Shown: positions 1 to 64,000 of the stretch, piece by piece
How the letters are laid out: each line of letters begins with the position of its first letter
Numbering within the stretch: position 1 is the first letter of the stretch
Source of the DNA: Planctomycetota bacterium
GTDB taxonomy: Bacteria; Planctomycetota; Planctomycetia; Pirellulales; Pirellulaceae
NCBI GenBank assembly: GCA_026692845.1
Contig: JAPLNM010000044.1
Coordinates: 1 to 64,000 of the forward strand
Reading direction: 5' to 3'
DNA length: 64,000 nt
The notes under the pieces: generated by a model
The model's database searches: none
What the model was told of the DNA's origin: nothing
The model's input: the letters and a program-made list of their open reading frames with translations, nothing else
Program-made: the position numbers and the translations under genes

Positions 1-198
1 GGTCACAGCAAGCACCTGAAGTCTTGCGACTCCAGCTACGGCCACGCATCACGTAGCTGGACTCGCAAGAGTTCAGGGGTCACAGCAAGCACCTGAAGTC
101 TTGCGACTCCAGCTACGGCCACGCATCACGTAGCTGGACTCGCAAGAGTTCAGGGGTCACAGCAAGCACCTGAAGTCTTGCGACTCCAGCTACGGCAC
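1..198. repeat. 77-bp tandem repeat (2 full copies plus a partial third); each unit contains a long imperfect inverted repeat
   Basis: Identical units start at 1, 78 and 155. Within a unit CCTGAAGTCTTGCGACTCCAGCTACG (15-40) and CGTAGCTGGACTCGCAAGAGTTCAGG (52-77) are 26-nt arms complementary except for 2 positions, with an 11-nt loop. The array may continue left of the window. Confidence 0.95.
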
Positions 199-262
199 CA
201 AAAAACTGAGTTGGTCGCTGTAACTTTTTTGTTCCGATCGATTCACAAAGCCTCTACGTTCT

Positions 263-1567
263 CTAGCGAGCCGATCGGTCCTTGAGGTATTCGCTCAGGG
301 TTTCTTCGTCATGCAAAGGCACGACGGGCAATCGGGCAGCGATCAACCGAGCCGCATGATCGTAGTACTCCTCCTGGTGGCAGTTAAGCAGTACTGTCAA
401 GGAGTGACCTCGGCGACGCATCATCTCCAATGCCATCAGCCCGGCTTCATCGACTTGCTGGACGATCACGATGAGCGATAGGAGTTTCGGAAGCCGACTT
501 TCGGTCTCAAGGAGCAACTGATCGAGCTTCAGTCCATCGGTCCTTTCCAGTCTAGCGAGCATGCGATGCACCTCAGCGAAATGCTCGGGCGTCCGATTGG
601 CTCCCAAGAGTATCGGGGTTAGGCGATCGTTTTGGGTCTTCATCTCGATGTTCGCAGTGGCCGATTCGCGGTCCTGATACTGGGATCGTTTGTTGAGCTC
701 CCGCATCCGGTCTGCTGCATCGCGCCCATTGCTGACCAATCCGAATGGTTCGCTGTTGCGGTAAAGCCAATGCGCTATCGAGGCAGCTGCGGTGACGGCA
801 AGATCCGTTCGGACCGGCTCGTGCTTTCGGGGGTTCGTCGATTCGTGCATGTCCAAGAGCAGCATGGCGCCCTGGACGCACGTCGGCTGAAAGACGCGCG
901 TGTGGAGGACTCCGGTCCTGGCCGTGGCTTTCCAATGGACGCGATTGATCGGGTCGCCGGCTCGGTATTCTCTCAAGCCGCTCATGAGCGTCGGATCCTC
1001 GAGCAGCCGATCCTCGACTTTCATTTCTCCCATCGGTCGGCGACTGGAAACCTCGACGGATTCCAAAACGATGAGCTTCGGCAGGACCGTGATGTAGCTC
1101 GGTTGGTTTGCGATTCGAAAGCTTCGGTGCAAACCCAGCAGGTCGCCGGTTTCCAACAGGGTTGGCCCGAGTTGGTAATACCCCCGACGATGGGCCTCGA
1201 CGGCATAGCGATGAAGGGTCGTTTTTTTCGGCCCAAAGGAGAGGATCTGAACGGTCGCCGAAAGGATCGTCAATGCAAAAGGGGGCTGTTTGGTGTACCG
1301 CTTGGCGATTTTGTCGTTGATGAGCATCCAGGGAATCCAATACCCGGTTTGATTGGAGATCTTCATTCCCACGCCCACGCTCTGCCCTACGTCGATCTCC
1401 TGTGCTTCAACAAATCGCTGAACGTCGAGGGCTTGAATCCATCGGCTCGAAAAATGCTTGGCCAACTGGATGACAATCAGAAACGTGCAGGCCCCGAGCG
1501 CAAAAAAGTTCGCTCCGGTCAACATGCCCAGCAGGAGCAACAGAGCGATCAGCGGGAGGATGGCCAT
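263..1567 (-). CDS. DUF58 domain-containing protein
   Basis: 434 aa; N-terminal hydrophobic segments and the DUF58 signature LREYRAGDPINRVHWKATARTGVLHTRVFQPT; adjacent to a MoxR ATPase. Confidence 0.9.
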   Translation of the reverse strand: MAILPLIALLLLLGMLTGANFFALGACTFLIVIQLAKHFSSRWIQALDVQRFVEAQEIDVGQSVGVGMKISNQTGYWIPWMLINDKIAKRYTKQPPFALTILSATVQILSFGPKKTTLHRYAVEAHRRGYYQLGPTLLETGDLLGLHRSFRIANQPSYITVLPKLIVLESVEVSSRRPMGEMKVEDRLLEDPTLMSGLREYRAGDPINRVHWKATARTGVLHTRVFQPTCVQGAMLLLDMHESTNPRKHEPVRTDLAVTAAASIAHWLYRNSEPFGLVSNGRDAADRMRELNKRSQYQDRESATANIEMKTQNDRLTPILLGANRTPEHFAEVHRMLARLERTDGLKLDQLLLETESRLPKLLSLIVIVQQVDEAGLMALEMMRRRGHSLTVLLNCHQEEYYDHAARLIAARLPVVPLHDEETLSEYLKDRSAR

Positions 1568-1571
1568 CGCT

Positions 1572-2528
1572 TCAACGCCCGTTTTCTTCGAGCGTCGGAA
1601 CGGCGATCTCAGCGACGATTTCTTCGAGGATTCGATCGGAGGTCATCTTGCGCAGTCGAGCCTCGGGCCTGAGGATCAGCCGGTGGCTCATGACGGGTTG
1701 CAAAATCCGCTTGATATCATCGGGTTGAACGAAGTCTCGGCTGCGAATGGCCGCCATGGCTTGGGCGGCTCGAAACAACGCAATGGTCGAGCGAGGGCCA
1801 GCACCGAGTGCAAGGTCGCTATGACCGCGCGTTTCATGGACGATCTGCAGGATGTATTGTCGGACCTTGGGGTCGACGTAGACCTTTTGGACCAGTTTTT
1901 GAGCTTCGAGCAATTCTTCGATGCTTACGACAGGCTTTAAGGATTGGATCGGGTGCTCGTTTTCGAGCATCTGAAGCATTTTGAGCTCCTCTTCCATCGA
2001 CGGATACCCGAGGGTGAACTTCATGAAGAAGCGATCGAGCTGGGCCTCTGGGAGCGGAAAGGTTCCTTCGTGGTCGACAGGGTTTTGCGTCGCGATCACC
2101 AGAAAGGGGGGAGGGAGTTTATGGGTTATTCCATCGACCGTCACGCAGCCTTCGGCCATCGCTTCGAGCAAAGCCGACTGCGCGCGGGGTGTGGTCCGAT
2201 TGATTTCATCGGCCAGGAGGATATTGGCGAACACTGGCCCAGCGCGAAATTCAAAGTCCGAGGTTTTTTGGTTGTAGATCGATGAGCCGGTGATATCGCC
2301 CGGGAGCAAATCCGGAGTGCATTGCACCCGTTTGAAAAGTCCTCCGACGCTGGCAGCTAGGGCCCTGGCGAGCATGGTCTTGGCAACGCCTGGGACATCT
2401 TCCAATAGCACATGCCCCCCTGAGAACCAAGAGACCAAGGAGAACACGAGTTGCTTTCGTTTGCCGACGATGCACTTTTCGACGTTCGTGATGATCTTGC
2501 GAGAGGTTTCGTAGACGGCCGTCGACAT
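1572..2528 (-). CDS. MoxR family AAA+ ATPase
   Basis: GHVLLEDVPGVAKTMLARALA, LLADEINRTTPRAQSALLEAM, VIATQNPVDHEGTFPLPEAQLDRFFMK. Likely start MSTAVYETSRK (2528); the ORF is open to 2606. Confidence 0.93.
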   Translation of the reverse strand: MSTAVYETSRKIITNVEKCIVGKRKQLVFSLVSWFSGGHVLLEDVPGVAKTMLARALAASVGGLFKRVQCTPDLLPGDITGSSIYNQKTSDFEFRAGPVFANILLADEINRTTPRAQSALLEAMAEGCVTVDGITHKLPPPFLVIATQNPVDHEGTFPLPEAQLDRFFMKFTLGYPSMEEELKMLQMLENEHPIQSLKPVVSIEELLEAQKLVQKVYVDPKVRQYILQIVHETRGHSDLALGAGPRSTIALFRAAQAMAAIRSRDFVQPDDIKRILQPVMSHRLILRPEARLRKMTSDRILEEIVAEIAVPTLEENGR

Positions 2529-2581
2529 GCTTGTTGGTTTCCTAGGGACGATAGGATCGCCGGAATAATCACCGACGTGAA

Positions 2582-4159
2582 TTATAGCGTCGGACCGATG
2601 GCCCAAGGGGTAAATTCGTCCTCTCCGTATCCGAGCAACTCGCTCTTGGTCTTCTTGCCGCTGGCGGTTTCCAAGATCGCATCGAAGAGCCGCTGGCCGG
2701 CTTTTTCAAGGGATTCGCCTTTGAGGACCGTTCCCATGTCCAAGTCCATGTCGTCATTCATCCTCTCGAAGAGCGCAGTGTTGGTGGCGACTTTGAGGCT
2801 CGGCACGGGCTTGCATCCAAAGCAGCTACCGCGGCCTGTGGTAAAGACGACCACATTGGCCCCGCCTGAGACCATCCCCGTGACGCACACGGGGTCGAAC
2901 CCCGGAGCGTCCATGATGATCAGCCCTCGCTTGCTGGTCTGCTCGGCGTACTCGATGACATCTTGCAGAGCGCTTTGGCCGCCTTTGACTGCCGCCCCAA
3001 GGGACTTTTCGACGATGGTCGTCAGCCCTCCGGCTTTGTTTCCAAGGGATGGATTGTTATCGATGTCCTCGCCGTAGTGCGCGGTGTAGTCGCGCCACCA
3101 AACGAGTTTGTCTAGGAGCTTCTTGGCAACTTCTTGGCTCGCGGCCCGCTTGGTAAAGAGTTGTTCAGCTCCATAGAGCTCGGTGGTCTCCGAGAGAATC
3201 GAAGTTCCCCCGTGAGCCACAAGCAGATCCGAGGCGATCCCCAAGGCGGGGTTGGCCGTGATGCCTGAGTATCCATCCGAACCCCCGCATTTGGTGGCCA
3301 AGACGATCTCGCTTGCCGCAACGCTGGTTCGCTCCATGGCGTTGACCTGGGGTAGGATCGCTTGGACCATGCCGACGGCTTTTTGGATCGTCGCCCGCGT
3401 CCCGCCAGTATCTTGGATCGAAAGGACGGGAACCTCCTGCGTTTCGGCCTGGCCTGGATTGGCTTTCCATCGGACCCCTTGAAGGGAAACGAGCTTTTGG
3501 GATTTTTGTAGATGGCCCAACGTGTTTTGTTCACACCCAAGTCCGATCAAGACATAGGCAGCGATGTTCGGGTGCTTGGCGATCCCGCCAAGCACGCGGC
3601 TGAGTGTTCGATGCTTGATCCCATCGAGGGCCATGCCGCAACCGCTATCGTGGGTAAAAGCGATCACGCCATCGACGTTGGGAAAAGCCTCCAATGCCTG
3701 TTGATCGAAGTGCCTTGCGACGGCCTTGGAAACACCTGCCGAGCAGTTGACCGTCGAGATCACGGCGATGTAATTGCGGGTTCCGACGCGGCCGCTAGGT
3801 CGAACGTAGCCTTGGAAGCTCCGCCCAGATAGCTTCGGCGCAGCAGGGGGCGTTTCGGAGGCTAGGCCCTGATAATCGAGCGTATGATGGCACTTGAGGT
3901 TATGATCGTGCAAATGATCGCCCGGTGCGATGTCGAGGGTGGCAACCCCAATGGACCAACCGTATTTATGGACAGGGGCTCCGGATGGCCGTGGCTCGAT
4001 CGCCATTTTGTGACCAGCAGGGATATCTTTTTTGACCAGGACGGCGGCTTTACCCGGTAGGTTGACCGACTCTCCTTTGGTCAGTTTCCGAAGTGCCACG
4101 ACGCAATGGTCGCTAGGGTGGAGATGGATCCAAGCTGTCGAGTCGCTTTGTTCTGCCAA
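2582..4159 (-). CDS. uxaA: UxaA family hydrolase (altronate dehydratase-like)
   Basis: 525 aa; N-terminal SAF-like region then FQGYVRPSGRVGTRNYIAVISTVNCSAG, GCGMALDGIKHRTL, ATKCGGSDGYSGITANPALG. Confidence 0.88.
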   Translation of the reverse strand: MAEQSDSTAWIHLHPSDHCVVALRKLTKGESVNLPGKAAVLVKKDIPAGHKMAIEPRPSGAPVHKYGWSIGVATLDIAPGDHLHDHNLKCHHTLDYQGLASETPPAAPKLSGRSFQGYVRPSGRVGTRNYIAVISTVNCSAGVSKAVARHFDQQALEAFPNVDGVIAFTHDSGCGMALDGIKHRTLSRVLGGIAKHPNIAAYVLIGLGCEQNTLGHLQKSQKLVSLQGVRWKANPGQAETQEVPVLSIQDTGGTRATIQKAVGMVQAILPQVNAMERTSVAASEIVLATKCGGSDGYSGITANPALGIASDLLVAHGGTSILSETTELYGAEQLFTKRAASQEVAKKLLDKLVWWRDYTAHYGEDIDNNPSLGNKAGGLTTIVEKSLGAAVKGGQSALQDVIEYAEQTSKRGLIIMDAPGFDPVCVTGMVSGGANVVVFTTGRGSCFGCKPVPSLKVATNTALFERMNDDMDLDMGTVLKGESLEKAGQRLFDAILETASGKKTKSELLGYGEDEFTPWAIGPTL

Positions 4160-4167
4160 GATGATTC

Positions 4168-5562
4168 CTAAGCTGCGGGTTGGAGTTTCGAGAGGGCTTG
4201 TACGATCTGGGCATCGTCTGCCGGATCGATGCTTCGTAGGACCAGTTCAATACGGTCTGAGTAGACTTGTGTCCAGATCGGTGGTTGGTTCTGCGCGAGC
4301 GCCTCGCTGAGTTTTGCAGCCGAAATGGACTGAGGATAGATCTTCAGAACGGCCGTTGGCAGTTGGAGGGATTGCCAAATCCCGTTGCCGATTCGCATCG
4401 CTTGGGTGGAAACCTCGGTGCGTTGGATTGGCCAAAGGCCTTGCAATTGGATCGCCAGCCTTGTGGCTCGATTTTCCGTGTTGGCCAACGGAGTGCTGAG
4501 CATGGCCCCGAGTGGGGTTTTAGCCCAACTCTCGGGTTGAAGCGATTCGCTCAGCGCGCAATGCAATAGGGCTTGGGTCAGCCGATCGGCGTGGGCACCG
4601 AGTTGGTCGGCCCAAGGTCGAATTCGATCGATCGCGTTTTTCTTGCCAAGGATCACCACCGCATCGGGCCCGCCCAAAAAGTACTGAGTCGGGGCGATGA
4701 ACAAGTCGGGGCCTGCGTCCCAGCGGCGCGTCAGGGCAGGGGTTTTGCTTTCGGTCCAGTCGAGGTCGTTTAAACTGGCGTCGAATGCTAAGGTGCACAC
4801 CAGGGACCCAGAACTTCGGGCGTGATCGATGACCGCATAGTCATCGTTCTGGGAAGTAGAAGTAATCGGTGTGGCTTGGAAGATCAGCGAATGCGGGTGC
4901 ATCGCGGTGGCTTTGGCGTAGTCATCGTGAAGGCAATCGGAGTTGCTTCCGATCTCGGTGACTTGGGCCCCGGTCGCATCGATCAGCGGACGCAGTTGGA
5001 CCCCTGCATCGGTTCCTGAGACGGGGATACGCAGGCAGGCGATTCTAGGTAGCAGGACATGCGGTGCGATGTGAGGTTCAGGACGCATCGAGGCGTCTTG
5101 CATCCAGGCTCGGACGACCAGTCCGACGGCCGTCGGAATGTCGCGAAGGACCAGAGCATCCGCCGCACCGGTGGCGGATATTAAAAGGCGTTGTAGGTCC
5201 TGGCCAATGCCTGGGTCTTGGGAATACCCTGAGTGCAAATGGGCAGCTAAGCGGCAAGCATTTTGGCTCAAGGGTTGGGCGGTCCAACGCGGATGAAACC
5301 GCTCGCCTGTGGCGTTGATGCCGACTTCCAAGGAACGAGGTGCCGATGGGTCGCCGGGTGCCATCCACGGCTCCGCGGTGCGTTCGAGCCATTTGCCTGC
5401 CTGCCTGAGGACTTCTTGGACGCTTGTGGCCGAGGGTACCTCTTTGATCCCCAGTTTTTGTGCGGCTTCTTTGATTGCATGATTCAACGCAGGATTCCCG
5501 AGCCACTGGGAGACTTGTTTGATGGCTTCGGAGGGCCCGAATCCAAAGGGTGGGATTTGCAT
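4168..5562 (-). CDS. SelA/DgaE-like PLP-enzyme-fold protein, possibly lacking the PLP lysine
   Basis: 464 aa; GINATGERFHPRWTAQPLS resembles the SelA NATGVxLHTNLGRAPLS motif; DLFIAPTQYFLGGPDAVVILGKKNAI resembles SGDKLLGGPQAGIIVGKKxLI. Confidence 0.6.
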   Translation of the reverse strand: MQIPPFGFGPSEAIKQVSQWLGNPALNHAIKEAAQKLGIKEVPSATSVQEVLRQAGKWLERTAEPWMAPGDPSAPRSLEVGINATGERFHPRWTAQPLSQNACRLAAHLHSGYSQDPGIGQDLQRLLISATGAADALVLRDIPTAVGLVVRAWMQDASMRPEPHIAPHVLLPRIACLRIPVSGTDAGVQLRPLIDATGAQVTEIGSNSDCLHDDYAKATAMHPHSLIFQATPITSTSQNDDYAVIDHARSSGSLVCTLAFDASLNDLDWTESKTPALTRRWDAGPDLFIAPTQYFLGGPDAVVILGKKNAIDRIRPWADQLGAHADRLTQALLHCALSESLQPESWAKTPLGAMLSTPLANTENRATRLAIQLQGLWPIQRTEVSTQAMRIGNGIWQSLQLPTAVLKIYPQSISAAKLSEALAQNQPPIWTQVYSDRIELVLRSIDPADDAQIVQALSKLQPAA

Positions 5563-5630
5563 AGATTCGACTCGGTTTGCTTTTGGCCAACGTTGTAGTC
5601 AGCGGTGTATTGGATCAGCGGTGTATTGGA

Positions 5631-7268
5631 TCAGCCGCGTCCGGTCAGTCGCCAGCGACTTCGGAACAAAAGGGCCGTCAATGAGAAAAGTATAGCCGTC
5701 AGGATCGTTGTGAAAGCAAAATAGCAAGCAACATGGATCCAGTCCCCCCGCTTGGTCCTGGACATCTCGAGTCCCGATTGCACGGAGGTCATCGGGACAC
5801 TATCGGCGGCCATCATCGGGCTACTGATGCCGATGTAACGCATGGCGCTGAGGTCCTGGTTCTCCGTGGCGCTGCTCCAGACCAAAAAGTAGACCGCCAT
5901 CGGTAGGCAATAAAGCACCAGCAGGGTGATGTAGGAGACCATCAATGCGGTGCTGGTCTTGCGTACCAAGGTTGAGATAAAAAGGGATACGACGGAATTG
6001 AAGACCGAGGCGACCAAGCAAATTCCTACGAAGGCGATCATCGCAAGCCAGTTTCGGGCCACTTCGGGATTGATGCACGCAAGGAGCATCGGGAACATCA
6101 AAAATCCGGTGAGCACCGCCGAGACGCGGTATCCTGCAAGGAGCTTACCCCAGAGGATCTGGCTAGCGGAAATGGTGGTCGTCAGCAGCAGATCGAGGGT
6201 TTGACGCTCCCGTTCCCCAGTGATCGAGCCGGCGGTAAAGACCGGTGCGCTGAGGATATTGAAAACCAGCACATACCCTACGTAGATATAGGCAAGGTCT
6301 GGCTTCCAAAAAAGAAGGATGGTCATCAGCGGAATCGCCAGGATCATGCTCAGTTGGATTACCAGCCGCAGCATCAAGGTGCCTTGGCTGAACAACTCCG
6401 CATGCATCTCCTTGTCGTAGACCGGATTGGCTTCGTCGGCCATGAGCGTTCGACGCCTAGGGGGGGCGAACAGGTTGTCTGGAAATTGGTCTCGATGGAT
6501 GACCAATCCGACGGCTTTCTTTTGCTCGTTTTCCAGATCGACCACTTCGTTGCCTTGGCTACCGATATCGGGGGGATACAAAAGCCTGTTGGCCGCCACC
6601 GAAAGCAGCAGTCCACTGACGACGATCGAGACACTCGGGACGATGGTGCTGATGGCAATCAATCGGATATCGGCTCTGGACGATAGCATGGTCCAAGTCA
6701 GTACGCCGAGGATCAACAGGGGCAGGATGATCACATAGCTGACGACCAGCGATGACGAAGTCCTTTTGAAGTAGGACGAGCAGAAAACGCTGATCGATCC
6801 AAACAGAAGGATCGAAAAAAGCAGGCCGACATAGGCTGCCAGGAGTTCGTAGATCGAAACGCCCCCCAGGGGCAAGCAGAGCATGATGATCGGCAGGGAA
6901 CTGATGATCAGCACGACCAAGTGGGTCAAGGCCGCGATGAGTTTCCCCAGGACGATGCTCCAGGGCCTTAAGGGGCTGGCCAGGAGCATTTCGTACGTTT
7001 TGCGTTCTTTTTCGCCGGTGATTGCGCCTGCGGCAAAGCTCGGTGCCATCAACGATGCGATCGCGAATTGGCCGATAAAGAAAAAGTCGACGAGCCTCGA
7101 AGCGGCTGCCGATTCGACACTCAGATCGATCCGGGTTTCGCGCGGATAGGCGATGACGATGACCAAGGCCAGTGCGATCTGGTAGACCAGCAGCAGAACA
7201 AACGCACGGTTGGTGCGCAAGTTCGAGAGGAGTTCGCGTTGTAAGACTGGGTTGTCGACCAGGAACAT
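5631..7268 (-). CDS. ABC-2 type transporter permease, two permease modules in one polypeptide
   Basis: Two repeats of the ABC-2 signature: GAITGEKERKTYEMLLASPLRPWSIVLGKL and GSITGERERQTLDLLLTTTISASQILWGKL; many TM segments. Likely start MFLVDNPVLQRELLSNLR (7268). Confidence 0.85.
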   Translation of the reverse strand: MFLVDNPVLQRELLSNLRTNRAFVLLLVYQIALALVIVIAYPRETRIDLSVESAAASRLVDFFFIGQFAIASLMAPSFAAGAITGEKERKTYEMLLASPLRPWSIVLGKLIAALTHLVVLIISSLPIIMLCLPLGGVSIYELLAAYVGLLFSILLFGSISVFCSSYFKRTSSSLVVSYVIILPLLILGVLTWTMLSSRADIRLIAISTIVPSVSIVVSGLLLSVAANRLLYPPDIGSQGNEVVDLENEQKKAVGLVIHRDQFPDNLFAPPRRRTLMADEANPVYDKEMHAELFSQGTLMLRLVIQLSMILAIPLMTILLFWKPDLAYIYVGYVLVFNILSAPVFTAGSITGERERQTLDLLLTTTISASQILWGKLLAGYRVSAVLTGFLMFPMLLACINPEVARNWLAMIAFVGICLVASVFNSVVSLFISTLVRKTSTALMVSYITLLVLYCLPMAVYFLVWSSATENQDLSAMRYIGISSPMMAADSVPMTSVQSGLEMSRTKRGDWIHVACYFAFTTILTAILFSLTALLFRSRWRLTGRG

Positions 7269-7314
7269 CGCTTGTTTGCCCCAGGATTTTTGGGCCGTTA
7301 GGATTTTTGGACCG

Positions 7315-7680
7315 TTAGGATTGGGTCGTCCATTCGACCGGTTGCGGAGCCAGGTCGGGCGAGCAGGCCGATCCGCAATCTTTGCGTCCGCTGCCTTCGA
7401 GTCGACTGATGATCCGCACCGACATGTCCTGTTCGCATAGGATTTGGCATCCGAGTCGGACCCCGGAAAGTCCTCGGGTTTCGAGGATTTGCTTTTCAGC
7501 AACGGTCATTTTCGAAGGTTCGCCCGAGACGAACTCGACGCGGCAGGTGGTGCATCGGGCATTGCCACCGCAGGCATGGAGCTGATCGCTCGAGGCCTCT
7601 TCTCGCAGGGCGTTGACGAGCCGTTTGCCGGTCGGGATTTCAAATTCGCCGAGACCTTCGACTGTGAGTTTTGGCATCAT
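7315..7680 (-). CDS. 2Fe-2S ferredoxin
   Basis: 121 aa; CGGNARCTTCRVEF plus downstream C (LGCQILC), typical plant/adrenodoxin-type cluster ligands. Confidence 0.88.
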   Translation of the reverse strand: MMPKLTVEGLGEFEIPTGKRLVNALREEASSDQLHACGGNARCTTCRVEFVSGEPSKMTVAEKQILETRGLSGVRLGCQILCEQDMSVRIISRLEGSGRKDCGSACSPDLAPQPVEWTTQS

Positions 7681-7723
7681 AAACCTTGTTTCGCAGATTT
7701 TTTTAGGAAGAGGGTAAACTGGA

Positions 7724-8830
7724 TCAGCCGCAGCAGGAGCGTTGCGTCGGGTCGCTTGCCGATTGGCATTTGGCTTGTGAGATTTCAGGGTGTGGAATAT
7801 CAGCCTGCGTTGTTTCGGGCAGAGCCGCTTGGCCGGTGATTTCGAAGCCGAGGTCTTCGATCATTCGGTAGTCTTCCAAGGGGGCTTGGCCTTGCGTCGT
7901 AAGATAATCCCCGATGAAGATGCTGTTGGCGATCATCAGGCCCAGAGGTTGGAGCGATCGCAGGTGGCGTTCGCGTCCGCCGGCGATCCGCAGTTCGCTC
8001 CTCGGGTTGACGAAGCGGAACATGGCCAAGGCTCGGATGCAATCGCGGGCTGAGAGATATTCCTTTTGTTGCATCGGAGTGCCATCGATCGCGTGAAGGA
8101 AATTCAGGGGGATCGATTCGACGGCAAGCTCTCTTAGGGAGAATGCCATCTCGACGATGTCCTGGCGGCTTTCGCCCATCCCGATAATCCCCCCGCTGCA
8201 GAGTTCCAGTCCAGCCTTGCGGACATTCTTGAGCGTCTCGATGCGGTCCTCGAAGGTATGGGTCGTGCAGATCTGAGGGTAGTAATCTTGGCTGGTATTG
8301 AGGTTATGGTTGACTTTGTCGACCCCTGCGGCAGCCAGCCGTTGGGCTTGGGATTCGTTGAGCAGTCCCAGACATGCGCAGATATTCAGTCCGAAGGTCT
8401 GTTTGATTTCAGGGACGATCTTTTCGATCGCTTGGATCTCCCGCTCGTTCGGGGCCCGGCCACTGATGACGATGCAGTAGGTTTTGCTTTGACGTTCGGC
8501 GGCGAGCTTGGCGCCCTCGAGGAGCTTATCGCGGCTGAGTATGTTGTATTTGGGGATCGGAGCATCGGAGATTTTCGATTGGCTGCAGTAGTGGCAATCC
8601 TCCGGGCAAAGCCCACTCTTGGCGTTCATCAAGAAATACAGCTGCACGGTCTTTCCGAAGTGTTTCTTGCGGATTTCGAATGCAGCGTTGACCAACTCCA
8701 AGAGTTCCTCGTCGCTCGAGTCGAGAATGGCCAGCGCCTGGGCCTTCGACACGTCAGCTCCATCGAGGACATTGGCGGCCAAAGTCCGCCAGGGGGATGA
8801 GAGGGCGACAGAAGGCATCGAAGTGAGCAT
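7724..8830 (-). CDS. bioB: biotin synthase (radical SAM)
   Basis: 368 aa; GLCPEDCHYCSQS radical-SAM motif, GGIIGMGE, GGRERHLRSLQPLGLMIANSIFIGDYLTTQGQ. Confidence 0.96.
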   Translation of the reverse strand: MLTSMPSVALSSPWRTLAANVLDGADVSKAQALAILDSSDEELLELVNAAFEIRKKHFGKTVQLYFLMNAKSGLCPEDCHYCSQSKISDAPIPKYNILSRDKLLEGAKLAAERQSKTYCIVISGRAPNEREIQAIEKIVPEIKQTFGLNICACLGLLNESQAQRLAAAGVDKVNHNLNTSQDYYPQICTTHTFEDRIETLKNVRKAGLELCSGGIIGMGESRQDIVEMAFSLRELAVESIPLNFLHAIDGTPMQQKEYLSARDCIRALAMFRFVNPRSELRIAGGRERHLRSLQPLGLMIANSIFIGDYLTTQGQAPLEDYRMIEDLGFEITGQAALPETTQADIPHPEISQAKCQSASDPTQRSCCG

Positions 8831-9170
8831 TTTGTTCCTTAGGAGTCTCGTGATGGGCGAAATCTAGTGACGGGTAGCAAATCGGTATGGGAGGTTGGTG
8901 TCTTGATCGGCAATCGCCAACCGTCGCGATAGGACCGCTCCGACTTACCAGGCTCTCCCAAGGGGCGCTCGATTGTAGCATTCCTGGGTCGCTTTACGTA
9001 CACCGCAAATCCGTTACACGTGGGTTCCCTTGGGATTTCTTAGCAATTATTTCGTCGCAACGCCGATGCCAGAGACAAGCGGCGCGTGTGCCGTTTTCGA
9101 GAGCCTAGCTCTGGACCGACGGCTCCTTGGAATCGCCCCCTACAACCCACCCCTTCGTTTAGGCTCATTC

Positions 9171-10094
9171 ATGGTTTACCCACGGTCAATGGACGGCGAC
9201 GCGGAGGATTTGGGCGATGACGAAGTTCGTTTGTTGAACAAACGCAAGGTCAAGCCCGAAGGGAACCATTTGCAGTCCCCGCTCGAGACCTACCTTCGCG
9301 AAATCAACGAAACACGCTTGCTCACCGCGCAGGAAGAGCAATCACTAGCTAGGCTTGTGGGCCAAGGGGATGCTGAGGCTCGCGACCGGATGGTTCGAGC
9401 CAATCTCCGATTGGTTGTCAACATCGCCCGAAACTATGCCGGCAAGGGCTTAGGTTTGCAGGACCTGATCGAAGAAGGCAACCTTGGATTGCTTCGGGCG
9501 GTCGAGGGTTTTGATCCCGAGATGGGTACCCGATTTAGCACGTATGCGAGCTATTGGATCAAGCAGTCGATCAAAAGGGCGTTGATCAATTCCTCGAAGA
9601 CCATTCGCATACCAGCCTACATGGTCGAATTGCTCAGCAAATGGAGACGGGCGACGAACCGATTGTCCGAGGCCCTCGGACGCGTTCCTACCCAAGAAGA
9701 AACAGCTCGCTTGCTCGGATTGCCCAAGAAAAAACTGCCGATCATCAAAAAAGCAATCCAGATCCATAACGCCACTCCCCAAGGGGACCAGTCCGAACAA
9801 GGTTGGTCGCTCGGCGAGATGATCATGGACGAGCGGCTCAAGAGTCCTGAAGACGAACTCTTGGACCATGACGTGCTGAAAACAGCGCTGGAGCTTGTCG
9901 GCACACTCGATCCTCGCGAGGCGACGATCCTGAGGATGCGGTTCGGATTGGACGACACCCCCCCCCATACCCTCAAGGAAATCGGACTCGAGCTGGGTTT
10001 GACTCGCGAAAGGGTCCGACAAATCGAGACCGAAGCCCTGCAACGCCTCCACCAGGCTTTGAAGGATCCCAAGGAACGCTACGGGCTGGCTTGA
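9171..10094 (+). CDS. RNA polymerase sigma-70 family factor (RpoD-like, no region 1.1)
   Basis: NLRLVVNIARNYAGKGLGLQDLIEEGNLGLLRAVEGFDPEMGTRFSTYASYWIKQSIKRA (region 2) and LTRERVRQIETEALQRL (region 4.2). Likely start MVYPRSMDG. Confidence 0.93.
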   Translation: MVYPRSMDGDAEDLGDDEVRLLNKRKVKPEGNHLQSPLETYLREINETRLLTAQEEQSLARLVGQGDAEARDRMVRANLRLVVNIARNYAGKGLGLQDLIEEGNLGLLRAVEGFDPEMGTRFSTYASYWIKQSIKRALINSSKTIRIPAYMVELLSKWRRATNRLSEALGRVPTQEETARLLGLPKKKLPIIKKAIQIHNATPQGDQSEQGWSLGEMIMDERLKSPEDELLDHDVLKTALELVGTLDPREATILRMRFGLDDTPPHTLKEIGLELGLTRERVRQIETEALQRLHQALKDPKERYGLA

Positions 10095-10463
10095 GCGACT
10101 TGAGCGAATTGAGAAATTTTCGCCACAAATCCCTAGACTCTTTCCCTCCTTGAGGGATAACATTGTCGCGTGGATGACTTTGGTTTTCCCCTAGTCAGGT
10201 TTCACCCAATAAGGAGTCTCGTCAGACCAGTGAAGGTCGTTCGTTTGCGCTGTTCCAAAAGCGCCCCAGAGGCTCATCGCAGCGAAAACGGGGCCCCATC
10301 GTCTCGGCTAGAATAACGCCTAGAATATCGCCTAGAAGAACGTTTCCGGAACGAGAATACTCGGAACGGAAATCTAGAGATCGATGCCGGATCTGAAGTA
10401 ACCCACCTCAGATCGCTCAGGAACCCGCCGATAGAGCAACCGTCCACTGGAGGATTTTACTCA

Positions 10464-10751
10464 ATGATTTCCCCGGCACTTCTCGAAGATCCCGTCACAC
10501 AAACGATCCTGGGGATCGTTGTGTTGGTGCTTGTGAGTTTGATCGCGTTGTACGGTTTATCCCGTCTGCGTAGTATTAATGCTCACAATCTGCAAATCGA
10601 GGAGGCTGTCCGACGGAATTTTCATGAAATGAGAACCGAGGGTGACTTAGACGACCAGGAATTCCGAAAGATTGAGGCGTTGCTTGCAAGAAACCCATCG
10701 AGCAAACAACGTCCCGAGTTGACGAACGAGCGTTCGTCGAACCACCAATAG
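10464..10751 (+). CDS. small single-TM hypothetical protein
   Basis: 95 aa; N-terminal TM (ILGIVVLVLVSLIALYGLSRL) followed by a charged tail; intergenic position with no overlapping better ORF. Confidence 0.6.
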   Translation: MISPALLEDPVTQTILGIVVLVLVSLIALYGLSRLRSINAHNLQIEEAVRRNFHEMRTEGDLDDQEFRKIEALLARNPSSKQRPELTNERSSNHQ

Positions 10752-11185
10752 CATCGGACCAAATTTAGCGAAGGCGACCCCAGACGATTTCGAAAGCGAT
10801 TTCGAAATCGGATCCAAGGATGCCGAATGCAAATACTGCCAATCAAGCAAATTGCAAATCAAGCAAATAAGGTCTCCGGTGAGATTCCCGTGGTAAGATA
10901 GTTCGCCGTCAGGAAGCGCCATAAAAAAGCGTCGTCAAGATCCGCAATCAAAATCAATCGGTCTGGGAGGCCGAACTTGTCAGATCCCGATCTTTCAAGG
11001 AACCAAAACCCAAAGCTCGAAAGCCATGGCACGGATTGCCGGTTTGAAAGATCGTTTAGAATCACAATTTTAAAAATCACTGTTTCAAAAACGAAGTCGG
11101 ACCATCGAGCAATCAACCCGTGTCCCCCTCGCCGGTTGTGGTGCACCCTAAGTACCCACACGAAGCGATAGATTTGGAGTCGAGT

Positions 11186-12472
11186 ATGTCGTCAGGTAAG
11201 GATGTGTTGGCCAGCAGGAAAACTACTGGCAATGGCAATACCAAAAAGAATTGTTCTTTTTGTCGCAAGAGCTATCGGGATGTCGGTCCCTTGGTCGAAG
11301 GGCCCGGTGAAGTCTACATCTGCGGTGAATGCATCGAGCTGTGCTCTTCGATGCTAGAACAAGAGCAGCGTCGCCGTGGGCCGACAAAGAAACTCTTCGG
11401 AGATATCCCAACCCCACGCTCGATCGTCGAACACCTCGATCAATACGTTATCGGGCAACTGCAAACCAAACGTGCCCTGGCCGTCGCAGTCCATAATCAC
11501 TACAAACGTCTCAGCGCCGATTGGGAAGACGCCAGTATCGAGATCGAAAAATCCAACATCCTACTGGTAGGACCCACCGGTTGCGGCAAGACCCTCATCG
11601 CCCGCACTCTGGCCAAAATGCTCAACGTCCCATTTGCTATCGGAGATGCGACCACGCTGACCGAAGCTGGATACGTAGGCGAAGATGTCGAAAACCTCCT
11701 GCTGAAACTTCTCCACGCAGCCGACTTCGATATCGATGCGGCTCAGCGAGGGATCCTCTATATCGACGAGATCGATAAGATCGGTAAGACCAGCCAAAAC
11801 GTCTCGATCACCCGCGATGTCTCCGGGGAAGGGGTCCAGCAAGCGCTCCTGAAAATGCTCGAAGGAACCGTCGCGAACGTACCTCCCCAGGGTGGACGCA
11901 AGCACCCTGAGCAGCAATACATCCAGATGGATACGACCAATATCCTCTTTATTTGCGGTGGAACCTTCGTCGGTATCGATGAAATCATCTCGAAACGTCT
12001 CGGCAAGAAATCGCTCGGGTTCGGTTCCGGAACATCCATCAAGGAAGAAAAAGACGTCGCTACCTTGCTGGGCCAAGTCCACTCGGACGACATTCTCGAA
12101 TTCGGCATGATCCCCGAACTCATCGGCCGCCTGCCGGTCGTAACGGCCCTGGCTCCCTTGGACGTCGCCGGATTGGTCAAAGTCCTCACCGAACCGAAAA
12201 ATGCGCTGATCAAACAATACCAAGCCTTGTTCGGCATGGAAAACTGCCAACTGCAGTTCACCGAGAACGCCCTGATGGCCATCGCCAAAAAGGCACACAC
12301 CAAGAGTGTCGGTGCCCGGGGCCTGCGAAGCATCGTCGAGGAAATCATGATGGACGTCATGTTCGACCTTCCCGAACAGGAAGAAGGAACCGTCTATACC
12401 ATCGACCTTGATGAGCAATCCGGCAAGGTCGCCCCTGTCAAATCGGTCCCGCAACGCAAAGAAAGCGCCTAG
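11186..12472 (+). CDS. clpX: ATP-dependent Clp protease ATP-binding subunit ClpX
   Basis: Zinc finger CSFCRKSY...CGECIELC; Walker [24 protein letters not shown]; sensor [13 protein letters not shown]. Likely start MSSGKDV. Confidence 0.97.
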
Positions 12473-12941
12473 TCGCTACTCAGTGAAGCGGTATTCGTAC
12501 TCGAAAGACCGCAAATGACAGAGCCAATCTTCGACCACGTGCGACTAAACGTCTATCGACTTGCGACCGAGTACGTGGCTTCGTCCTAGCGAATCGCGAA
12601 ATCATTGAACGGTCCGGAACGCCACGCTCGGGATCAATGACTGCGGGCGGCTCAATCCATTCCGCTCAACATTGCCGAGTGCAACGGGAAACAAAGTCTG
12701 AGGCACACGAACCGATTTTTTGAGATTGCACGTGGTTCGGCTTTGGAATGCGCTACAATTAACGATATAATCGTGCCGTTAGTGGTGATCGATACCGAAC
12801 GAAACTGGATTGGAAAAACCAATTTGAAACGGATCGTGTCGGAAGTTAGACCTGAGGGCTGGTCCTTCCGAGTTGGATTCTGTAGTGAATCTGCTCATGC
12901 AACCGAAGTGCTAGACAACGCGCACGACGAAAGATACTTCG

Positions 12942-13187
12942 ATGGAAAGCCAACGAATCGAGATCCCGAAGAGTGCATCGGCGCCCAACGATGTAACGTC
13001 ACAACCGGGTACTTCGCCCGAGAAGTCGGCGCCCGAGAAGTCGGCATCAAGGACTCCTGAATCGGCCCCAACCGTAACCTCGATCGAAAGTCGGCTAAAA
13101 GCGTGGGTCAAGTCCGTTGAGAAAGATACTCAGACGCAAGTCCAAGACTATTTGGAGCAGATCGACGCGGGACAAAGCGGCGAGTAG
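12942..13187 (+). CDS. candidate Pup/UBact-like small protein modifier (C-terminus ...AGQSGE)
   Basis: 81 aa; low-complexity S/P/E/A/T-rich N-terminus (probably disordered), helical C-terminal part (IESRLKAWVKSVEKDTQTQVQDYLEQID), C-terminal Gly-Glu; overlaps or abuts the PafA/Dop-like gene. Confidence 0.6.
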   Translation: MESQRIEIPKSASAPNDVTSQPGTSPEKSAPEKSASRTPESAPTVTSIESRLKAWVKSVEKDTQTQVQDYLEQIDAGQSGE

Positions 13188-14865
13188 CCCGCGTTTGCTC
13201 CATCGGTACATCGGCCTCGAATCGGAAATGTTTTTGAGGCATCCAAAGGATGCCCAAAAAGATTCGTTCAAAGAGTTCTCGGCGATCCTGCGATCGATCC
13301 AAGAACGACTCCCAATAGCGCCGAGCGACCAAGCCCTCCGCTGGTTCCTAGCCAACGGTTCGAGCCTCTCGCTCGAAATGGGGGGCTCGGCAGATCTGTC
13401 CACTGCGTTGATCGAAGTCGCAACGCCCGAGACACGCAGTCCCCGTGAAGTCGTCTGCTACCAGTTGGCGAACGAGCAACTCCTCCAAGAGGCCCTTGAG
13501 GCGAACAGACCAGTACAAACTTGGTCGCTGATCAAATCCAATAGCGATGCCTATGGACATACCCTCGGCCAACATGAATCCTACGATATGCGCATCGCAC
13601 AAGGACCGTGGTTGCTCGCTTGGTGGATCGGTCTGACCCTGCTGCTCTTGCCGTTGATCGTCTACCGGTGTCTTGCAAGCCTTTGGCTCGGTAGCATGCT
13701 CCTGTTATCGCTAGGCCTTCGAGGGCTTCGCGTTGCGGATTGGGGCGCTAGCAAGTCATCGGCCGACAAGCTTGATCCACTGACTAGTTCCGAGCGCCTG
13801 CTAGGCTTCCCAATGGCTCCTTGGCAGTGGCTCCTGGGAGCTTGGGGACTTCGTCAACTCCACGCTCCGATCGTATGGCTTTTTGGGCGGCTCCTGAGCT
13901 TTGTCGCTTTGCGTCCGCATCGGCGAAACGCATCGGCCTTCTTAGCCACCCGCTGCCTTTTGGATGGAGCAGGATACTTGGATCCGGAATCCAAGTTCTG
14001 GATCAGTTCCCGGGCCGCGTTGGTAGATCGAGAGATCGGATTTGGAAGTTATAACGCGCATCGTCCAATGTTCCGGTGCGATCCTCTGTTGCGCAAGCTC
14101 CTATCGGGGCCTTATTGGAGCCTTGCGAATTTCTTCGAGCTACTCCGTCCAATCCAAAGGATCGAGATTGCTATCGGCGATTCGGGGATGTGTCAGCAAT
14201 CGCAGTGGCTTAGGATCGGCTCGACGGCCCTGGTCCTCGACTGGATTGAGCAGAATCGGTCGGTCCAAGCAATCCAGTTGCGTTCAGCCACCGCCGCGAT
14301 CCGCGAGTATGCCCGAGACTGGATGCTGGTGCGTTCGATGCCCGATCGAGCCGGGGTCGACCACAAGTCCAGGGACATTTCTCGTATCTATTTGAGAACT
14401 CTTAAGAGTTGGCTCGAAAAAAAATCCGATGTTCCCAGAGAAGCTTGGGAGATCATCGAGCTTTGGCAGATGACGCTCAATCAGATCGAAGCGATGCCCA
14501 AGAATCAAAATCAGCCTCCGATGCTCCTCGTCGGCCGCATCGACTGGATCAGCAAATTGTGGCTCCTGCAACAACTGGGCAAAGACACCGATTGGAGCGT
14601 CAAGAAAAAAATCGACATCCGGTACCACGAGCTGAGCTTCGAAGGGTACTTTCGTCAATTGATCGACAATCTGCAATTGTCGCCGTTGATTTCCGAGCGA
14701 GAAATCCAGCGCTCGATGCGCATGCCGCCTGCCGACTCACCTGCTTGGCGACGGGGCAATTGGATCCGTGAATTCGCCGACTCGGAATCAAAAATCGTGG
14801 TGGGTTGGGAGGCTGCAAGCTACGAATTGGATGGCGAAAACTACCGGGTCGAGTTCCGTCGCTGA
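13117..14865 (+). CDS. PafA/Dop-family (Pup ligase/deamidase) homologue with hydrophobic insertion
   Basis: RYIGLESEM (cf. GIETEY/F), FLANGSSLSLEMGG...VATPETRSPREVV (cf. FLxNGxRLYxDxGxHPEYATPE), IKSNSDAYGHTLGQHESYDM (cf. FKNNTDxxGxSYGxHENYLV), LATRCLLDGAGYL...ISSRAALVDREIG (cf. LVTRQIFxGAGxV...ISQRADFIEREIG), IEIAIGDSGMCQQSQWLRIGSTALVLDWIE (cf. VIVGDxNMSEXXTXLKVGTTALVLDLIE). TM-like WLLAWWIGLTLLLLPLIVYRCLASLWLGSMLLLSLGLRGL lies between motifs. Start uncertain (TTG 13117 or TTG 13195). Confidence 0.82.
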   Translation: MRKILRRKSKTIWSRSTRDKAASSPRLLHRYIGLESEMFLRHPKDAQKDSFKEFSAILRSIQERLPIAPSDQALRWFLANGSSLSLEMGGSADLSTALIEVATPETRSPREVVCYQLANEQLLQEALEANRPVQTWSLIKSNSDAYGHTLGQHESYDMRIAQGPWLLAWWIGLTLLLLPLIVYRCLASLWLGSMLLLSLGLRGLRVADWGASKSSADKLDPLTSSERLLGFPMAPWQWLLGAWGLRQLHAPIVWLFGRLLSFVALRPHRRNASAFLATRCLLDGAGYLDPESKFWISSRAALVDREIGFGSYNAHRPMFRCDPLLRKLLSGPYWSLANFFELLRPIQRIEIAIGDSGMCQQSQWLRIGSTALVLDWIEQNRSVQAIQLRSATAAIREYARDWMLVRSMPDRAGVDHKSRDISRIYLRTLKSWLEKKSDVPREAWEIIELWQMTLNQIEAMPKNQNQPPMLLVGRIDWISKLWLLQQLGKDTDWSVKKKIDIRYHELSFEGYFRQLIDNLQLSPLISEREIQRSMRMPPADSPAWRRGNWIREFADSESKIVVGWEAASYELDGENYRVEFRR

Positions 14866-14914
14866 TGGGTTGTAATCCTGATCCAATCGGATATCGTCTC
14901 TGTGGTCCGTTTGT

Positions 14915-14987
14915 GCGGGTGTAACTCAGCGGCTAGAGTGCTAGCTTCCCAAGCTGGAAGTCGTGGGTTCGAATCCCATCACCCGCT
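14915..14987 (+). tRNA. tRNA-Gly (anticodon CCC)
   Basis: Acceptor GCGGGTG/CACCCGC, anticodon stem CTAGC/GCTGG with loop TTCCCAA, T-arm GTGGG TTCGAAT CCCAT. Confidence 0.92.
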
Positions 14988-14999
14988 CTACGCCTTTGG

Positions 15000-15079
15000 A
15001 CAGTCTTCAGGGCATACAGTCTTCAGGGCATACAGTCTTCAGGGCATACAGTCTTCAGGGCATACAGTCTTCAGGGCAT
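15000..15079. repeat. 16-bp tandem repeat, 5 copies (ACAGTCTTCAGGGCAT)
   Basis: Five exact copies directly after the tRNA-Gly gene. Confidence 0.97.
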
Positions 15080-15136
15080 AGCTTCCGAGGACTCAGTACA
15101 ACGGCCCTATGCAACCGAGCGATTCGATTCAAATCG

Positions 15137-15478
15137 CTAAGCAGGTACTCGTGATGCCGACACTTGCGGTCCCTTGGGCGCTTTGATAGGTGCTGCCTCG
15201 AGGATCCGCAACTCCATCGGCATGAGGACTTCATGGGCAGGAACCAACTCTAGGTGACTGCATCGATCGAGTTCGAACCGACGAGGATTCTCCCGGCATA
15301 AACACAACGCCAAGAGCGACCGCGAGTCGGTCATCTTGATCGGGCTGACGACCCTCTCGGTCAACTCTCCGCTTTTGCTGCGATACCGCAATCGAACGGC
15401 ATAATCGTCCGGACAGACCATCGCTTGTTTCAAAATCGTATATTCGCTGGTTCCCATGATCGTCCTTCGTTTTTCCAT
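15137..15478 (-). CDS. stand-alone WYL-domain-like protein
   Basis: 113 aa; VRLRYRSKSGELTERVVSPIKMTDSRSLLALCLCRENPRRFELDRCSHLELV resembles the WYL-domain core (IxYxSxxGxxTxRxVxPxxL...WYLxAxCxxRxxxRxFxLDRI); no HTH visible. Confidence 0.6.
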   Translation of the reverse strand: MEKRRTIMGTSEYTILKQAMVCPDDYAVRLRYRSKSGELTERVVSPIKMTDSRSLLALCLCRENPRRFELDRCSHLELVPAHEVLMPMELRILEAAPIKAPKGPQVSASRVPA

Positions 15479-15648
15479 CGGTTGAAGTTACTGTGCCAAT
15501 GACTATCGCGTGTGGGTTTGACACGTCTGGTCACGGGAGCTTGGCGAAATCATCCCAAACTGGAAAAAATGCAAAAAAACGGTAGGATCTCGTCTAGGAA
15601 TTTCATTTCACCTGCCCCACTTTTCACCTGCTCCAAAGAAGGCCTCTG

Positions 15649-16899
15649 ATGCTTCGACTCTCCCGGTTCTCGTTCGGTGTCGGCGATCGCTTTGCGCACC
15701 AAGCTTCCTCGCAATTGCGGGCTTTTGAGCAGATTCTCGCCCAAGGGGTCGAGGTGGTTCCTGTTTGGAATAAATCCAACCGCGAACACGCCTTCATCGG
15801 TTCCGAACCATCGAGTGTTCGTGCCGCAGCCGAACAAGCCGTTCAGCAGTCGGCTTGGTCGCTTCCATGGCACACCGATGCGGATCATATCCGACTCGAA
15901 ACCGTCGATCGTTTCTTAGGGAGTTCGGATTTTTTTACGATCGATGTGGCCGACTCGATCGGCAAACAGGCCCCTTCGCAAGACGTCCATCGTTTTCTCA
16001 AGCACCATCCGGAACTCTTCGGCACGCTCCACATACAGGGAATGGACGAATCGATTTTTATCTCCGGCGATGCGCTCGAGGAGACTGTTTCAAAGTACCT
16101 GATGGCGGCCCAGGAAGCCGGCCGTATCTTCCGCCACATCGAGCACAAGCTCGGAGCAGGGAACTTCATTGCCGAGGTCTCGATGGATGAGACCGACTTG
16201 CCGCAGACCCCCCAAGAGCTCCTGGTGATCCTAGCGGCCTTGGCCGACGAACGGATCGACTTGCAAACGATCGCCCCGAAATTCACCGGTCGCTTCAACA
16301 AAGGGGTCGATTACGTCGGGGACCTCGATCAGTTCGCCAAAGAGTTCCACGAGGATCTGTGCGTCCTTGCGCATGCCGTCGAGCGTTACGGCCTACCGAG
16401 CAACCTCAAACTCAGCGTCCACAGCGGGAGCGACAAGTTCTCGATCTATCCGATTATCCGAAAAGCCTTGGCCAAAAGCGGCGCAGGTCTGCATATCAAA
16501 ACCGCAGGAACGACGTGGCTCGAGGAACTCATCGGTCTTTCCGAATCGGGTGACGATGGGGTCGCTTTCGTTCGAGAGATCTACACCCTGGCCTTGGAAC
16601 AAATCGGAGCCCTAACCGAACCCTACGCGAGCGTCATCGATATCCGCATGGCGGAACTTCCTGATTCGAGCGCCGTGGCGACCTGGGACGGCCCACGCTG
16701 GGCCAATACCTTGCGCCACATCCCGACGCATCCACAGTACAATTCCAACGTCAGGCAATTGCTGCACGTGTCGTTCAAGCTCGCTGCCAAGAAGGGAACC
16801 CGCTATACCGATTTGCTCAAAAAGCATTCGGAGATCATCGGCAAAAATGTCTTCGACAACCTCTACACTCGACACATGAAACCCTTGTTCCTGGGATGA
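15649..16899 (+). CDS. tagaturonate/fructuronate epimerase-like protein (UxaE family)
   Basis: 416 aa; LSRFSFGVGDRFAHQASSQLRAFEQ, FFTIDVADSIG, SVHSGSDKFSIYP; genome context with UxaA. Confidence 0.7.
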   Translation: MLRLSRFSFGVGDRFAHQASSQLRAFEQILAQGVEVVPVWNKSNREHAFIGSEPSSVRAAAEQAVQQSAWSLPWHTDADHIRLETVDRFLGSSDFFTIDVADSIGKQAPSQDVHRFLKHHPELFGTLHIQGMDESIFISGDALEETVSKYLMAAQEAGRIFRHIEHKLGAGNFIAEVSMDETDLPQTPQELLVILAALADERIDLQTIAPKFTGRFNKGVDYVGDLDQFAKEFHEDLCVLAHAVERYGLPSNLKLSVHSGSDKFSIYPIIRKALAKSGAGLHIKTAGTTWLEELIGLSESGDDGVAFVREIYTLALEQIGALTEPYASVIDIRMAELPDSSAVATWDGPRWANTLRHIPTHPQYNSNVRQLLHVSFKLAAKKGTRYTDLLKKHSEIIGKNVFDNLYTRHMKPLFLG

Positions 16900-18599
16900 A
16901 CATTCGCAATCGATTCTCGATCGGATCTTTGTTGCTCGTCGCGATGACGGCGATCTCGGCCTCGGCTCAGATCCCGACGCCCTCGGAGCGGTCCTCTGGG
17001 ACCTCCTCCGGGACCTCCTCTGGGACCTCTTCAGGACTAGTTCAGCTTCCCTACAACAATCCAGGACTGGTCGTCGATCTTGGGGTCGGCCTGTGGGCTT
17101 GGCCCATCCCCTGCGATGCCGATTCCGATGGCGACTACGACCTGATCGTCTCGTGCCCCGACAAACCCTCCAATGGCATTTGGTTCTTCGAGAACCGAAT
17201 CGGGATTTCTGCAAACGGCCCTAACGGTGAACTTCAACTGCCGGTATTCGAACCACCGGTGCGGCTTAGCAGCACCGTGCACTATGTCATGCCTAGCTAC
17301 ACCGCCGATGGCATGCGGGTCCTGAGCCCCGGAAAGGAATATCTCCAATTCACCAAAACAGGGACCCATGAATCCAAGCAATTGAGTGTTCCTGCGAACT
17401 TTTACAAGCCACAAGGAACCCAAACCAAAGGGCCGAAGATCCGCCACAACCAATGGCGCTATGTCGATTACGATTTCGATGGAACCCTCGATCTGGTCGT
17501 CGGAATCGAAGATTGGAGTTTCTATGGATGGGACGATGCCTGGGACGCCCAAGGCCGATGGCTAGCAGGTCCGTTACGCGGGTTCATCTATCTTCTGCGC
17601 GGATTGCAAGACGGCAAATTTGCTGAACCGATCGCCCTTAAAAATGCTTCGGGAACTCCGCTGGAAACCTTCGGCTGCCCCTCTCCAAACGTCCTGGACT
17701 GGGACCAAGACGGCGACCTGGACCTGCTGTGCGGTGAATTCCTCGACGGGTTTACTTACTTTCAAAATGTCGGCACTCGCGAACAACCGATCTACCAGGA
17801 TGCGGTACGGGTTTTGAACGTCGATGGCCAAGCCCTTCGGATGGAACTGCAGATGATCGTCCCGGTAGCCTTCGATTGGGACCGTGATCAATTCCCGGAC
17901 CTGATTGTCGGAGACGAAGACGGACGCGTCGCGCTGGTCAGAAACACCGGCACGCGCTCGGCCGATCAAACGCCGATCTTCGAAGATCCCAAGTACTTTC
18001 AGCAATTTGCCGATACGCTCAAATGCGGGGCTTTGGCCACCCCTGTCGGCGTCGACTGGGATGACGATGGAGACGAAGACATCCTCTCGGGAAACACGGC
18101 CGGAACTATCGAGTTTTTCGAAAATCTCAGCGGTCCTGGCGTCGCTTTTCCACGCTGGGACCGCCCCAAGAAACTATGGGCCGACGGACGTGTTTTTCGC
18201 GTCATGGCAGGGCCCAACGGTAGCATCCAAGGTCCGGCGGAGGCCAAGTGGGGTTATACCACCTTGAGTGTCGCCGATTGGGATAACGATGGCCTAAAGG
18301 ACATCGTCCTTAACAGCATCCTAGGTCGCGTCGTGTGGCTCAAGAATATCGGTCAGCATGGCGCACCGGTCCTGGCCGGTCCCAAACCGATCGAAGTCGA
18401 TTGGGATCATCTCCAACCCGAACTGGCGTGGGGATGGCTCAAACCCATAGGCAAGGAGCTTCTGACCCAATGGCGAACGACCCCGGTCGTCTACGATTTC
18501 AACCAAGATGGCCTGATGGACTTGGCGATGCTCGACACTGAAGGCTACCTCGTGTACTTCGAACGGTTCGCCACGGTGGCTCGGGACGACGTAAGCTAG
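16896..18599 (+). CDS. FG-GAP/VCBS repeat secreted protein (reading frame interrupted, see findings)
   Basis: Signal peptide; repeated DxDxDGxxD motifs (DADSDGDYDLIV, DYDFDGTLDLVVG, DWDQDGDLDLLCG, DWDDDGDEDILSG, DWDNDGLKDIV, DFNQDGLMDLA). Overlaps the upstream stop by 4 nt. Confidence 0.88.
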   Translation: MNIRNRFSIGSLLLVAMTAISASAQIPTPSERSSGTSSGTSSGTSSGLVQLPYNNPGLVVDLGVGLWAWPIPCDADSDGDYDLIVSCPDKPSNGIWFFENRIGISANGPNGELQLPVFEPPVRLSSTVHYVMPSYTADGMRVLSPGKEYLQFTKTGTHESKQLSVPANFYKPQGTQTKGPKIRHNQWRYVDYDFDGTLDLVVGIEDWSFYGWDDAWDAQGRWLAGPLRGFIYLLRGLQDGKFAEPIALKNASGTPLETFGCPSPNVLDWDQDGDLDLLCGEFLDGFTYFQNVGTREQPIYQDAVRVLNVDGQALRMELQMIVPVAFDWDRDQFPDLIVGDEDGRVALVRNTGTRSADQTPIFEDPKYFQQFADTLKCGALATPVGVDWDDDGDEDILSGNTAGTIEFFENLSGPGVAFPRWDRPKKLWADGRVFRVMAGPNGSIQGPAEAKWGYTTLSVADWDNDGLKDIVLNSILGRVVWLKNIGQHGAPVLAGPKPIEVDWDHLQPELAWGWLKPIGKELLTQWRTTPVVYDFNQDGLMDLAMLDTEGYLVYFERFATVARDDVS

Positions 18600-18853
18600 C
18601 GGTTTGCGATTGGAACGGCGATGGTCGCTTCGATTGGCTTCTGAATTCCAAAAATGCCGACCTGATGACCCAAACCCCGTCGGAGACGACCGAAAAGCTC
18701 CCACGCTGGATGTTCCAGAACAGCGGATCATTGGCCGACAAAAACATCGAGGGACATGACGTCAGTCCCACGACCATCGACCTGGATTCCGATGGCCTAA
18801 GGGATTTCCTAGGCGGAGCCGAGGACGGACGAATGTACTATTTGCGACGTTAA
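18577..18853 (+). pseudogene. frame-shifted C-terminal continuation of the FG-GAP protein
   Basis: In frame 2: GSGRRKLAVCDWNGDGRFDWLLNSKNADLM...TTIDLDSDGLRDFLGGAEDGRMYYLRR, two more FG-GAP motifs immediately after the frame-0 stop. Confidence 0.75.
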
Positions 18854-18864
18854 CCGGCACTAGG

Positions 18865-20217
18865 ATGGGACGCCCCAATGCCAAGCCCCAGAAAGCAAAC
18901 GCGATGAGAACTTTTGAAAAACGATCCGATCCGCAGCTCGAGCGGGCCTCGAGTCTCACCCAGCAGCACGCCTACCGTCGTTCGCCGAAAATCGTAGCGA
19001 TCGAAACGCTGGTTCCCCACGATATCATGCCTGGACTGCTGGCGCTGCGATTGCACGTCCAAGACGCCGGAGGTTCGGATTGGATCGGGCATGGCGAAAC
19101 GTATTACATTCCGACCTCGGTCGCGGCGGTGATCCATGATTTTTTTGCGCCTCGGTTGCTCGGCGCTGACGCGTTGGCCATCGAGAGCCATTGGCGTTTC
19201 TTGTACGAACGGATGATCGCCTTTGCAGGAACAGGGGCTGAACTGCGAGCCTTATCGGCCGTAGACCTGGCCTTGTGGGACCTCTCGGGCCAGATCCATC
19301 AGGAACCGATCTGGCGATTGCTGGGCGGTCCGGTCCGCGATTCGATCCCCGTGTACAACAGCAGCGGTGGCCCGAGTTACGGCAGGAGCAACCAGCAGTT
19401 GCCAGCCTCCTCGGGATGGCCCGGGCATGGGGATCCGGGCAAGCCAGGTCGGCTCGAGGACAACTGGGCCAGCATGAACCAACCCGAGGAATTGGCCCGG
19501 GAGTTGATCGAACTGGGGTATCGAGGCATGAAGCTCTGGTCGTTCGACAGCGTTTATCGACGGCAGGGTGGTCAATTGCTCACGTCCAAGGATATCGACG
19601 AAGGGCTTGCTCCCTTTCGGGCGATTCGCGACAAGGTTGGAGACCAGATCGACTTGATGCTCGATGGACACGGCTTTTTTTCCTTGGCCGCAGCAAGGCA
19701 GATCGCTCGGGCGATGCAAGAGGTCCGACCTTTGTGGCTCGAAGACATCCTCAGGCCCGACTGCGTGCAGGCGATGGCCGAGTTTCGCAAGAGCATCGAC
19801 CTGCCCGTCGCGGTGAGCGAAATGCTCGTGACGATCGATGACTATCGAAGGGTTTTGGAAGCCGGAGCGGCCGACATGGTCATGATCGATCCGACCTGGG
19901 TCGGGGGAATCTCCGGGACGCGTCGAATTGCGGAGCTGGCACAAGCCTACAACGTTCCGACCTTGATGCACGATTGCACCGGGCCGATGACCCTTCTATC
20001 CGGCTTGCACATCGCTGGCTCGAACAGCGGGGTAGCTTACCAAGAGACCGTCCGCGCGCATCTTGCAACCCTTTATCCGCTGCTGATCGATGTCGAGGTG
20101 CGGGTCGAACAAGGCCACCTGAGTTTGCCAGAAAGACCTGGCCTAGGGGCTCGATGGAAAGAAGACCTCTTCGATCCGAAACATCCGGGATACAGGATCT
20201 CCGAAATTCACAAGTAA
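18865..20217 (+). CDS. mandelate racemase/muconate lactonizing enzyme family protein (enolase superfamily)
   Basis: 450 aa; AVDLALWDLSGQIHQEPIWRLLGGPVRDSIPVYNSSG, DLMLDGHGFFS, LWLEDILRPD, MIDPTWVGGISGTRRIAELAQAYNVPTLMHDC. Confidence 0.88.
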   Translation: MGRPNAKPQKANAMRTFEKRSDPQLERASSLTQQHAYRRSPKIVAIETLVPHDIMPGLLALRLHVQDAGGSDWIGHGETYYIPTSVAAVIHDFFAPRLLGADALAIESHWRFLYERMIAFAGTGAELRALSAVDLALWDLSGQIHQEPIWRLLGGPVRDSIPVYNSSGGPSYGRSNQQLPASSGWPGHGDPGKPGRLEDNWASMNQPEELARELIELGYRGMKLWSFDSVYRRQGGQLLTSKDIDEGLAPFRAIRDKVGDQIDLMLDGHGFFSLAAARQIARAMQEVRPLWLEDILRPDCVQAMAEFRKSIDLPVAVSEMLVTIDDYRRVLEAGAADMVMIDPTWVGGISGTRRIAELAQAYNVPTLMHDCTGPMTLLSGLHIAGSNSGVAYQETVRAHLATLYPLLIDVEVRVEQGHLSLPERPGLGARWKEDLFDPKHPGYRISEIHK

Positions 20218-20293
20218 GCCTGTGCATCGATTCCGCGTCCGGAAAGCTCGAAAGGGAATCTCCGCGTTGACGATAAACGAACTTGGATATGCG

Positions 20294-20739
20294 ATAAATT
20301 TAGAGGCTGGGCCGAGCCCGTTCCTGAACTGTTGTCCTCGACACCCGACGATGCCTTCTTTCAAAATGACATTATCGATCGCGTTCCTAACAGGAATTGG
20401 TACAAAGGGCGATGCCTACTCCTTGGAGACGCCGCACACCCAACCACTCCGAATCTCGGTCAAGGAGGTTGCCTTGCGATCGAAGACGCAGCCTGTTTAT
20501 ACAATCTATTCTCTAAAGTATCGACGCTGCAAGACATCCTGCCTGCATTTGTGAAGCTGCGATACGCAAGAACGGCGGCAGTTAATCGCGATTCAAACCG
20601 GCTTGGAAGAACCGGGCAGTGGAACGGAAAAATAGCATGCTTGCTACGAGACGCCACAGTTAAGCAAGCATTACCGATCATCGGGATCCATGAGCTCCTC
20701 AAGCATGCTCGGAATGTCGATCGTTTTCTGGTCGAGTAG
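20294..20739 (+). pseudogene. C-terminal remnant of FAD-dependent monooxygenase (UbiH/zeaxanthin epoxidase-like)
   Basis: DKFRGWAEPVPELLSSTPDDAFFQNDIIDRVPNRNWYKGRCLLLGDAAHPTTPNLGQGGCLAIEDA contains the GD-motif (LLGDAAHPTTPNLGQG), but the N-terminal Rossmann part is absent. Confidence 0.8.
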
Positions 20740-20753
20740 CAGCGAGACGTCGA

Positions 20754-20897
20754 TTATTTCTTTTTGAGAAAATTGACGATCACGGCAATGACCAAAAGGA
20801 GAAGTACAATGCGTCCAACCCAAGCGCCAAGGTTGTAGGCACTCAAGCCGTTCTGTTGTGCGAGCAAGGCGATGCCATTTAGCTGATTCCAAAACAT
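20754..20897 (-). CDS. putative 47-aa single-TM microprotein
   Basis: MFWNQLNGIALLAQQNGLSAYNLGAWVGRIVLLLLVIAVIVNFLKKK; below the 60-aa cut-off of the supplied ORF track. Confidence 0.4.
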   Translation of the reverse strand: MFWNQLNGIALLAQQNGLSAYNLGAWVGRIVLLLLVIAVIVNFLKKK

Positions 20898-21602
20898 TTG
20901 AGTTCCCTTTCTTGACCGGCGACTTACAGTTCTACACTAGTTAGAGTTATAATAGAGCGTACTCCGAGATACAACTAGCAATAGTGGTCCATCGAGCATT
21001 GTAGGTACGTTTCTCGTTCGAATCCGACCCGTGTCGGTTGCAAAAAAGCCGTTTTCCCAATGAAATCGGTATGTCCAAGGCGACTTTGACGGGAGGTGTG
21101 CAGGAAGCTTTGGTCGCAAGCATCGGCCTTACGCCTCTGGCCTGGTCTCAATACCGTCAAATCGACATTTGGATCATTTTAGGAAAGATTGGATTTGAAT
21201 GTATTTCGACGCATGCCGAGGGGTTTTTGAAAGCGGTTGGGCGCAAGCCCTCCGGTGAAGGGTCAAGTGTAGTGTTCCACGCTCGAACACACAGGAAACC
21301 ACTGGATATATAGACTCACCGGGCAGATTGCTGCTCGGCTAACATTTATCGATTGCTAGGAAATGCAACTTCATCAATGTCCCGATTTGACGGTATTGGG
21401 CCTGGTCCTGTCGGTGTCTCTTTCTTGATGGGCACGAGCCGCCGGGCGGAGCAGGATATTCGAATCGAGGAGAACGAGCATCACTCGCCGCAACCTCAGT
21501 AGATTTTACGCTACTTACGCTGGTCCAAAACACCAGTAGGGTCTGGCAATTGCAACAAATGGGTGTGTTGCTCGCTTCAATCTCAGTCCGAGCATAAGCA
21601 AG

Positions 21603-21725
21603 ATGCAACTAAAGACTATCCTCAATCGCCTAGAAAAGCAAAAGGGTTTCGTCTATCCCAATGCATCTAAGACGAAATCAGGCGAGATCGAGTTCACGTT
21701 GCGCATGGTGAGGATCGCCCCTTAG
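21603..21725 (+). pseudogene. possible N-terminal fragment of an ISL3-type transposase
   Basis: MQLKTILNRLEKQKGFVYPNASKTKSGEIEFTLRMVRIAP*; resembles the N-terminus MxLKTILNRVxKxKSFVY of ISL3 family transposases, then stops. Confidence 0.35.
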
Positions 21726-21851
21726 AACCCCAGCTTTTTAAGTAATTCCGAAATGGCCGTGATCTCACTGGACGGCGTTCCATGGATGCTATAATCAATC
21801 CCTCCACGAGACTCGTTTTCGGAAATTCGATACCATCAGCAACGCGATAAA

Positions 21852-23459
21852 ATGCACCATCAATTTCTCTCCCGGCGACGGAGTAGGCCTAATTCGGCCG
21901 TGTCGTTTTTTATGCTGTTGCTCTGGCTTGCCTTATCAGCCCAGAGGGGCCAATCGACCGACCCGCCCAACATCGTCTATATTCTTGCTGATGACCTGGG
22001 CTATGGAGATTTGGGATGTTACAACCCAGACTCAAAGATCCCTACTCCCAGGCTCGATCGGTTTGCAGCCCAGGGAATGCGCTTTCGCGATGCGCACTCC
22101 CCTTCGTCGGTCTGCACGCCGACGCGCTACGCGTTGCTGACCGGGCGTTACGCATGGCGAACCCGCTTGCAACGCAATGTGCTGGGGCCATGGGACAAGC
22201 CTCTTATTGCTGAAAATCGACTGACTGTCGGAAAATTGCTTCAGCAGCAAGGTTATGCTACGGCTTGTATCGGCAAATGGCATCTTGGACAAAACTACGC
22301 GACCACCGACGGCAAGCCAGTTATCGGCGGAGTTAAGAACGCTTTGAGCAACGTGGACTTCACCCAAGCGATGAGCGATGGGCCGATCACACGGGGATTT
22401 GATCATTACTTCGGTACGATCGTACCGAACTACCCTCCCTACTGCTTCTTTGAGAACGATCGAACCGTCGGAATTCCATCTCTCCCGATGCAGGGGCGGA
22501 ACTTCAATATCCCCGGTCCGATGGTACCGAACTGGAAGCTCGAAAACATCCTGCCCGAGCTTACCGATCATGCCGTGCATTGGGTCGAACAGCAAGCGCA
22601 TTCAAGAAAGCCTTTTTTTCTATATTTCTCGCTAACCTCTCCGCATTACCCGGTCGTGCCGGCCCGAGAGTTTGTTGGCAAGACCCCGGTCGGCGCTTAC
22701 GGTGACTTTGTGTATCAAACCGATTGGAGCATTGGTCAAATCCTCGATGCGATCGATCGGGCGGGAGTGTCCGACAATACGCTGGTGATCTTCACAAGCG
22801 ACAATGGAGCGGAAGTTACCGGCGAAGTAAATCCCGGTGTTTACGATCGAGTGCAACAGTTCGGACATCGCAGTTCCGGCGATCTCCGCGGCGCAAAAAG
22901 GGACGCTTGGGAAGGTGGCCACCGAGTTCCATTCATCGCTCGCTGGCCTGGTAAAATCCAAGCTGGAACGTTCAGCGATGCAATGATCTGCCATGCCGAT
23001 CTGATGGCAACGCTCGCGGAGATCCTCGTGCAAAAACTCCCCGAGAATGCGGCCGAAGATAGCGTGAGCATCTTGCCGATTCTGCTCGGCAAGCACGGGG
23101 ACAGTCCGATGCGCGAAGCGATCGTCCACCACAGTGCTAGGGGGAAGTTCGCAATCCGGCAGGGGGACTGGGTACTGATCGACGCGCCGACGGGCGATGA
23201 CAATGGAGCGAACGGGGAGCCGCAGTGGCTTAAAAGCGAGCGTGGGTACCAATCGCATCGGGCTCCCGGAGAACTCTATCATCTTGGCGATGATTTCGCA
23301 CAGCGCCGCAATCTGTACTTCGAGGAGCCCGAGATCGTAAGCAATCTGAAGTCGCTTTTGAAAAAGTATATCGACGAAGGCCGCAGTACCCAGGGTGCTC
23401 GGCAAGCGAACGATGGGGTGATTCAGCCTTATTCTGCCCCTAGCAAGTCGCCGAACTAA
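21852..23459 (+). CDS. sulfatase (arylsulfatase)
   Basis: 535 aa; NIVYILADDLGYGDLGCY, SPSSVCTPTRYALLTGRY (C-x-P-x-R formylglycine site), GKWHLG, VIFTSDNGAE. Confidence 0.95.
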   Translation: MHHQFLSRRRSRPNSAVSFFMLLLWLALSAQRGQSTDPPNIVYILADDLGYGDLGCYNPDSKIPTPRLDRFAAQGMRFRDAHSPSSVCTPTRYALLTGRYAWRTRLQRNVLGPWDKPLIAENRLTVGKLLQQQGYATACIGKWHLGQNYATTDGKPVIGGVKNALSNVDFTQAMSDGPITRGFDHYFGTIVPNYPPYCFFENDRTVGIPSLPMQGRNFNIPGPMVPNWKLENILPELTDHAVHWVEQQAHSRKPFFLYFSLTSPHYPVVPAREFVGKTPVGAYGDFVYQTDWSIGQILDAIDRAGVSDNTLVIFTSDNGAEVTGEVNPGVYDRVQQFGHRSSGDLRGAKRDAWEGGHRVPFIARWPGKIQAGTFSDAMICHADLMATLAEILVQKLPENAAEDSVSILPILLGKHGDSPMREAIVHHSARGKFAIRQGDWVLIDAPTGDDNGANGEPQWLKSERGYQSHRAPGELYHLGDDFAQRRNLYFEEPEIVSNLKSLLKKYIDEGRSTQGARQANDGVIQPYSAPSKSPN

Positions 23460-23685
23460 TTGCGTGGGCCTAGGCTACAGGCTACGGACTATGGACTATC
23501 CGGAACAGCCAAACCGGTTGGATCCTCTTCGCTCCCGGGCTTTGACGAGGGAGAAAGGGGCGGGTGAGATGAGGGAACATGTGACCCGAGAACGGCAACC
23601 ATCACCGAGTGGCAGCCAAAGGAGTTTCTAAAATTAAGCGCGGACGACCGGCCACTTCGGTGCATGGTTTTGTTCTGGCTGTTTT

Positions 23686-23777
<92 letters not shown>

Positions 23778-23957
23778 AATTCGATCTAGTATAGCAATCC
23801 GGCCCATTGGTCTGCAAGTCACCGCGAACCGCTTCGATCAACGATCGGCATCGCCGCAGTTCAAACAGCCATCGAGTACGAGTACGACAAAATCCGATGC
23901 GAGGCACAAACGCATGCTTTCCTCAGATACGAAAAATTGCGATGTTGGCTTACAGCA

Positions 23958-24260
23958 TCACCAACTACGAGCGAATTTCTTTCGCAGACGCATGAAACCG
24001 GACATTCCACCAAGCGAGGCCACAATCATCATCGACGTGGGTTCCGGCACCGCTTGGTTGCTGCTCTTGGTAATCTCATTGCTGTCGAGTGTGACCGCGC
24101 CATTCAACGCCAATGCGCTGCCATCGAGGATGGTTGCACCTGTCGTCAAGGTGATGCTCGTCAGCGCAAGAATGTTTCCTTGGAAGGCCGTTGATGTCCC
24201 GAGCGTGGCGGAACCTACTAGCACCCGGGAAAGAACCGGTTCTAGGTCTCTTTGATTCAA
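23958..24260 (-). pseudogene. truncated ice-binding-like (DUF3494-type) protein with PEP-CTERM tail
   Basis: SATLGTSTAFQGNILALTSITLTTGATILDGSALALNGAVTLDSNEI followed by VPEPTSMMIVASLGGMSGFMRLRKK; only the C-terminal part of the DUF3494-type domain is present. Confidence 0.65.
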
Positions 24261-24561
24261 AGCCTGAGGGAATCCGGATCAACCAGATTACTGCGGGGCA
24301 TGCGAAGGAGCTTCACGAGAAGCTCAAAGCCAGAGGGATGGCTACGACGACGATCCACAAACGGATCCAATTCGCCAGGCAATTCATTCACGATGCGGTC
24401 GATTGGAAGATCATCGACGAGAACCCGTTTTTCAAGGTTCGAACGCAGCGAAGCACCGTCAAAGTCAACGAGCTTGTACCACGCGAAGTGGTCGACAAGC
24501 TGATGAAGAAGGCAAACCCGGTTTGGCAAGTGATCCTGGGGCTGAGTCGCTATCCCGTTTT
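24250..24561 (+). pseudogene. tyrosine recombinase/integrase fragment, N-terminal (core-binding) part
   Basis: INQITAGHAKELHEKLKARGMATTTIHKRIQFARQFIHDAVDWKIIDENPFFKV...VWQVILGLSRY resembles the phage-integrase SAM-like domain. Confidence 0.75.
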
Positions 24562-24565
24562 TCTT

Positions 24566-24648
24566 AACCACTGAACACACCGAACACACGGAAATAAATC
24601 CTCCCACCGTTATGTCATGCTTCCGTGTGTTCGGTGTGTTCGGTGGTT
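24566..24648. repeat. palindromic element with 28-bp inverted arms, inside the integrase remnant
   Basis: AACCACTGAACACACCGAACACACGGAA (24566-24593) and TTCCGTGTGTTCGGTGTGTTCGGTGGTT (24621-24648) are reverse complements at 27/28 positions. Confidence 0.95.
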
Positions 24649-24654
24649 CCCTGC

Positions 24655-25086
24655 TTTTCGGCGACAAGAGCGAGTATCGAGTATGTGGTCGCCGCACCGC
24701 CGTACCGTGCGGCTGGCAATACAGCGATGGGTTGGAAGATCTCGAATCTACGGACCGAAATGACGCGACTCGTGCGCCGCGCCGGCGTCTCGGGTTGGCC
24801 ACGATTGTTCCATTCGATGCGGGCCAGCAGGCAAACAGAACTGCAGCGAGAGTTTCCGCTGCACATCGTCTGCTCCTGGCTCGGCAACTCACCACGTATC
24901 TCCCAGCAGAGTTACTTGCTTGTCACTGAAGATAATTTTGCCAAGGCCGCTGGCGTGGCGAAGGTGGTGGTGTCGCCTCCTCCGTTTTGCCCCAAACGCA
25001 GCATCCTGGCGGGCTTGGTCAAGTTTTTCGCCGTTGGCTGCGGGTTAAACGATATTGCGCCTTCGGCGGACTCAAGTGGCCCGTAG
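24655..25086 (+). pseudogene. tyrosine recombinase/integrase fragment, C-terminal catalytic part
   Basis: EYVVAAPPYRAAGNTAMGWKISNLRTEMTRLVRRAGVSGWPRLFHSMRASRQTELQREFPLHIVCSWLGNSPRISQQSYLLVTEDNFAKA resembles integrase box II (HxxRxS-like ...WLGxS...Y). Confidence 0.75.
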
Positions 25087-25468
25087 CCACCTGTCGCCAG
25101 ACGGTGGAGGCGTTACTCGCGCCGCCGTCCACCGCTTGGCAGCGGATGGCTACGACTTGGCAGCGGATGGCTACGATTCGGGCTCCCAGCCCATTCTTTT
25201 CGTCCGCAATCCCTGGCCCATCGACCAAACCACCGTGAGAACCGCTATAATCGGGGCGACTGGCAATATTTTCTCCAACCCCTCTAAATGATGGAATCCT
25301 ATCCTCCTGGACTTGCAAGAGTCTGTACGAAGGATCCATAATACAGCTAGGTCTTGCTGGCGGTAGAAAATACGCGTCGGCAATCCAAGCCCCATCACTG
25401 GGGTTCCCGCCATCGGCCCCCGGGCTGACCCCTCCCTACCTCCAAACCCTTCAACACGGAATCGTGCC

Positions 25469-26812
25469 ATGCTGAATTTTTTTGGCGATTCGCATCGGAT
25501 GTGCAGTGGGCTTTCGCGACGCAGTTTTCTCTCTGCGGGCTCGCTTTGTTTCGGGCTAGGTGGCTTTAGTTTGGCCGATCTGCTCCGTGCCGAAGAACAA
25601 TCCGGCAAAAAGAGCTCGCACAAGGGTCTGATCAACATTTTTCTCGGTGGTGGTCCCCCTCACCAAGACATGTGGGAGATCAAGACCGAGGCACCCTCGG
25701 AAATCCGAGGCGAATTCAGTCCAATCGCGACGAACGTTCCCGGTATCCAAATTTGCGAGGTCTTCCCGCAACTCGCTCAGCGGATGGATAAGTCCGTGGT
25801 GATTCGATCTGTCGTCGGTTGCAAAGACCGACACGAATCCCATCAGTGCATGAGCGGTTGGTTCCCCGACGATCTGAAAGCTCTCGGCGGTAGACCCTCG
25901 ATCGGCTCGGCAGTGACCAAACTCCAAGGGTCGGTCGACCCTGCTGTTCCGCCGTTTGTTGGGCTCGCCTCGAAAACCCAGCATGGTCCCTGGTCCAATT
26001 CCGGTGAGGCCGGTTTCTTGGGGGCCGCTTATTCGGCCTTCAAACCCGACGGACCCGGGATGGAAAACATGAAACTCCAGTCGATCGGCCTAGATCGGCT
26101 CAAGGATCGACGCCGTTTGCTTACCAGTCTCGATACCATGCGCCGCGATATCGATAACTCCGGAGTCATGGCCGGAATGGACGCATTCGAACAACGGGCC
26201 CTGGATGTACTGACCAGCAGCAAACTCCTAGACGCCTTGGATCTGAGCAAAGAGGATCCGAAATTGATCGAACGCTACGGGGATGGTAAACCTTACAAAT
26301 ACCAGTACGACGGAGCACCGACTTGCAACGATCACCTCCTGATCGCCCGACGATTGATCGAGGCCGGGGTCCGCGTCGTGAGCCTTAGCTACGGACGTTG
26401 GGATTCCCACGGCGCGAATTTCGACCTAGTCCGCGACCACGGGGGCAAACTCGATCAGTGCCTCAGCGCCTTGATGGACGACCTTACGGCCCGAGGCATG
26501 CTCGATGATGTCACCATCATCGTCTGGGGTGAATTCGGTCGAACCCCGAAGATCAACAACGGGGCAGGGCGCGATCACTGGGCCCAGGTCAGCAGCGCAT
26601 GGATGGCCGGCGGCGGGATGCGCGTCGGGCAAGCGATCGGTGCGACGAATCGGCTCGGTGAATACGCCAAGGAAAGACCGGTTCACATGCAAGAGATCAT
26701 CTCGACGCTTTACCATAATTTGGGCATCAACACCGCGACGAACACCATCGTCGATCCGACAGGCCGACCCCAATTTTTGGTCGACCACGAACCTATCCGC
26801 GAACTGATCTAG
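25469..26812 (+). CDS. DUF1501 domain-containing protein
   Basis: 447 aa; SRRSFLSAGSLCFGLGG (Tat-like start), HKGLINIFLGGGPPHQDMWEIKTEAPSEIRGEF, GEFGRTPKINNGAGRDHW. Confidence 0.92.
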   Translation: MLNFFGDSHRMCSGLSRRSFLSAGSLCFGLGGFSLADLLRAEEQSGKKSSHKGLINIFLGGGPPHQDMWEIKTEAPSEIRGEFSPIATNVPGIQICEVFPQLAQRMDKSVVIRSVVGCKDRHESHQCMSGWFPDDLKALGGRPSIGSAVTKLQGSVDPAVPPFVGLASKTQHGPWSNSGEAGFLGAAYSAFKPDGPGMENMKLQSIGLDRLKDRRRLLTSLDTMRRDIDNSGVMAGMDAFEQRALDVLTSSKLLDALDLSKEDPKLIERYGDGKPYKYQYDGAPTCNDHLLIARRLIEAGVRVVSLSYGRWDSHGANFDLVRDHGGKLDQCLSALMDDLTARGMLDDVTIIVWGEFGRTPKINNGAGRDHWAQVSSAWMAGGGMRVGQAIGATNRLGEYAKERPVHMQEIISTLYHNLGINTATNTIVDPTGRPQFLVDHEPIRELI

Positions 26813-26820
26813 GGGCCACC

Positions 26821-29364
26821 GTGAAAGATTGCGTTTTGGATTTCGGCCTTCGGTACTCTGTTGCCCTCTTGTTGGGAACTCTGGGGCTGCTCGGGCTTCT
26901 GGCCCCGGCGACATCAGGATTCGCACAGGACCTTCAACCCCTGGTTTTCGATACCCCAGAAATCACCTTGGTCGGTGAAGATGCTCGGGCGCAACTGCTT
27001 GTTCATACCCCAACGAGCACCGACGGTGCGGTCATCGACCTGACCCGAAACGTCCGGTTCGAACCCTCCGTACCCGGGCTAATTGCGATCGATGCGGCTG
27101 GGTTAATCACCCCGATGGCCACCGGTGCACTAAACCTGACGGCGCATGCCGATGGGTATGCCCCAGCGATCATCCCCATCCGAGTCGAACTTTCGGGTGT
27201 GGAAGAACCCGTGAATTTCCCCAACCAAATCGTCCCGATCTTTACCAAGTTCGGATGCAATGGGGGAGGATGCCATGGCAAGATCGCCGGCCAAAATGGG
27301 TTCCGCCTTTCGCTTCTGGGCTCCGAGCCGGCCGAAGACTACGAGCATCTTGTCCGCGAATCACGCGGCCGACGTTTGTTCCCCGCCGCTGCAGATACGA
27401 GTCTGCTGCTGACCAAATCGATCGGTACGGTACCCCACGGGGGTGGCCAACGCATGGAACTCGATAGCCATGAATACCGAGTCCTTCGACGCTGGATCTC
27501 CCAAGCCATGCCTTACGGAGATCCGAACGCACGCAAGATCACATCGATCGTCGTTTCCCCATCGGCCCGCCAGATGGCTCGCAACACCCAACAGCAGTTG
27601 AGCGTTCTTGCAAACTTCAGCGATGGATCCAGCCAAGATGTCACGCGAACCGTCCAGTACGAATCGAACAACCTCGATATGGCCGATGTCAGCGCCGCAG
27701 GACTCGTCAGTGTCCGCGATTTCGGCGGCGAAGTCTCGATCATGGCGCGCTACCAAGGCCAGGTGACCGTTTTCCGCGCAAGCGTCCCGCTCGGTACCCT
27801 GACCCAAGCGCTGCCTATGGCCCAAGGCCCGATCGACGTAGCGGTATTCGACAAGCTCAAAGCCCTCGGGATTCCCGCTTCGGCACTTTGCGATGATGCA
27901 ACCTTCCTGCGACGCGTCACCTTGGATATCGCTGGCCGTTTGCCAAGCCTCGAGGAGGTCGACGCCTATCGTGCCGCAGTTGCCAACGGTGGGGATTCCC
28001 CCGAAGCGACGCAGCTACGACGCATCGAATTGGTCAATCGACTCTTGGAGTCGGCCGACTACGCCTCGAACTTTGCATCGAAATGGTCCGCAATCCTGAG
28101 AAACAACCGAACCGGCGAAGACACCCGCTATGGGGCTTATGCCTTTCACGATTGGCTCCGTCAGGGTTTCTTCGAAAACAAACCGATCAGCCAACTTGTC
28201 CGTGAGCTTCTAACAGCCACCGGGGATGCCGAGTCCAATCCCGCAGTGATCTGGTATCGGCAGGTGAACAACACCGAATCCCGCACCGAAGATATCGCCC
28301 AATTGTTCATGGGCCAACGCCTCCAGTGCGCACGCTGCCATCATCACCCCTACGAAAAATGGGCGCAACAGGATTACTTCCAAATGGCCGCGTTCTTCTC
28401 GACCGTCGAGCGTCGCGAAGGAGCCTTGCCCAGCGAACCGAAGTTCGGCTCTAGAGTAGCCGCCGCGGCGGCAAACCACCCTAAGACCGGCCAAGCCCTT
28501 TCGGCCGTCGGATTGGATTCGGCCAAAGTGGAATTGGCCAATTACGAAGACCCTCGCGGCGCATTGGCCGAGTGGATGACCGCGCCTAGCAACCCATTCT
28601 TTGCCAAATCGGTAGCCAACCGATACTGGAAGCACTTTCTAGGCAAAGGGCTCGTCGAACCCGAGGACGACATGCGGATCACCAATCCTCCGTCCAATCC
28701 CCAACTGCTCGATGCATTGGCCAAGCAACTCGTCGACTCTGGATACGATCTCAAGCACTTGATCCGCTCGATTTGCACCTCGACGACTTACCAGCTCAGT
28801 TCGACTGCCAACGAATGGAACATCAAGGATACGAATTGCTACTCGCGGTTTTATCCCAAGCGTCTGTCGGCCGAGATCCTGCTCGATTGCATCGATACCG
28901 TCAGCGGCAGCATCTCGCAGTTCGATGGGTTGCCCGTCGGAACCAAAGCGATCGAGCTTCCGGACACCTCGTTTGCGTCGTACTTCTTGACCGTCTTTGG
29001 GCGCCCCGATTCCTCGACGGCCTGCGAGTGTGAACGGACGAATTCCTCGACGCTGGCTCAAAGCTTGCATCTACTCAATTCCAAGGAAATGCAAGGTAAG
29101 CTCTCCTCTGACGCGAGCCGTGCGGCCACTTGGGCAGGCTCTGCGATCAGCGATGCGGCCCTGAGCCCCGTGGAGAATATTCGCAAGACCGCCCCTGACC
29201 GGATACGCGAATTGTACCAACGCAGCCTGGGACGCTCACCGAGCGAGTCCGAACAAGCCATCGCGCTAGAGTACCTGATGCAACGTGCGGACCGACTCAA
29301 GGAGGCCTACGAAGATCTCGTCTGGGGCATCGTCAATAGCAAAGAATTTTTGTTCAACCACTAA
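26821..29364 (+). CDS. DUF1549/DUF1553 domain-containing planctomycete protein
   Basis: 847 aa; FGCNGGGCHGK, FLRRVTLDIAGRLPS, QRLQCARCHHHPYEKWAQQDYF, NRYWKHFLGKGLVEPEDDMR, LLNSKEMQ. Confidence 0.92.
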   Translation: MKDCVLDFGLRYSVALLLGTLGLLGLLAPATSGFAQDLQPLVFDTPEITLVGEDARAQLLVHTPTSTDGAVIDLTRNVRFEPSVPGLIAIDAAGLITPMATGALNLTAHADGYAPAIIPIRVELSGVEEPVNFPNQIVPIFTKFGCNGGGCHGKIAGQNGFRLSLLGSEPAEDYEHLVRESRGRRLFPAAADTSLLLTKSIGTVPHGGGQRMELDSHEYRVLRRWISQAMPYGDPNARKITSIVVSPSARQMARNTQQQLSVLANFSDGSSQDVTRTVQYESNNLDMADVSAAGLVSVRDFGGEVSIMARYQGQVTVFRASVPLGTLTQALPMAQGPIDVAVFDKLKALGIPASALCDDATFLRRVTLDIAGRLPSLEEVDAYRAAVANGGDSPEATQLRRIELVNRLLESADYASNFASKWSAILRNNRTGEDTRYGAYAFHDWLRQGFFENKPISQLVRELLTATGDAESNPAVIWYRQVNNTESRTEDIAQLFMGQRLQCARCHHHPYEKWAQQDYFQMAAFFSTVERREGALPSEPKFGSRVAAAAANHPKTGQALSAVGLDSAKVELANYEDPRGALAEWMTAPSNPFFAKSVANRYWKHFLGKGLVEPEDDMRITNPPSNPQLLDALAKQLVDSGYDLKHLIRSICTSTTYQLSSTANEWNIKDTNCYSRFYPKRLSAEILLDCIDTVSGSISQFDGLPVGTKAIELPDTSFASYFLTVFGRPDSSTACECERTNSSTLAQSLHLLNSKEMQGKLSSDASRAATWAGSAISDAALSPVENIRKTAPDRIRELYQRSLGRSPSESEQAIALEYLMQRADRLKEAYEDLVWGIVNSKEFLFNH

Positions 29365-29377
29365 GCCGACTGAGTCC

Positions 29378-31660
29378 ATGAGATCGTTTCGTTTGATCAG
29401 ACCGGCAATCGCATTGCTGATCCTAGGGTTGCTCTGTGGGATCACGTTTGCCGAAGTTCCCATCCTGGCAATCGACGCGGTCTACCCGCCGGTGCTTTCG
29501 ACGACCCATGCAAACCCAGTAAGAATCACTGCAGGGAGATTCAATCAGGACATCGACGCGTTGGTCTTCTCGGACCCTCGGATCACCGCTGTCCTTGATC
29601 CAGCCCCTAATTTAACGCTCGATGAGGTCCCGCAGAAGAACTACGGGAGCTTTACCGTCACGGTCGATCCGGCCACTCCTGCTGGGTATTACGAGGTTTG
29701 GGCTTCCGGTCGATATGGGATATCGAACTCGCGCATTGTCGCTGTCGTTTCCACCCCGGTGGAACTGCTCTCAGGAAGCATCGATCCGAAGAATCCCTTG
29801 GAAGTCAAACCTGGGGTCTGCTACGTCGGGACCACCAAGCGAAGCGATAAGGTCGTCGTCAAAACCAAAAAGACAGACCATTGGCCCAAGTGCTTGATCG
29901 CAGCCCAGGTCTTCGATGCAGCCACGATTCCGGCCCTGACAGTGACCGACAGCAAACAGACGGTTCTGAGCCAACTGCGCGCTCAGGGCAAACGACCGAT
30001 CTTGTTCGAGACACCAACGATCGTTCCACGCGAGCCGCTCGACGAGGTGTACCTGCGAATCTATGACTTCCTGTATCGTGGTGCCGAGACTGCGCCCTTT
30101 GCGTTGGTGATCGATCCGCCCGAGAACCATCCCCTTTTGACCCGTTCGGCTTGGAAGCCACCGTTCAGCGTCTTCGAAGAGTCGCTAGCGACCTGGCCGG
30201 TGGTCGACCCCAACACGATACCTGCAGGCGGTCTTTTTCCGGCCCCGGCTTGGCAAACATCGATCGAATTGACTTCGCAAAACCCGATCGCGCAGATCGA
30301 GTTTCCTGTGGCCGAAGGGCTGGTTTATGAGTGCGAGGTTTTTTCTGCGGCCGACGGGCAGATGTCCGATATACGGATCGTAGCCGATCGAGTTTCTCCG
30401 GCGCCGACGCCCGAGCAGTTGGTTGAGATTCAAGCGAATACGAACGCTCCTGCGGGCACAGCGTTGGACCCGAACTTGGAACAGCGGATCAAAGACTATC
30501 GACTTCGAATTCAAAAGATCGGACGCGAGATAATCACGATCGCCGAGGATGGACCCGCAGCCGGGACACGAGCCGTGGGGTTAACCTCACCGGATCCGAT
30601 CGCGAGCATCCCCGCCGGACCAGTGACTAAAAACGTTCGGCTTTCGATCTCCGATCTGCAGATGACTGCGTCGAGGAAATGGCCCACGCGATTGACCCTT
30701 CGTGTCGGCCCGGCAGTTCCTCGGTTCCATGCCGTCGGACACTGGGTCCCCGATACCAACAACGCGGTTCAAGCCAAGACGACGGGAGTGGCGTTGAGCA
30801 AAGGGGGCCAATGCGCCCTGCAAGTCAGCATCCGGCGGGCTGGCGGGTTTGCTGGACCCATCCAAGTGACCTGCGAGGGCTTGCCTCCGGGAGTCTCTAT
30901 GCGCCCGGCGATCATCGCTCCGGGGCAATCCGAGACTCAAGTGATCTTTTATGCAGAGGAGAATGCAACCGCATGGGTCGGAACGATCCAACCGCTAGCC
31001 AAAGGGACTTGGACGGATCCGAACAATGCTCCCCAAGAGATTGCTGTGCCCATCCGAGCCGCCACGATCGCGCTTAGCGCTTCGGGGGACCGAGGGTTGC
31101 CTCAATCGCGTCTATCGAGCCAATGGCAACTGAAAGTCATCGAACAAGAGGTTGCACCGATCCAGATCCGCGCCGGGGAGGGCCCCGAGTGGGTCTTGGA
31201 AATCCCTTTAGGTGGGAGTGGAAAACTACCGATCAAGGCGGTGCGAAGGGCTGGCGGGGATCAGAAAGGGGTGATGCGACCGCAAAATTTACCTGCAAAA
31301 GTTGCGTTCGCTGAATTCGAACTTCCACCCAATGCCGCCGAAGCAACTCCGGAGATCAAGGTCGCAGCCGATGCGACTCCAGGTGAATACACCGTCTGGT
31401 TTCAAACCGAGATCATTCTCAAGCAATCCTTGCACCCGGAGTCCCATGCTCGACTCGTGGCGTATCGCGACCGCATCCAGGCCAAGCTCGCCGATCCGAA
31501 TTGGGCCGGCGATCGGCCGATGGCCGAGAAGATCATCGCCGAGACCAACCCCAAGATCGAGGCGCTTGCCAAAGAGATCGCGCCGCGTGATTTCCCTACC
31601 TTTCTTTCCAGCGCCCCATTTCGGCTACGGATCGTTCCGGCGGCTGAAGCCCCCAAATAA
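29378..31660 (+). CDS. secreted hypothetical protein, part of the DUF1501/DUF1553 gene set
   Basis: About 760 aa; signal peptide MRSFRLIRPAIALLILGLLCGITFAEV; beta-rich Ig-like sequence; immediately downstream of the DUF1549/1553 gene. Confidence 0.75.
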   Translation: MRSFRLIRPAIALLILGLLCGITFAEVPILAIDAVYPPVLSTTHANPVRITAGRFNQDIDALVFSDPRITAVLDPAPNLTLDEVPQKNYGSFTVTVDPATPAGYYEVWASGRYGISNSRIVAVVSTPVELLSGSIDPKNPLEVKPGVCYVGTTKRSDKVVVKTKKTDHWPKCLIAAQVFDAATIPALTVTDSKQTVLSQLRAQGKRPILFETPTIVPREPLDEVYLRIYDFLYRGAETAPFALVIDPPENHPLLTRSAWKPPFSVFEESLATWPVVDPNTIPAGGLFPAPAWQTSIELTSQNPIAQIEFPVAEGLVYECEVFSAADGQMSDIRIVADRVSPAPTPEQLVEIQANTNAPAGTALDPNLEQRIKDYRLRIQKIGREIITIAEDGPAAGTRAVGLTSPDPIASIPAGPVTKNVRLSISDLQMTASRKWPTRLTLRVGPAVPRFHAVGHWVPDTNNAVQAKTTGVALSKGGQCALQVSIRRAGGFAGPIQVTCEGLPPGVSMRPAIIAPGQSETQVIFYAEENATAWVGTIQPLAKGTWTDPNNAPQEIAVPIRAATIALSASGDRGLPQSRLSSQWQLKVIEQEVAPIQIRAGEGPEWVLEIPLGGSGKLPIKAVRRAGGDQKGVMRPQNLPAKVAFAEFELPPNAAEATPEIKVAADATPGEYTVWFQTEIILKQSLHPESHARLVAYRDRIQAKLADPNWAGDRPMAEKIIAETNPKIEALAKEIAPRDFPTFLSSAPFRLRIVPAAEAPK

Positions 31661-31697
31661 ACAACCGATCAAATCCTTTTAAAAGCCGCGAGGCCTT

Positions 31698-34538
31698 TTG
31701 ATGTTCCTGACCATGCGACCCACCTACCTCTTCTCGATCGCGGCGGTGCTTACATGCACCCTGTGGCAGTGCACCCCGACGGTTCTGTCTCAAGCACCTG
31801 CGGAGGTCAAGGATTATGCGAACCATATCCTGCCGATCCTCAGAACCAATTGCTTGGCGTGCCACAACACGCAAAAGGCCGAAGGAGGCTTGAACCTCGA
31901 GTCCTACGACAAGCTTTCCAAGGGGGGCGATAGCGGGCCAACGGTCCTAGCAGGCAAGGGTAGCGAAAGCGAGTTGGTCCGCCGCATCCTCGCTACCGAT
32001 GAGTCGGCTATGCCTCCAGAAAAGAATGCAGTCGGTGCCAAGCGACTGACTCCCGAAGAGGTCCAATTGCTCCAAGCCTGGGTCGATGCCGGCGCTCCGG
32101 CCGGTGTGCTCAAGCCTGCCAATACCTCGCAGTGGAAACAAGTTCCCGATACGGTCCGACCGATGTACGCCATGACGGCAAGTCCAGACGGGCAATGGGT
32201 CGCAACCGGACGAAGCAATCAGACGTTGGTCTACCGATGGCCATCGCTCGAAGGGGCTGCCGATGTCGCTTATTTGGTCGATCCAGCCTCGCAATCGCAG
32301 CTTAAGACCAACTTGCCGGTCGCTCACTTGGACATGGTCCAATCGATCGCCATGAGTCCCGATGCGACCCGTTTAGCGACCGGCGGATTCCGCGACGTGA
32401 AAATCTGGAAACGCAATACCGGAGTTTCGGAAGACGGACTCGGTGGGCTCCTCAAAGGTGCCCACGTGGTATCGATGGCAAGCAATGGGATAGCGATCGC
32501 CAAGGCGACGCGGACCCCGACGCTAGAAATTGTCCGGGCCGACAAGTCCGTCGTCTCCCATAGCCTGGAATGCCCGAGTGTCGTCTCCTCGATGGCTTGG
32601 AGCAATGATGGAACGCGCTTGTGGGTCATCGGCGAAGATTCCGCGGCGTATCAGTTCGCGATTGAAGCCAACGAGACTCCGACGGCCGTGGCCATCAAGC
32701 CAGCGATGATCGGCAAGATCGAGCAGCCCCTGAAGTCCTTGGTGACCAACGATGCGCAATCGTTCGTCGGAATCACTGCCGATAAGAAAACACAGTGGTG
32801 GGGACTGACGGTAGCCACTGCCGAGGTCCCCTCGACGCTTCAGAAAACAGAGCGTTTGGCAGATGTGTCCGACGTCATCGGTTTGGCACGCTACGAAGAA
32901 GCGGGGGTATCGAGAATCTTGGTAGCCACTGGCGATGGAAACGTCCGGGTGGTCCAAGGAACCGATGGTGCCGTCTTGCGAACGGTCGGCCACGGCGCGG
33001 CGATCGCGCATGTGATCGCTGCGGGGGATTCGAGCAAGTTCGCAACCATCGGCGCCGATGGCTTGATCAAAGCTTGGAAGTCCGCCGACGGAGCCATTCT
33101 CTGGGAGCAAAAGGTCGATTCATTAGGCCAAAGCAGGATCGATCAAGCCGAATTGGGCTTGGCCCGACACAAGGCCAGGATCGATCGAGCGACAGCCAAG
33201 GTTCCTGAGCTTGAGAAGGCCAAGCAAGCCGAAACCGAGGCACATGGCAAACTGCAAACATCGCGCACGCAGATCATGGAAGAGCTTGGGAAAAAACAAA
33301 CCGAGCTCGACGCACAGACCAAGGCGGTCGTCGACAGCGAAGCGGCCATGGTCGCCGCCAAAGCAGCCGTCGAAGAAGCGATGAAGAAGATGGAAGCGGC
33401 TGGAAAAGATGTCGAGGCCAAGAAGCAAACGCAGGCTGTCGCGACCAAAGCAAAAATGGAGGTCGAGACCAAACTGACCACGATGGATAAAACGATCGCG
33501 ACAGCAGCTCAAGCGATCGAGAAGGCCACCGCGATTTTGGCCCAGTTCCAAGCCACGCTCGAGCAAGAGAAACAAAAGACACCTGGGATTGAACAGGGAT
33601 TGACCCAGGTGCAAGCAGGAGCGGTTCCGTTGCCTGTGATCCGAGGAACGTTCACCGCAGACCATCGCAGCATTGTGACGGCTCGCAATGACGGTTCGCT
33701 CTCGATTTTGCGAGGCGACAAAGGACTACAGCAAACCGTCTTGGCCGGTGGTGCTGCCAATATCAGCGGTTTGATCGCAACGGCCAACGGCTGGATCTGC
33801 GAAAACGTCGACGATGGCAGAGCCTTGACTTGGGATTGGTCCAATCGATGGGTTTTGGAACGAACCATCGGCGATATCAATGAATCTCCATTCAGCGATC
33901 GGGTCACGGCGATGGACTGGAGTCTCGATGGTCAACACTTGGTCGTCGGAAGCGGCGCACCGAGCCGATTCGGTGAATTGAAAATGGTACGAATTGCAGA
34001 TGGTGCAGTCGCCAAGGATTGGGGGCAAGTCCACAGCGACTCGATTTTGGTCGCCAAATTTTCACCCGATGGTTTGACCGTAGCGACCGGCGCGGCCGAC
34101 AAATTGGTACGTCTCCACCGCGTCGATGTCGAGGCTCCGACGAGGACCTTCGAGGGCCATACGCACCACGTTCTAGGGCTCGCATGGCACGACGATAGCC
34201 ACTGGATTGCCAGCGCCTCGGCCGACAATACGATCAAGGTCTGGGATGTAGAGACCGGGTCTGCGACTCGAACCATACCAGGCTTTGGAAAAGAGGTTAC
34301 CGCCTTGGCGTTTGTTGGGCGGACCAATCAAGTGGTCTCGTCCTCGGCAGATAAACAAGTACGGGTTCACGATGTGAGCAATGGTGGACAGGTCCGCGCC
34401 ATAGGTGGGCCTGCCGAAGCGGTTTACTGTTCGGTTGTGGCAGGTCGCGTGCCGGTCGTGGCCATGGCGGGGGGCCAAGACGGGGTTTTATGGATTTGGC
34501 AATTGGACAACGGCCAAGTTCTCCAGCAATTGAAATAG
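31698..34538 (+). CDS. planctomycete cytochrome c-like / WD40 repeat protein with internal coiled coil
   Basis: 946 aa; NHILPILRTNCLACHNTQKAEGGLNLESYDKLSKGG (CxxCH), WD40 repeats (e.g. TFEGHTHHVLGLAWHDDSHWIASASADNTIKVWDVETG), long A/K/E-rich coiled coil around residues 490-640. Confidence 0.9.
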   Translation: MMFLTMRPTYLFSIAAVLTCTLWQCTPTVLSQAPAEVKDYANHILPILRTNCLACHNTQKAEGGLNLESYDKLSKGGDSGPTVLAGKGSESELVRRILATDESAMPPEKNAVGAKRLTPEEVQLLQAWVDAGAPAGVLKPANTSQWKQVPDTVRPMYAMTASPDGQWVATGRSNQTLVYRWPSLEGAADVAYLVDPASQSQLKTNLPVAHLDMVQSIAMSPDATRLATGGFRDVKIWKRNTGVSEDGLGGLLKGAHVVSMASNGIAIAKATRTPTLEIVRADKSVVSHSLECPSVVSSMAWSNDGTRLWVIGEDSAAYQFAIEANETPTAVAIKPAMIGKIEQPLKSLVTNDAQSFVGITADKKTQWWGLTVATAEVPSTLQKTERLADVSDVIGLARYEEAGVSRILVATGDGNVRVVQGTDGAVLRTVGHGAAIAHVIAAGDSSKFATIGADGLIKAWKSADGAILWEQKVDSLGQSRIDQAELGLARHKARIDRATAKVPELEKAKQAETEAHGKLQTSRTQIMEELGKKQTELDAQTKAVVDSEAAMVAAKAAVEEAMKKMEAAGKDVEAKKQTQAVATKAKMEVETKLTTMDKTIATAAQAIEKATAILAQFQATLEQEKQKTPGIEQGLTQVQAGAVPLPVIRGTFTADHRSIVTARNDGSLSILRGDKGLQQTVLAGGAANISGLIATANGWICENVDDGRALTWDWSNRWVLERTIGDINESPFSDRVTAMDWSLDGQHLVVGSGAPSRFGELKMVRIADGAVAKDWGQVHSDSILVAKFSPDGLTVATGAADKLVRLHRVDVEAPTRTFEGHTHHVLGLAWHDDSHWIASASADNTIKVWDVETGSATRTIPGFGKEVTALAFVGRTNQVVSSSADKQVRVHDVSNGGQVRAIGGPAEAVYCSVVAGRVPVVAMAGGQDGVLWIWQLDNGQVLQQLK

Positions 34539-34589
34539 CCCCTCTTTGGGGCGATACCCATACGTCAAAGATTACCGACGCAATCTCTT

Positions 34590-34621
34590 TGAAACACAGA
34601 GGCGCAGAGGGCACGGAGCTT
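34590..34621. repeat. single arm of a dispersed palindromic repeat (AACACAGAGGCGCAGAGGGCACGGAG)
   Basis: GAAACACAGAGGCGCAGAGGGCACGGAG; same style as the arm at 24566-24593 and at 50087-50121. Confidence 0.5.
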
Positions 34622-34685
34622 TGGTGGATCCTCCGAGAGAAGCATCAGGATTCGGTCGGTATCCACAGAAATCGAGCCCATCGAT

Positions 34686-34800
34686 ATGCGCAAGAGCTTC
34701 GATGGGCCAGATGAGATCCTCGGTGGATACCAAGGGCATGTGATGGCGGACTGTTATTCTGGGAATATGAGCGTGGTGCTTGCGCCTGGGTCGATTAGTG
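34686..34800 (+). pseudogene. IS66-type transposase remnant
   Basis: FDGPDEILGGYQGHVMADCYSGNMSVVLAPGSI resembles the IS66 transposase core (xGPxxFLxxFxGxLQADAYxGYDALYAxGxI); no intact ORF. Confidence 0.5.
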
Positions 34801-34974
34801 GCCATATGTGGCCATTACAGCCAAGCAGCCTTACGCGCGGTCGGCCCCCTCAACCCCCCCCGCCCCTTACTCCCCCGGCCAAAGCCCCGGTGGAGAAGGG
34901 GGGCCAAGCGGTTGGATGGAGCGGACGTGAGGTGTGAGGTGTGAGGGGAGCAGCCGGATCTAGGTGAGAGTCGC

Positions 34975-35937
34975 TTAGGTGAGGCCGCAAGCTTTTTGTA
35001 CGCGAGACAAAACCTCACGAGCAACCTTTCGGGCTCTATGGGCTCCGTCCTCAAGCGCTTTGGCGACGTAAGCATCATCGCTTGCGAGTTCCGCACGTCG
35101 AGCGCGAAGCGGATTGAGGAACGCGTCGGCGGCATCTGCGAGTCGCTTTTTGATATCCCCGTACCCAAAACCACCGCGCTCGTAAATCGCTCGTACTTCC
35201 TGGCGTTGCTCATCGGTCGCAAAGAGCGAATACAACTGGTACAGATGGTCCGTATCGGGATCCTTGGGCTCCTCCATCGGCCGCGAATCGGTACTGATCC
35301 GCATGATTTTTTTCCTTAACTCCTTGGCGTCCTCGAAGAGTCCCAACGTATTGTCGTAACTCTTGCTCATCTTCTGGCCATCGGTCCCAGGGACCTTGGC
35401 CGTATCCTTGACGATCCGAGCCGTGGGCATCACGAAGGTATCTGCGAACTGAGCGTTGAAACTCCTGGCCAGATCGCGGCAGACCTCAATGTGCTGATTT
35501 TGATCTTCACCCACAGGAACGCATTGGGAATCATACGCGAGAATATCGGCGGCCATCAGGACAGGATAAGTAAACAAGCCCGCATCGGCCTTGATCCCAC
35601 GCGCTTCTTTGTCTTTGAAAGCGACGCATCGTTCGAGCAATCCAAGCGGAGCGCCGGTCATGAGGATCCAATAAAGCTCGGAGACCTCTGGGATGTGCGA
35701 TTGCACGAACAGCGTCGCTTTGCTCGGATCGAGTCCCAAAGCCAGCAAGTCCAAAGCGGCATCTCGAACGTTCGCCCGCAAGAGGCTTGGATCGCGGATG
35801 GTTGTCAGCGCGTGCAAGTCGGCGATGAAGTAATAGCCGTCATGCTCGTGCTGCAATTCGATGTACTGCTTGATCGCACCGAAATAATTTCCCCAGTGAA
35901 AACGTCCGGTGGGTTGAATACCGCTCAAAACTCTCAT
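34975..35937 (-). CDS. trpS: tryptophanyl-tRNA synthetase
   Basis: 320 aa; MRVLSGIQPTGRFHWGNYFGAIKQ, YPVLMAADILAYDSQCVPVGEDQNQHIE, GTDGQKMSKSYDNTL. Confidence 0.97.
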   Translation of the reverse strand: MRVLSGIQPTGRFHWGNYFGAIKQYIELQHEHDGYYFIADLHALTTIRDPSLLRANVRDAALDLLALGLDPSKATLFVQSHIPEVSELYWILMTGAPLGLLERCVAFKDKEARGIKADAGLFTYPVLMAADILAYDSQCVPVGEDQNQHIEVCRDLARSFNAQFADTFVMPTARIVKDTAKVPGTDGQKMSKSYDNTLGLFEDAKELRKKIMRISTDSRPMEEPKDPDTDHLYQLYSLFATDEQRQEVRAIYERGGFGYGDIKKRLADAADAFLNPLRARRAELASDDAYVAKALEDGAHRARKVAREVLSRVQKACGLT

Positions 35938-36029
35938 GGAAACCTGTTGATGGTAAAAAAGGGTGCAGGGGGGGGCGCTTGGATGCAGGCCGCTAGGATG
36001 CCTGACGCATCAGAAAATAGAACTCGGAA

Positions 36030-37043
36030 TTAGGAGCGTTTAAGCTCAGGTGCGGAAGGACTCGGTGGATTGATTTTCAGCGATCCGATGCAATCGCGCA
36101 AGCGGCTTAAGCCTAACTCACGTACCGCCTGGGGTAGTTGTTCCACAAGCCGGGTGCTGACCAAAGGGTCGTAGTAGTTGGCCGTACCGATTTGGATAGC
36201 CGAAGCTCCAGCGACAAAAAATTCCATCGCATCGTCGATGGTGGCAATGCCACCGACTCCAACGATCGGAACCGGAACATTCGATGCGACTTGGTAAACG
36301 CATCGCAACGCGATCGGCTTGATCGCCGGTCCGCTCATACCGCCGACATTATTGGCCAGCATGGGTTTTTGTCGCCGCCAGTCGATCGACATGCCTAAAA
36401 CTGTGTTGATGCAGGTGACCGCATCGGTGCCTGCTTCGTAAGCTGCTTTGGCGATCTGCGCGATGCTCGTGACGTTGGGCGTAAGCTTGGTCAGCAACGG
36501 GCAATCGATCACCTCGCGAACCCCCGAGACGACCTTGTAGCAGGCTTGTGGATCGGTGCCAAAATCGATCCCCCCACTGACATTCGGGCACGACACATTG
36601 AGCTCCAGAGCAAAGAGCCCTAACGGAGCGAGTCGTTGAGCAAGGTAGACAAAGTCCTCATGAGATTTGCCCGCGACACTTACGACAATCGGTGCGCCGG
36701 TCGATTGCAGATAAGGCCAATGATTTTCGATGAAGTAATCGATCCCATCGTTGTCTAGTCCTATCGCATTGAGCAGTCCAGCCGAAAGCTCAACGGTTCT
36801 CCATGGCCTATTGCCTGGACGAGCGTCCCGGGTGATGGTCTTCGGGAGGATACCTCCCAAGGCGCGCAGGTCGACAATGTCGGCCATCTCCTTGGCGTAA
36901 CCGAAGGTCCCCGATGCGACCATCACGGGGTTTTTTAACTTCAGCCGACCAAGCTCTACGCGAAGGTCGATCTCGGTTGAAGAGGTTTCAGTTGAAGAAT
37001 TTGAAGTATCCAAAACAGCAGTCACTCCATGGGGCGAGCTCAA
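36030..37043 (-). CDS. pyrD: dihydroorotate dehydrogenase (class 1B-like catalytic subunit)
   Basis: 337 aa; LKNPVMVASGTFGYAKEMADIVDLRALGGILPKTIT, NVSCPNVSGGIDFGTD, VGVGGIATIDDAMEFFVAGASAIQIGTANYYDP. Confidence 0.93.
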   Translation of the reverse strand: MSSPHGVTAVLDTSNSSTETSSTEIDLRVELGRLKLKNPVMVASGTFGYAKEMADIVDLRALGGILPKTITRDARPGNRPWRTVELSAGLLNAIGLDNDGIDYFIENHWPYLQSTGAPIVVSVAGKSHEDFVYLAQRLAPLGLFALELNVSCPNVSGGIDFGTDPQACYKVVSGVREVIDCPLLTKLTPNVTSIAQIAKAAYEAGTDAVTCINTVLGMSIDWRRQKPMLANNVGGMSGPAIKPIALRCVYQVASNVPVPIVGVGGIATIDDAMEFFVAGASAIQIGTANYYDPLVSTRLVEQLPQAVRELGLSRLRDCIGSLKINPPSPSAPELKRS

Positions 37044-38185
37044 GCGTTGGCCTTACCTAATCGTCGCGCAAGGGCTTCGACCGGCAAGGGAATCACTGTG
37101 GCGTTGGCCATCAAATCCGTCGACAGAATGTCGCTCGATTCGTCCACGGTCTCCGAAGGCTCGTAGGTGACGATGTAAGCACCCACTTGGAGATAATCTT
37201 GATGGAAAACCGGAGGCCAAAAGTCTTCGGCGCGATGGGCCAGAGTTCTTGCCAAAAGCCGGGTTGCTCGACCGGAAAATCCACTCAGGACCATGTCCAA
37301 TCGGCCAAGCGATTCGCGGAAGATGTAGAAGACCAACGCCGCATCCTTGCCAGCCGTCGCTCCGCCAGCAAACGTCCAAGTTCCGTCGGCTTGCTCGTAG
37401 TACAAACCAGGCTCAGTCACCTTTTCCGCTTTGCTCAATTGCATACCTGCCGAACAAGCGGGTGGCTGGGGATCGCGGTCTCGAAATCGCAAGAAAAAGG
37501 GAAGCGATCGATCGGTCGCTTTGGCAACATTGTCCTGAGATACAAAGGGTTCGCAGCCGAATGCTTCGCCCAAGACCAACTCGACGGTCGGATTGCTCTT
37601 GACGCTCCCTAGACAGACCAGCGCTTTGTCCCCTGCGATTTCTCCAAACTCCTCATAAACGTCACGGGCCCTTGCATGGACCTGCTCAACAGCCATCGTG
37701 CCCGGGCTCCAGACCAACGTCTGGCGGAGGTGTTCGATGTGTGGAATGTCCTTGCCCGATACCTTTTTCATCGCCTTGGCTGTCCCACCCAAAGTCGATA
37801 CGCCATTGAGCACTTCGCCGGCGAGCACATTGTCCGATGCGACGATCCATGCGGTATCGGCGCTATCGTCCTCGGGAGGCTTGCGAACTCCGACGCAAAG
37901 TTCCAAACGGGATCGCCGGGCAAGCAATTCCCAGAAGTTTTCCGGGGTTACGGCAAACAAAGCACCGGGCAATTCGTCTGCCCGAGCATGCCCATGCTCA
38001 ATCAGATAATCGCACAATCGCGAAAGGGCCTCCAGAGGGATGTACTTGGCCTCGTTCTTGAGCAATGCCGCGACTTGGTGGCGATCTAGTCCTGTATATT
38101 CCACGATCGATTTGATCGTCCCTGGGCGTTTTTTGCGGTCTGGAGTGTGTCCCAGCAGTTCGGCAAGTCGGAATGCATACCTCAT
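37040..38185 (-). CDS. HTH (Cro/CI-like) DNA-binding protein with large uncharacterised C-terminal domain
   Basis: 381 aa; TIKSIVEYTGLDRHQVAALLKNEAKYIPLEALSRLCDYLIEHG resembles an XRE-type HTH; remainder (ELCVGVRKPPEDDSADTAWIVASDNVLAGEVLN...) unrecognised. Confidence 0.7.
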   Translation of the reverse strand: MRYAFRLAELLGHTPDRKKRPGTIKSIVEYTGLDRHQVAALLKNEAKYIPLEALSRLCDYLIEHGHARADELPGALFAVTPENFWELLARRSRLELCVGVRKPPEDDSADTAWIVASDNVLAGEVLNGVSTLGGTAKAMKKVSGKDIPHIEHLRQTLVWSPGTMAVEQVHARARDVYEEFGEIAGDKALVCLGSVKSNPTVELVLGEAFGCEPFVSQDNVAKATDRSLPFFLRFRDRDPQPPACSAGMQLSKAEKVTEPGLYYEQADGTWTFAGGATAGKDAALVFYIFRESLGRLDMVLSGFSGRATRLLARTLAHRAEDFWPPVFHQDYLQVGAYIVTYEPSETVDESSDILSTDLMANATVIPLPVEALARRLGKANA

Positions 38186-38279
38186 GGTCGGCTCGTTGGG
38201 TCAGGGTAAGTAGCGGTAGGGCGACTGCGAAAAAAGCCTTAGTGCGCCCTTTCCTGCCATTAGCATAGCGAAAATATTG

Positions 38280-39317
38280 CTAACTGCCGACCCAACGTTG
38301 ATAAATTTTGCGCGCTTGAACCGGATCCTCGGTTCCATGCACCACGGCTCGACCATCGGCAAAGACCGTCAGGGTGCTATTGCCTTGGGAAAATCGTACC
38401 AGAAACGGCGTCTCGACGACCTCACCGTGGGCACGTAGTTTTTCGGCCAGTTGTGCCAAATGGATCCGAGTTCCACTTGGGACTTGTACCTGAACGGCGT
38501 TCTTTCCACACATGACTTGGACGTCGGTGCTGTGATGTCCGTCGAGGAACGGGAACTCCTTGAGACCGCAGCAGGGGCAATCTGGCACCTTCTTGAGCTG
38601 AATCTTGCGAACATCCCCGTGCCACAGGTCGAAGACGGTAAGGACGCTTGGACGTGTCGGGGCATCGGAGTCCTTTCGTTCGACGATCCATTGGACAGCT
38701 AGGAGCGATTGCCAACAGGCGATCAGGCCGACGGCTGGTCCTAGGACGCCGAGGGTATCGCACGAACCGGCGGTGTTTGGCGAAGGGGCCTCGGGCAGCA
38801 GGCATCGGAAGCATGCGGTGTGCTCGGGTTCGATCAACATGGCTTGTCCAGACGCCCCGACGATTCCACCATGGACCCATGGCAGGCCTAGGGCGACGCA
38901 CGCGTCGTTGATCAGATACCGGACTTCAAAGTTGTCGGTGCCGTCGAGGACGATGTCGACCCCTTCGAGCATTTGGCGAATGTTCGTGTGGGTAAGATCT
39001 GTCACAACCGGATCGAGGTGGGTGTTCGGATCAATGGCTGCAAGATGCCCTGCGGCAGCCATCGATTTTGTCGAGTGGTATTCCGCGTCATGCAGGGTGT
39101 AGAGTGCTTGACGGGGCAGGTTGTCGAGTTCGACCCAATCGCGGTCGATCAATCGCAGGTAACCGACTCCGCAACGCACGAGGCGTTCGGCGATTGTGGA
39201 ACCTAAAGCACCGAGTCCGATCACCGCAACGCGCGCATCGGAGAGCATGCGTAGGCCGTCTTCACCGACCGGTTTAAAGGCGATTTGCCGACGAAACCGG
39301 TCTTGAGAATACGTCAT
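38280..39317 (-). CDS. ThiF/MoeB/HesA-family adenylyltransferase
   Basis: 345 aa; VAVIGLGALGSTIAERLVRCGVGYLRLIDRDWVELDNLPRQ, DGTDNFEVRYLINDACV, CFRC and CPCC zinc-ligand pairs. Confidence 0.92.
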   Translation of the reverse strand: MTYSQDRFRRQIAFKPVGEDGLRMLSDARVAVIGLGALGSTIAERLVRCGVGYLRLIDRDWVELDNLPRQALYTLHDAEYHSTKSMAAAGHLAAIDPNTHLDPVVTDLTHTNIRQMLEGVDIVLDGTDNFEVRYLINDACVALGLPWVHGGIVGASGQAMLIEPEHTACFRCLLPEAPSPNTAGSCDTLGVLGPAVGLIACWQSLLAVQWIVERKDSDAPTRPSVLTVFDLWHGDVRKIQLKKVPDCPCCGLKEFPFLDGHHSTDVQVMCGKNAVQVQVPSGTRIHLAQLAEKLRAHGEVVETPFLVRFSQGNSTLTVFADGRAVVHGTEDPVQARKIYQRWVGS

Positions 39318-39344
39318 GGATTGGCTTTGGATTCGGAGAGGGTG

Positions 39345-40223
39345 TTATTTTTTGCGGTTCAAGGCTTCTGCAACGGCAGCACCCATATCGGCAGGGGAAG
39401 GAGCAACGACGATCCCGGCAGCTTCGAGGGCTTTGACTTTTTCCGCAGCCGTTCCTTTGCCGCCGGTGATGATCGCCCCGGCGTGGCCCATGCGTTTGCC
39501 TGGAGGTGCGGTACGTCCGGCGATGAACGCTGCGACGGGTTTGGTCACGTGGGCTTTGACGTATTCGGCGGCTTTTTCTTCGGCATCTCCTCCGATTTCA
39601 CCGATCATCAGGATGACTTCGGTTTGCGGATCTTTTTCGAAGCGCTCGAACATTTCGATGTAGGAGGTACCTACGATTGGGTCGCCCCCGAGACCGATGC
39701 AACTGGATTGACCGAGTTTAAGATTGCTGGTTTGCCAGACGGCTTCGTAGGTGAGCGTACCGCTTCGCGACATGATGCCGACCTTGCCCGGTTGGTGGAT
39801 GTAACCTGGCATGATGCCGATCTTGCATTCTCCTGGGGTGATGACCCCAGGGCAGTTCGGGCCGATCAGCACGGACTTGCTGCGTTTGACGGCAGCATAG
39901 ACGTGGACCATATCCAAAACAGGAACACCTTCGGTGATCGCGCAGATGACTTCGATGCCCGCGTCGACGGCTTCGAGAATTGCGTCGGCGGTAAAGGGAG
40001 GTGGGACAAAAATCATCGTTGCGTTGGCACCGGTCTGCAGGACCGCTTCTTCGACGGTATCGAAGACGGGCAATCCTTCGACGGTCTCACCGGACTTGCC
40101 GGGTGTTACCCCACCGACCATCTTGGTCCCGTACTCTTTGCAGCCTTTGGTATGAAAGGCACCGGATTTGCCAGTGATTCCTTGGCAGATGACCCGGGTG
40201 TTTTTGTTGACAAGAATGCTCAT
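39345..40223 (-). CDS. sucD: succinyl-CoA ligase subunit alpha
   Basis: 292 aa; [80 protein letters not shown]. Confidence 0.97.
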
Positions 40224-40270
40224 GGCTATCTATTTCGCTAATTACTTGTGTAGGTTGGGTTCGGATGGGT

Positions 40271-41458
40271 TTACTTGCCGACGGAGGCGACGACCTTCTT
40301 GGCTGCATCGGTCAGATCATCTGCCGAGATGATGGCAAGCCCGCTTTCGCGAAGCATCTTTTTACCTTCTTCGACTTCGGTTCCTTCGAGTCGAACGACC
40401 AGTGGGACTTTGAACCCGACTTCTTTCGACGCATCGATGATGGCTTGTGCGATCGTCGTGCACCGTGCGATCCCGCCGAAGATATTCACGAGGATGGCTT
40501 CGACGTTTGCATCCGAGAGGATGATTCGGAACGCTTCGGTGACTTGCTGAGTGTTGGCCCCCCCGCCGACGTCGAGGAAGTTTGCAGGTGCCCCACCGTG
40601 GTACTTGATGATGTCCATGGTGGCCATGGCAAGGCCTGCACCATTGACCAAGCAACCGATGTTTCCGTCGAGTTTGACGAAGCTCAGGCCGCTGTTGGAG
40701 GCTCTGAGTTCGGCCGGCTCTTCTTCGGCGACATCGCGAAGTTCCTTGATGTCCGCATGGCGGTAAAGCGCGTTGTCATCAAAGGTGATTTTCCCATCGA
40801 GGGCGATCATCTTTTCGTCTTTGGTGATCACCAGCGGGTTGATTTCTGCCATCGAGCAATCGAGCTTGACAAAGAAGTCGCAAAGTTTCCTGAAGAAAAT
40901 GTCCGCGTTTTTGGCCGCTGGGCCCGAGATGTTGAGTTTCTTGCACAGCTTGCGAACTTGGAAGGGCATCAAGCCATGGGCCGGATCGAAATGCTCTCGC
41001 AGGATCTTCTCAGGGGTCTCTTCGGCGACCTTTTCAATATCGACGCCACCTTCGCTGCTGACCATCAACAGGGGTTTCATGGCGGCGCGATCCAAAACGA
41101 CCGCAGCATAAAGCTCTCTGGCGATCTGGCAGCCTTGCTCGAGGAACACTTGATGGACCGGCGAGCCAGCGGGTCCGGTTTGGATCGTCACCAGACGATT
41201 CCCGATCATGTTCTTTGCCGCCTCGGCGGCTTCTTTGCCGCTGCGAACCAATTGGACCCCACGCTGGGCTGGGACTTCGATAAACGCTCCCTTGCCTCGG
41301 CCCCCGGCGTGAACCTGGGCTTTGATCACCGCAAGCGATCCGCCAAGTTGGTCGAATGCAGCCTGAGCTTCCTCTGGCGTCTTGGCAACATACCCCTGGA
41401 GAATGGGAACCTGGAAAACGCGAAATAGTTCTTTCGCTTGATACTCGTGGATTTTCAT
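40271..41458 (-). CDS. sucC: succinyl-CoA ligase subunit beta
   Basis: 395 aa; [31 protein letters not shown]-like, [39 protein letters not shown]. Confidence 0.97.
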
Positions 41459-41759
41459 CGAGTGGTACTCAGTGGGGGCTTGAAGGTGACGTCAGAGGGT
41501 AGGTAGATGGACTTTGCCCGCACGATTGGGGCTTTGGCAACATCGAGGACGCGATTATCGGAGCGACCCGCGAGTCGGTCAAGGCGTACTCAGGGTTCTT
41601 GGAAATCTAACAATCGAATGGGGGATTGGGCGGTTGGCTGGGTGGCCCCGAGGCTGGCTACTTTATTGCCGCACGGGCCGGAGTCGTTTGCGTCCAGGCG
41701 GACGCAAACGCGTTGGATTCCCCAAGAGCTCAACAAAGAGGCCTGAGCCTTTTGATTCG

Positions 41760-41890
41760 CTGTCAACGACCTCCGCTGTCAACGACGTCCGCTGTCAACG
41801 ACGTCCGCTGTCAACGACGTCAACCAAGTCAACCACGTCAACCACGTCAACCACGTCAACCACGTCAACCACGTCAACCACGTCAACCAC
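41760..41890. repeat. tandem repeats: 16-bp (CTGTCAACGACGTCCG)n running into 9-bp (GTCAACCAC)8
   Basis: Three to four 16-mers followed by GTCAACCAA/GTCAACCAC units at 41819, 41828, ... 41882. Confidence 0.95.
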
Positions 41891-41907
41891 GTCAAAATAC
41901 CAACCCC

Positions 41908-42010
41908 GCCGCCTGCGGCGGCGTTCAGGGCGTCACGCCGCCTGCGGCGGCGTTCAGGGCGTCACGCCGCCTGCGGCGGCGTTCAGGGCGTCACGCCGCC
42001 TGCGGCGGCG
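41908..42010. repeat. 29-bp GC-rich tandem repeat with internal hairpin, 4 copies
   Basis: GCCGCCTGCGGCGGCGTTCAGGGCGTCAC at 41908, 41937, 41966 and a partial at 41995; CGCCGCC-TGC-GGCGGCG forms a 7-bp stem. Confidence 0.95.
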
Positions 42011-42269
42011 GGTTTTTTGACGTCATTGACGTGGTTGACATCATTGACGTGATTGACAGCGGACTAGATTGACATCATTGACGTGGTTGACAGCGGACAT
42101 GGTTGACGCCTGGGGGCGGTTCTTTCTAGTATTCCTTGCACTGCATGCTGCACTGCATGCTTTTGGCCAAGATGCGATAAATCTTCGGGTTTTGGGGGCA
42201 GAGCCCCCAAAACCACTAGCCTCCTTTTGTGCGATTATCTATGTGAGGAAAACCGGCTTTGGCCCCAAG

Positions 42270-42345
42270 CGGTACGACGGACTGGAAGTCCGTCGTACTT
42301 GTCCGACCGACGGACTGGAAGTCCGTCGTACTAGTCCGTCGTACC
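42270..42345. repeat. palindromic repeat GTACGACGGACT-GGA-AGTCCGTCGTAC and degenerate copies
   Basis: 12-bp perfect inverted arms with 3-nt loop; second and partial third copies follow directly. Confidence 0.93.
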
Positions 42346-42694
42346 AAGAACGAACCAACAAAGAGGCCTGGCCCCTTTGGTTTTCTATGGGAGCAAATCT
42401 CTTTGAGACGATGCACACTCAACGAGAGCCAACACAGAAGTGACAGCAAATGCCATGGTCTTGGTGCAGTTCGAACCATTGTAGGCCAGTCGACACAACG
42501 AATGCATCGACTGCCTTTCTGGCCGCCATCGGCTAGCGTTGGCAGGCACGCGCTGTGTGCTTTTCGACGCAATCCACAAGAATTAGCGCCCGATTCTGGG
42601 AATCATTCGAGCCTTCTACCTATATTGGGTTAATCTGAGCTGATTGCCTAATATGCGTGCATCACTTCATGCTGGTTCAATCGAGGATTCGCCG

Positions 42695-43687
42695 ATGGAA
42701 ATTTTTCTTGGATGCATTGCAGGTTTTGTCGCGTGGTTTGTCATTCGATACTTCCTTGCAGGCTTCTATATCATCGATCAAAATCAACGAGCCTTAATCA
42801 CCACATTTGGCAGAGCAGATCGACTCGGAGAAGCTACGACCCTGGATCTACCGCTTGCCGAAGCCTTGGTCCCTGATGAACAAGAGCGGTATTGTTATCC
42901 GCAGGTACGCGTCGTGCAGCCGGGTTTCTACTGGAAATGGCCTTGGCAACAAGTGCATCGCGTTTCTATCGCGACGTCCACCATGAATATGGCATACGAT
43001 CCCGATGAGCCACAAGCCAACCAGGGCGGAACTATCTTGGAGGCAGTCACCAAAGATCAACTTAATATTGGTCTCGATGGACAGATTCGTTATGGGGTCT
43101 CGGAAGCCAATCTTTATGCATACCTGTTTGGCGTTAAAAATCCAATAGCGCATGTGATGGGCTATTTTGTGTCCGTGCTACGCGAAAGAATCGCGAACTT
43201 CGAAGCCCCTCCGATTCCTCCGGTGATTGTCGCAGGTGAGACTCAGGCGGACACCACAGTTAACTTTGGTGTCTCAATCAATGACCTACGAAAGAACTTG
43301 CGCGACCTGAACGAACACATGGATCGCGAGTGCCACTCTTCTGCAGCCAGGTACGGAATGGTACTCGACGCATCGCTCATCACCGGAATCGATCCGCCCC
43401 CCGAGGTTGAATCGGCCTTGGCTGCCATCAACACAGCACACAACCAAGTATCGTCCGATATAAGTTTAGCCCAAGCTGCTGCAGATCAAAAAATCGTTCA
43501 ATCCAAGCGTGCCGTAGAGATTGAAACTTTGAAAGCCCAGGCAGAAATCGAGCCATTAGAGAGAATGGCGACGCAGCTTGAGTCATTAAAGCAAAATGGT
43601 TCGGGCGTACTCAAGGCATATGTTAGAAACGTCAGGATGTCGCTATTCGGTCGCTCGGAACAAGCTTTTGTGGAGGTGGACTCATGA
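42695..43687 (+). CDS. SPFH/Band 7 (stomatin/prohibitin-like) membrane protein
   Basis: N-terminal TM (FLGCIAGFVAWFVIRYFLAGF); YIIDQNQRALITTFGRADR; AADQKIVQSKRAVEIETLKAQAEIE. Likely start MEIFLGC (42695). Confidence 0.85.
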   Translation: MEIFLGCIAGFVAWFVIRYFLAGFYIIDQNQRALITTFGRADRLGEATTLDLPLAEALVPDEQERYCYPQVRVVQPGFYWKWPWQQVHRVSIATSTMNMAYDPDEPQANQGGTILEAVTKDQLNIGLDGQIRYGVSEANLYAYLFGVKNPIAHVMGYFVSVLRERIANFEAPPIPPVIVAGETQADTTVNFGVSINDLRKNLRDLNEHMDRECHSSAARYGMVLDASLITGIDPPPEVESALAAINTAHNQVSSDISLAQAAADQKIVQSKRAVEIETLKAQAEIEPLERMATQLESLKQNGSGVLKAYVRNVRMSLFGRSEQAFVEVDS

Positions 43688-44577
43688 TTGGATTTGCTGC
43701 ATTCGCCATTACGTTTGTATTGTCGTTCTTCATCGTACCTATCGCATTGCTGATTGGACGCATGTTCGGGGTGTACACCATCGTCCAGGAACGCCGATGT
43801 CATGTCTATGTCCTTTTCGGAAAGGTTATCGAAGTTATCGACGAGCCTGGACTTCATTTTCTATGGCCTCTCATGGACTGGAGGGCTCTGGTTGTTAACT
43901 GGCTTGGTAAGTGCTATGTCCTGGACATGCGATTGGATCAGGTCTATCTGCGAAGTGCTCCGGTCAATTCCGAAGAAGGCGCGCCGATGGGAATTGGAAT
44001 TTGGTACGAAATGTTTATAAGCGACCCAGTGGCATACCTTTTTAAAAATATGGATCCTCGCGGCTCGTTGTCAGCCAATGTTGCGAATTCCACCGTCCGT
44101 TGCCTCAGCAATTTGCCTCTTGCACTCATGATGGTCAACCGTCACGGTATGAGCTCGACCGTACGAGAAGAAGTTTCGCCTCGATCCGATGAGTGGGGCT
44201 ACCGACTCGGTTCGGTATACATCCGCAAAGTTCATTTTCGTGATGCAGAAATGATTCGGCAGATTGAAAGCAAGGTCGTAAATCGTTTGCGGCAAGTGAC
44301 TAGTGCCATCAAACAGGATGGTGCCAATCAAGTGAGCATCATTACCAGTACCGCCGATCGCAAAGCTGCAATCGAATTTGCAAAAGCCGCCGCAATTCGG
44401 CCAGAGCTTGTTGGAAATGCATTGAAGAAGATCTGTGCAGACAAAGAAACGTCTGAAGCAATGTTTACAATCCTAGAAACTCAGAAGCTCTTGGATTGCA
44501 AAACTAAGTTGACGTTACTCCCTCAAAAAAGCGGTTTGTTAACCGATTTGTTAGCCGCCCGAGAGCATGCTTCATGA
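43684..44577 (+). CDS. SPFH/Band 7 domain protein (second of pair)
   Basis: TM N-terminus IGFAAFAITFVLSFFIVPIALLIGRMFGVYTIVQERRCHVYVLFGKV; ATGA overlap with the upstream gene. Confidence 0.8.
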   Translation: MIGFAAFAITFVLSFFIVPIALLIGRMFGVYTIVQERRCHVYVLFGKVIEVIDEPGLHFLWPLMDWRALVVNWLGKCYVLDMRLDQVYLRSAPVNSEEGAPMGIGIWYEMFISDPVAYLFKNMDPRGSLSANVANSTVRCLSNLPLALMMVNRHGMSSTVREEVSPRSDEWGYRLGSVYIRKVHFRDAEMIRQIESKVVNRLRQVTSAIKQDGANQVSIITSTADRKAAIEFAKAAAIRPELVGNALKKICADKETSEAMFTILETQKLLDCKTKLTLLPQKSGLLTDLLAAREHAS

Positions 44578-44690
44578 GGATCCGGCCCAGCTCCAAAAGG
44601 GACCAGAGCGTAAGGGGATTTCAAGAAAACAAATAATGGCCCCCTTTAAAGCGCCCACTGACAATATCGCATTTCATCTTCGTTGATTAA

Positions 44691-44977
44691 GAACGAGGCA
44701 AACCAACGAGGCCTGAACCCTTTGATTTCCAACCAGTTCGTTGTGGGACCGACGGACTGGAAGTCCGTCGTACAATGAACGATGCGAATCAACGAGGCCT
44801 GAACCCTTTGATTTTCTACCAGTTCGTTGTTGAACCGACGCACTGGAAGTCCGTCGTACAAAGAACGATGCGAATCAACGAGGCCTGAACCCTTTTCTTT
44901 TCTACCAGTTCGTTGTGGGACCGACGGACTGGAAGTCCGTCGTACAAAGAACGAGGCGAATCAACGAGGCCTGACGC
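44691..44977. repeat. 86-bp tandem repeat (3.3 copies) containing the GACGGACTGGAAGTCCGTCGTAC palindrome
   Basis: Unit starts (GAACGA[G/T]GCRAA...) at 44691, 44777, 44863 and 44949; near-identical. Confidence 0.95.
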
Positions 44978-45067
44978 CTTTGGACGATGACACGAAAAAA
45001 CCCAAGGAATCCCTTGGGTTTGTCGCGATCTGTCGTCTTTTGGCCGACGCTGGCTTTTCCCTAAGAA

Positions 45068-45141
45068 TAGGCGAAGAGGGACTCGAACCCCCGACATCTA
45101 CTTTGTAAGAGTAGCGCTCTAACCAACTGAGCTATTCGCCC
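45068..45141 (-). tRNA. tRNA-Val (anticodon UAC)
   Basis: Reverse strand GGGCGAATAGCTCAGTTGGTTAGAGCGCTACTCTTACAAAGTAGATGTCGGGGGTTCGAGTCCCTCTTCGCCTA; anticodon loop CTTACAA. Confidence 0.9.
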
Positions 45142-45204
45142 GATTTGACCGGATCAAGATGTGCAAAGCCGCATCGAATCCAGGTGCTCGGAGATCGCCG
45201 TGTT

Positions 45205-45399
45205 TTAGATCCCGTGCAATCGGATCCGACGGTTCCGACGCTCGGCTCGTTGCTTGCTGCGACGCTTGATCTCGCTGGGCTTTTCGTAAAATTCCCGTCG
45301 TCGCATCTCCTTTTTCAATCCGCTTCGCTCAACCAACTTGCGGAACCTGCGTACCGCATCCTGAATCGTCTCTCGATCGCGGACTTGCAACTTAACCAT
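45205..45399 (-). CDS. rpsU: 30S ribosomal protein S21
   Basis: 64 aa; [46 protein letters not shown]. Confidence 0.95.
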
Positions 45400-45979
45400 G
45401 CATCTGACTCCAGTGACCTATCTGCGCTCGCTTCGGTTCGCGAAACTGCTTGTGCCTCGAAATTTCTAAATTCGCTATTTCTGGCCACACATCGAATCCT
45501 TCTATGTGCGACTACCCTCTATCGGTCCTTGCGCATCGCTGTAAGTACCTTTAGGGGCCAAAATCTTAGCCTAACTATGCCAACCCGTCCAGGCTACTTT
45601 GCGGGTTCCCGGCAGAAGAAACCGGGATAATAGATCGGAATCCGGGTCGCACCAGATCCTAGTGTGCTCCAGGGAGAACTTTTTGGACTCAGAGGTGTTG
45701 AATACCTTACCGAACCGACAGGTTTGCAAGCAAAACGCAAGCGATCCCAAAGTGCCCAAATCGAATCCCCCAAAAAGGAATCCAGCCGACAAATGCTCTT
45801 TTTGGCAATTCCAAGCAATCTATCTAGCCAATTCCATTGAAATGGGCGATTTTATCCCTAAGCCGATGGCTTAACCCCACCACCATTTCCACCCCTCCTA
45901 CAATGAGTTGCGACCCGATCCAGCCCCTGAGGGGAATCTCGGTCGAGTTTTTCCTCCCGACACCCCAGAACATCCAATC

Positions 45980-47824
45980 ATGAAAATTAATCGAAGCTCC
46001 CATCGTCGTTCGACTTGTCCTGCTAGCCGGTCGCGAAGAGGCGGTGTACGCGGAACCATCTTGGGACTGTTGGCCGTCAGCGGTCTGTGTGGCGGTGGTT
46101 ACTACTGGTTCATCAACCGTCCAGGCAGCAACTTGGAAAGCTCCACCGAGCCGATGTTCCATCAGGTCGCCGAGGGGCCGTTTGACCACATCGTTTTGGA
46201 ACAAGGCGAAATCGAATCGAGCAGCAACAACGAAGTCAAATGCGAAGTCAAAGGACGCGGAGGCAGCGGTACCCCGATTCTTTCGGTCATCGCCGAAGGG
46301 ACTTTGGTCAAGAAAGGGGAAACCCTTTGTCAACTCGATTCCTCGGCACTGGATCAGGACGCGAAAAACCAAAGGATTATTGTTAGTTCGGCCGAATCAG
46401 CTGTCATCAGCGCCGAGGCTGCCGTCAACAAAGCGGTGATCGCTCGCCAAGAATACCTCGAAGGGACTTTTCTAACGGAGCGAAAATCGATCGTCAGCGA
46501 GATCGCCGTCGCCCAACAGTCGCTTCGAAAAGCCGACCTATCGCTCGAAAGCGCCGAGAGGCTGGCGGCCAAAGGGACCCTCAAGCCCTTGCAGATCGAG
46601 GCCGAAGAATTCTCCGTGGAGAATGCCAAAAGCAACCTCGAGTCGGCCTTGGGCCGCTTGAAAGTTCTCGATGAACTGACCAAAGCGAAAATGCTCGTCC
46701 AATTCGATGCCGACATCGAAACGACCAGAGCCAAACTCGAATCCGATAAAAACACCTTGGGGGAAGAAAAGAACAAGCTTCAGGAAATCCAAGCTCAAAC
46801 GAAAGCTTGCACGATCATCGCACCGGCAGACGGCCAAGTGGTCTATGCGAACAAGAGCTCCGGCCGGGGTGGCGGCGAATTTATCGTCGAAGCTGGATCT
46901 TTGGTCCGCGAGCAACAGACCATCTTTCTGCTTCCCGATCCGACGCGCATGCAGGTCAAAGCCAAAATCAACGAATCTCGCATCAGCTTGATCCGCGAAG
47001 GCATGCCGGTGAAAATCCGTGTCAATGCGGCTGAATACGAGCTGCTCGGACGAGTGATCAAAGTCAACAAATACGCCGAGCCTGGAAACTGGTGGGGTTC
47101 GAACGTTAAGGAATACGCCACCTTCATTCAAATCGTCGAGCCACCCGAGACGATCCGAACCGGCATGACGGCCGAAGTGAGAATCTTTGTTGAACAAATC
47201 GACAAAGCGCTCCAGCTCCCTGTACACGCCGTCTACGAATACAAACGGCACCACTTTGTCCTTGCCCGCGACGGCGAAAAATGGGACACACGCGAAATCA
47301 AAATCGGTGCGACCAACGATAAATTTGTCACCGTCAAAGAGGGGATCAAGCCCGACGACAACGTTGTGCTCGACCCAAGGAACCATATGGATAAAATGAA
47401 TCTTCCTGAAATCATGGAAGTCGACGACCGTTCGAAACTTGTGGCCATGTCCAACGAACCTCTTCCGAAATCCGCGACCCCAGAAGCAGCCTCTCCAGGG
47501 GCCGGTGGTCCCAATGCAGCCGGAGCTGCTCGCCCAGGGGCAGCGGGAATGAGCTCCGATGCGATCGTCGGAATGATCATGCAACGGATGGATACCAACA
47601 CCGATGGTAGCCTCTCGCAAGAAGAGGTCGCATCCGATGAACGGATGAAAAGCTCCTTTGGCGACTACGATGCCAACAAAGACGGAAAAGTCGACCGTAG
47701 CGAACTGGCCGCCGGATTCAAAAAACGCATGGCCGCCATGGGTGCAGCAGGAGCTGGTGGTCCTGGTGGCGGTGGTCCCGGTGGTGGCGGGGCCAGTCGC
47801 GGGCCTGGTGCGCCAGCAAATTAG
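45980..47824 (+). CDS. HlyD/RND-type periplasmic adaptor with C-terminal EF-hand pair and Gly-rich tail
   Basis: TM near N-terminus, biotinyl-lipoyl-like and coiled-coil regions, CTIIAPADGQVVYANKSSG; DTNTDGSLSQEE and DANKDGKVDRSE EF-hand loops. Confidence 0.85.
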   Translation: MKINRSSHRRSTCPASRSRRGGVRGTILGLLAVSGLCGGGYYWFINRPGSNLESSTEPMFHQVAEGPFDHIVLEQGEIESSSNNEVKCEVKGRGGSGTPILSVIAEGTLVKKGETLCQLDSSALDQDAKNQRIIVSSAESAVISAEAAVNKAVIARQEYLEGTFLTERKSIVSEIAVAQQSLRKADLSLESAERLAAKGTLKPLQIEAEEFSVENAKSNLESALGRLKVLDELTKAKMLVQFDADIETTRAKLESDKNTLGEEKNKLQEIQAQTKACTIIAPADGQVVYANKSSGRGGGEFIVEAGSLVREQQTIFLLPDPTRMQVKAKINESRISLIREGMPVKIRVNAAEYELLGRVIKVNKYAEPGNWWGSNVKEYATFIQIVEPPETIRTGMTAEVRIFVEQIDKALQLPVHAVYEYKRHHFVLARDGEKWDTREIKIGATNDKFVTVKEGIKPDDNVVLDPRNHMDKMNLPEIMEVDDRSKLVAMSNEPLPKSATPEAASPGAGGPNAAGAARPGAAGMSSDAIVGMIMQRMDTNTDGSLSQEEVASDERMKSSFGDYDANKDGKVDRSELAAGFKKRMAAMGAAGAGGPGGGGPGGGGASRGPGAPAN

Positions 47825-47868
47825 CAAGCAGTAGATCGAAACACTTCAGAGTACTATTTTTAATCACT

Positions 47869-48636
47869 ATGCAAGACGCTTTTACGACCGAAGGATATGC
47901 ATGTAGAGTCGTTGACCTGAAGAAGGAGTACGTGCTCAAAAGCGAGACCGTACGCGCGCTTCGAGGGGTAACCTTCGATGTTCCGACCGGGGACTACGTT
48001 GCGATCATGGGACCCTCAGGGTCCGGCAAAAGTACCTTGCTCAATATGCTTGGGTGTTTGGACAAGCCCACCTCGGGGAGTTTGTGGCTCGGGCATGACG
48101 ATGTGGCCAAGATGACCGACGATCAGTTGGCCGAAATTCGTTCCCAGAGGATCGGATTTGTTTTTCAGTCGTACAACCTTATTCAGCAATTGACGGTCGT
48201 CGAGAACATTCAAGTCCCGCTGTTTTATCAAGGCAAGGCGCTGACAGCGGCTCAGAAAAATCGCAGCATCGATTTGGCAAAAATGGTAGGTCTAGGCGAT
48301 CGTCTCGGTCACCGTCCGACGCAGCTTTCGGGGGGACAGCAGCAGCGCGTTGCGATCGCTCGCTCCTTGGTCAACGACCCTTATTTTATCCTCGCTGACG
48401 AACCGACAGGAAACTTGGATTCTCGGACGACTGAGGAGATTCTTCAAACCTTCGAGCGTCTCAACAACGAAGGCCGAACGGTCATTTTAGTCACGCACGA
48501 AGACGAGGTTTCGAAGCGAGCCAAGCGGGTGGTGCGACTCAAGGATGGCCGGTTGCAATGGGACAAGATCAACGAGCAGCAGCTCCGCGATGAAGCGGCA
48601 CGCTATGCGATCGATAACATGCCCGTAGAAGTTTAA
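47869..48636 (+). CDS. ABC transporter ATP-binding protein (MacB/LolD-like)
   Basis: Walker A GPSGSGKST, LSGGQQQRVAIARSLVNDPYFILADEPTGNLDS. Confidence 0.96.
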   Translation: MQDAFTTEGYACRVVDLKKEYVLKSETVRALRGVTFDVPTGDYVAIMGPSGSGKSTLLNMLGCLDKPTSGSLWLGHDDVAKMTDDQLAEIRSQRIGFVFQSYNLIQQLTVVENIQVPLFYQGKALTAAQKNRSIDLAKMVGLGDRLGHRPTQLSGGQQQRVAIARSLVNDPYFILADEPTGNLDSRTTEEILQTFERLNNEGRTVILVTHEDEVSKRAKRVVRLKDGRLQWDKINEQQLRDEAARYAIDNMPVEV

Positions 48637-48669
48637 TTACACACGCTGAGAGCTTGGAGAAACATCGTC

Positions 48670-49995
48670 ATGGCAATTCTGCTTGGTACCATCGGGCTGG
48701 GGATCAAAAGCCTGTGGCTTCACCCGATGCGCTCGATCTTGACGGTCCTTGGGATCTTCATCGGCGTGGCGAGCGTGATCTGGTTGCTTGCGATCTCCAA
48801 AGGGATCGGTGACGAAGCGCAGCGTCAAATCGAGAGTCTCGGCGCCGACACGATCATGATCCGCACAGTCAAGCCACCGAGCGAGAAAATGTCCAGCCAA
48901 GGCTTGACCCCCTACGGCTTGACGCGCGAAGAGTACGACATGCTTGTGGCTACGGTGCCGACGGTCAAAAGCGCGATTCCCATCCGCGAGATGCGGCGTC
49001 AGTTTCAGTTCAAGAATCGCAAGCTCGATGGTCGGCTGGTAGGATGCACGCCGGAGTATGCCGATGTGACGAAGCTCGAGATCGTCTCGGGGCATTTCCT
49101 CAGCGATGCAGAGAACTTCTCTCGCGATTGCCACTGCGTCTTGTCGGCCAGAGTTGCCGAGCGGCTTTTCCCCTTCGAGGACCCGGTCGGGCAGCGAATC
49201 TACATGCCCGAGAATCAAGACTTTTATTTGGTTGTCGGGGTATTGAAGCCCAAGGGGGCCACGGCAGCCATCGGCGGATCGATGGCAGCTCAAGACTTCT
49301 CAAACGACGTTTACATCCCGATCCAAACGCTCCAGCAACGCATCGGCGATACGGTCATGACCATGCGCTCCGGATCTCGCGAGGGGGAGATCATCGAGTT
49401 GAATCAAATCACGCTTCGATGCAGCGATGTTTCGGAGGTCAAGAAGACGGCTGAATTGGTGCAGGCCGCATTGTCGAGTCACGAGAAGATGGAAGACATC
49501 TCGGTGGTTGTTCCTTTGGAGTTGCTCGAACAGGCTCGCACGACGAGAGCGATGTTCATGTTGTTTATGGGGATGATTGCGGCGATCTCGCTGCTTGTCG
49601 GTGGGATCGGGATTATGAATATCATGCTAGCGACGGTCACGGAACGAACGCGTGAGATCGGGATCCGCCGGGCGCTAGGTGCCAAACGTCGAGACATCGT
49701 GCGTCAATTCTTGGTCGAGACAAGCGTGCTGAGTCTCACCGGTGGGATCCTTGGGATTCTCTTCGGGCTGTTTTGCAGTCCAGCGGTCGACTTGGCTCGG
49801 GAGTTTGCGACCGCTTGGTTCCCCAAGCAGATGGCGGATTTGCCCGAGGTGGTGCGAGTGGTCAAGCCATCGATTGTTCCAGAGAGCATCCCTGGGGCAT
49901 TTTTTATATCGCTTGCGGTGGGATTGATTTTTGGAATCTACCCTGCGATGCGTGCTGCGAAAATGAATCCGATCGAGGCATTGCGGCACGAGTAA
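48670..49995 (+). CDS. MacB-like ABC transporter permease (FtsX domain)
   Basis: 441 aa; ILTVLGIFIGVASVIWLLAISKGIGDEA, GGIGIMNIMLATVTERTREIGIRRALGAKRRDI. Confidence 0.94.
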   Translation: MAILLGTIGLGIKSLWLHPMRSILTVLGIFIGVASVIWLLAISKGIGDEAQRQIESLGADTIMIRTVKPPSEKMSSQGLTPYGLTREEYDMLVATVPTVKSAIPIREMRRQFQFKNRKLDGRLVGCTPEYADVTKLEIVSGHFLSDAENFSRDCHCVLSARVAERLFPFEDPVGQRIYMPENQDFYLVVGVLKPKGATAAIGGSMAAQDFSNDVYIPIQTLQQRIGDTVMTMRSGSREGEIIELNQITLRCSDVSEVKKTAELVQAALSSHEKMEDISVVVPLELLEQARTTRAMFMLFMGMIAAISLLVGGIGIMNIMLATVTERTREIGIRRALGAKRRDIVRQFLVETSVLSLTGGILGILFGLFCSPAVDLAREFATAWFPKQMADLPEVVRVVKPSIVPESIPGAFFISLAVGLIFGIYPAMRAAKMNPIEALRHE

Positions 49996-50086
49996 GCTCG
50001 ACCAGAAGGGTTGTTGTTTAACCCGCAGCCAACGGCGAGGAGGTTGCCAGTACTAGGCGGAACGCCATGGGGAGCTTGTGGGGGGA

Positions 50087-50121
50087 AGAGACGAAACACA
50101 GAGTCACGGAGGTCACGGAGA
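50087..50121. repeat. single arm of a dispersed palindromic repeat
   Basis: GACGAAACACAGAGTCACGGAGGTCACGGAGAGACG; matches the 'ACACAGAGxCACGGAGGxCACGGAG' style of arms seen elsewhere. Confidence 0.45.
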
Positions 50122-50216
50122 GACGAACCAGAGCTGGAGGCTAGAGAGTCATCCTCCGGGCTAAGGAGCCTCTTGCGAGCTATAGCTCACACCGTTTGAA
50201 TCGCTCAGTGGTGAGG

Positions 50217-51206
50217 TTACTTGGACTTGGGATTCAGGCTGGCTTTGAATAGGCGTCGGGCCAGGGTGGGGTGGAAGGGGGTCCAGCCATCCGACGAGCG
50301 GTCCTGGGCGATCAGTTCTTGTGCTGTATTGAGTTTCGCATCCATCTCGTCTAGGTAGTGGAACACGAGGGCTTCGAGCGTCATGGGGACTTTTGGGCTA
50401 CCGTGGTCCAGGGATCCGTGGTGGCTTACGACGATGTGTTGCAATCGCAGAAGTTTCTGTGGGTCGATCGCAACGCCCTTGGCTTGCAAGCGATTCGCGA
50501 TTGCATCGAGCATCACGACACCTTGGACCAAGTGGCCTAGTAGTTGTCCGGAGTCGGTGTAATTGAGTTCGTTTTCGAAAGAGAGTTCTTCAATTTTCCC
50601 TAGGTCGTGGACCAAAGCGGCGGCCATGAGCAGATCGCGGTCGACCTGCGCGTAGTGTCGACTTGCAAACTCGCACAGTTGCATCAGCGAGACGATATGT
50701 TCGAGCAATCCGCCTGGATAAGCGTGGTGGGTTTTGGTACCTGCGGGAGCGATCTGCAGACGTTTGCTGGTCCGATCATCCGAGAGGATTTCTTTGCAAA
50801 TTGCCGAGACAGTCGGGTCGCTGAGGGTGTTTACCAGAGAGCCCAAGGATTCCCAGTGCGCGGTGACTTGATTGCGATCGAGCGCATCGAACTCTTCGAG
50901 TGCGACTTGGTCGGCATCGACATTTTGCATTTGATTGACGATGATCTGCAGATTTCCGTTATGCAGTTGCGTCATGCCTTGGACGCGAGCATAGGACCCT
51001 TTGGGGAATCTTTCGCAAAGACGTTCATCGGCGTTCCAACGCATCGCAGAGATCATGCCGCTACGGTCCTGCAATTGGAGCAGCAGGTACGGGTTGCCTT
51101 GGCGGTTGGATCTCAATTGCCGATCGGCGATTTTGAATACCGCGTCGACTTGAGTTTGCGGGAGCAGTTCGGCGATGTATTGGCGAACTGGGGAGTTGGT
51201 ATTCAT
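50217..51206 (-). CDS. OB-fold/HD-domain 3'-5' exoribonuclease (YhaM family)
   Basis: 329 aa; N-terminal OB fold, THHAYPGGLLEHIVSLMQLC, AAALVHDLGKIEEL, VVSHHGSLDHGSPKVPMTLEALVFHYLDEMDAKL. Confidence 0.9.
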   Translation of the reverse strand: MNTNSPVRQYIAELLPQTQVDAVFKIADRQLRSNRQGNPYLLLQLQDRSGMISAMRWNADERLCERFPKGSYARVQGMTQLHNGNLQIIVNQMQNVDADQVALEEFDALDRNQVTAHWESLGSLVNTLSDPTVSAICKEILSDDRTSKRLQIAPAGTKTHHAYPGGLLEHIVSLMQLCEFASRHYAQVDRDLLMAAALVHDLGKIEELSFENELNYTDSGQLLGHLVQGVVMLDAIANRLQAKGVAIDPQKLLRLQHIVVSHHGSLDHGSPKVPMTLEALVFHYLDEMDAKLNTAQELIAQDRSSDGWTPFHPTLARRLFKASLNPKSK

Positions 51207-51242
51207 GTTTTCGATTCCGTTTCGATACGAAGTTGCCAGCGA

Positions 51243-52112
51243 TCAACTGCTGGCGCTCGAGTAGCTTCGGAGGGCCTTTTGAAAGACCCATCGGCTCAGT
51301 ATGAGGGCGACGATCGTAGCCAGAAAGGCGAAAACCGCTAGCCCCCATTCCCAGCCTTGGCGTGGCGAAAGGGGCTGGGCCAGCAGCCTTGCTGGAACAT
51401 TGATGATCACCAGAATCGGAAAGACGAAGGTGAAGATATACCACAAAGGGATCCCCCAACCGCTTTGGTAGATCTCCATCGGATAGCGAGAGAAGTTGGT
51501 GATGTAGAACCAAAAATCATAGAGGCTTTGGTTCCTACCGAGCCAGATGCTCGTGGCTGCCAAGCAGACGATCAGGCTATAAAAAAGGGCCACGCCACAA
51601 ACCAGGTAGACCCCGTAGAGCAGGCCGATACCGATTGAGAATTCCCAGGGCGGATCGGTGCGCGAGGAGAGTCGCCAAAGCGCGTAGGCCAGGATGCCTA
51701 AACCCGCGACGGCGTTGCTTAGCGAGGCCCATTCGACACGCCTGAAGGAGATCAGAAACTGCGTGTCGATCGGTTTGAGCAATGCGTAGTCCAAGCCTCC
51801 GGTTCGAATCAGTTCGCTGAATTCCTGGGCGTTGGGCATGAGGAAGGCTTGGACAATCGCGTTGACGATCCAGGTGGTTGCAAGAAACACGTAGAACTCA
51901 TCTCGTCCCCAGCCTGTGGATGCTCCGATGCTGCGCACGTGAAAGAAAATCAGAAGGTAGAACCCTAAGTTCATCGACAGCCAAGCAAGGCTCGAGACGC
52001 AGTCGATGATGAAATTCCCTCGGAAGGTCATATCGCGTAGGAGACTATTGCGAGCAAAGGCCAGGAGGAGTTGTCCGTGCCTGAGAGTACCATCGATCCA
52101 ACGGTTGATCAT
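51243..52112 (-). CDS. ABC-2 family transporter permease (COG3694/DUF990-like)
   Basis: 289 aa, 6 TM; NFIIDCVSSLAWLSMNLGFYLLIFFHV, EFSELIRTGGLDYALLKPIDTQFLISFR. Confidence 0.8.
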   Translation of the reverse strand: MINRWIDGTLRHGQLLLAFARNSLLRDMTFRGNFIIDCVSSLAWLSMNLGFYLLIFFHVRSIGASTGWGRDEFYVFLATTWIVNAIVQAFLMPNAQEFSELIRTGGLDYALLKPIDTQFLISFRRVEWASLSNAVAGLGILAYALWRLSSRTDPPWEFSIGIGLLYGVYLVCGVALFYSLIVCLAATSIWLGRNQSLYDFWFYITNFSRYPMEIYQSGWGIPLWYIFTFVFPILVIINVPARLLAQPLSPRQGWEWGLAVFAFLATIVALILSRWVFQKALRSYSSASS

Positions 52113-52146
52113 TCCTGTGGGCTTTCGTTTCGGTTGCGGTTTGCGG

Positions 52147-52194
52147 GCATCTCAGAGGGCATCTCAGAGGGCATCTCAGCGGGCATCTCAGAGG
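52147..52194. repeat. 12-bp tandem repeat (GCATCTCAGAGG), 4 copies
   Basis: Four consecutive copies, one with a single substitution, between two minus-strand genes. Confidence 0.95.
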
Positions 52195-52208
52195 GCCGCT
52201 TTGATCGG

Positions 52209-53453
52209 CTAGAACCGGCCTTGTTGGGCCCACAGTTCCGAGAGGACGACCGCGTGCTCGACGGCTTGGACCATCTCATCCAGGCAAGCGAATTCTTTGG
52301 TCGAGTGAATATTGTATTGGCCCACCGAGAGGTTTGGGGTAGGCAGTCCAAGATGGGACATCAGCGACCCGTCGCTTCCGCCGCGGATCGCGTCGCGTTT
52401 GCAGTATCGGCCTAGTTTTCGGAAGGCTTGTTCGGCCAAGTCTGCCGCCAGGGGGAATTCGCGCAGTTTGTCGCCGAGGTTTCGGTATTGCTCTTCGATG
52501 TGGATTTCGATTCGAAGTCGCGGTTCGCTTTGTTGCATGTCTTGGGCCAATTGACGCAGCAGATCCGCATGGTTGGCAAGGTTCGAGGTTTCAAAATCCC
52601 TGAGCAGGACTTGCACGCTCGCCTCGGACACCGAACCTTGGAAAACATAAGGGTGCAAGAAGCCTTCGCGGTTGCAAGTCGTTTCGGGCGAGAGGCGGTC
52701 GATCGGCAGTTTGGCGACGAAGTGGCTTGCTGCTTTCAACGCATTGACCATTTTTCCTTTGCCGACCGAGGGATGGGTGTTGTGGCCGTAGAACTTGATG
52801 GTGGCCAAGTCGGCTGAGAAGGTTTCGACATCGATGGTTCCCGACGCACCTCCGTCGAGGGTGTATCCGACGATCGCACCGGATTTGGACAGATCGAAGT
52901 GACGGGTTCCTCGTCCGATCTCCTCATCGCAAGTAAACAGGATACGAACCGGCCCGTGTTGAATGTTCGGGCGTTCCATCAGGTAGTTGGCCACTTCCAT
53001 GATCGAGGCCACACCTGCTTTGTCGTCGGCACCTAGGAGTGTTTTGCCATCGGTCACGATCAGGGTTTTGCCGACGAGCGAGGCGAGTTCGGGGGTATCG
53101 GATAGCTCGATGAAGTCTCCGTTGGCAAGTGGAATATCGCCTCCAGAATAGGGGCCGATGACTTCTGGTTTGCAGTGATCTCCAGGGGCTTCGGGGGATG
53201 TGTCCAGGTGTGCATTCAGAAGGATCGTAGGGACAGGTCCTGGGCAAGTTGCGGGAATTGTCCCCCAGACGAGTCCGTGGACGTCTTGTTCTGCATCGTC
53301 GATCCCCATGGAGCGCAACTGCTTGACAAGAATCTCGCCGAGGAGCCATTGCCCTCGACTGCTCGGGTAGTCTTGGGTGTTGGAATTGGCGGTTGTCCCG
53401 ATCTTGACATATTGCAGGAAGCGGTCGAGCAGGCGTTCGCGGTTGATGTGCAT
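52209..53453 (-). CDS. pepT: peptidase T (tripeptide aminopeptidase)
   Basis: 414 aa; LLNAHLDTSPEAPG, VTDGKTLLGADDKAGVASIMEVANYL, LFTCDEEIGRGTRHFD, RGGSDGSLMSHLGLPTPNLSVG. Confidence 0.95.
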   Translation of the reverse strand: MHINRERLLDRFLQYVKIGTTANSNTQDYPSSRGQWLLGEILVKQLRSMGIDDAEQDVHGLVWGTIPATCPGPVPTILLNAHLDTSPEAPGDHCKPEVIGPYSGGDIPLANGDFIELSDTPELASLVGKTLIVTDGKTLLGADDKAGVASIMEVANYLMERPNIQHGPVRILFTCDEEIGRGTRHFDLSKSGAIVGYTLDGGASGTIDVETFSADLATIKFYGHNTHPSVGKGKMVNALKAASHFVAKLPIDRLSPETTCNREGFLHPYVFQGSVSEASVQVLLRDFETSNLANHADLLRQLAQDMQQSEPRLRIEIHIEEQYRNLGDKLREFPLAADLAEQAFRKLGRYCKRDAIRGGSDGSLMSHLGLPTPNLSVGQYNIHSTKEFACLDEMVQAVEHAVVLSELWAQQGRF

Positions 53454-53530
53454 CTGAGTCCTCTGTTGACTTGGAATCTCGCCATTCTATCGCATTTGAT
53501 GATTGTGGGGATTCCGTGGCCCGGTAGGGA

Positions 53531-56500
53531 TTAAGAATGGGTGGATCGGTCTTGGGTCGGATCGGCGATGGTTTGGGGTTCTGCGAGTTGATTCCATGCC
53601 TGTTCCCATTGGGTCCAGGTTGTTTGGCTTGCAGCGAAAATCCAGCGGCGATCTGGGATGTCGGCTAGTCCGAGCGTTTTTGCGAGGCTGCTGGGTTGGA
53701 AGCTCGCGACATGGGGACCATCGAATTCCACGGTGCATGGATGGAGGAAGGATTCATCGGACCAGACGACCAGTCCGTGGTCTTGGACATCGTAGGGTTT
53801 CCCTTTGGAGAATTCCGATTCGACTTGGGCGCGGATCAGAAACACACCGCATTTGCGCATGAAACCGAGTATTGCCAAGTCGACGACTTTTTGGACCTTT
53901 TCGGGCGCTTGATCGAGCCCTCCTGTTTGGCGAGTCCAAGCGACAATCCAGCCGCTTTGCTCTTGGATTACCAGTTCGAAGGGATCCGGTTTATGCTCTT
54001 GAGAATTCGGTGAAATCGGTTTGATTCGGATCGTTAGGCTATTGGTTGCCGCGATCACCTCGGAGCACTCCAAGCGATACGCGTCGTTGGCTAGGGATTG
54101 ATTGACCATGGCGATCAATTCGCGGTCGACGCATCGGTGGACATGATCGGTTACGTGGTGGAGTTTTTTGTAGGCGCTGCGTCGTTTGGTAAACCGTTTG
54201 ACCGAAGCGGTTTGGTTTTCGAGTCTGCGCATGTTTCGAAAAAGCTTGGGCAAGGTGCCCGAGTGGAATCCGGGGCGGAGCAAACGCTCGATGGTTTCAC
54301 CGTGGCTACCTACTGGAATGGGCCCAAGGATCCCTCGACGATTTTGTCGAAACAATCTCCAGTTCTCTTTGAGCTCCCAAACGGCGAACCCGAAGAAACC
54401 GGGCAGGAAGACGATATTGAACCAGGTGATGGAAATCGCAAGGGGTTTGTTCATGTATTGGGTCAGAAACGCTTCGAGGTTGACCGCTAGGATCAGCAGG
54501 ACAGGCAGGAAGATCTTGTGGGCGACGGTCACGACAGGGAAGTGCTTGACGGGGTGGAGCGTCGGTTCGATGAGCAGATTGATATAGATTCGAATCAGGA
54601 AGGAGATCACGGACCAGAAGAATCCCAAGATGGCTTTGGCGATGAGCGACAGGAGACTTTCTTGGCTGTGGAATCGTAGCCATTCGTCGACCGCATAGAG
54701 AAATCTTTCGAATGCGAGCAACAAGCCTCGAAACAACTCGACGATCCAATCGATGGCGATGACAACCCAGCGCAGTCGGACCAGATTCCAGAAGCTTCCG
54801 ATGGCTTCAAAAAGAAGTTCTTGGACGTCTCGGCCCAAACGGGAATTCATCAGTGCGCTCAGGACGATCGCTTCGCAGGCCATGCGAAGGTTCGGGTGGG
54901 TCAGGACGCTCGGGGATCTTTGGATCAGCCATTCGGTGGCCAGGACCAAAGTCGCAGGCTTGATCCAGTAGCTCCAGGCGGTTTGCGTCCAAGGGTGCTC
55001 GAAGAACGAACGAATCGAGGCCCAGGGCAGGAGTTCTTGAGGCAGACGGATGCAGATCGCGTAGATCAGCTGACCGACCCACCGGATGGCTTTCCAAAGC
55101 CCCAAACGAAATCGGGGTAAGTGGATCAGCGCCATCAAAAAAAGTCCGACGACGATGACCAGGGGGATGATATTCAGTTGGTTCGAAACGATCTGATCGA
55201 CGGCTTGGTCTGCGGTTTTGGTGACTGTGGATGCTGGTTCGGTTTGCGATTCGGTGGCAAACGGAATCGGGTCGATCGATTCGGAGTGGGCTCGGGGATG
55301 GTCGCTGGTCCAGGTTTGGATTTTGTGCCAAATGTGTTGGATGCTTTCGATTAGGACCAGGGCACCGCCGAAGGGAATGATCAAAAATAGCGTGGCGAAA
55401 CGTCCTTTGGTGGTCCCGAAGAACATCGCGCTGATCATTTGGATCCAACGCAGGTAGAAATCGCCTTTGCGATAGACGCCATCGAGGACTTGGTCGAGGC
55501 GATCGTCGGCTTTGAGAAGTCGATCGCCGCTCCATGCTTCACGCAGACCGTGGAGATCGGGGAGTTTCAAATCGTTTTTGCTGACCGCATCGCGGAAATA
55601 GCCCATGGAAATGTATCCTCGCTCGGAGATGCAATCGAGTGCGTCTTCGACGAGCTTGTCCATAGCGATGCGTTCCGGGAACGAACTGGGGGTCATACCG
55701 ACCTCCAGCAGTGTGTTCCGCAGGGGTTCACGGATCCTTAGTCGCATCTGAGAGTCGGCTTGATGCGACGCTTGTTCGAGCAGCAGGGTCAATTGATCGC
55801 GTTCGACCCCGCTGAGCCGCACGTGCGTCAGCCTAGCTGTGGCGCTGGCAAGGTGCTTGGCCATCAAGACTTCTTGGAGATTGTAAAGTGGCCGACTCAA
55901 AGGTTTAGCGCCCAGGGAGGTCACCCAACGCAATAGATCTACGCGGTAGGAGATGCGTTCTTTGTCGAGACAGACTTTCTGCAGGTCGTACAGGAGGCGT
56001 TTTTCAGAGTTCCAGAAGCCTTGGATGGCGTTTCTGGCCAATGCCAAGAGGACTGCGTGCCAGTCGTTGTTATCCGAAGCGGGGAAGCCGATCGCTTCGC
56101 GCAAGCGTTTGACGAACAAACGCAAATCGGACTCGGCGGTCGACTCGGCCTTGGACCGTTTGCTTCTCGAGGGGGCCGAGCGAGCGGCGCGGAGCGAGGA
56201 ACTGATCGCGTGGACGGTATTGCCCCGATCGGTGGCACGGTCGCGTCTGCGCATGTAACGAAGGTATTTACGCTCCGAGGTGTCTTGTGCCAGACCGACG
56301 GACCATCGTTTCTGTGTGTTCTTTAGGACCACCTCGTCCTGCGACTCACGGCTTTGAGTATCGATGGATGCAGAACCCGAGATCCGCGATTGGTTTAGCA
56401 GTTCCTCGATGGGCAGATCCAACCGCATCTTGTCGGCGACACCATCGATACGTTGGATCGAGGGGAACCAGGTATCGAGGGTATCTGGATCAAAGTAACG

Positions 56501-57028
56501 GTATTCCCAAAAGAGGGCTACCCATTCGCAAAACGCTTCGACGCGCGAGTCGGGGTCGAGCAATCGCATTTCGGCGCGGAGCACGTGGTGGGCTTCGTCA
56601 AACTCCACCTGTCCGAGCGCATCGATTTGGGATTGCACGAAAGCGAATCGTTCGGGGGTTCGCAAAGCTAGCAGCGCGCGATCCAACTGCGCATGGAACA
56701 AACGTCGCCAGAGGAGCAGTTTAAGTTCATCTAGGGGCCAATGTTCGATTTGGTCCGGGTTGGGGAGTTTTATAAGCAGGACATCGCCGCAGATCGGCTG
56801 GATATTGCGGAGTCCAAGTTCATCGGGCAGGATACTGCCCAGAACCTGTTCGGCTGGTGCGACATGCGATTCTTCGTGAGGCAGCGCCAAGGCTAGACTT
56901 GGATGTTGGGTTCGCTTTCGGAGCAATCTGCGCATGATCCGGCCTTCGACCAAAAAAACGGTCGAATCAGCGGCCGACACCGCTTCGCGCAATTCCCCAA
57001 CACGATTAGCAACGGGGGCTTGAGACAC
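53531..57028 (-). CDS. large hypothetical membrane protein (1165 aa)
   Basis: Long ORF; soluble N-terminal half, multiple predicted TM segments in the middle (FATLFLIIPFGGALVLIESI, LNIIPLVIVVGLFLMALIHL, ISITWFNIVFLPGFFGFAVWEL), soluble C-terminus; no family recognised. Confidence 0.8.
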   Translation of the reverse strand: MSQAPVANRVGELREAVSAADSTVFLVEGRIMRRLLRKRTQHPSLALALPHEESHVAPAEQVLGSILPDELGLRNIQPICGDVLLIKLPNPDQIEHWPLDELKLLLWRRLFHAQLDRALLALRTPERFAFVQSQIDALGQVEFDEAHHVLRAEMRLLDPDSRVEAFCEWVALFWEYRYFDPDTLDTWFPSIQRIDGVADKMRLDLPIEELLNQSRISGSASIDTQSRESQDEVVLKNTQKRWSVGLAQDTSERKYLRYMRRRDRATDRGNTVHAISSSLRAARSAPSRSKRSKAESTAESDLRLFVKRLREAIGFPASDNNDWHAVLLALARNAIQGFWNSEKRLLYDLQKVCLDKERISYRVDLLRWVTSLGAKPLSRPLYNLQEVLMAKHLASATARLTHVRLSGVERDQLTLLLEQASHQADSQMRLRIREPLRNTLLEVGMTPSSFPERIAMDKLVEDALDCISERGYISMGYFRDAVSKNDLKLPDLHGLREAWSGDRLLKADDRLDQVLDGVYRKGDFYLRWIQMISAMFFGTTKGRFATLFLIIPFGGALVLIESIQHIWHKIQTWTSDHPRAHSESIDPIPFATESQTEPASTVTKTADQAVDQIVSNQLNIIPLVIVVGLFLMALIHLPRFRLGLWKAIRWVGQLIYAICIRLPQELLPWASIRSFFEHPWTQTAWSYWIKPATLVLATEWLIQRSPSVLTHPNLRMACEAIVLSALMNSRLGRDVQELLFEAIGSFWNLVRLRWVVIAIDWIVELFRGLLLAFERFLYAVDEWLRFHSQESLLSLIAKAILGFFWSVISFLIRIYINLLIEPTLHPVKHFPVVTVAHKIFLPVLLILAVNLEAFLTQYMNKPLAISITWFNIVFLPGFFGFAVWELKENWRLFRQNRRGILGPIPVGSHGETIERLLRPGFHSGTLPKLFRNMRRLENQTASVKRFTKRRSAYKKLHHVTDHVHRCVDRELIAMVNQSLANDAYRLECSEVIAATNSLTIRIKPISPNSQEHKPDPFELVIQEQSGWIVAWTRQTGGLDQAPEKVQKVVDLAILGFMRKCGVFLIRAQVESEFSKGKPYDVQDHGLVVWSDESFLHPCTVEFDGPHVASFQPSSLAKTLGLADIPDRRWIFAASQTTWTQWEQAWNQLAEPQTIADPTQDRSTHS

Positions 57029-57169
57029 AGAAAATCATTCAAAGGGAAGGCTTACCAACGAAAAGACGGATGTTATCTTCGCATATTTTCAGCAACAATA
57101 GAAGCAGCACCGGGGAGCTAAACTCCAACAAATCCCCAAGTCTCTTGATTACGGAAAGGTCCATCGCAC

Positions 57170-58114
57170 ATGGAAAAACGCCGACTAGGAAACTCAGACC
57201 TAATGATTACCCCGATAGGGATTGGAGCCTGGGCCATCGGAGGCGACGGTTGGGCATTTTCCTGGAGCAAGCAGGACGATGCCGAGAGCATCCGGGCGAT
57301 CCACGCGGCGCTTGACTCAGGGATCAACTGGATCGATACGGCCGCCGTTTATGGCTTGGGGCATTCCGAGCATGTCGTCGCTCAGGCACTGAAACAAACC
57401 TCAGGCAATCGACCTTATGTCTTTACCAAATGCGAGCGGGCTTGGGACGACAATCGCCAGATCGTCAAGAGTTTGAAGGCAGCATCGATCCGCAAGGAGT
57501 GCGAGGACAGCTTGCGTCGCCTTGAGGTCGAAACGATCGACCTCTATCAAATCCATTGGCCCGAGCCCGAAGAAGACATCGAGGAAGGCTGGAGCACGTT
57601 AGCTGACCTGCAACGTGAAGGCAAGGTGCGATGGATTGGCGTTTCGAATTTCAATGCGACTCAGATGCAGCGAATTGCATCGATCGAGCCGATCACTTCG
57701 CTACAGCCACCCTACTCGCTGATCCGCCGCGATACGGAAAACGAAATTCTCCCCTATGCCCAATCGCACCAAATCGGCGTGATCGCCTATTCACCCATGG
57801 GCTCAGGCATGCTCACCGGCGCGATGAGTCGCGAGCGTATCGAGTCGCTTCCGCCTGACGATTGGCGCACGCGCAGTGCGAACTTCCAAGAACCACTCTT
57901 GACGAAAAATCTAGCCGTCGCCGAATCGGTCAAGCAGACTGCAACGCAAGCGGGCCTCTCTGCGGGGCATCTTGCCATCGCTTGGGTGCTCAAGAATCCA
58001 GCCGTCACGGGCGCAATCGTGGGAATTCGCAATGTTCAGCAAGCCATGGAGCTAGCGCATTTTGCAGAGGTTTATCCGTCGAAGACCGCTAGTCTTGTCA
58101 GCGCATTGGATTAA
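57170..58114 (+). CDS. aldo/keto reductase
   Basis: 314 aa; GIGAWAIGGDGW, ALDSGINWIDTAAVYGLGHSEHVVAQAL, DLYQIHWPEPEEDIEEGW, AIVGIRNVQQAMEL. Confidence 0.95.
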   Translation: MEKRRLGNSDLMITPIGIGAWAIGGDGWAFSWSKQDDAESIRAIHAALDSGINWIDTAAVYGLGHSEHVVAQALKQTSGNRPYVFTKCERAWDDNRQIVKSLKAASIRKECEDSLRRLEVETIDLYQIHWPEPEEDIEEGWSTLADLQREGKVRWIGVSNFNATQMQRIASIEPITSLQPPYSLIRRDTENEILPYAQSHQIGVIAYSPMGSGMLTGAMSRERIESLPPDDWRTRSANFQEPLLTKNLAVAESVKQTATQAGLSAGHLAIAWVLKNPAVTGAIVGIRNVQQAMELAHFAEVYPSKTASLVSALD

Positions 58115-58118
58115 CCCC

Positions 58119-58898
58119 ATGAATTCCGAAAAACGCGAGAGCATCGATCCGAGCCAAGGCCAAGGCGTAACGATCGAGGCTTGGGATCAACAGTGGGGTC
58201 GGTCCGTCCTGGAACTTTTGCGAGTTCAGATGGCCAATGCCGACGCGGCCCATGGTCTGGAACATGTCCAACGGGTTGTCAAGAACGCCTGCCTGATCGC
58301 TCAGAACCTGGTTGACAATCGCCTTATCGGCGAAAGTCAGGAAATCGATTACGCAGTCCTGCTGCCGGCAGCTTGGTTTCACGATTGCGTTTATGTACCG
58401 AAGAATTCCCCTCAACGATCCCAAGCATCCTGTATCGCAGCCGAACAAGCGGTGTTGCTGCTTTCTGGACTCGGTTATCCTTCGGAGAAATATCCGGCGA
58501 TAGCGCATGCGATTGAATCGCACAGTTTTTCTGCAAGGATCCCTTGCCGGAGCTTGGAGGCGCAGGTGCTCCAGGACGCCGACCGACTCGAAGCCCTCGG
58601 AGCCATTGGGCTGGCCCGATGCTTGATGACCGGCGGATCGATGGGCCAACGGCTCTACCATCCTGACGATCCGTTCCCGACGACTCGGAAACCTCAGGAT
58701 GATCAGCAATCGGTCGACCATTTCTTTGCGAAATTACTCAAGCTGCCAGCGACCATGCAGACCGAATCTGGCAGGCAGATCGCCAGGCAGCGAGCTGGAT
58801 ATCTCATCGCGTTTCTTGAGCAATTGGCTGAGGAAATCGGAGTTCCCATCCAACTTTCGTCCGAGTTCCGTGGTTTACAAAAAGGGTATCATGGCTGA
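58119..58898 (+). CDS. HD-domain metal-dependent phosphohydrolase
   Basis: AAHGLEHVQRVVKNA, LLPAAWFHDCVYVPKNSPQRSQAS, LQDADRLEALGAIGLARCLMTGG. Confidence 0.9.
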   Translation: MNSEKRESIDPSQGQGVTIEAWDQQWGRSVLELLRVQMANADAAHGLEHVQRVVKNACLIAQNLVDNRLIGESQEIDYAVLLPAAWFHDCVYVPKNSPQRSQASCIAAEQAVLLLSGLGYPSEKYPAIAHAIESHSFSARIPCRSLEAQVLQDADRLEALGAIGLARCLMTGGSMGQRLYHPDDPFPTTRKPQDDQQSVDHFFAKLLKLPATMQTESGRQIARQRAGYLIAFLEQLAEEIGVPIQLSSEFRGLQKGYHG

Positions 58899-58955
58899 CA
58901 ATAATGATCGCTATTACGATGCCCGACGGCGAACATCACCTTTCGGGTACGTCCC

Positions 58956-60503
58956 ATGCATGGATTGATTCTTGTACAGCTTCAGAAATTCGCTCAGCAG
59001 ACGTTCGGCCCCGAGAAGTGGCGTAGGGCGTTGTCCCAATCCGGTTTAGATCAAACCTCATTTTCAGCCGGTTTGGTTTACGAAGACCGACAAGCCCTCG
59101 AGTTGATTGTTTTAGCTTCCCAGACATTGAGAGTCCCGGTCGACGAAGTCGTCGAGTTGTTTGGAAGGTTTTTGTCGACGGAATTGATCAGGCTCTATTC
59201 CCGCGTCATCAAGCCAGAGTGGCGGACGCTAGATATCATCGAAAACACCGAGACCTTCATCCATTCGGCGGTCCGTGTTGGCAATCCCGGTGCGGTACCT
59301 CCAGTCCTTGATGCGATTCGCCTGTCGGAAAACGAATTGCAGTTGCTCTATTCGTCCGACCGGAAGCTTTGCAAGTTGGCCATCGGGATCATCCATGGGT
59401 TGGCCGATCACTTTCAAGAGGTCATCGAGGTCCACAAAGACTCCTGCATGCTGCAAGGCGATCCATTCTGCACGTTTCGATTGATTAGAAATATCACCAG
59501 ACGCGATACCGAAAAATTGCACGTCCAAAATACGATTCAATTCGGTTTAGACTCCCCATTGACGGTCCAAGGAGTTCAATCCACTTGGGAGGGTGGAACG
59601 CTGAAGTCAAGAAGCGAGCGTTCCGAAAGTGAGCCGACTCAGTGGGGGAGCTATCTATCCCCCTCGATTTCCGGATCGGATTTCGCCAGCATCGGGCCTT
59701 ACAGAGTCCTAGCCCAGCACGGGGAAGGTGGAATGGGTTGTGTCTTCCGAGCAATCGACACCCGTACGGAGCAAACGGTAGCCATCAAGGTGTTGCATCC
59801 GAAAGTTTCCAGAGAGGCGATAGCGAAAAAGCGTTTCCTACGCGAGCTGCAGGCCTTACAGCAAATCCGAAGCCCGCATGTGGTTGAGGTCCGAGACGTC
59901 GGTGAGGTTGGTCAGTTGCCTTACTTAGTCATGGAGTTTTTACGCGGTACGAATCTCCAGGTGTACCGACAGCGTTTCCAGACTTTACCGATTCAGGAGA
60001 TCCTGCGCATCGCGATCGAGACCGCGGATGGATTAGCCGCTGTGCATCAATGCGGGTTGATCCATCGCGATATTAAGCCGGAGAATCTTTGGATCGAATC
60101 GACGACACTCAATGTCAAGATCATCGATTTTGGGTTGGCTCATGCGGTATCTGAAGAGATGCGACTGACACGGACCGGGACCTTCATCGGCACCCCTTCG
60201 TTCATGGCTCCCGAACAGGCCAGTGGAGGGACAATCGATCAGCGTGCTGACTTCTTCAGCCTCGGTTGCGTCCTTTACGATCTGTCCACTGGACGACGGC
60301 CGTTTGATCGCGAGAACATCCTAAGCACATTGTCTGCCTTGGCCAATCACACCCCCGAGAAACCTCGGGTCCTAGCGCCGGATTGCCCGGAGGGATTCTC
60401 TGAGCTCATCATGCGGATGCTTGAAAAAGATCCTGCCAAGCGACCTCAAAATTGCCAGGAAATCTCGAAGAGGCTAAAGGCGATTCTGGCAAGCCTTGCC
60501 TGA
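58956..60503 (+). CDS. H-NOX (heme NO/O2-binding) domain fused to Ser/Thr protein kinase
   Basis: N-terminus MHGLILVQLQKFAQQTFGPEKW; H103 (FIHSAVRVGNPGAVPP), Y132-x-S134-x-R136 (LYSSDRKLC). Kinase motifs GEGGMGCVFRA, VAIKVL, HRDIKPEN, IDFGLAH, FMAPEQA. Confidence 0.85.
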   Translation: MHGLILVQLQKFAQQTFGPEKWRRALSQSGLDQTSFSAGLVYEDRQALELIVLASQTLRVPVDEVVELFGRFLSTELIRLYSRVIKPEWRTLDIIENTETFIHSAVRVGNPGAVPPVLDAIRLSENELQLLYSSDRKLCKLAIGIIHGLADHFQEVIEVHKDSCMLQGDPFCTFRLIRNITRRDTEKLHVQNTIQFGLDSPLTVQGVQSTWEGGTLKSRSERSESEPTQWGSYLSPSISGSDFASIGPYRVLAQHGEGGMGCVFRAIDTRTEQTVAIKVLHPKVSREAIAKKRFLRELQALQQIRSPHVVEVRDVGEVGQLPYLVMEFLRGTNLQVYRQRFQTLPIQEILRIAIETADGLAAVHQCGLIHRDIKPENLWIESTTLNVKIIDFGLAHAVSEEMRLTRTGTFIGTPSFMAPEQASGGTIDQRADFFSLGCVLYDLSTGRRPFDRENILSTLSALANHTPEKPRVLAPDCPEGFSELIMRMLEKDPAKRPQNCQEISKRLKAILASLA

Positions 60504-60521
60504 GAATACGCATTGCCTAGA

Positions 60522-62219
60522 TCACTCGAAATCGAGAACTTGGCCTGCTGCTTGCAATCGCGATTGGAGAGACGCATAGGGTACGTCTTGGACCGATTGC
60601 TGATGGTCGATGGCCAAGCAGGCCAATTCCGAGGCGCTTTGGCCTAGGACCATGAAAACCGGTTCCATGCGGATGCTTCCATAGGCGATATGGCTTGCCG
60701 ACATGCATACGGGGACCAGGAGGTTGCTGCATTCGGACTTCTTCGGGAAAATGCTTCTTGCGGAGATCGGATAAGGCTTGGTCGGGATCTGCACATCTCC
60801 TTCGTTCCTGGCGAGTCCCTCGGAAGTCACGTAGCGTTGCGTGTTATGGCTATCCATGTTGTAAGCTCCCATACCGACGCTGTCGTGGACGATTTCGATG
60901 CGTTTGCAGTTTTTCTCGGTCATCACGTAGTCGGAGACCAATCGTCGAGCTTCGCGCACGTAAAGTTGTCGGGGCCAATTGCCGTTGTCGAGAAACTCAT
61001 CTTTGGCAAGTCCGTTGTTTTGGAAAACCTGCCGTATCGATTCAGGGACCCTTGGATGGTTGGCCAGGGTCCACATGAGGCCTTGCTGGTAATCTTCGTG
61101 GTCCTGGAGGATCTCTTCACGGCGAGGATAGTCCGCCTCGGGGTATTCATAGTTCTTGCCGATGTAATCGGTGCTGAAGGCGAAATTGTTGTTCACATCG
61201 GTTTTGCGGTTGGGCATCCAAATCGGGGCCCAAGGGATGCGCGTATCGGCGGCTTCGAAATTTCTCAGCAGCAGTTCGTAATCTAGTTCGTTGTACCGCT
61301 GGGGTTTGGGCCAGGCGACTCGGTTCTCAGGGACATCGGTCGTACACATGCGGTAGTTGTAGGCTTGGAGACGATGATCTCCATCCCCGTCGGATCCTTG
61401 CGGTGGCGGCATGACATTCGGTAACAGACCGCTGGTGGGGTCTCCGGGGTTGATGTAGGGGTTGACGGGTTTGACGAATTGGTGATGGATGGTTTTTACT
61501 TTTTGCATGCCGTTGATCGTCTCACCGTAGGTGGCGTTGGCTTCACGACCCACGTGGTACGAGACCCCGGCGGCAGCCATCAGATCCCCCTCATAGGTCG
61601 CGTCAATAAACATCTTTGCTCGAAATACATTGCCGTTTTCCATCTGGATCGTCTCGATGGCCGTTGCGTTTTTGCGGACCCCTGACTTGCGATCCAAGCG
61701 TTGGTTTAAGACGACTTGTACATCGGTCTGTTTGAGCATTTGATCAAAGACGATCGAAGCAACGTGCGGCTCGAAGGTCCACATCGAGTCCTCGTTTTGA
61801 GTGTTGACCGTCCTGCCTTTGAAATACTTTTCGCGAGTCTCATGGGTCCATTGCGCAGGGTCTTGGTAGTGTTTGAATATCCTGCGATAGAATTCTCGGG
61901 AGATCCCACCGATGCAGCGTTTGTTTCCGATGTCGGTTGCTCCGAGCCCACCGGTGGTCATCCCTCCAAGGAATCCTGTCGGTTCGATCAGGACAACCGA
62001 TTTGCCCAATCGCGAGGCTGAAACAGCCGCAGCGACCCCACCGCTGGTCCCACCGTAGATGACGAGATCTGCAGCGGTTTCTGATCGTTGAACCGTAGGG
62101 GTCTTGCCAATGGCAAATTCCCCGAAGTGGACCGACAAGCAGGCTAGAAAAGCCGCAAGCGAGACGGAAAGCGTTTTTCTTGTTGATAGCGAATTTTTCA
62201 TTGGATAGAACAAATACAA
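60522..62219 (-). CDS. FAD-dependent oxidoreductase
   Basis: 565 aa; ADLVIYGGTSGGVAAAVSASRLGKSVVLIEPTGFLGGMTTGGLGATDIGNK, AKMFIDATYEGDLMAAAGVSYHVGREA. Confidence 0.92.
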   Translation of the reverse strand: MYLFYPMKNSLSTRKTLSVSLAAFLACLSVHFGEFAIGKTPTVQRSETAADLVIYGGTSGGVAAAVSASRLGKSVVLIEPTGFLGGMTTGGLGATDIGNKRCIGGISREFYRRIFKHYQDPAQWTHETREKYFKGRTVNTQNEDSMWTFEPHVASIVFDQMLKQTDVQVVLNQRLDRKSGVRKNATAIETIQMENGNVFRAKMFIDATYEGDLMAAAGVSYHVGREANATYGETINGMQKVKTIHHQFVKPVNPYINPGDPTSGLLPNVMPPPQGSDGDGDHRLQAYNYRMCTTDVPENRVAWPKPQRYNELDYELLLRNFEAADTRIPWAPIWMPNRKTDVNNNFAFSTDYIGKNYEYPEADYPRREEILQDHEDYQQGLMWTLANHPRVPESIRQVFQNNGLAKDEFLDNGNWPRQLYVREARRLVSDYVMTEKNCKRIEIVHDSVGMGAYNMDSHNTQRYVTSEGLARNEGDVQIPTKPYPISARSIFPKKSECSNLLVPVCMSASHIAYGSIRMEPVFMVLGQSASELACLAIDHQQSVQDVPYASLQSRLQAAGQVLDFE

Positions 62220-62241
62220 CTAAGAGAGGAATCTGCAAGCA

Positions 62242-62841
62242 TCAATCGCCCCAGATCGAGTGCGGGTCAAAGGTCATCGAGGCGATCATACTCATCGCGA
62301 CACAACCGGCAAACGCGATCACCGCCGGACCGACATGGAATTCCACGAGCCCGGATAATTTGACCAGCATCACCAAAAACGCGAGCAGCATGACATCGAG
62401 CATGCTCCAGCGGCCAGAGAATTCGATGACACGATAGGCCCAGGCGCGGTGGTGGTGTTCGAGCCATTTGAGCCAGCAGAGCTCGAGGAGTGTGGCGAGT
62501 TTCAAAGCTGGCAAGAGGATCGAAAAAACGAAAATGATCGTCGCAACGAACCAGCTTCCTTGCTCATAGAGTTCGACGATGCCGCCCAGGATGCTGCTGT
62601 GGTATCGATGCCCGAGTTTTTCGATTTCAAGAATCGGTAAAAGGATCGCGGCGGGAAACAGCAGCAGGGCTGCCAGAGCCGCAGCGGCTGTCCGCTGGCT
62701 TGCACGCTCGGACTTGGCTGAATTGGCGATCGTCGTTCCGCAGCGAGTGCAGGCGTAACTGACCAAGTACCCCTCGGGAGCTGGGGTGGCTTGGCCGCCC
62801 GATAGACGGTGGACTTTGCCGCAGCAATGGCACGCTTTCAT
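62242..62841 (-). CDS. paraquat-inducible protein A (PqiA)-like membrane protein
   Basis: MKACHCCGKVHRL...YACTRCGTTI zinc pairs, 4 TM, RWSMLDVMLLAFLVMLVKL. Confidence 0.88.
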   Translation of the reverse strand: MKACHCCGKVHRLSGGQATPAPEGYLVSYACTRCGTTIANSAKSERASQRTAAAALAALLLFPAAILLPILEIEKLGHRYHSSILGGIVELYEQGSWFVATIIFVFSILLPALKLATLLELCWLKWLEHHHRAWAYRVIEFSGRWSMLDVMLLAFLVMLVKLSGLVEFHVGPAVIAFAGCVAMSMIASMTFDPHSIWGD

Positions 62842-62857
62842 CAGATCGCTAGACACC

Positions 62858-63115
62858 TTAGGCTCCCGGTAGATCTTGATTGGGATTGGAGCCGTCGTGC
62901 AATTCGGCCATTGCAATTTTGGCTCGATCTAGGTCGCAGGCCCTCACGACGACTTGTGCATATCCACCCGCATCGGGCCATCCGGTATTGCCCCCTATAC
63001 CGCTATGAAACGCAGGGATTTCGTTCTCTTCGAGGTACCCGATGAGCAATCGAGCTTCGATGTCGGTCAGATAATCGTTTAGTACCATCGGTCGGTTCGG
63101 GTCGTTGGCCATCAT
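62858..63115 (-). CDS. DUF2007-like small protein
   Basis: 85 aa; VLNDYLTDIEARLLIGYLEENEIPAFHSG...YAQVVVRACDLDRAKIAMAEL. Confidence 0.7.
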   Translation of the reverse strand: MMANDPNRPMVLNDYLTDIEARLLIGYLEENEIPAFHSGIGGNTGWPDAGGYAQVVVRACDLDRAKIAMAELHDGSNPNQDLPGA

Positions 63116-63348
63116 GTTTCTCCCTGGGTTGTTGGGGGTATTGTACACCCAAAACGCCGGTCCATCTTGAGTACGATCCGATGGGGTGTTGGGCCCGAAA
63201 CGTCGGAAAAGCGTCGGTTCTGGTAGAATCTGGCCCGAGTGTCGCCGAACAAAAATCGCTGCAAGACAGCCATTTCGACTTGGGGATTTCCTAATGGGCT
63301 CATGTAGGCGACAATACACAACGCATTCATTTACCCTGAGGACTATCG

Positions 63349-64000
63349 ATGGCCGACGATCAGCAGAACACAACCGACCTTGCTCTAGCCGATCAGGCTT
63401 CGAAATACACCGTCGTGGCGCGGCGTTATCGGCCCAGGACCTTTGAAGAGCTCGTCGGCCAGGACACCGTCGCCCAGGGCTTATTGCGGGCGATCGAGAC
63501 CCATCGGGTCGGTCATGCATATCTTTTTACGGGAGCTCGGGGGGTAGGTAAGACAAGTACGGCACGGATTTTTGCCAAAGCTCTCAATGCATCGGCGGAC
63601 GGAAAAGGTCATTTCGATCCGAAGTCCGAGATTGCCTTGGCAATCGACTCCGGCGATGACATGGATGTGATTGAAATCGACGGGGCAAGCAATCGCGGAA
63701 TCGATGAGATTCGGCAGTTGCGTTCTAACGCATCGATTCGACCGACACGCTCACCTTACAAAATCTATATAATCGACGAAGTCCACATGCTCACGACGCA
63801 GGCGTTCAACGCGTTGCTCAAGACGCTTGAGGAACCGCCTGGGCACGTAAAATTCATCTTCTGTACAACCGACCCGGACAAAATTCCGATCACGGTATTG
63901 TCCCGTTGCCAACGCTACGACTTCCCACCGGTCCATACCGATCAAATCCTTACGCGGTTGAAATTCATCTGCTCGAACGAGGGAACGCAGGCCGACGACG
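63349..64000 (+). CDS. dnaX: DNA polymerase III subunit gamma/tau (5' part, truncated by window end)
   Basis: [99 protein letters not shown]. Confidence 0.95.

Follow-up and report, generated by a model that had tools for sequence, protein, structure and literature searches.

Bacterial H-NOX proteins are known to address histidine kinases, c-di-GMP enzymes and chemoreceptors (PMC8738867, PMC12329717), and they act mostly in trans. A distal tyrosine is requisite for O2 binding by these proteins (PMC8738867). In Shewanella oneidensis H-NOX, Cys139, Cys164 and Cys172 are zinc ligands together with a fourth residue, His161, which is His or Gln in relatives; in Vibrio cholerae, haem-free H-NOX was reported to be activated by oxidation of this zinc/cysteine site (PMC7108781). 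The Caulobacter H-NOX binds NO without effect on its partner kinase, which is instead acted upon through cysteine oxidation (PMC12329717). The locus described here belongs to a Pirellulaceae genome of the Planctomycetota and lies in a window of 64,000 nucleotides (the whole stretch of DNA that was analysed, contig JAPLNM010000044.1). It consists of a single 515-codon reading frame that runs from ATG to stop (window positions 58956-60503, + strand) and joins an H-NOX domain to a Ser/Thr kinase. We favour, with some confidence, the view that its 515-aa product is a soluble one-component kinase sensing NO, in which a cysteine site would act as a stabiliser and maybe as a second input.

The protein can be divided into three parts. 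The H-NOX (HNOB) domain covers residues 1-178 (58956-59489, + strand), including a C-terminal, cysteine-containing beta hairpin. It is followed by a poorly conserved linker of about 67 residues (59490-59690, +), by eye without transmembrane stretch, and by a Hanks-type (PknB-like) Ser/Thr kinase domain (59691-60491, +), which forms the end of the chain. Comparison with three close orthologues from Pirellula/Planctomycetota MAGs (L002, L003 and L005) gave Ka/Ks values of about 0.05 for the H-NOX part and about 0.06 for the kinase, so that purifying selection acts strongly on both domains and the ORF is a real, maintained gene. The linker evolved faster (Ka about 0.2), and its length was 54-98 residues in nearly all fusions. 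A chance or frameshift fusion was ruled out by the Ka/Ks values together with the occurrence of the gene in many independent genomes.

The initial annotation had described the first 180 or so residues as an H-NOX domain followed by a full Hanks-type kinase, and had proposed a profile search and a comparison of AlphaFold models. The profile search bore out both domains, and the model the H-NOX part. Pfam placed HNOB (PF07700) at residues 2-160 (106.8 bits, E=1.4e-30, curated cut-off 25.5) and Pkinase (PF00069) at residues 249-501 (179.7 bits, E=1e-52, curated cut-off 31.7), scores that exclude chance matches. A V4R match overlapping the C-terminal part of the H-NOX domain scored slightly under its own cut-off. 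When the first 188 residues were searched against the PDB, the sole matches were H-NOX proteins, beta chains of soluble guanylate cyclase and a K. algicida H-NOX whose entry carries the name of an aldolase. Residues 1-185 were modelled with AlphaFold from six sequences; the model, of moderate confidence (pLDDT 70), resembled solved H-NOX structures. Its best 48 Foldseek matches were all H-NOX domains or guanylate cyclase beta chains, the top one being S. oneidensis H-NOX (4u9b, E=6.5e-10, TM 0.77), and 1u4h was also among the fold matches. The full-length model (pLDDT 47) was too poor for any H-NOX-kinase interface and was not used.

All Hanks motifs were present in the kinase domain (GEGGMG at 256, AIK with K278, HRDIKPEN at 370, DFG at 391, and APE), which by its sequence is of the RD type with a Thr-rich activation loop. 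Residues K278, H370-R-D372, N377, D391 and E420 were invariant (33 of the 34 fusions plus the divergent L133, see below, were counted). Among curated NCBIfam kinase models, PknB/PASTA model NF033483 scored best, with 268.3 bits, below its cut-off of 450 and over the kinase part only. Pfam detected no PASTA domain in the window protein, nor any HNOBA or class III cyclase domain.

The host genome contained 29 Pkinase matches and a single HNOB match. In its family, Pirellulaceae, HNOB was found in 80 of 241 genomes, and an intact, single-frame H-NOX/kinase fusion in 31 (window included), as called from long frames scored with domain profiles built for this analysis. A few more fusions of this family run into a frameshift or the end of a contig (G480, G561, G570 and G587); those of G561, G570 and G587 (L127, L125 and L126, respectively) carried frameshifts or a stop and are either pseudogenes or assembly errors. 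When the fused H-NOX alignment was compared with 397 genomes of the order, two sister families contributed 42 more genomes with frames of at least 470 residues, and the kinase was present at all 21 of these loci that were examined. A distant planctomycete (G043) harboured three fusions. Both domains were also recognised by Pfam in seven clade members drawn from different branches and, outside the family, in L133 (496-2499, - strand, genome G105). This last element combines HNOB, kinase and TPR repeats, displays Ser at position 103 and no YxSxR, and would represent a good kinase attached to a sensor that has degenerated.

Outside Planctomycetota, no fusion was found among the long frames checked in 284 Myxococcota genomes, where H-NOX stood at the frame end and no kinase matched. 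Likewise, the phylum of G624 yielded no H-NOX/Hanks kinase fusion, and an H-NOX/HATPase_c_2 fusion was found instead. Two such elements, L213 (4530-5480, + strand) and L217 (genomes G1208 and G1219, respectively), join an H-NOX domain of the same clade to an RsbW-like HATPase_c_2 domain (Pfam 1.4e-17 for L213) and retain both haem ligands and cysteine triad; they are possible NO- or redox-controlled anti-sigma-factor kinases. For the stand-alone clade members L209-L212, the search for partners gave no informative Pfam match.

The 35 fused domains in a 114-member H-NOX tree all lay to the same side of a branch whose SH-aLRT support was 100, among them L133, whose long end branch (3.15) makes its placement unsure. 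A wider tree (77 rows) gathered the fusions in a group with a support of 98, which also held unfused H-NOX proteins of another phylum-level group and the two H-NOX/HATPase_c_2 fusions. The distribution of the kinase fusion within this group requires two changes on the tree, and the fusion may have arisen there once or twice.

The haem pocket was well marked at the residue level. The window protein has His at 103, Pro at 115, Tyr at 132, Ser at 134 and Arg at 136; the proximal histidine and the Y132-x-S134-x-R136 motif were thus found where the initial annotation had placed them. The codon of the predicted proximal ligand His103 lies at 59262-59264 (+) and the predicted haem-binding motif at 59349-59363 (+). 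His2, Gly3, His103, Pro115, Tyr132, Ser134, Arg136, Gly144 and Gly148 were invariant in the 34 intact clade fusions; the haem residue set was kept in 41/41 fusions of a wider sample, and among all intact fusions inspected, the degenerate, TPR-bearing L133 alone deviated in its haem ligands. His103 was also present in all 79 sampled stand-alone H-NOX proteins. Residue 2 (codon 58959-58961) was His in 40 of the 41 fusions of the wider set, against Tyr or Lys in 74/79 stand-alone proteins, and, if the N-terminus is close to the haem, this histidine could affect the chemistry on the proximal side.

A second conserved site was missed by the first reading of this DNA, which had proposed a gas input; the H-NOX domain itself stands, and a possible redox input has to be set beside it. 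Cys139, Cys164 and Cys172 (three codons spanning 59370-59471, +) occurred in 34/34 fusions, against only 6 of the 79 unfused H-NOX proteins, and in 41/41 fusions of the wider sample. Since the fused profile aligned without gap over 181 residues with S. oneidensis H-NOX (4u9b), each of the three cysteines falls on one of its zinc ligands (PMC7108781). At the fourth position, 161, the window protein has Lys, adjoining His160; orthologues display Glu, Gln, His or Lys, and Glu predominates in the wider set. Three unfused relatives from a phylum other than Planctomycetota (L214, L215 and L216, genomes G1220, G1222 and G1223) have lost the proximal histidine and Pro115 and kept YxSxR and the cysteine triad. 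This pattern suggests a haem-independent role for their cysteines, so that such a site can matter without haem.

Because the triad is present in all clade fusions and oxidation sensing is known in Vibrio and Caulobacter, NO sensing alone has a serious alternative in a redox input or a dual NO/redox one. In its strict form, this alternative makes the fusion mainly a redox-sensing kinase, switched by oxidation of the zinc-type Cys139/164/172 site, with a structural or secondary role for the haem. The enrichment of the triad in fusions, its alignment with the S. oneidensis zinc ligands, its retention in the relatives devoid of His103 and the Caulobacter precedent (PMC12329717) all speak for it, the last two counting at the same time against the NO-sensor model. 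Yet strict conservation of His103, Pro115 and YxSxR in the intact clade fusions would be unexpected were the haem irrelevant, and position 161 does not carry the usual His or Gln; we therefore consider the strict form rather unlikely. The NO and redox readings are naturally reconciled by a dual sensor.

The H-NOX part could also be a docking or haem-availability module passing no gas signal to the kinase, as L133, which kept its kinase without haem ligands, might be taken to indicate. As L133 is a lone and very divergent exception and the haem set is complete in the clade fusions, we regard this as improbable.

As to the choice of gas, the position of the O2-stabilising distal tyrosine, which we take to be Tyr140 of the Thermoanaerobacter H-NOX, is occupied by Leu141. 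Leu was found there in 32 of the 34 fusions and Tyr in none. The parallel that the initial annotation drew with the Thermoanaerobacter protein thus breaks down in the distal pocket, and its proposal of an "NO/O2-responsive" kinase is supported only in part. As the distal Tyr is replaced, O2 sensing is unlikely and NO the likelier gas, a preference extrapolated from characterized families. An O2 (or CO) sensor kinase of the Thermoanaerobacter type appears very improbable, since membership in the same fold family, with 1u4h among the fold matches, is outweighed by the missing Tyr and by a profile match to the O2-binding chain (1.5e-11) far weaker than that to the NO-sensing S. oneidensis H-NOX (4.5e-31).

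Under the favoured model of an NO-sensing kinase, the H-NOX domain would bind haem through His103 and YxSxR, and NO would bind the ferrous haem, probably giving a five-coordinate state in which the Fe-His103 bond is lost. The H-NOX subdomains would then rotate, and this movement, relayed through the linker of about 67 residues, would switch the kinase in both its autophosphorylation and its phosphorylation of substrates. Rupture of the Fe-His103 bond followed by rotation and relay to the kinase is the most likely route by analogy with described H-NOX proteins. The zinc-type site would probably stabilise the domain, and may add an oxidant input converging on the same conformational change. Family membership is what points to haem and zinc binding, to the preference for NO over O2 and to kinase activity, and gas-dependent control of the kinase would follow from comparison with known systems. 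Dozens of planctomycete species carry the fusion and have retained its haem and catalytic residues, so that in these bacteria a gas or redox signal is probably converted straight into protein phosphorylation.

Another contig of the host genome (C34; L164, 691-2919, + strand) encodes a quinol-dependent nitric oxide reductase of 742 residues (E=3e-250 to solved structures). NO is therefore a relevant and plausible metabolite in this cell, which, given this enzyme, can detoxify or respire it. A search for NirK in the host genome gave one weak match below the family cut-off and none that was convincing, which counts against the NO model.

Upstream of the fusion and on the same strand lie genes for an aldo/keto reductase and an HD-domain protein; downstream, a FAD-dependent oxidoreductase gene is convergent to it. 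This order was kept in close relatives only, and no neighbour gene common to distant fusion loci was found, in line with a self-contained regulator. An operon partner was considered and rejected, as no neighbour recurs at distant loci and cross-group matches in the vicinity of the gene turned out to be antisense shadows of the fusion. Farther upstream in the window (53531-57028, - strand), a protein of 1165 residues with several hydrophobic stretches and no Pfam match was 68-89% conserved in syntenic relatives.

The architecture and its unusual output, as first claimed for this locus, are supported by Pfam, by the genome survey and by the literature. No paper describing an H-NOX/Ser-Thr kinase fusion was found among the full texts searched, which cover few subscription journals, and the main text of a survey of Planctomycetota Ser/Thr kinases (PMC11032199) makes no mention of HNOB, haem or NO; the architecture may already be catalogued somewhere. 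Both parts belong to known families, and it is their combination, its spread and the cysteine site that set the fusion apart. It is quite possible, and we propose it tentatively, that Planctomycetota H-NOX Ser/Thr kinases form a widespread, undescribed class of bacterial NO signalling that integrates haem-NO and cysteine/zinc redox inputs; they would belong to a broader H-NOX clade whose outputs are Ser/Thr kinases and RsbW-like proteins in place of histidine kinases or c-di-GMP. Planctomycetota possess many Ser/Thr kinases of unknown input, and the fusion would provide one whose input is predictable. Being covalent, it would be a small and soluble system that allows gas sensing and catalysis to be measured in a single polypeptide, and the invariant haem and Cys3 zinc-type sites make NO versus redox control of H-NOX testable by simple mutations.

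Among known systems, the beta chain of soluble guanylate cyclase likewise places an N-terminal H-NOX domain in control of a fused catalytic output. Yet this output is a class III cyclase located behind HNOBA and coiled-coil domains, none of which occurs in the fusion. The membrane-bound O2-sensing H-NOX fusion (PMC8738867) is also a one-component protein with an output domain, but it has the distal Tyr and no kinase. PknB/Stk1-type Hanks kinases share all catalytic motifs, the RD type and the Thr-rich activation loop; in contrast to them, the fusion is devoid of PASTA or transmembrane parts and displays an N-terminal H-NOX domain instead. L213 and L217 resemble it by H-NOX clade, cysteine triad and haem ligands and differ by their output, a GHKL-type ATPase and not a Ser/Thr kinase, as well as by their occurrence in another phylum-level group. 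Resemblance of the sensor part was also found with S. oneidensis SO2144 (4u9b/4u99/2kii) and Nostoc Alr2278, which have the same fold and length and no distal Tyr either; the S. oneidensis protein further displays identical His103/YxSxR numbering and the same three zinc-ligand cysteines. Both H-NOX proteins are stand-alone, and their targets in trans are histidine kinases or c-di-GMP enzymes (PMC8738867), in contrast to the fusion, which is distinguished from both by its covalent Ser/Thr kinase and by His instead of Tyr or Lys at residue 2, and from S. oneidensis H-NOX by a zinc-ligand position 161 that is neither His nor Gln.
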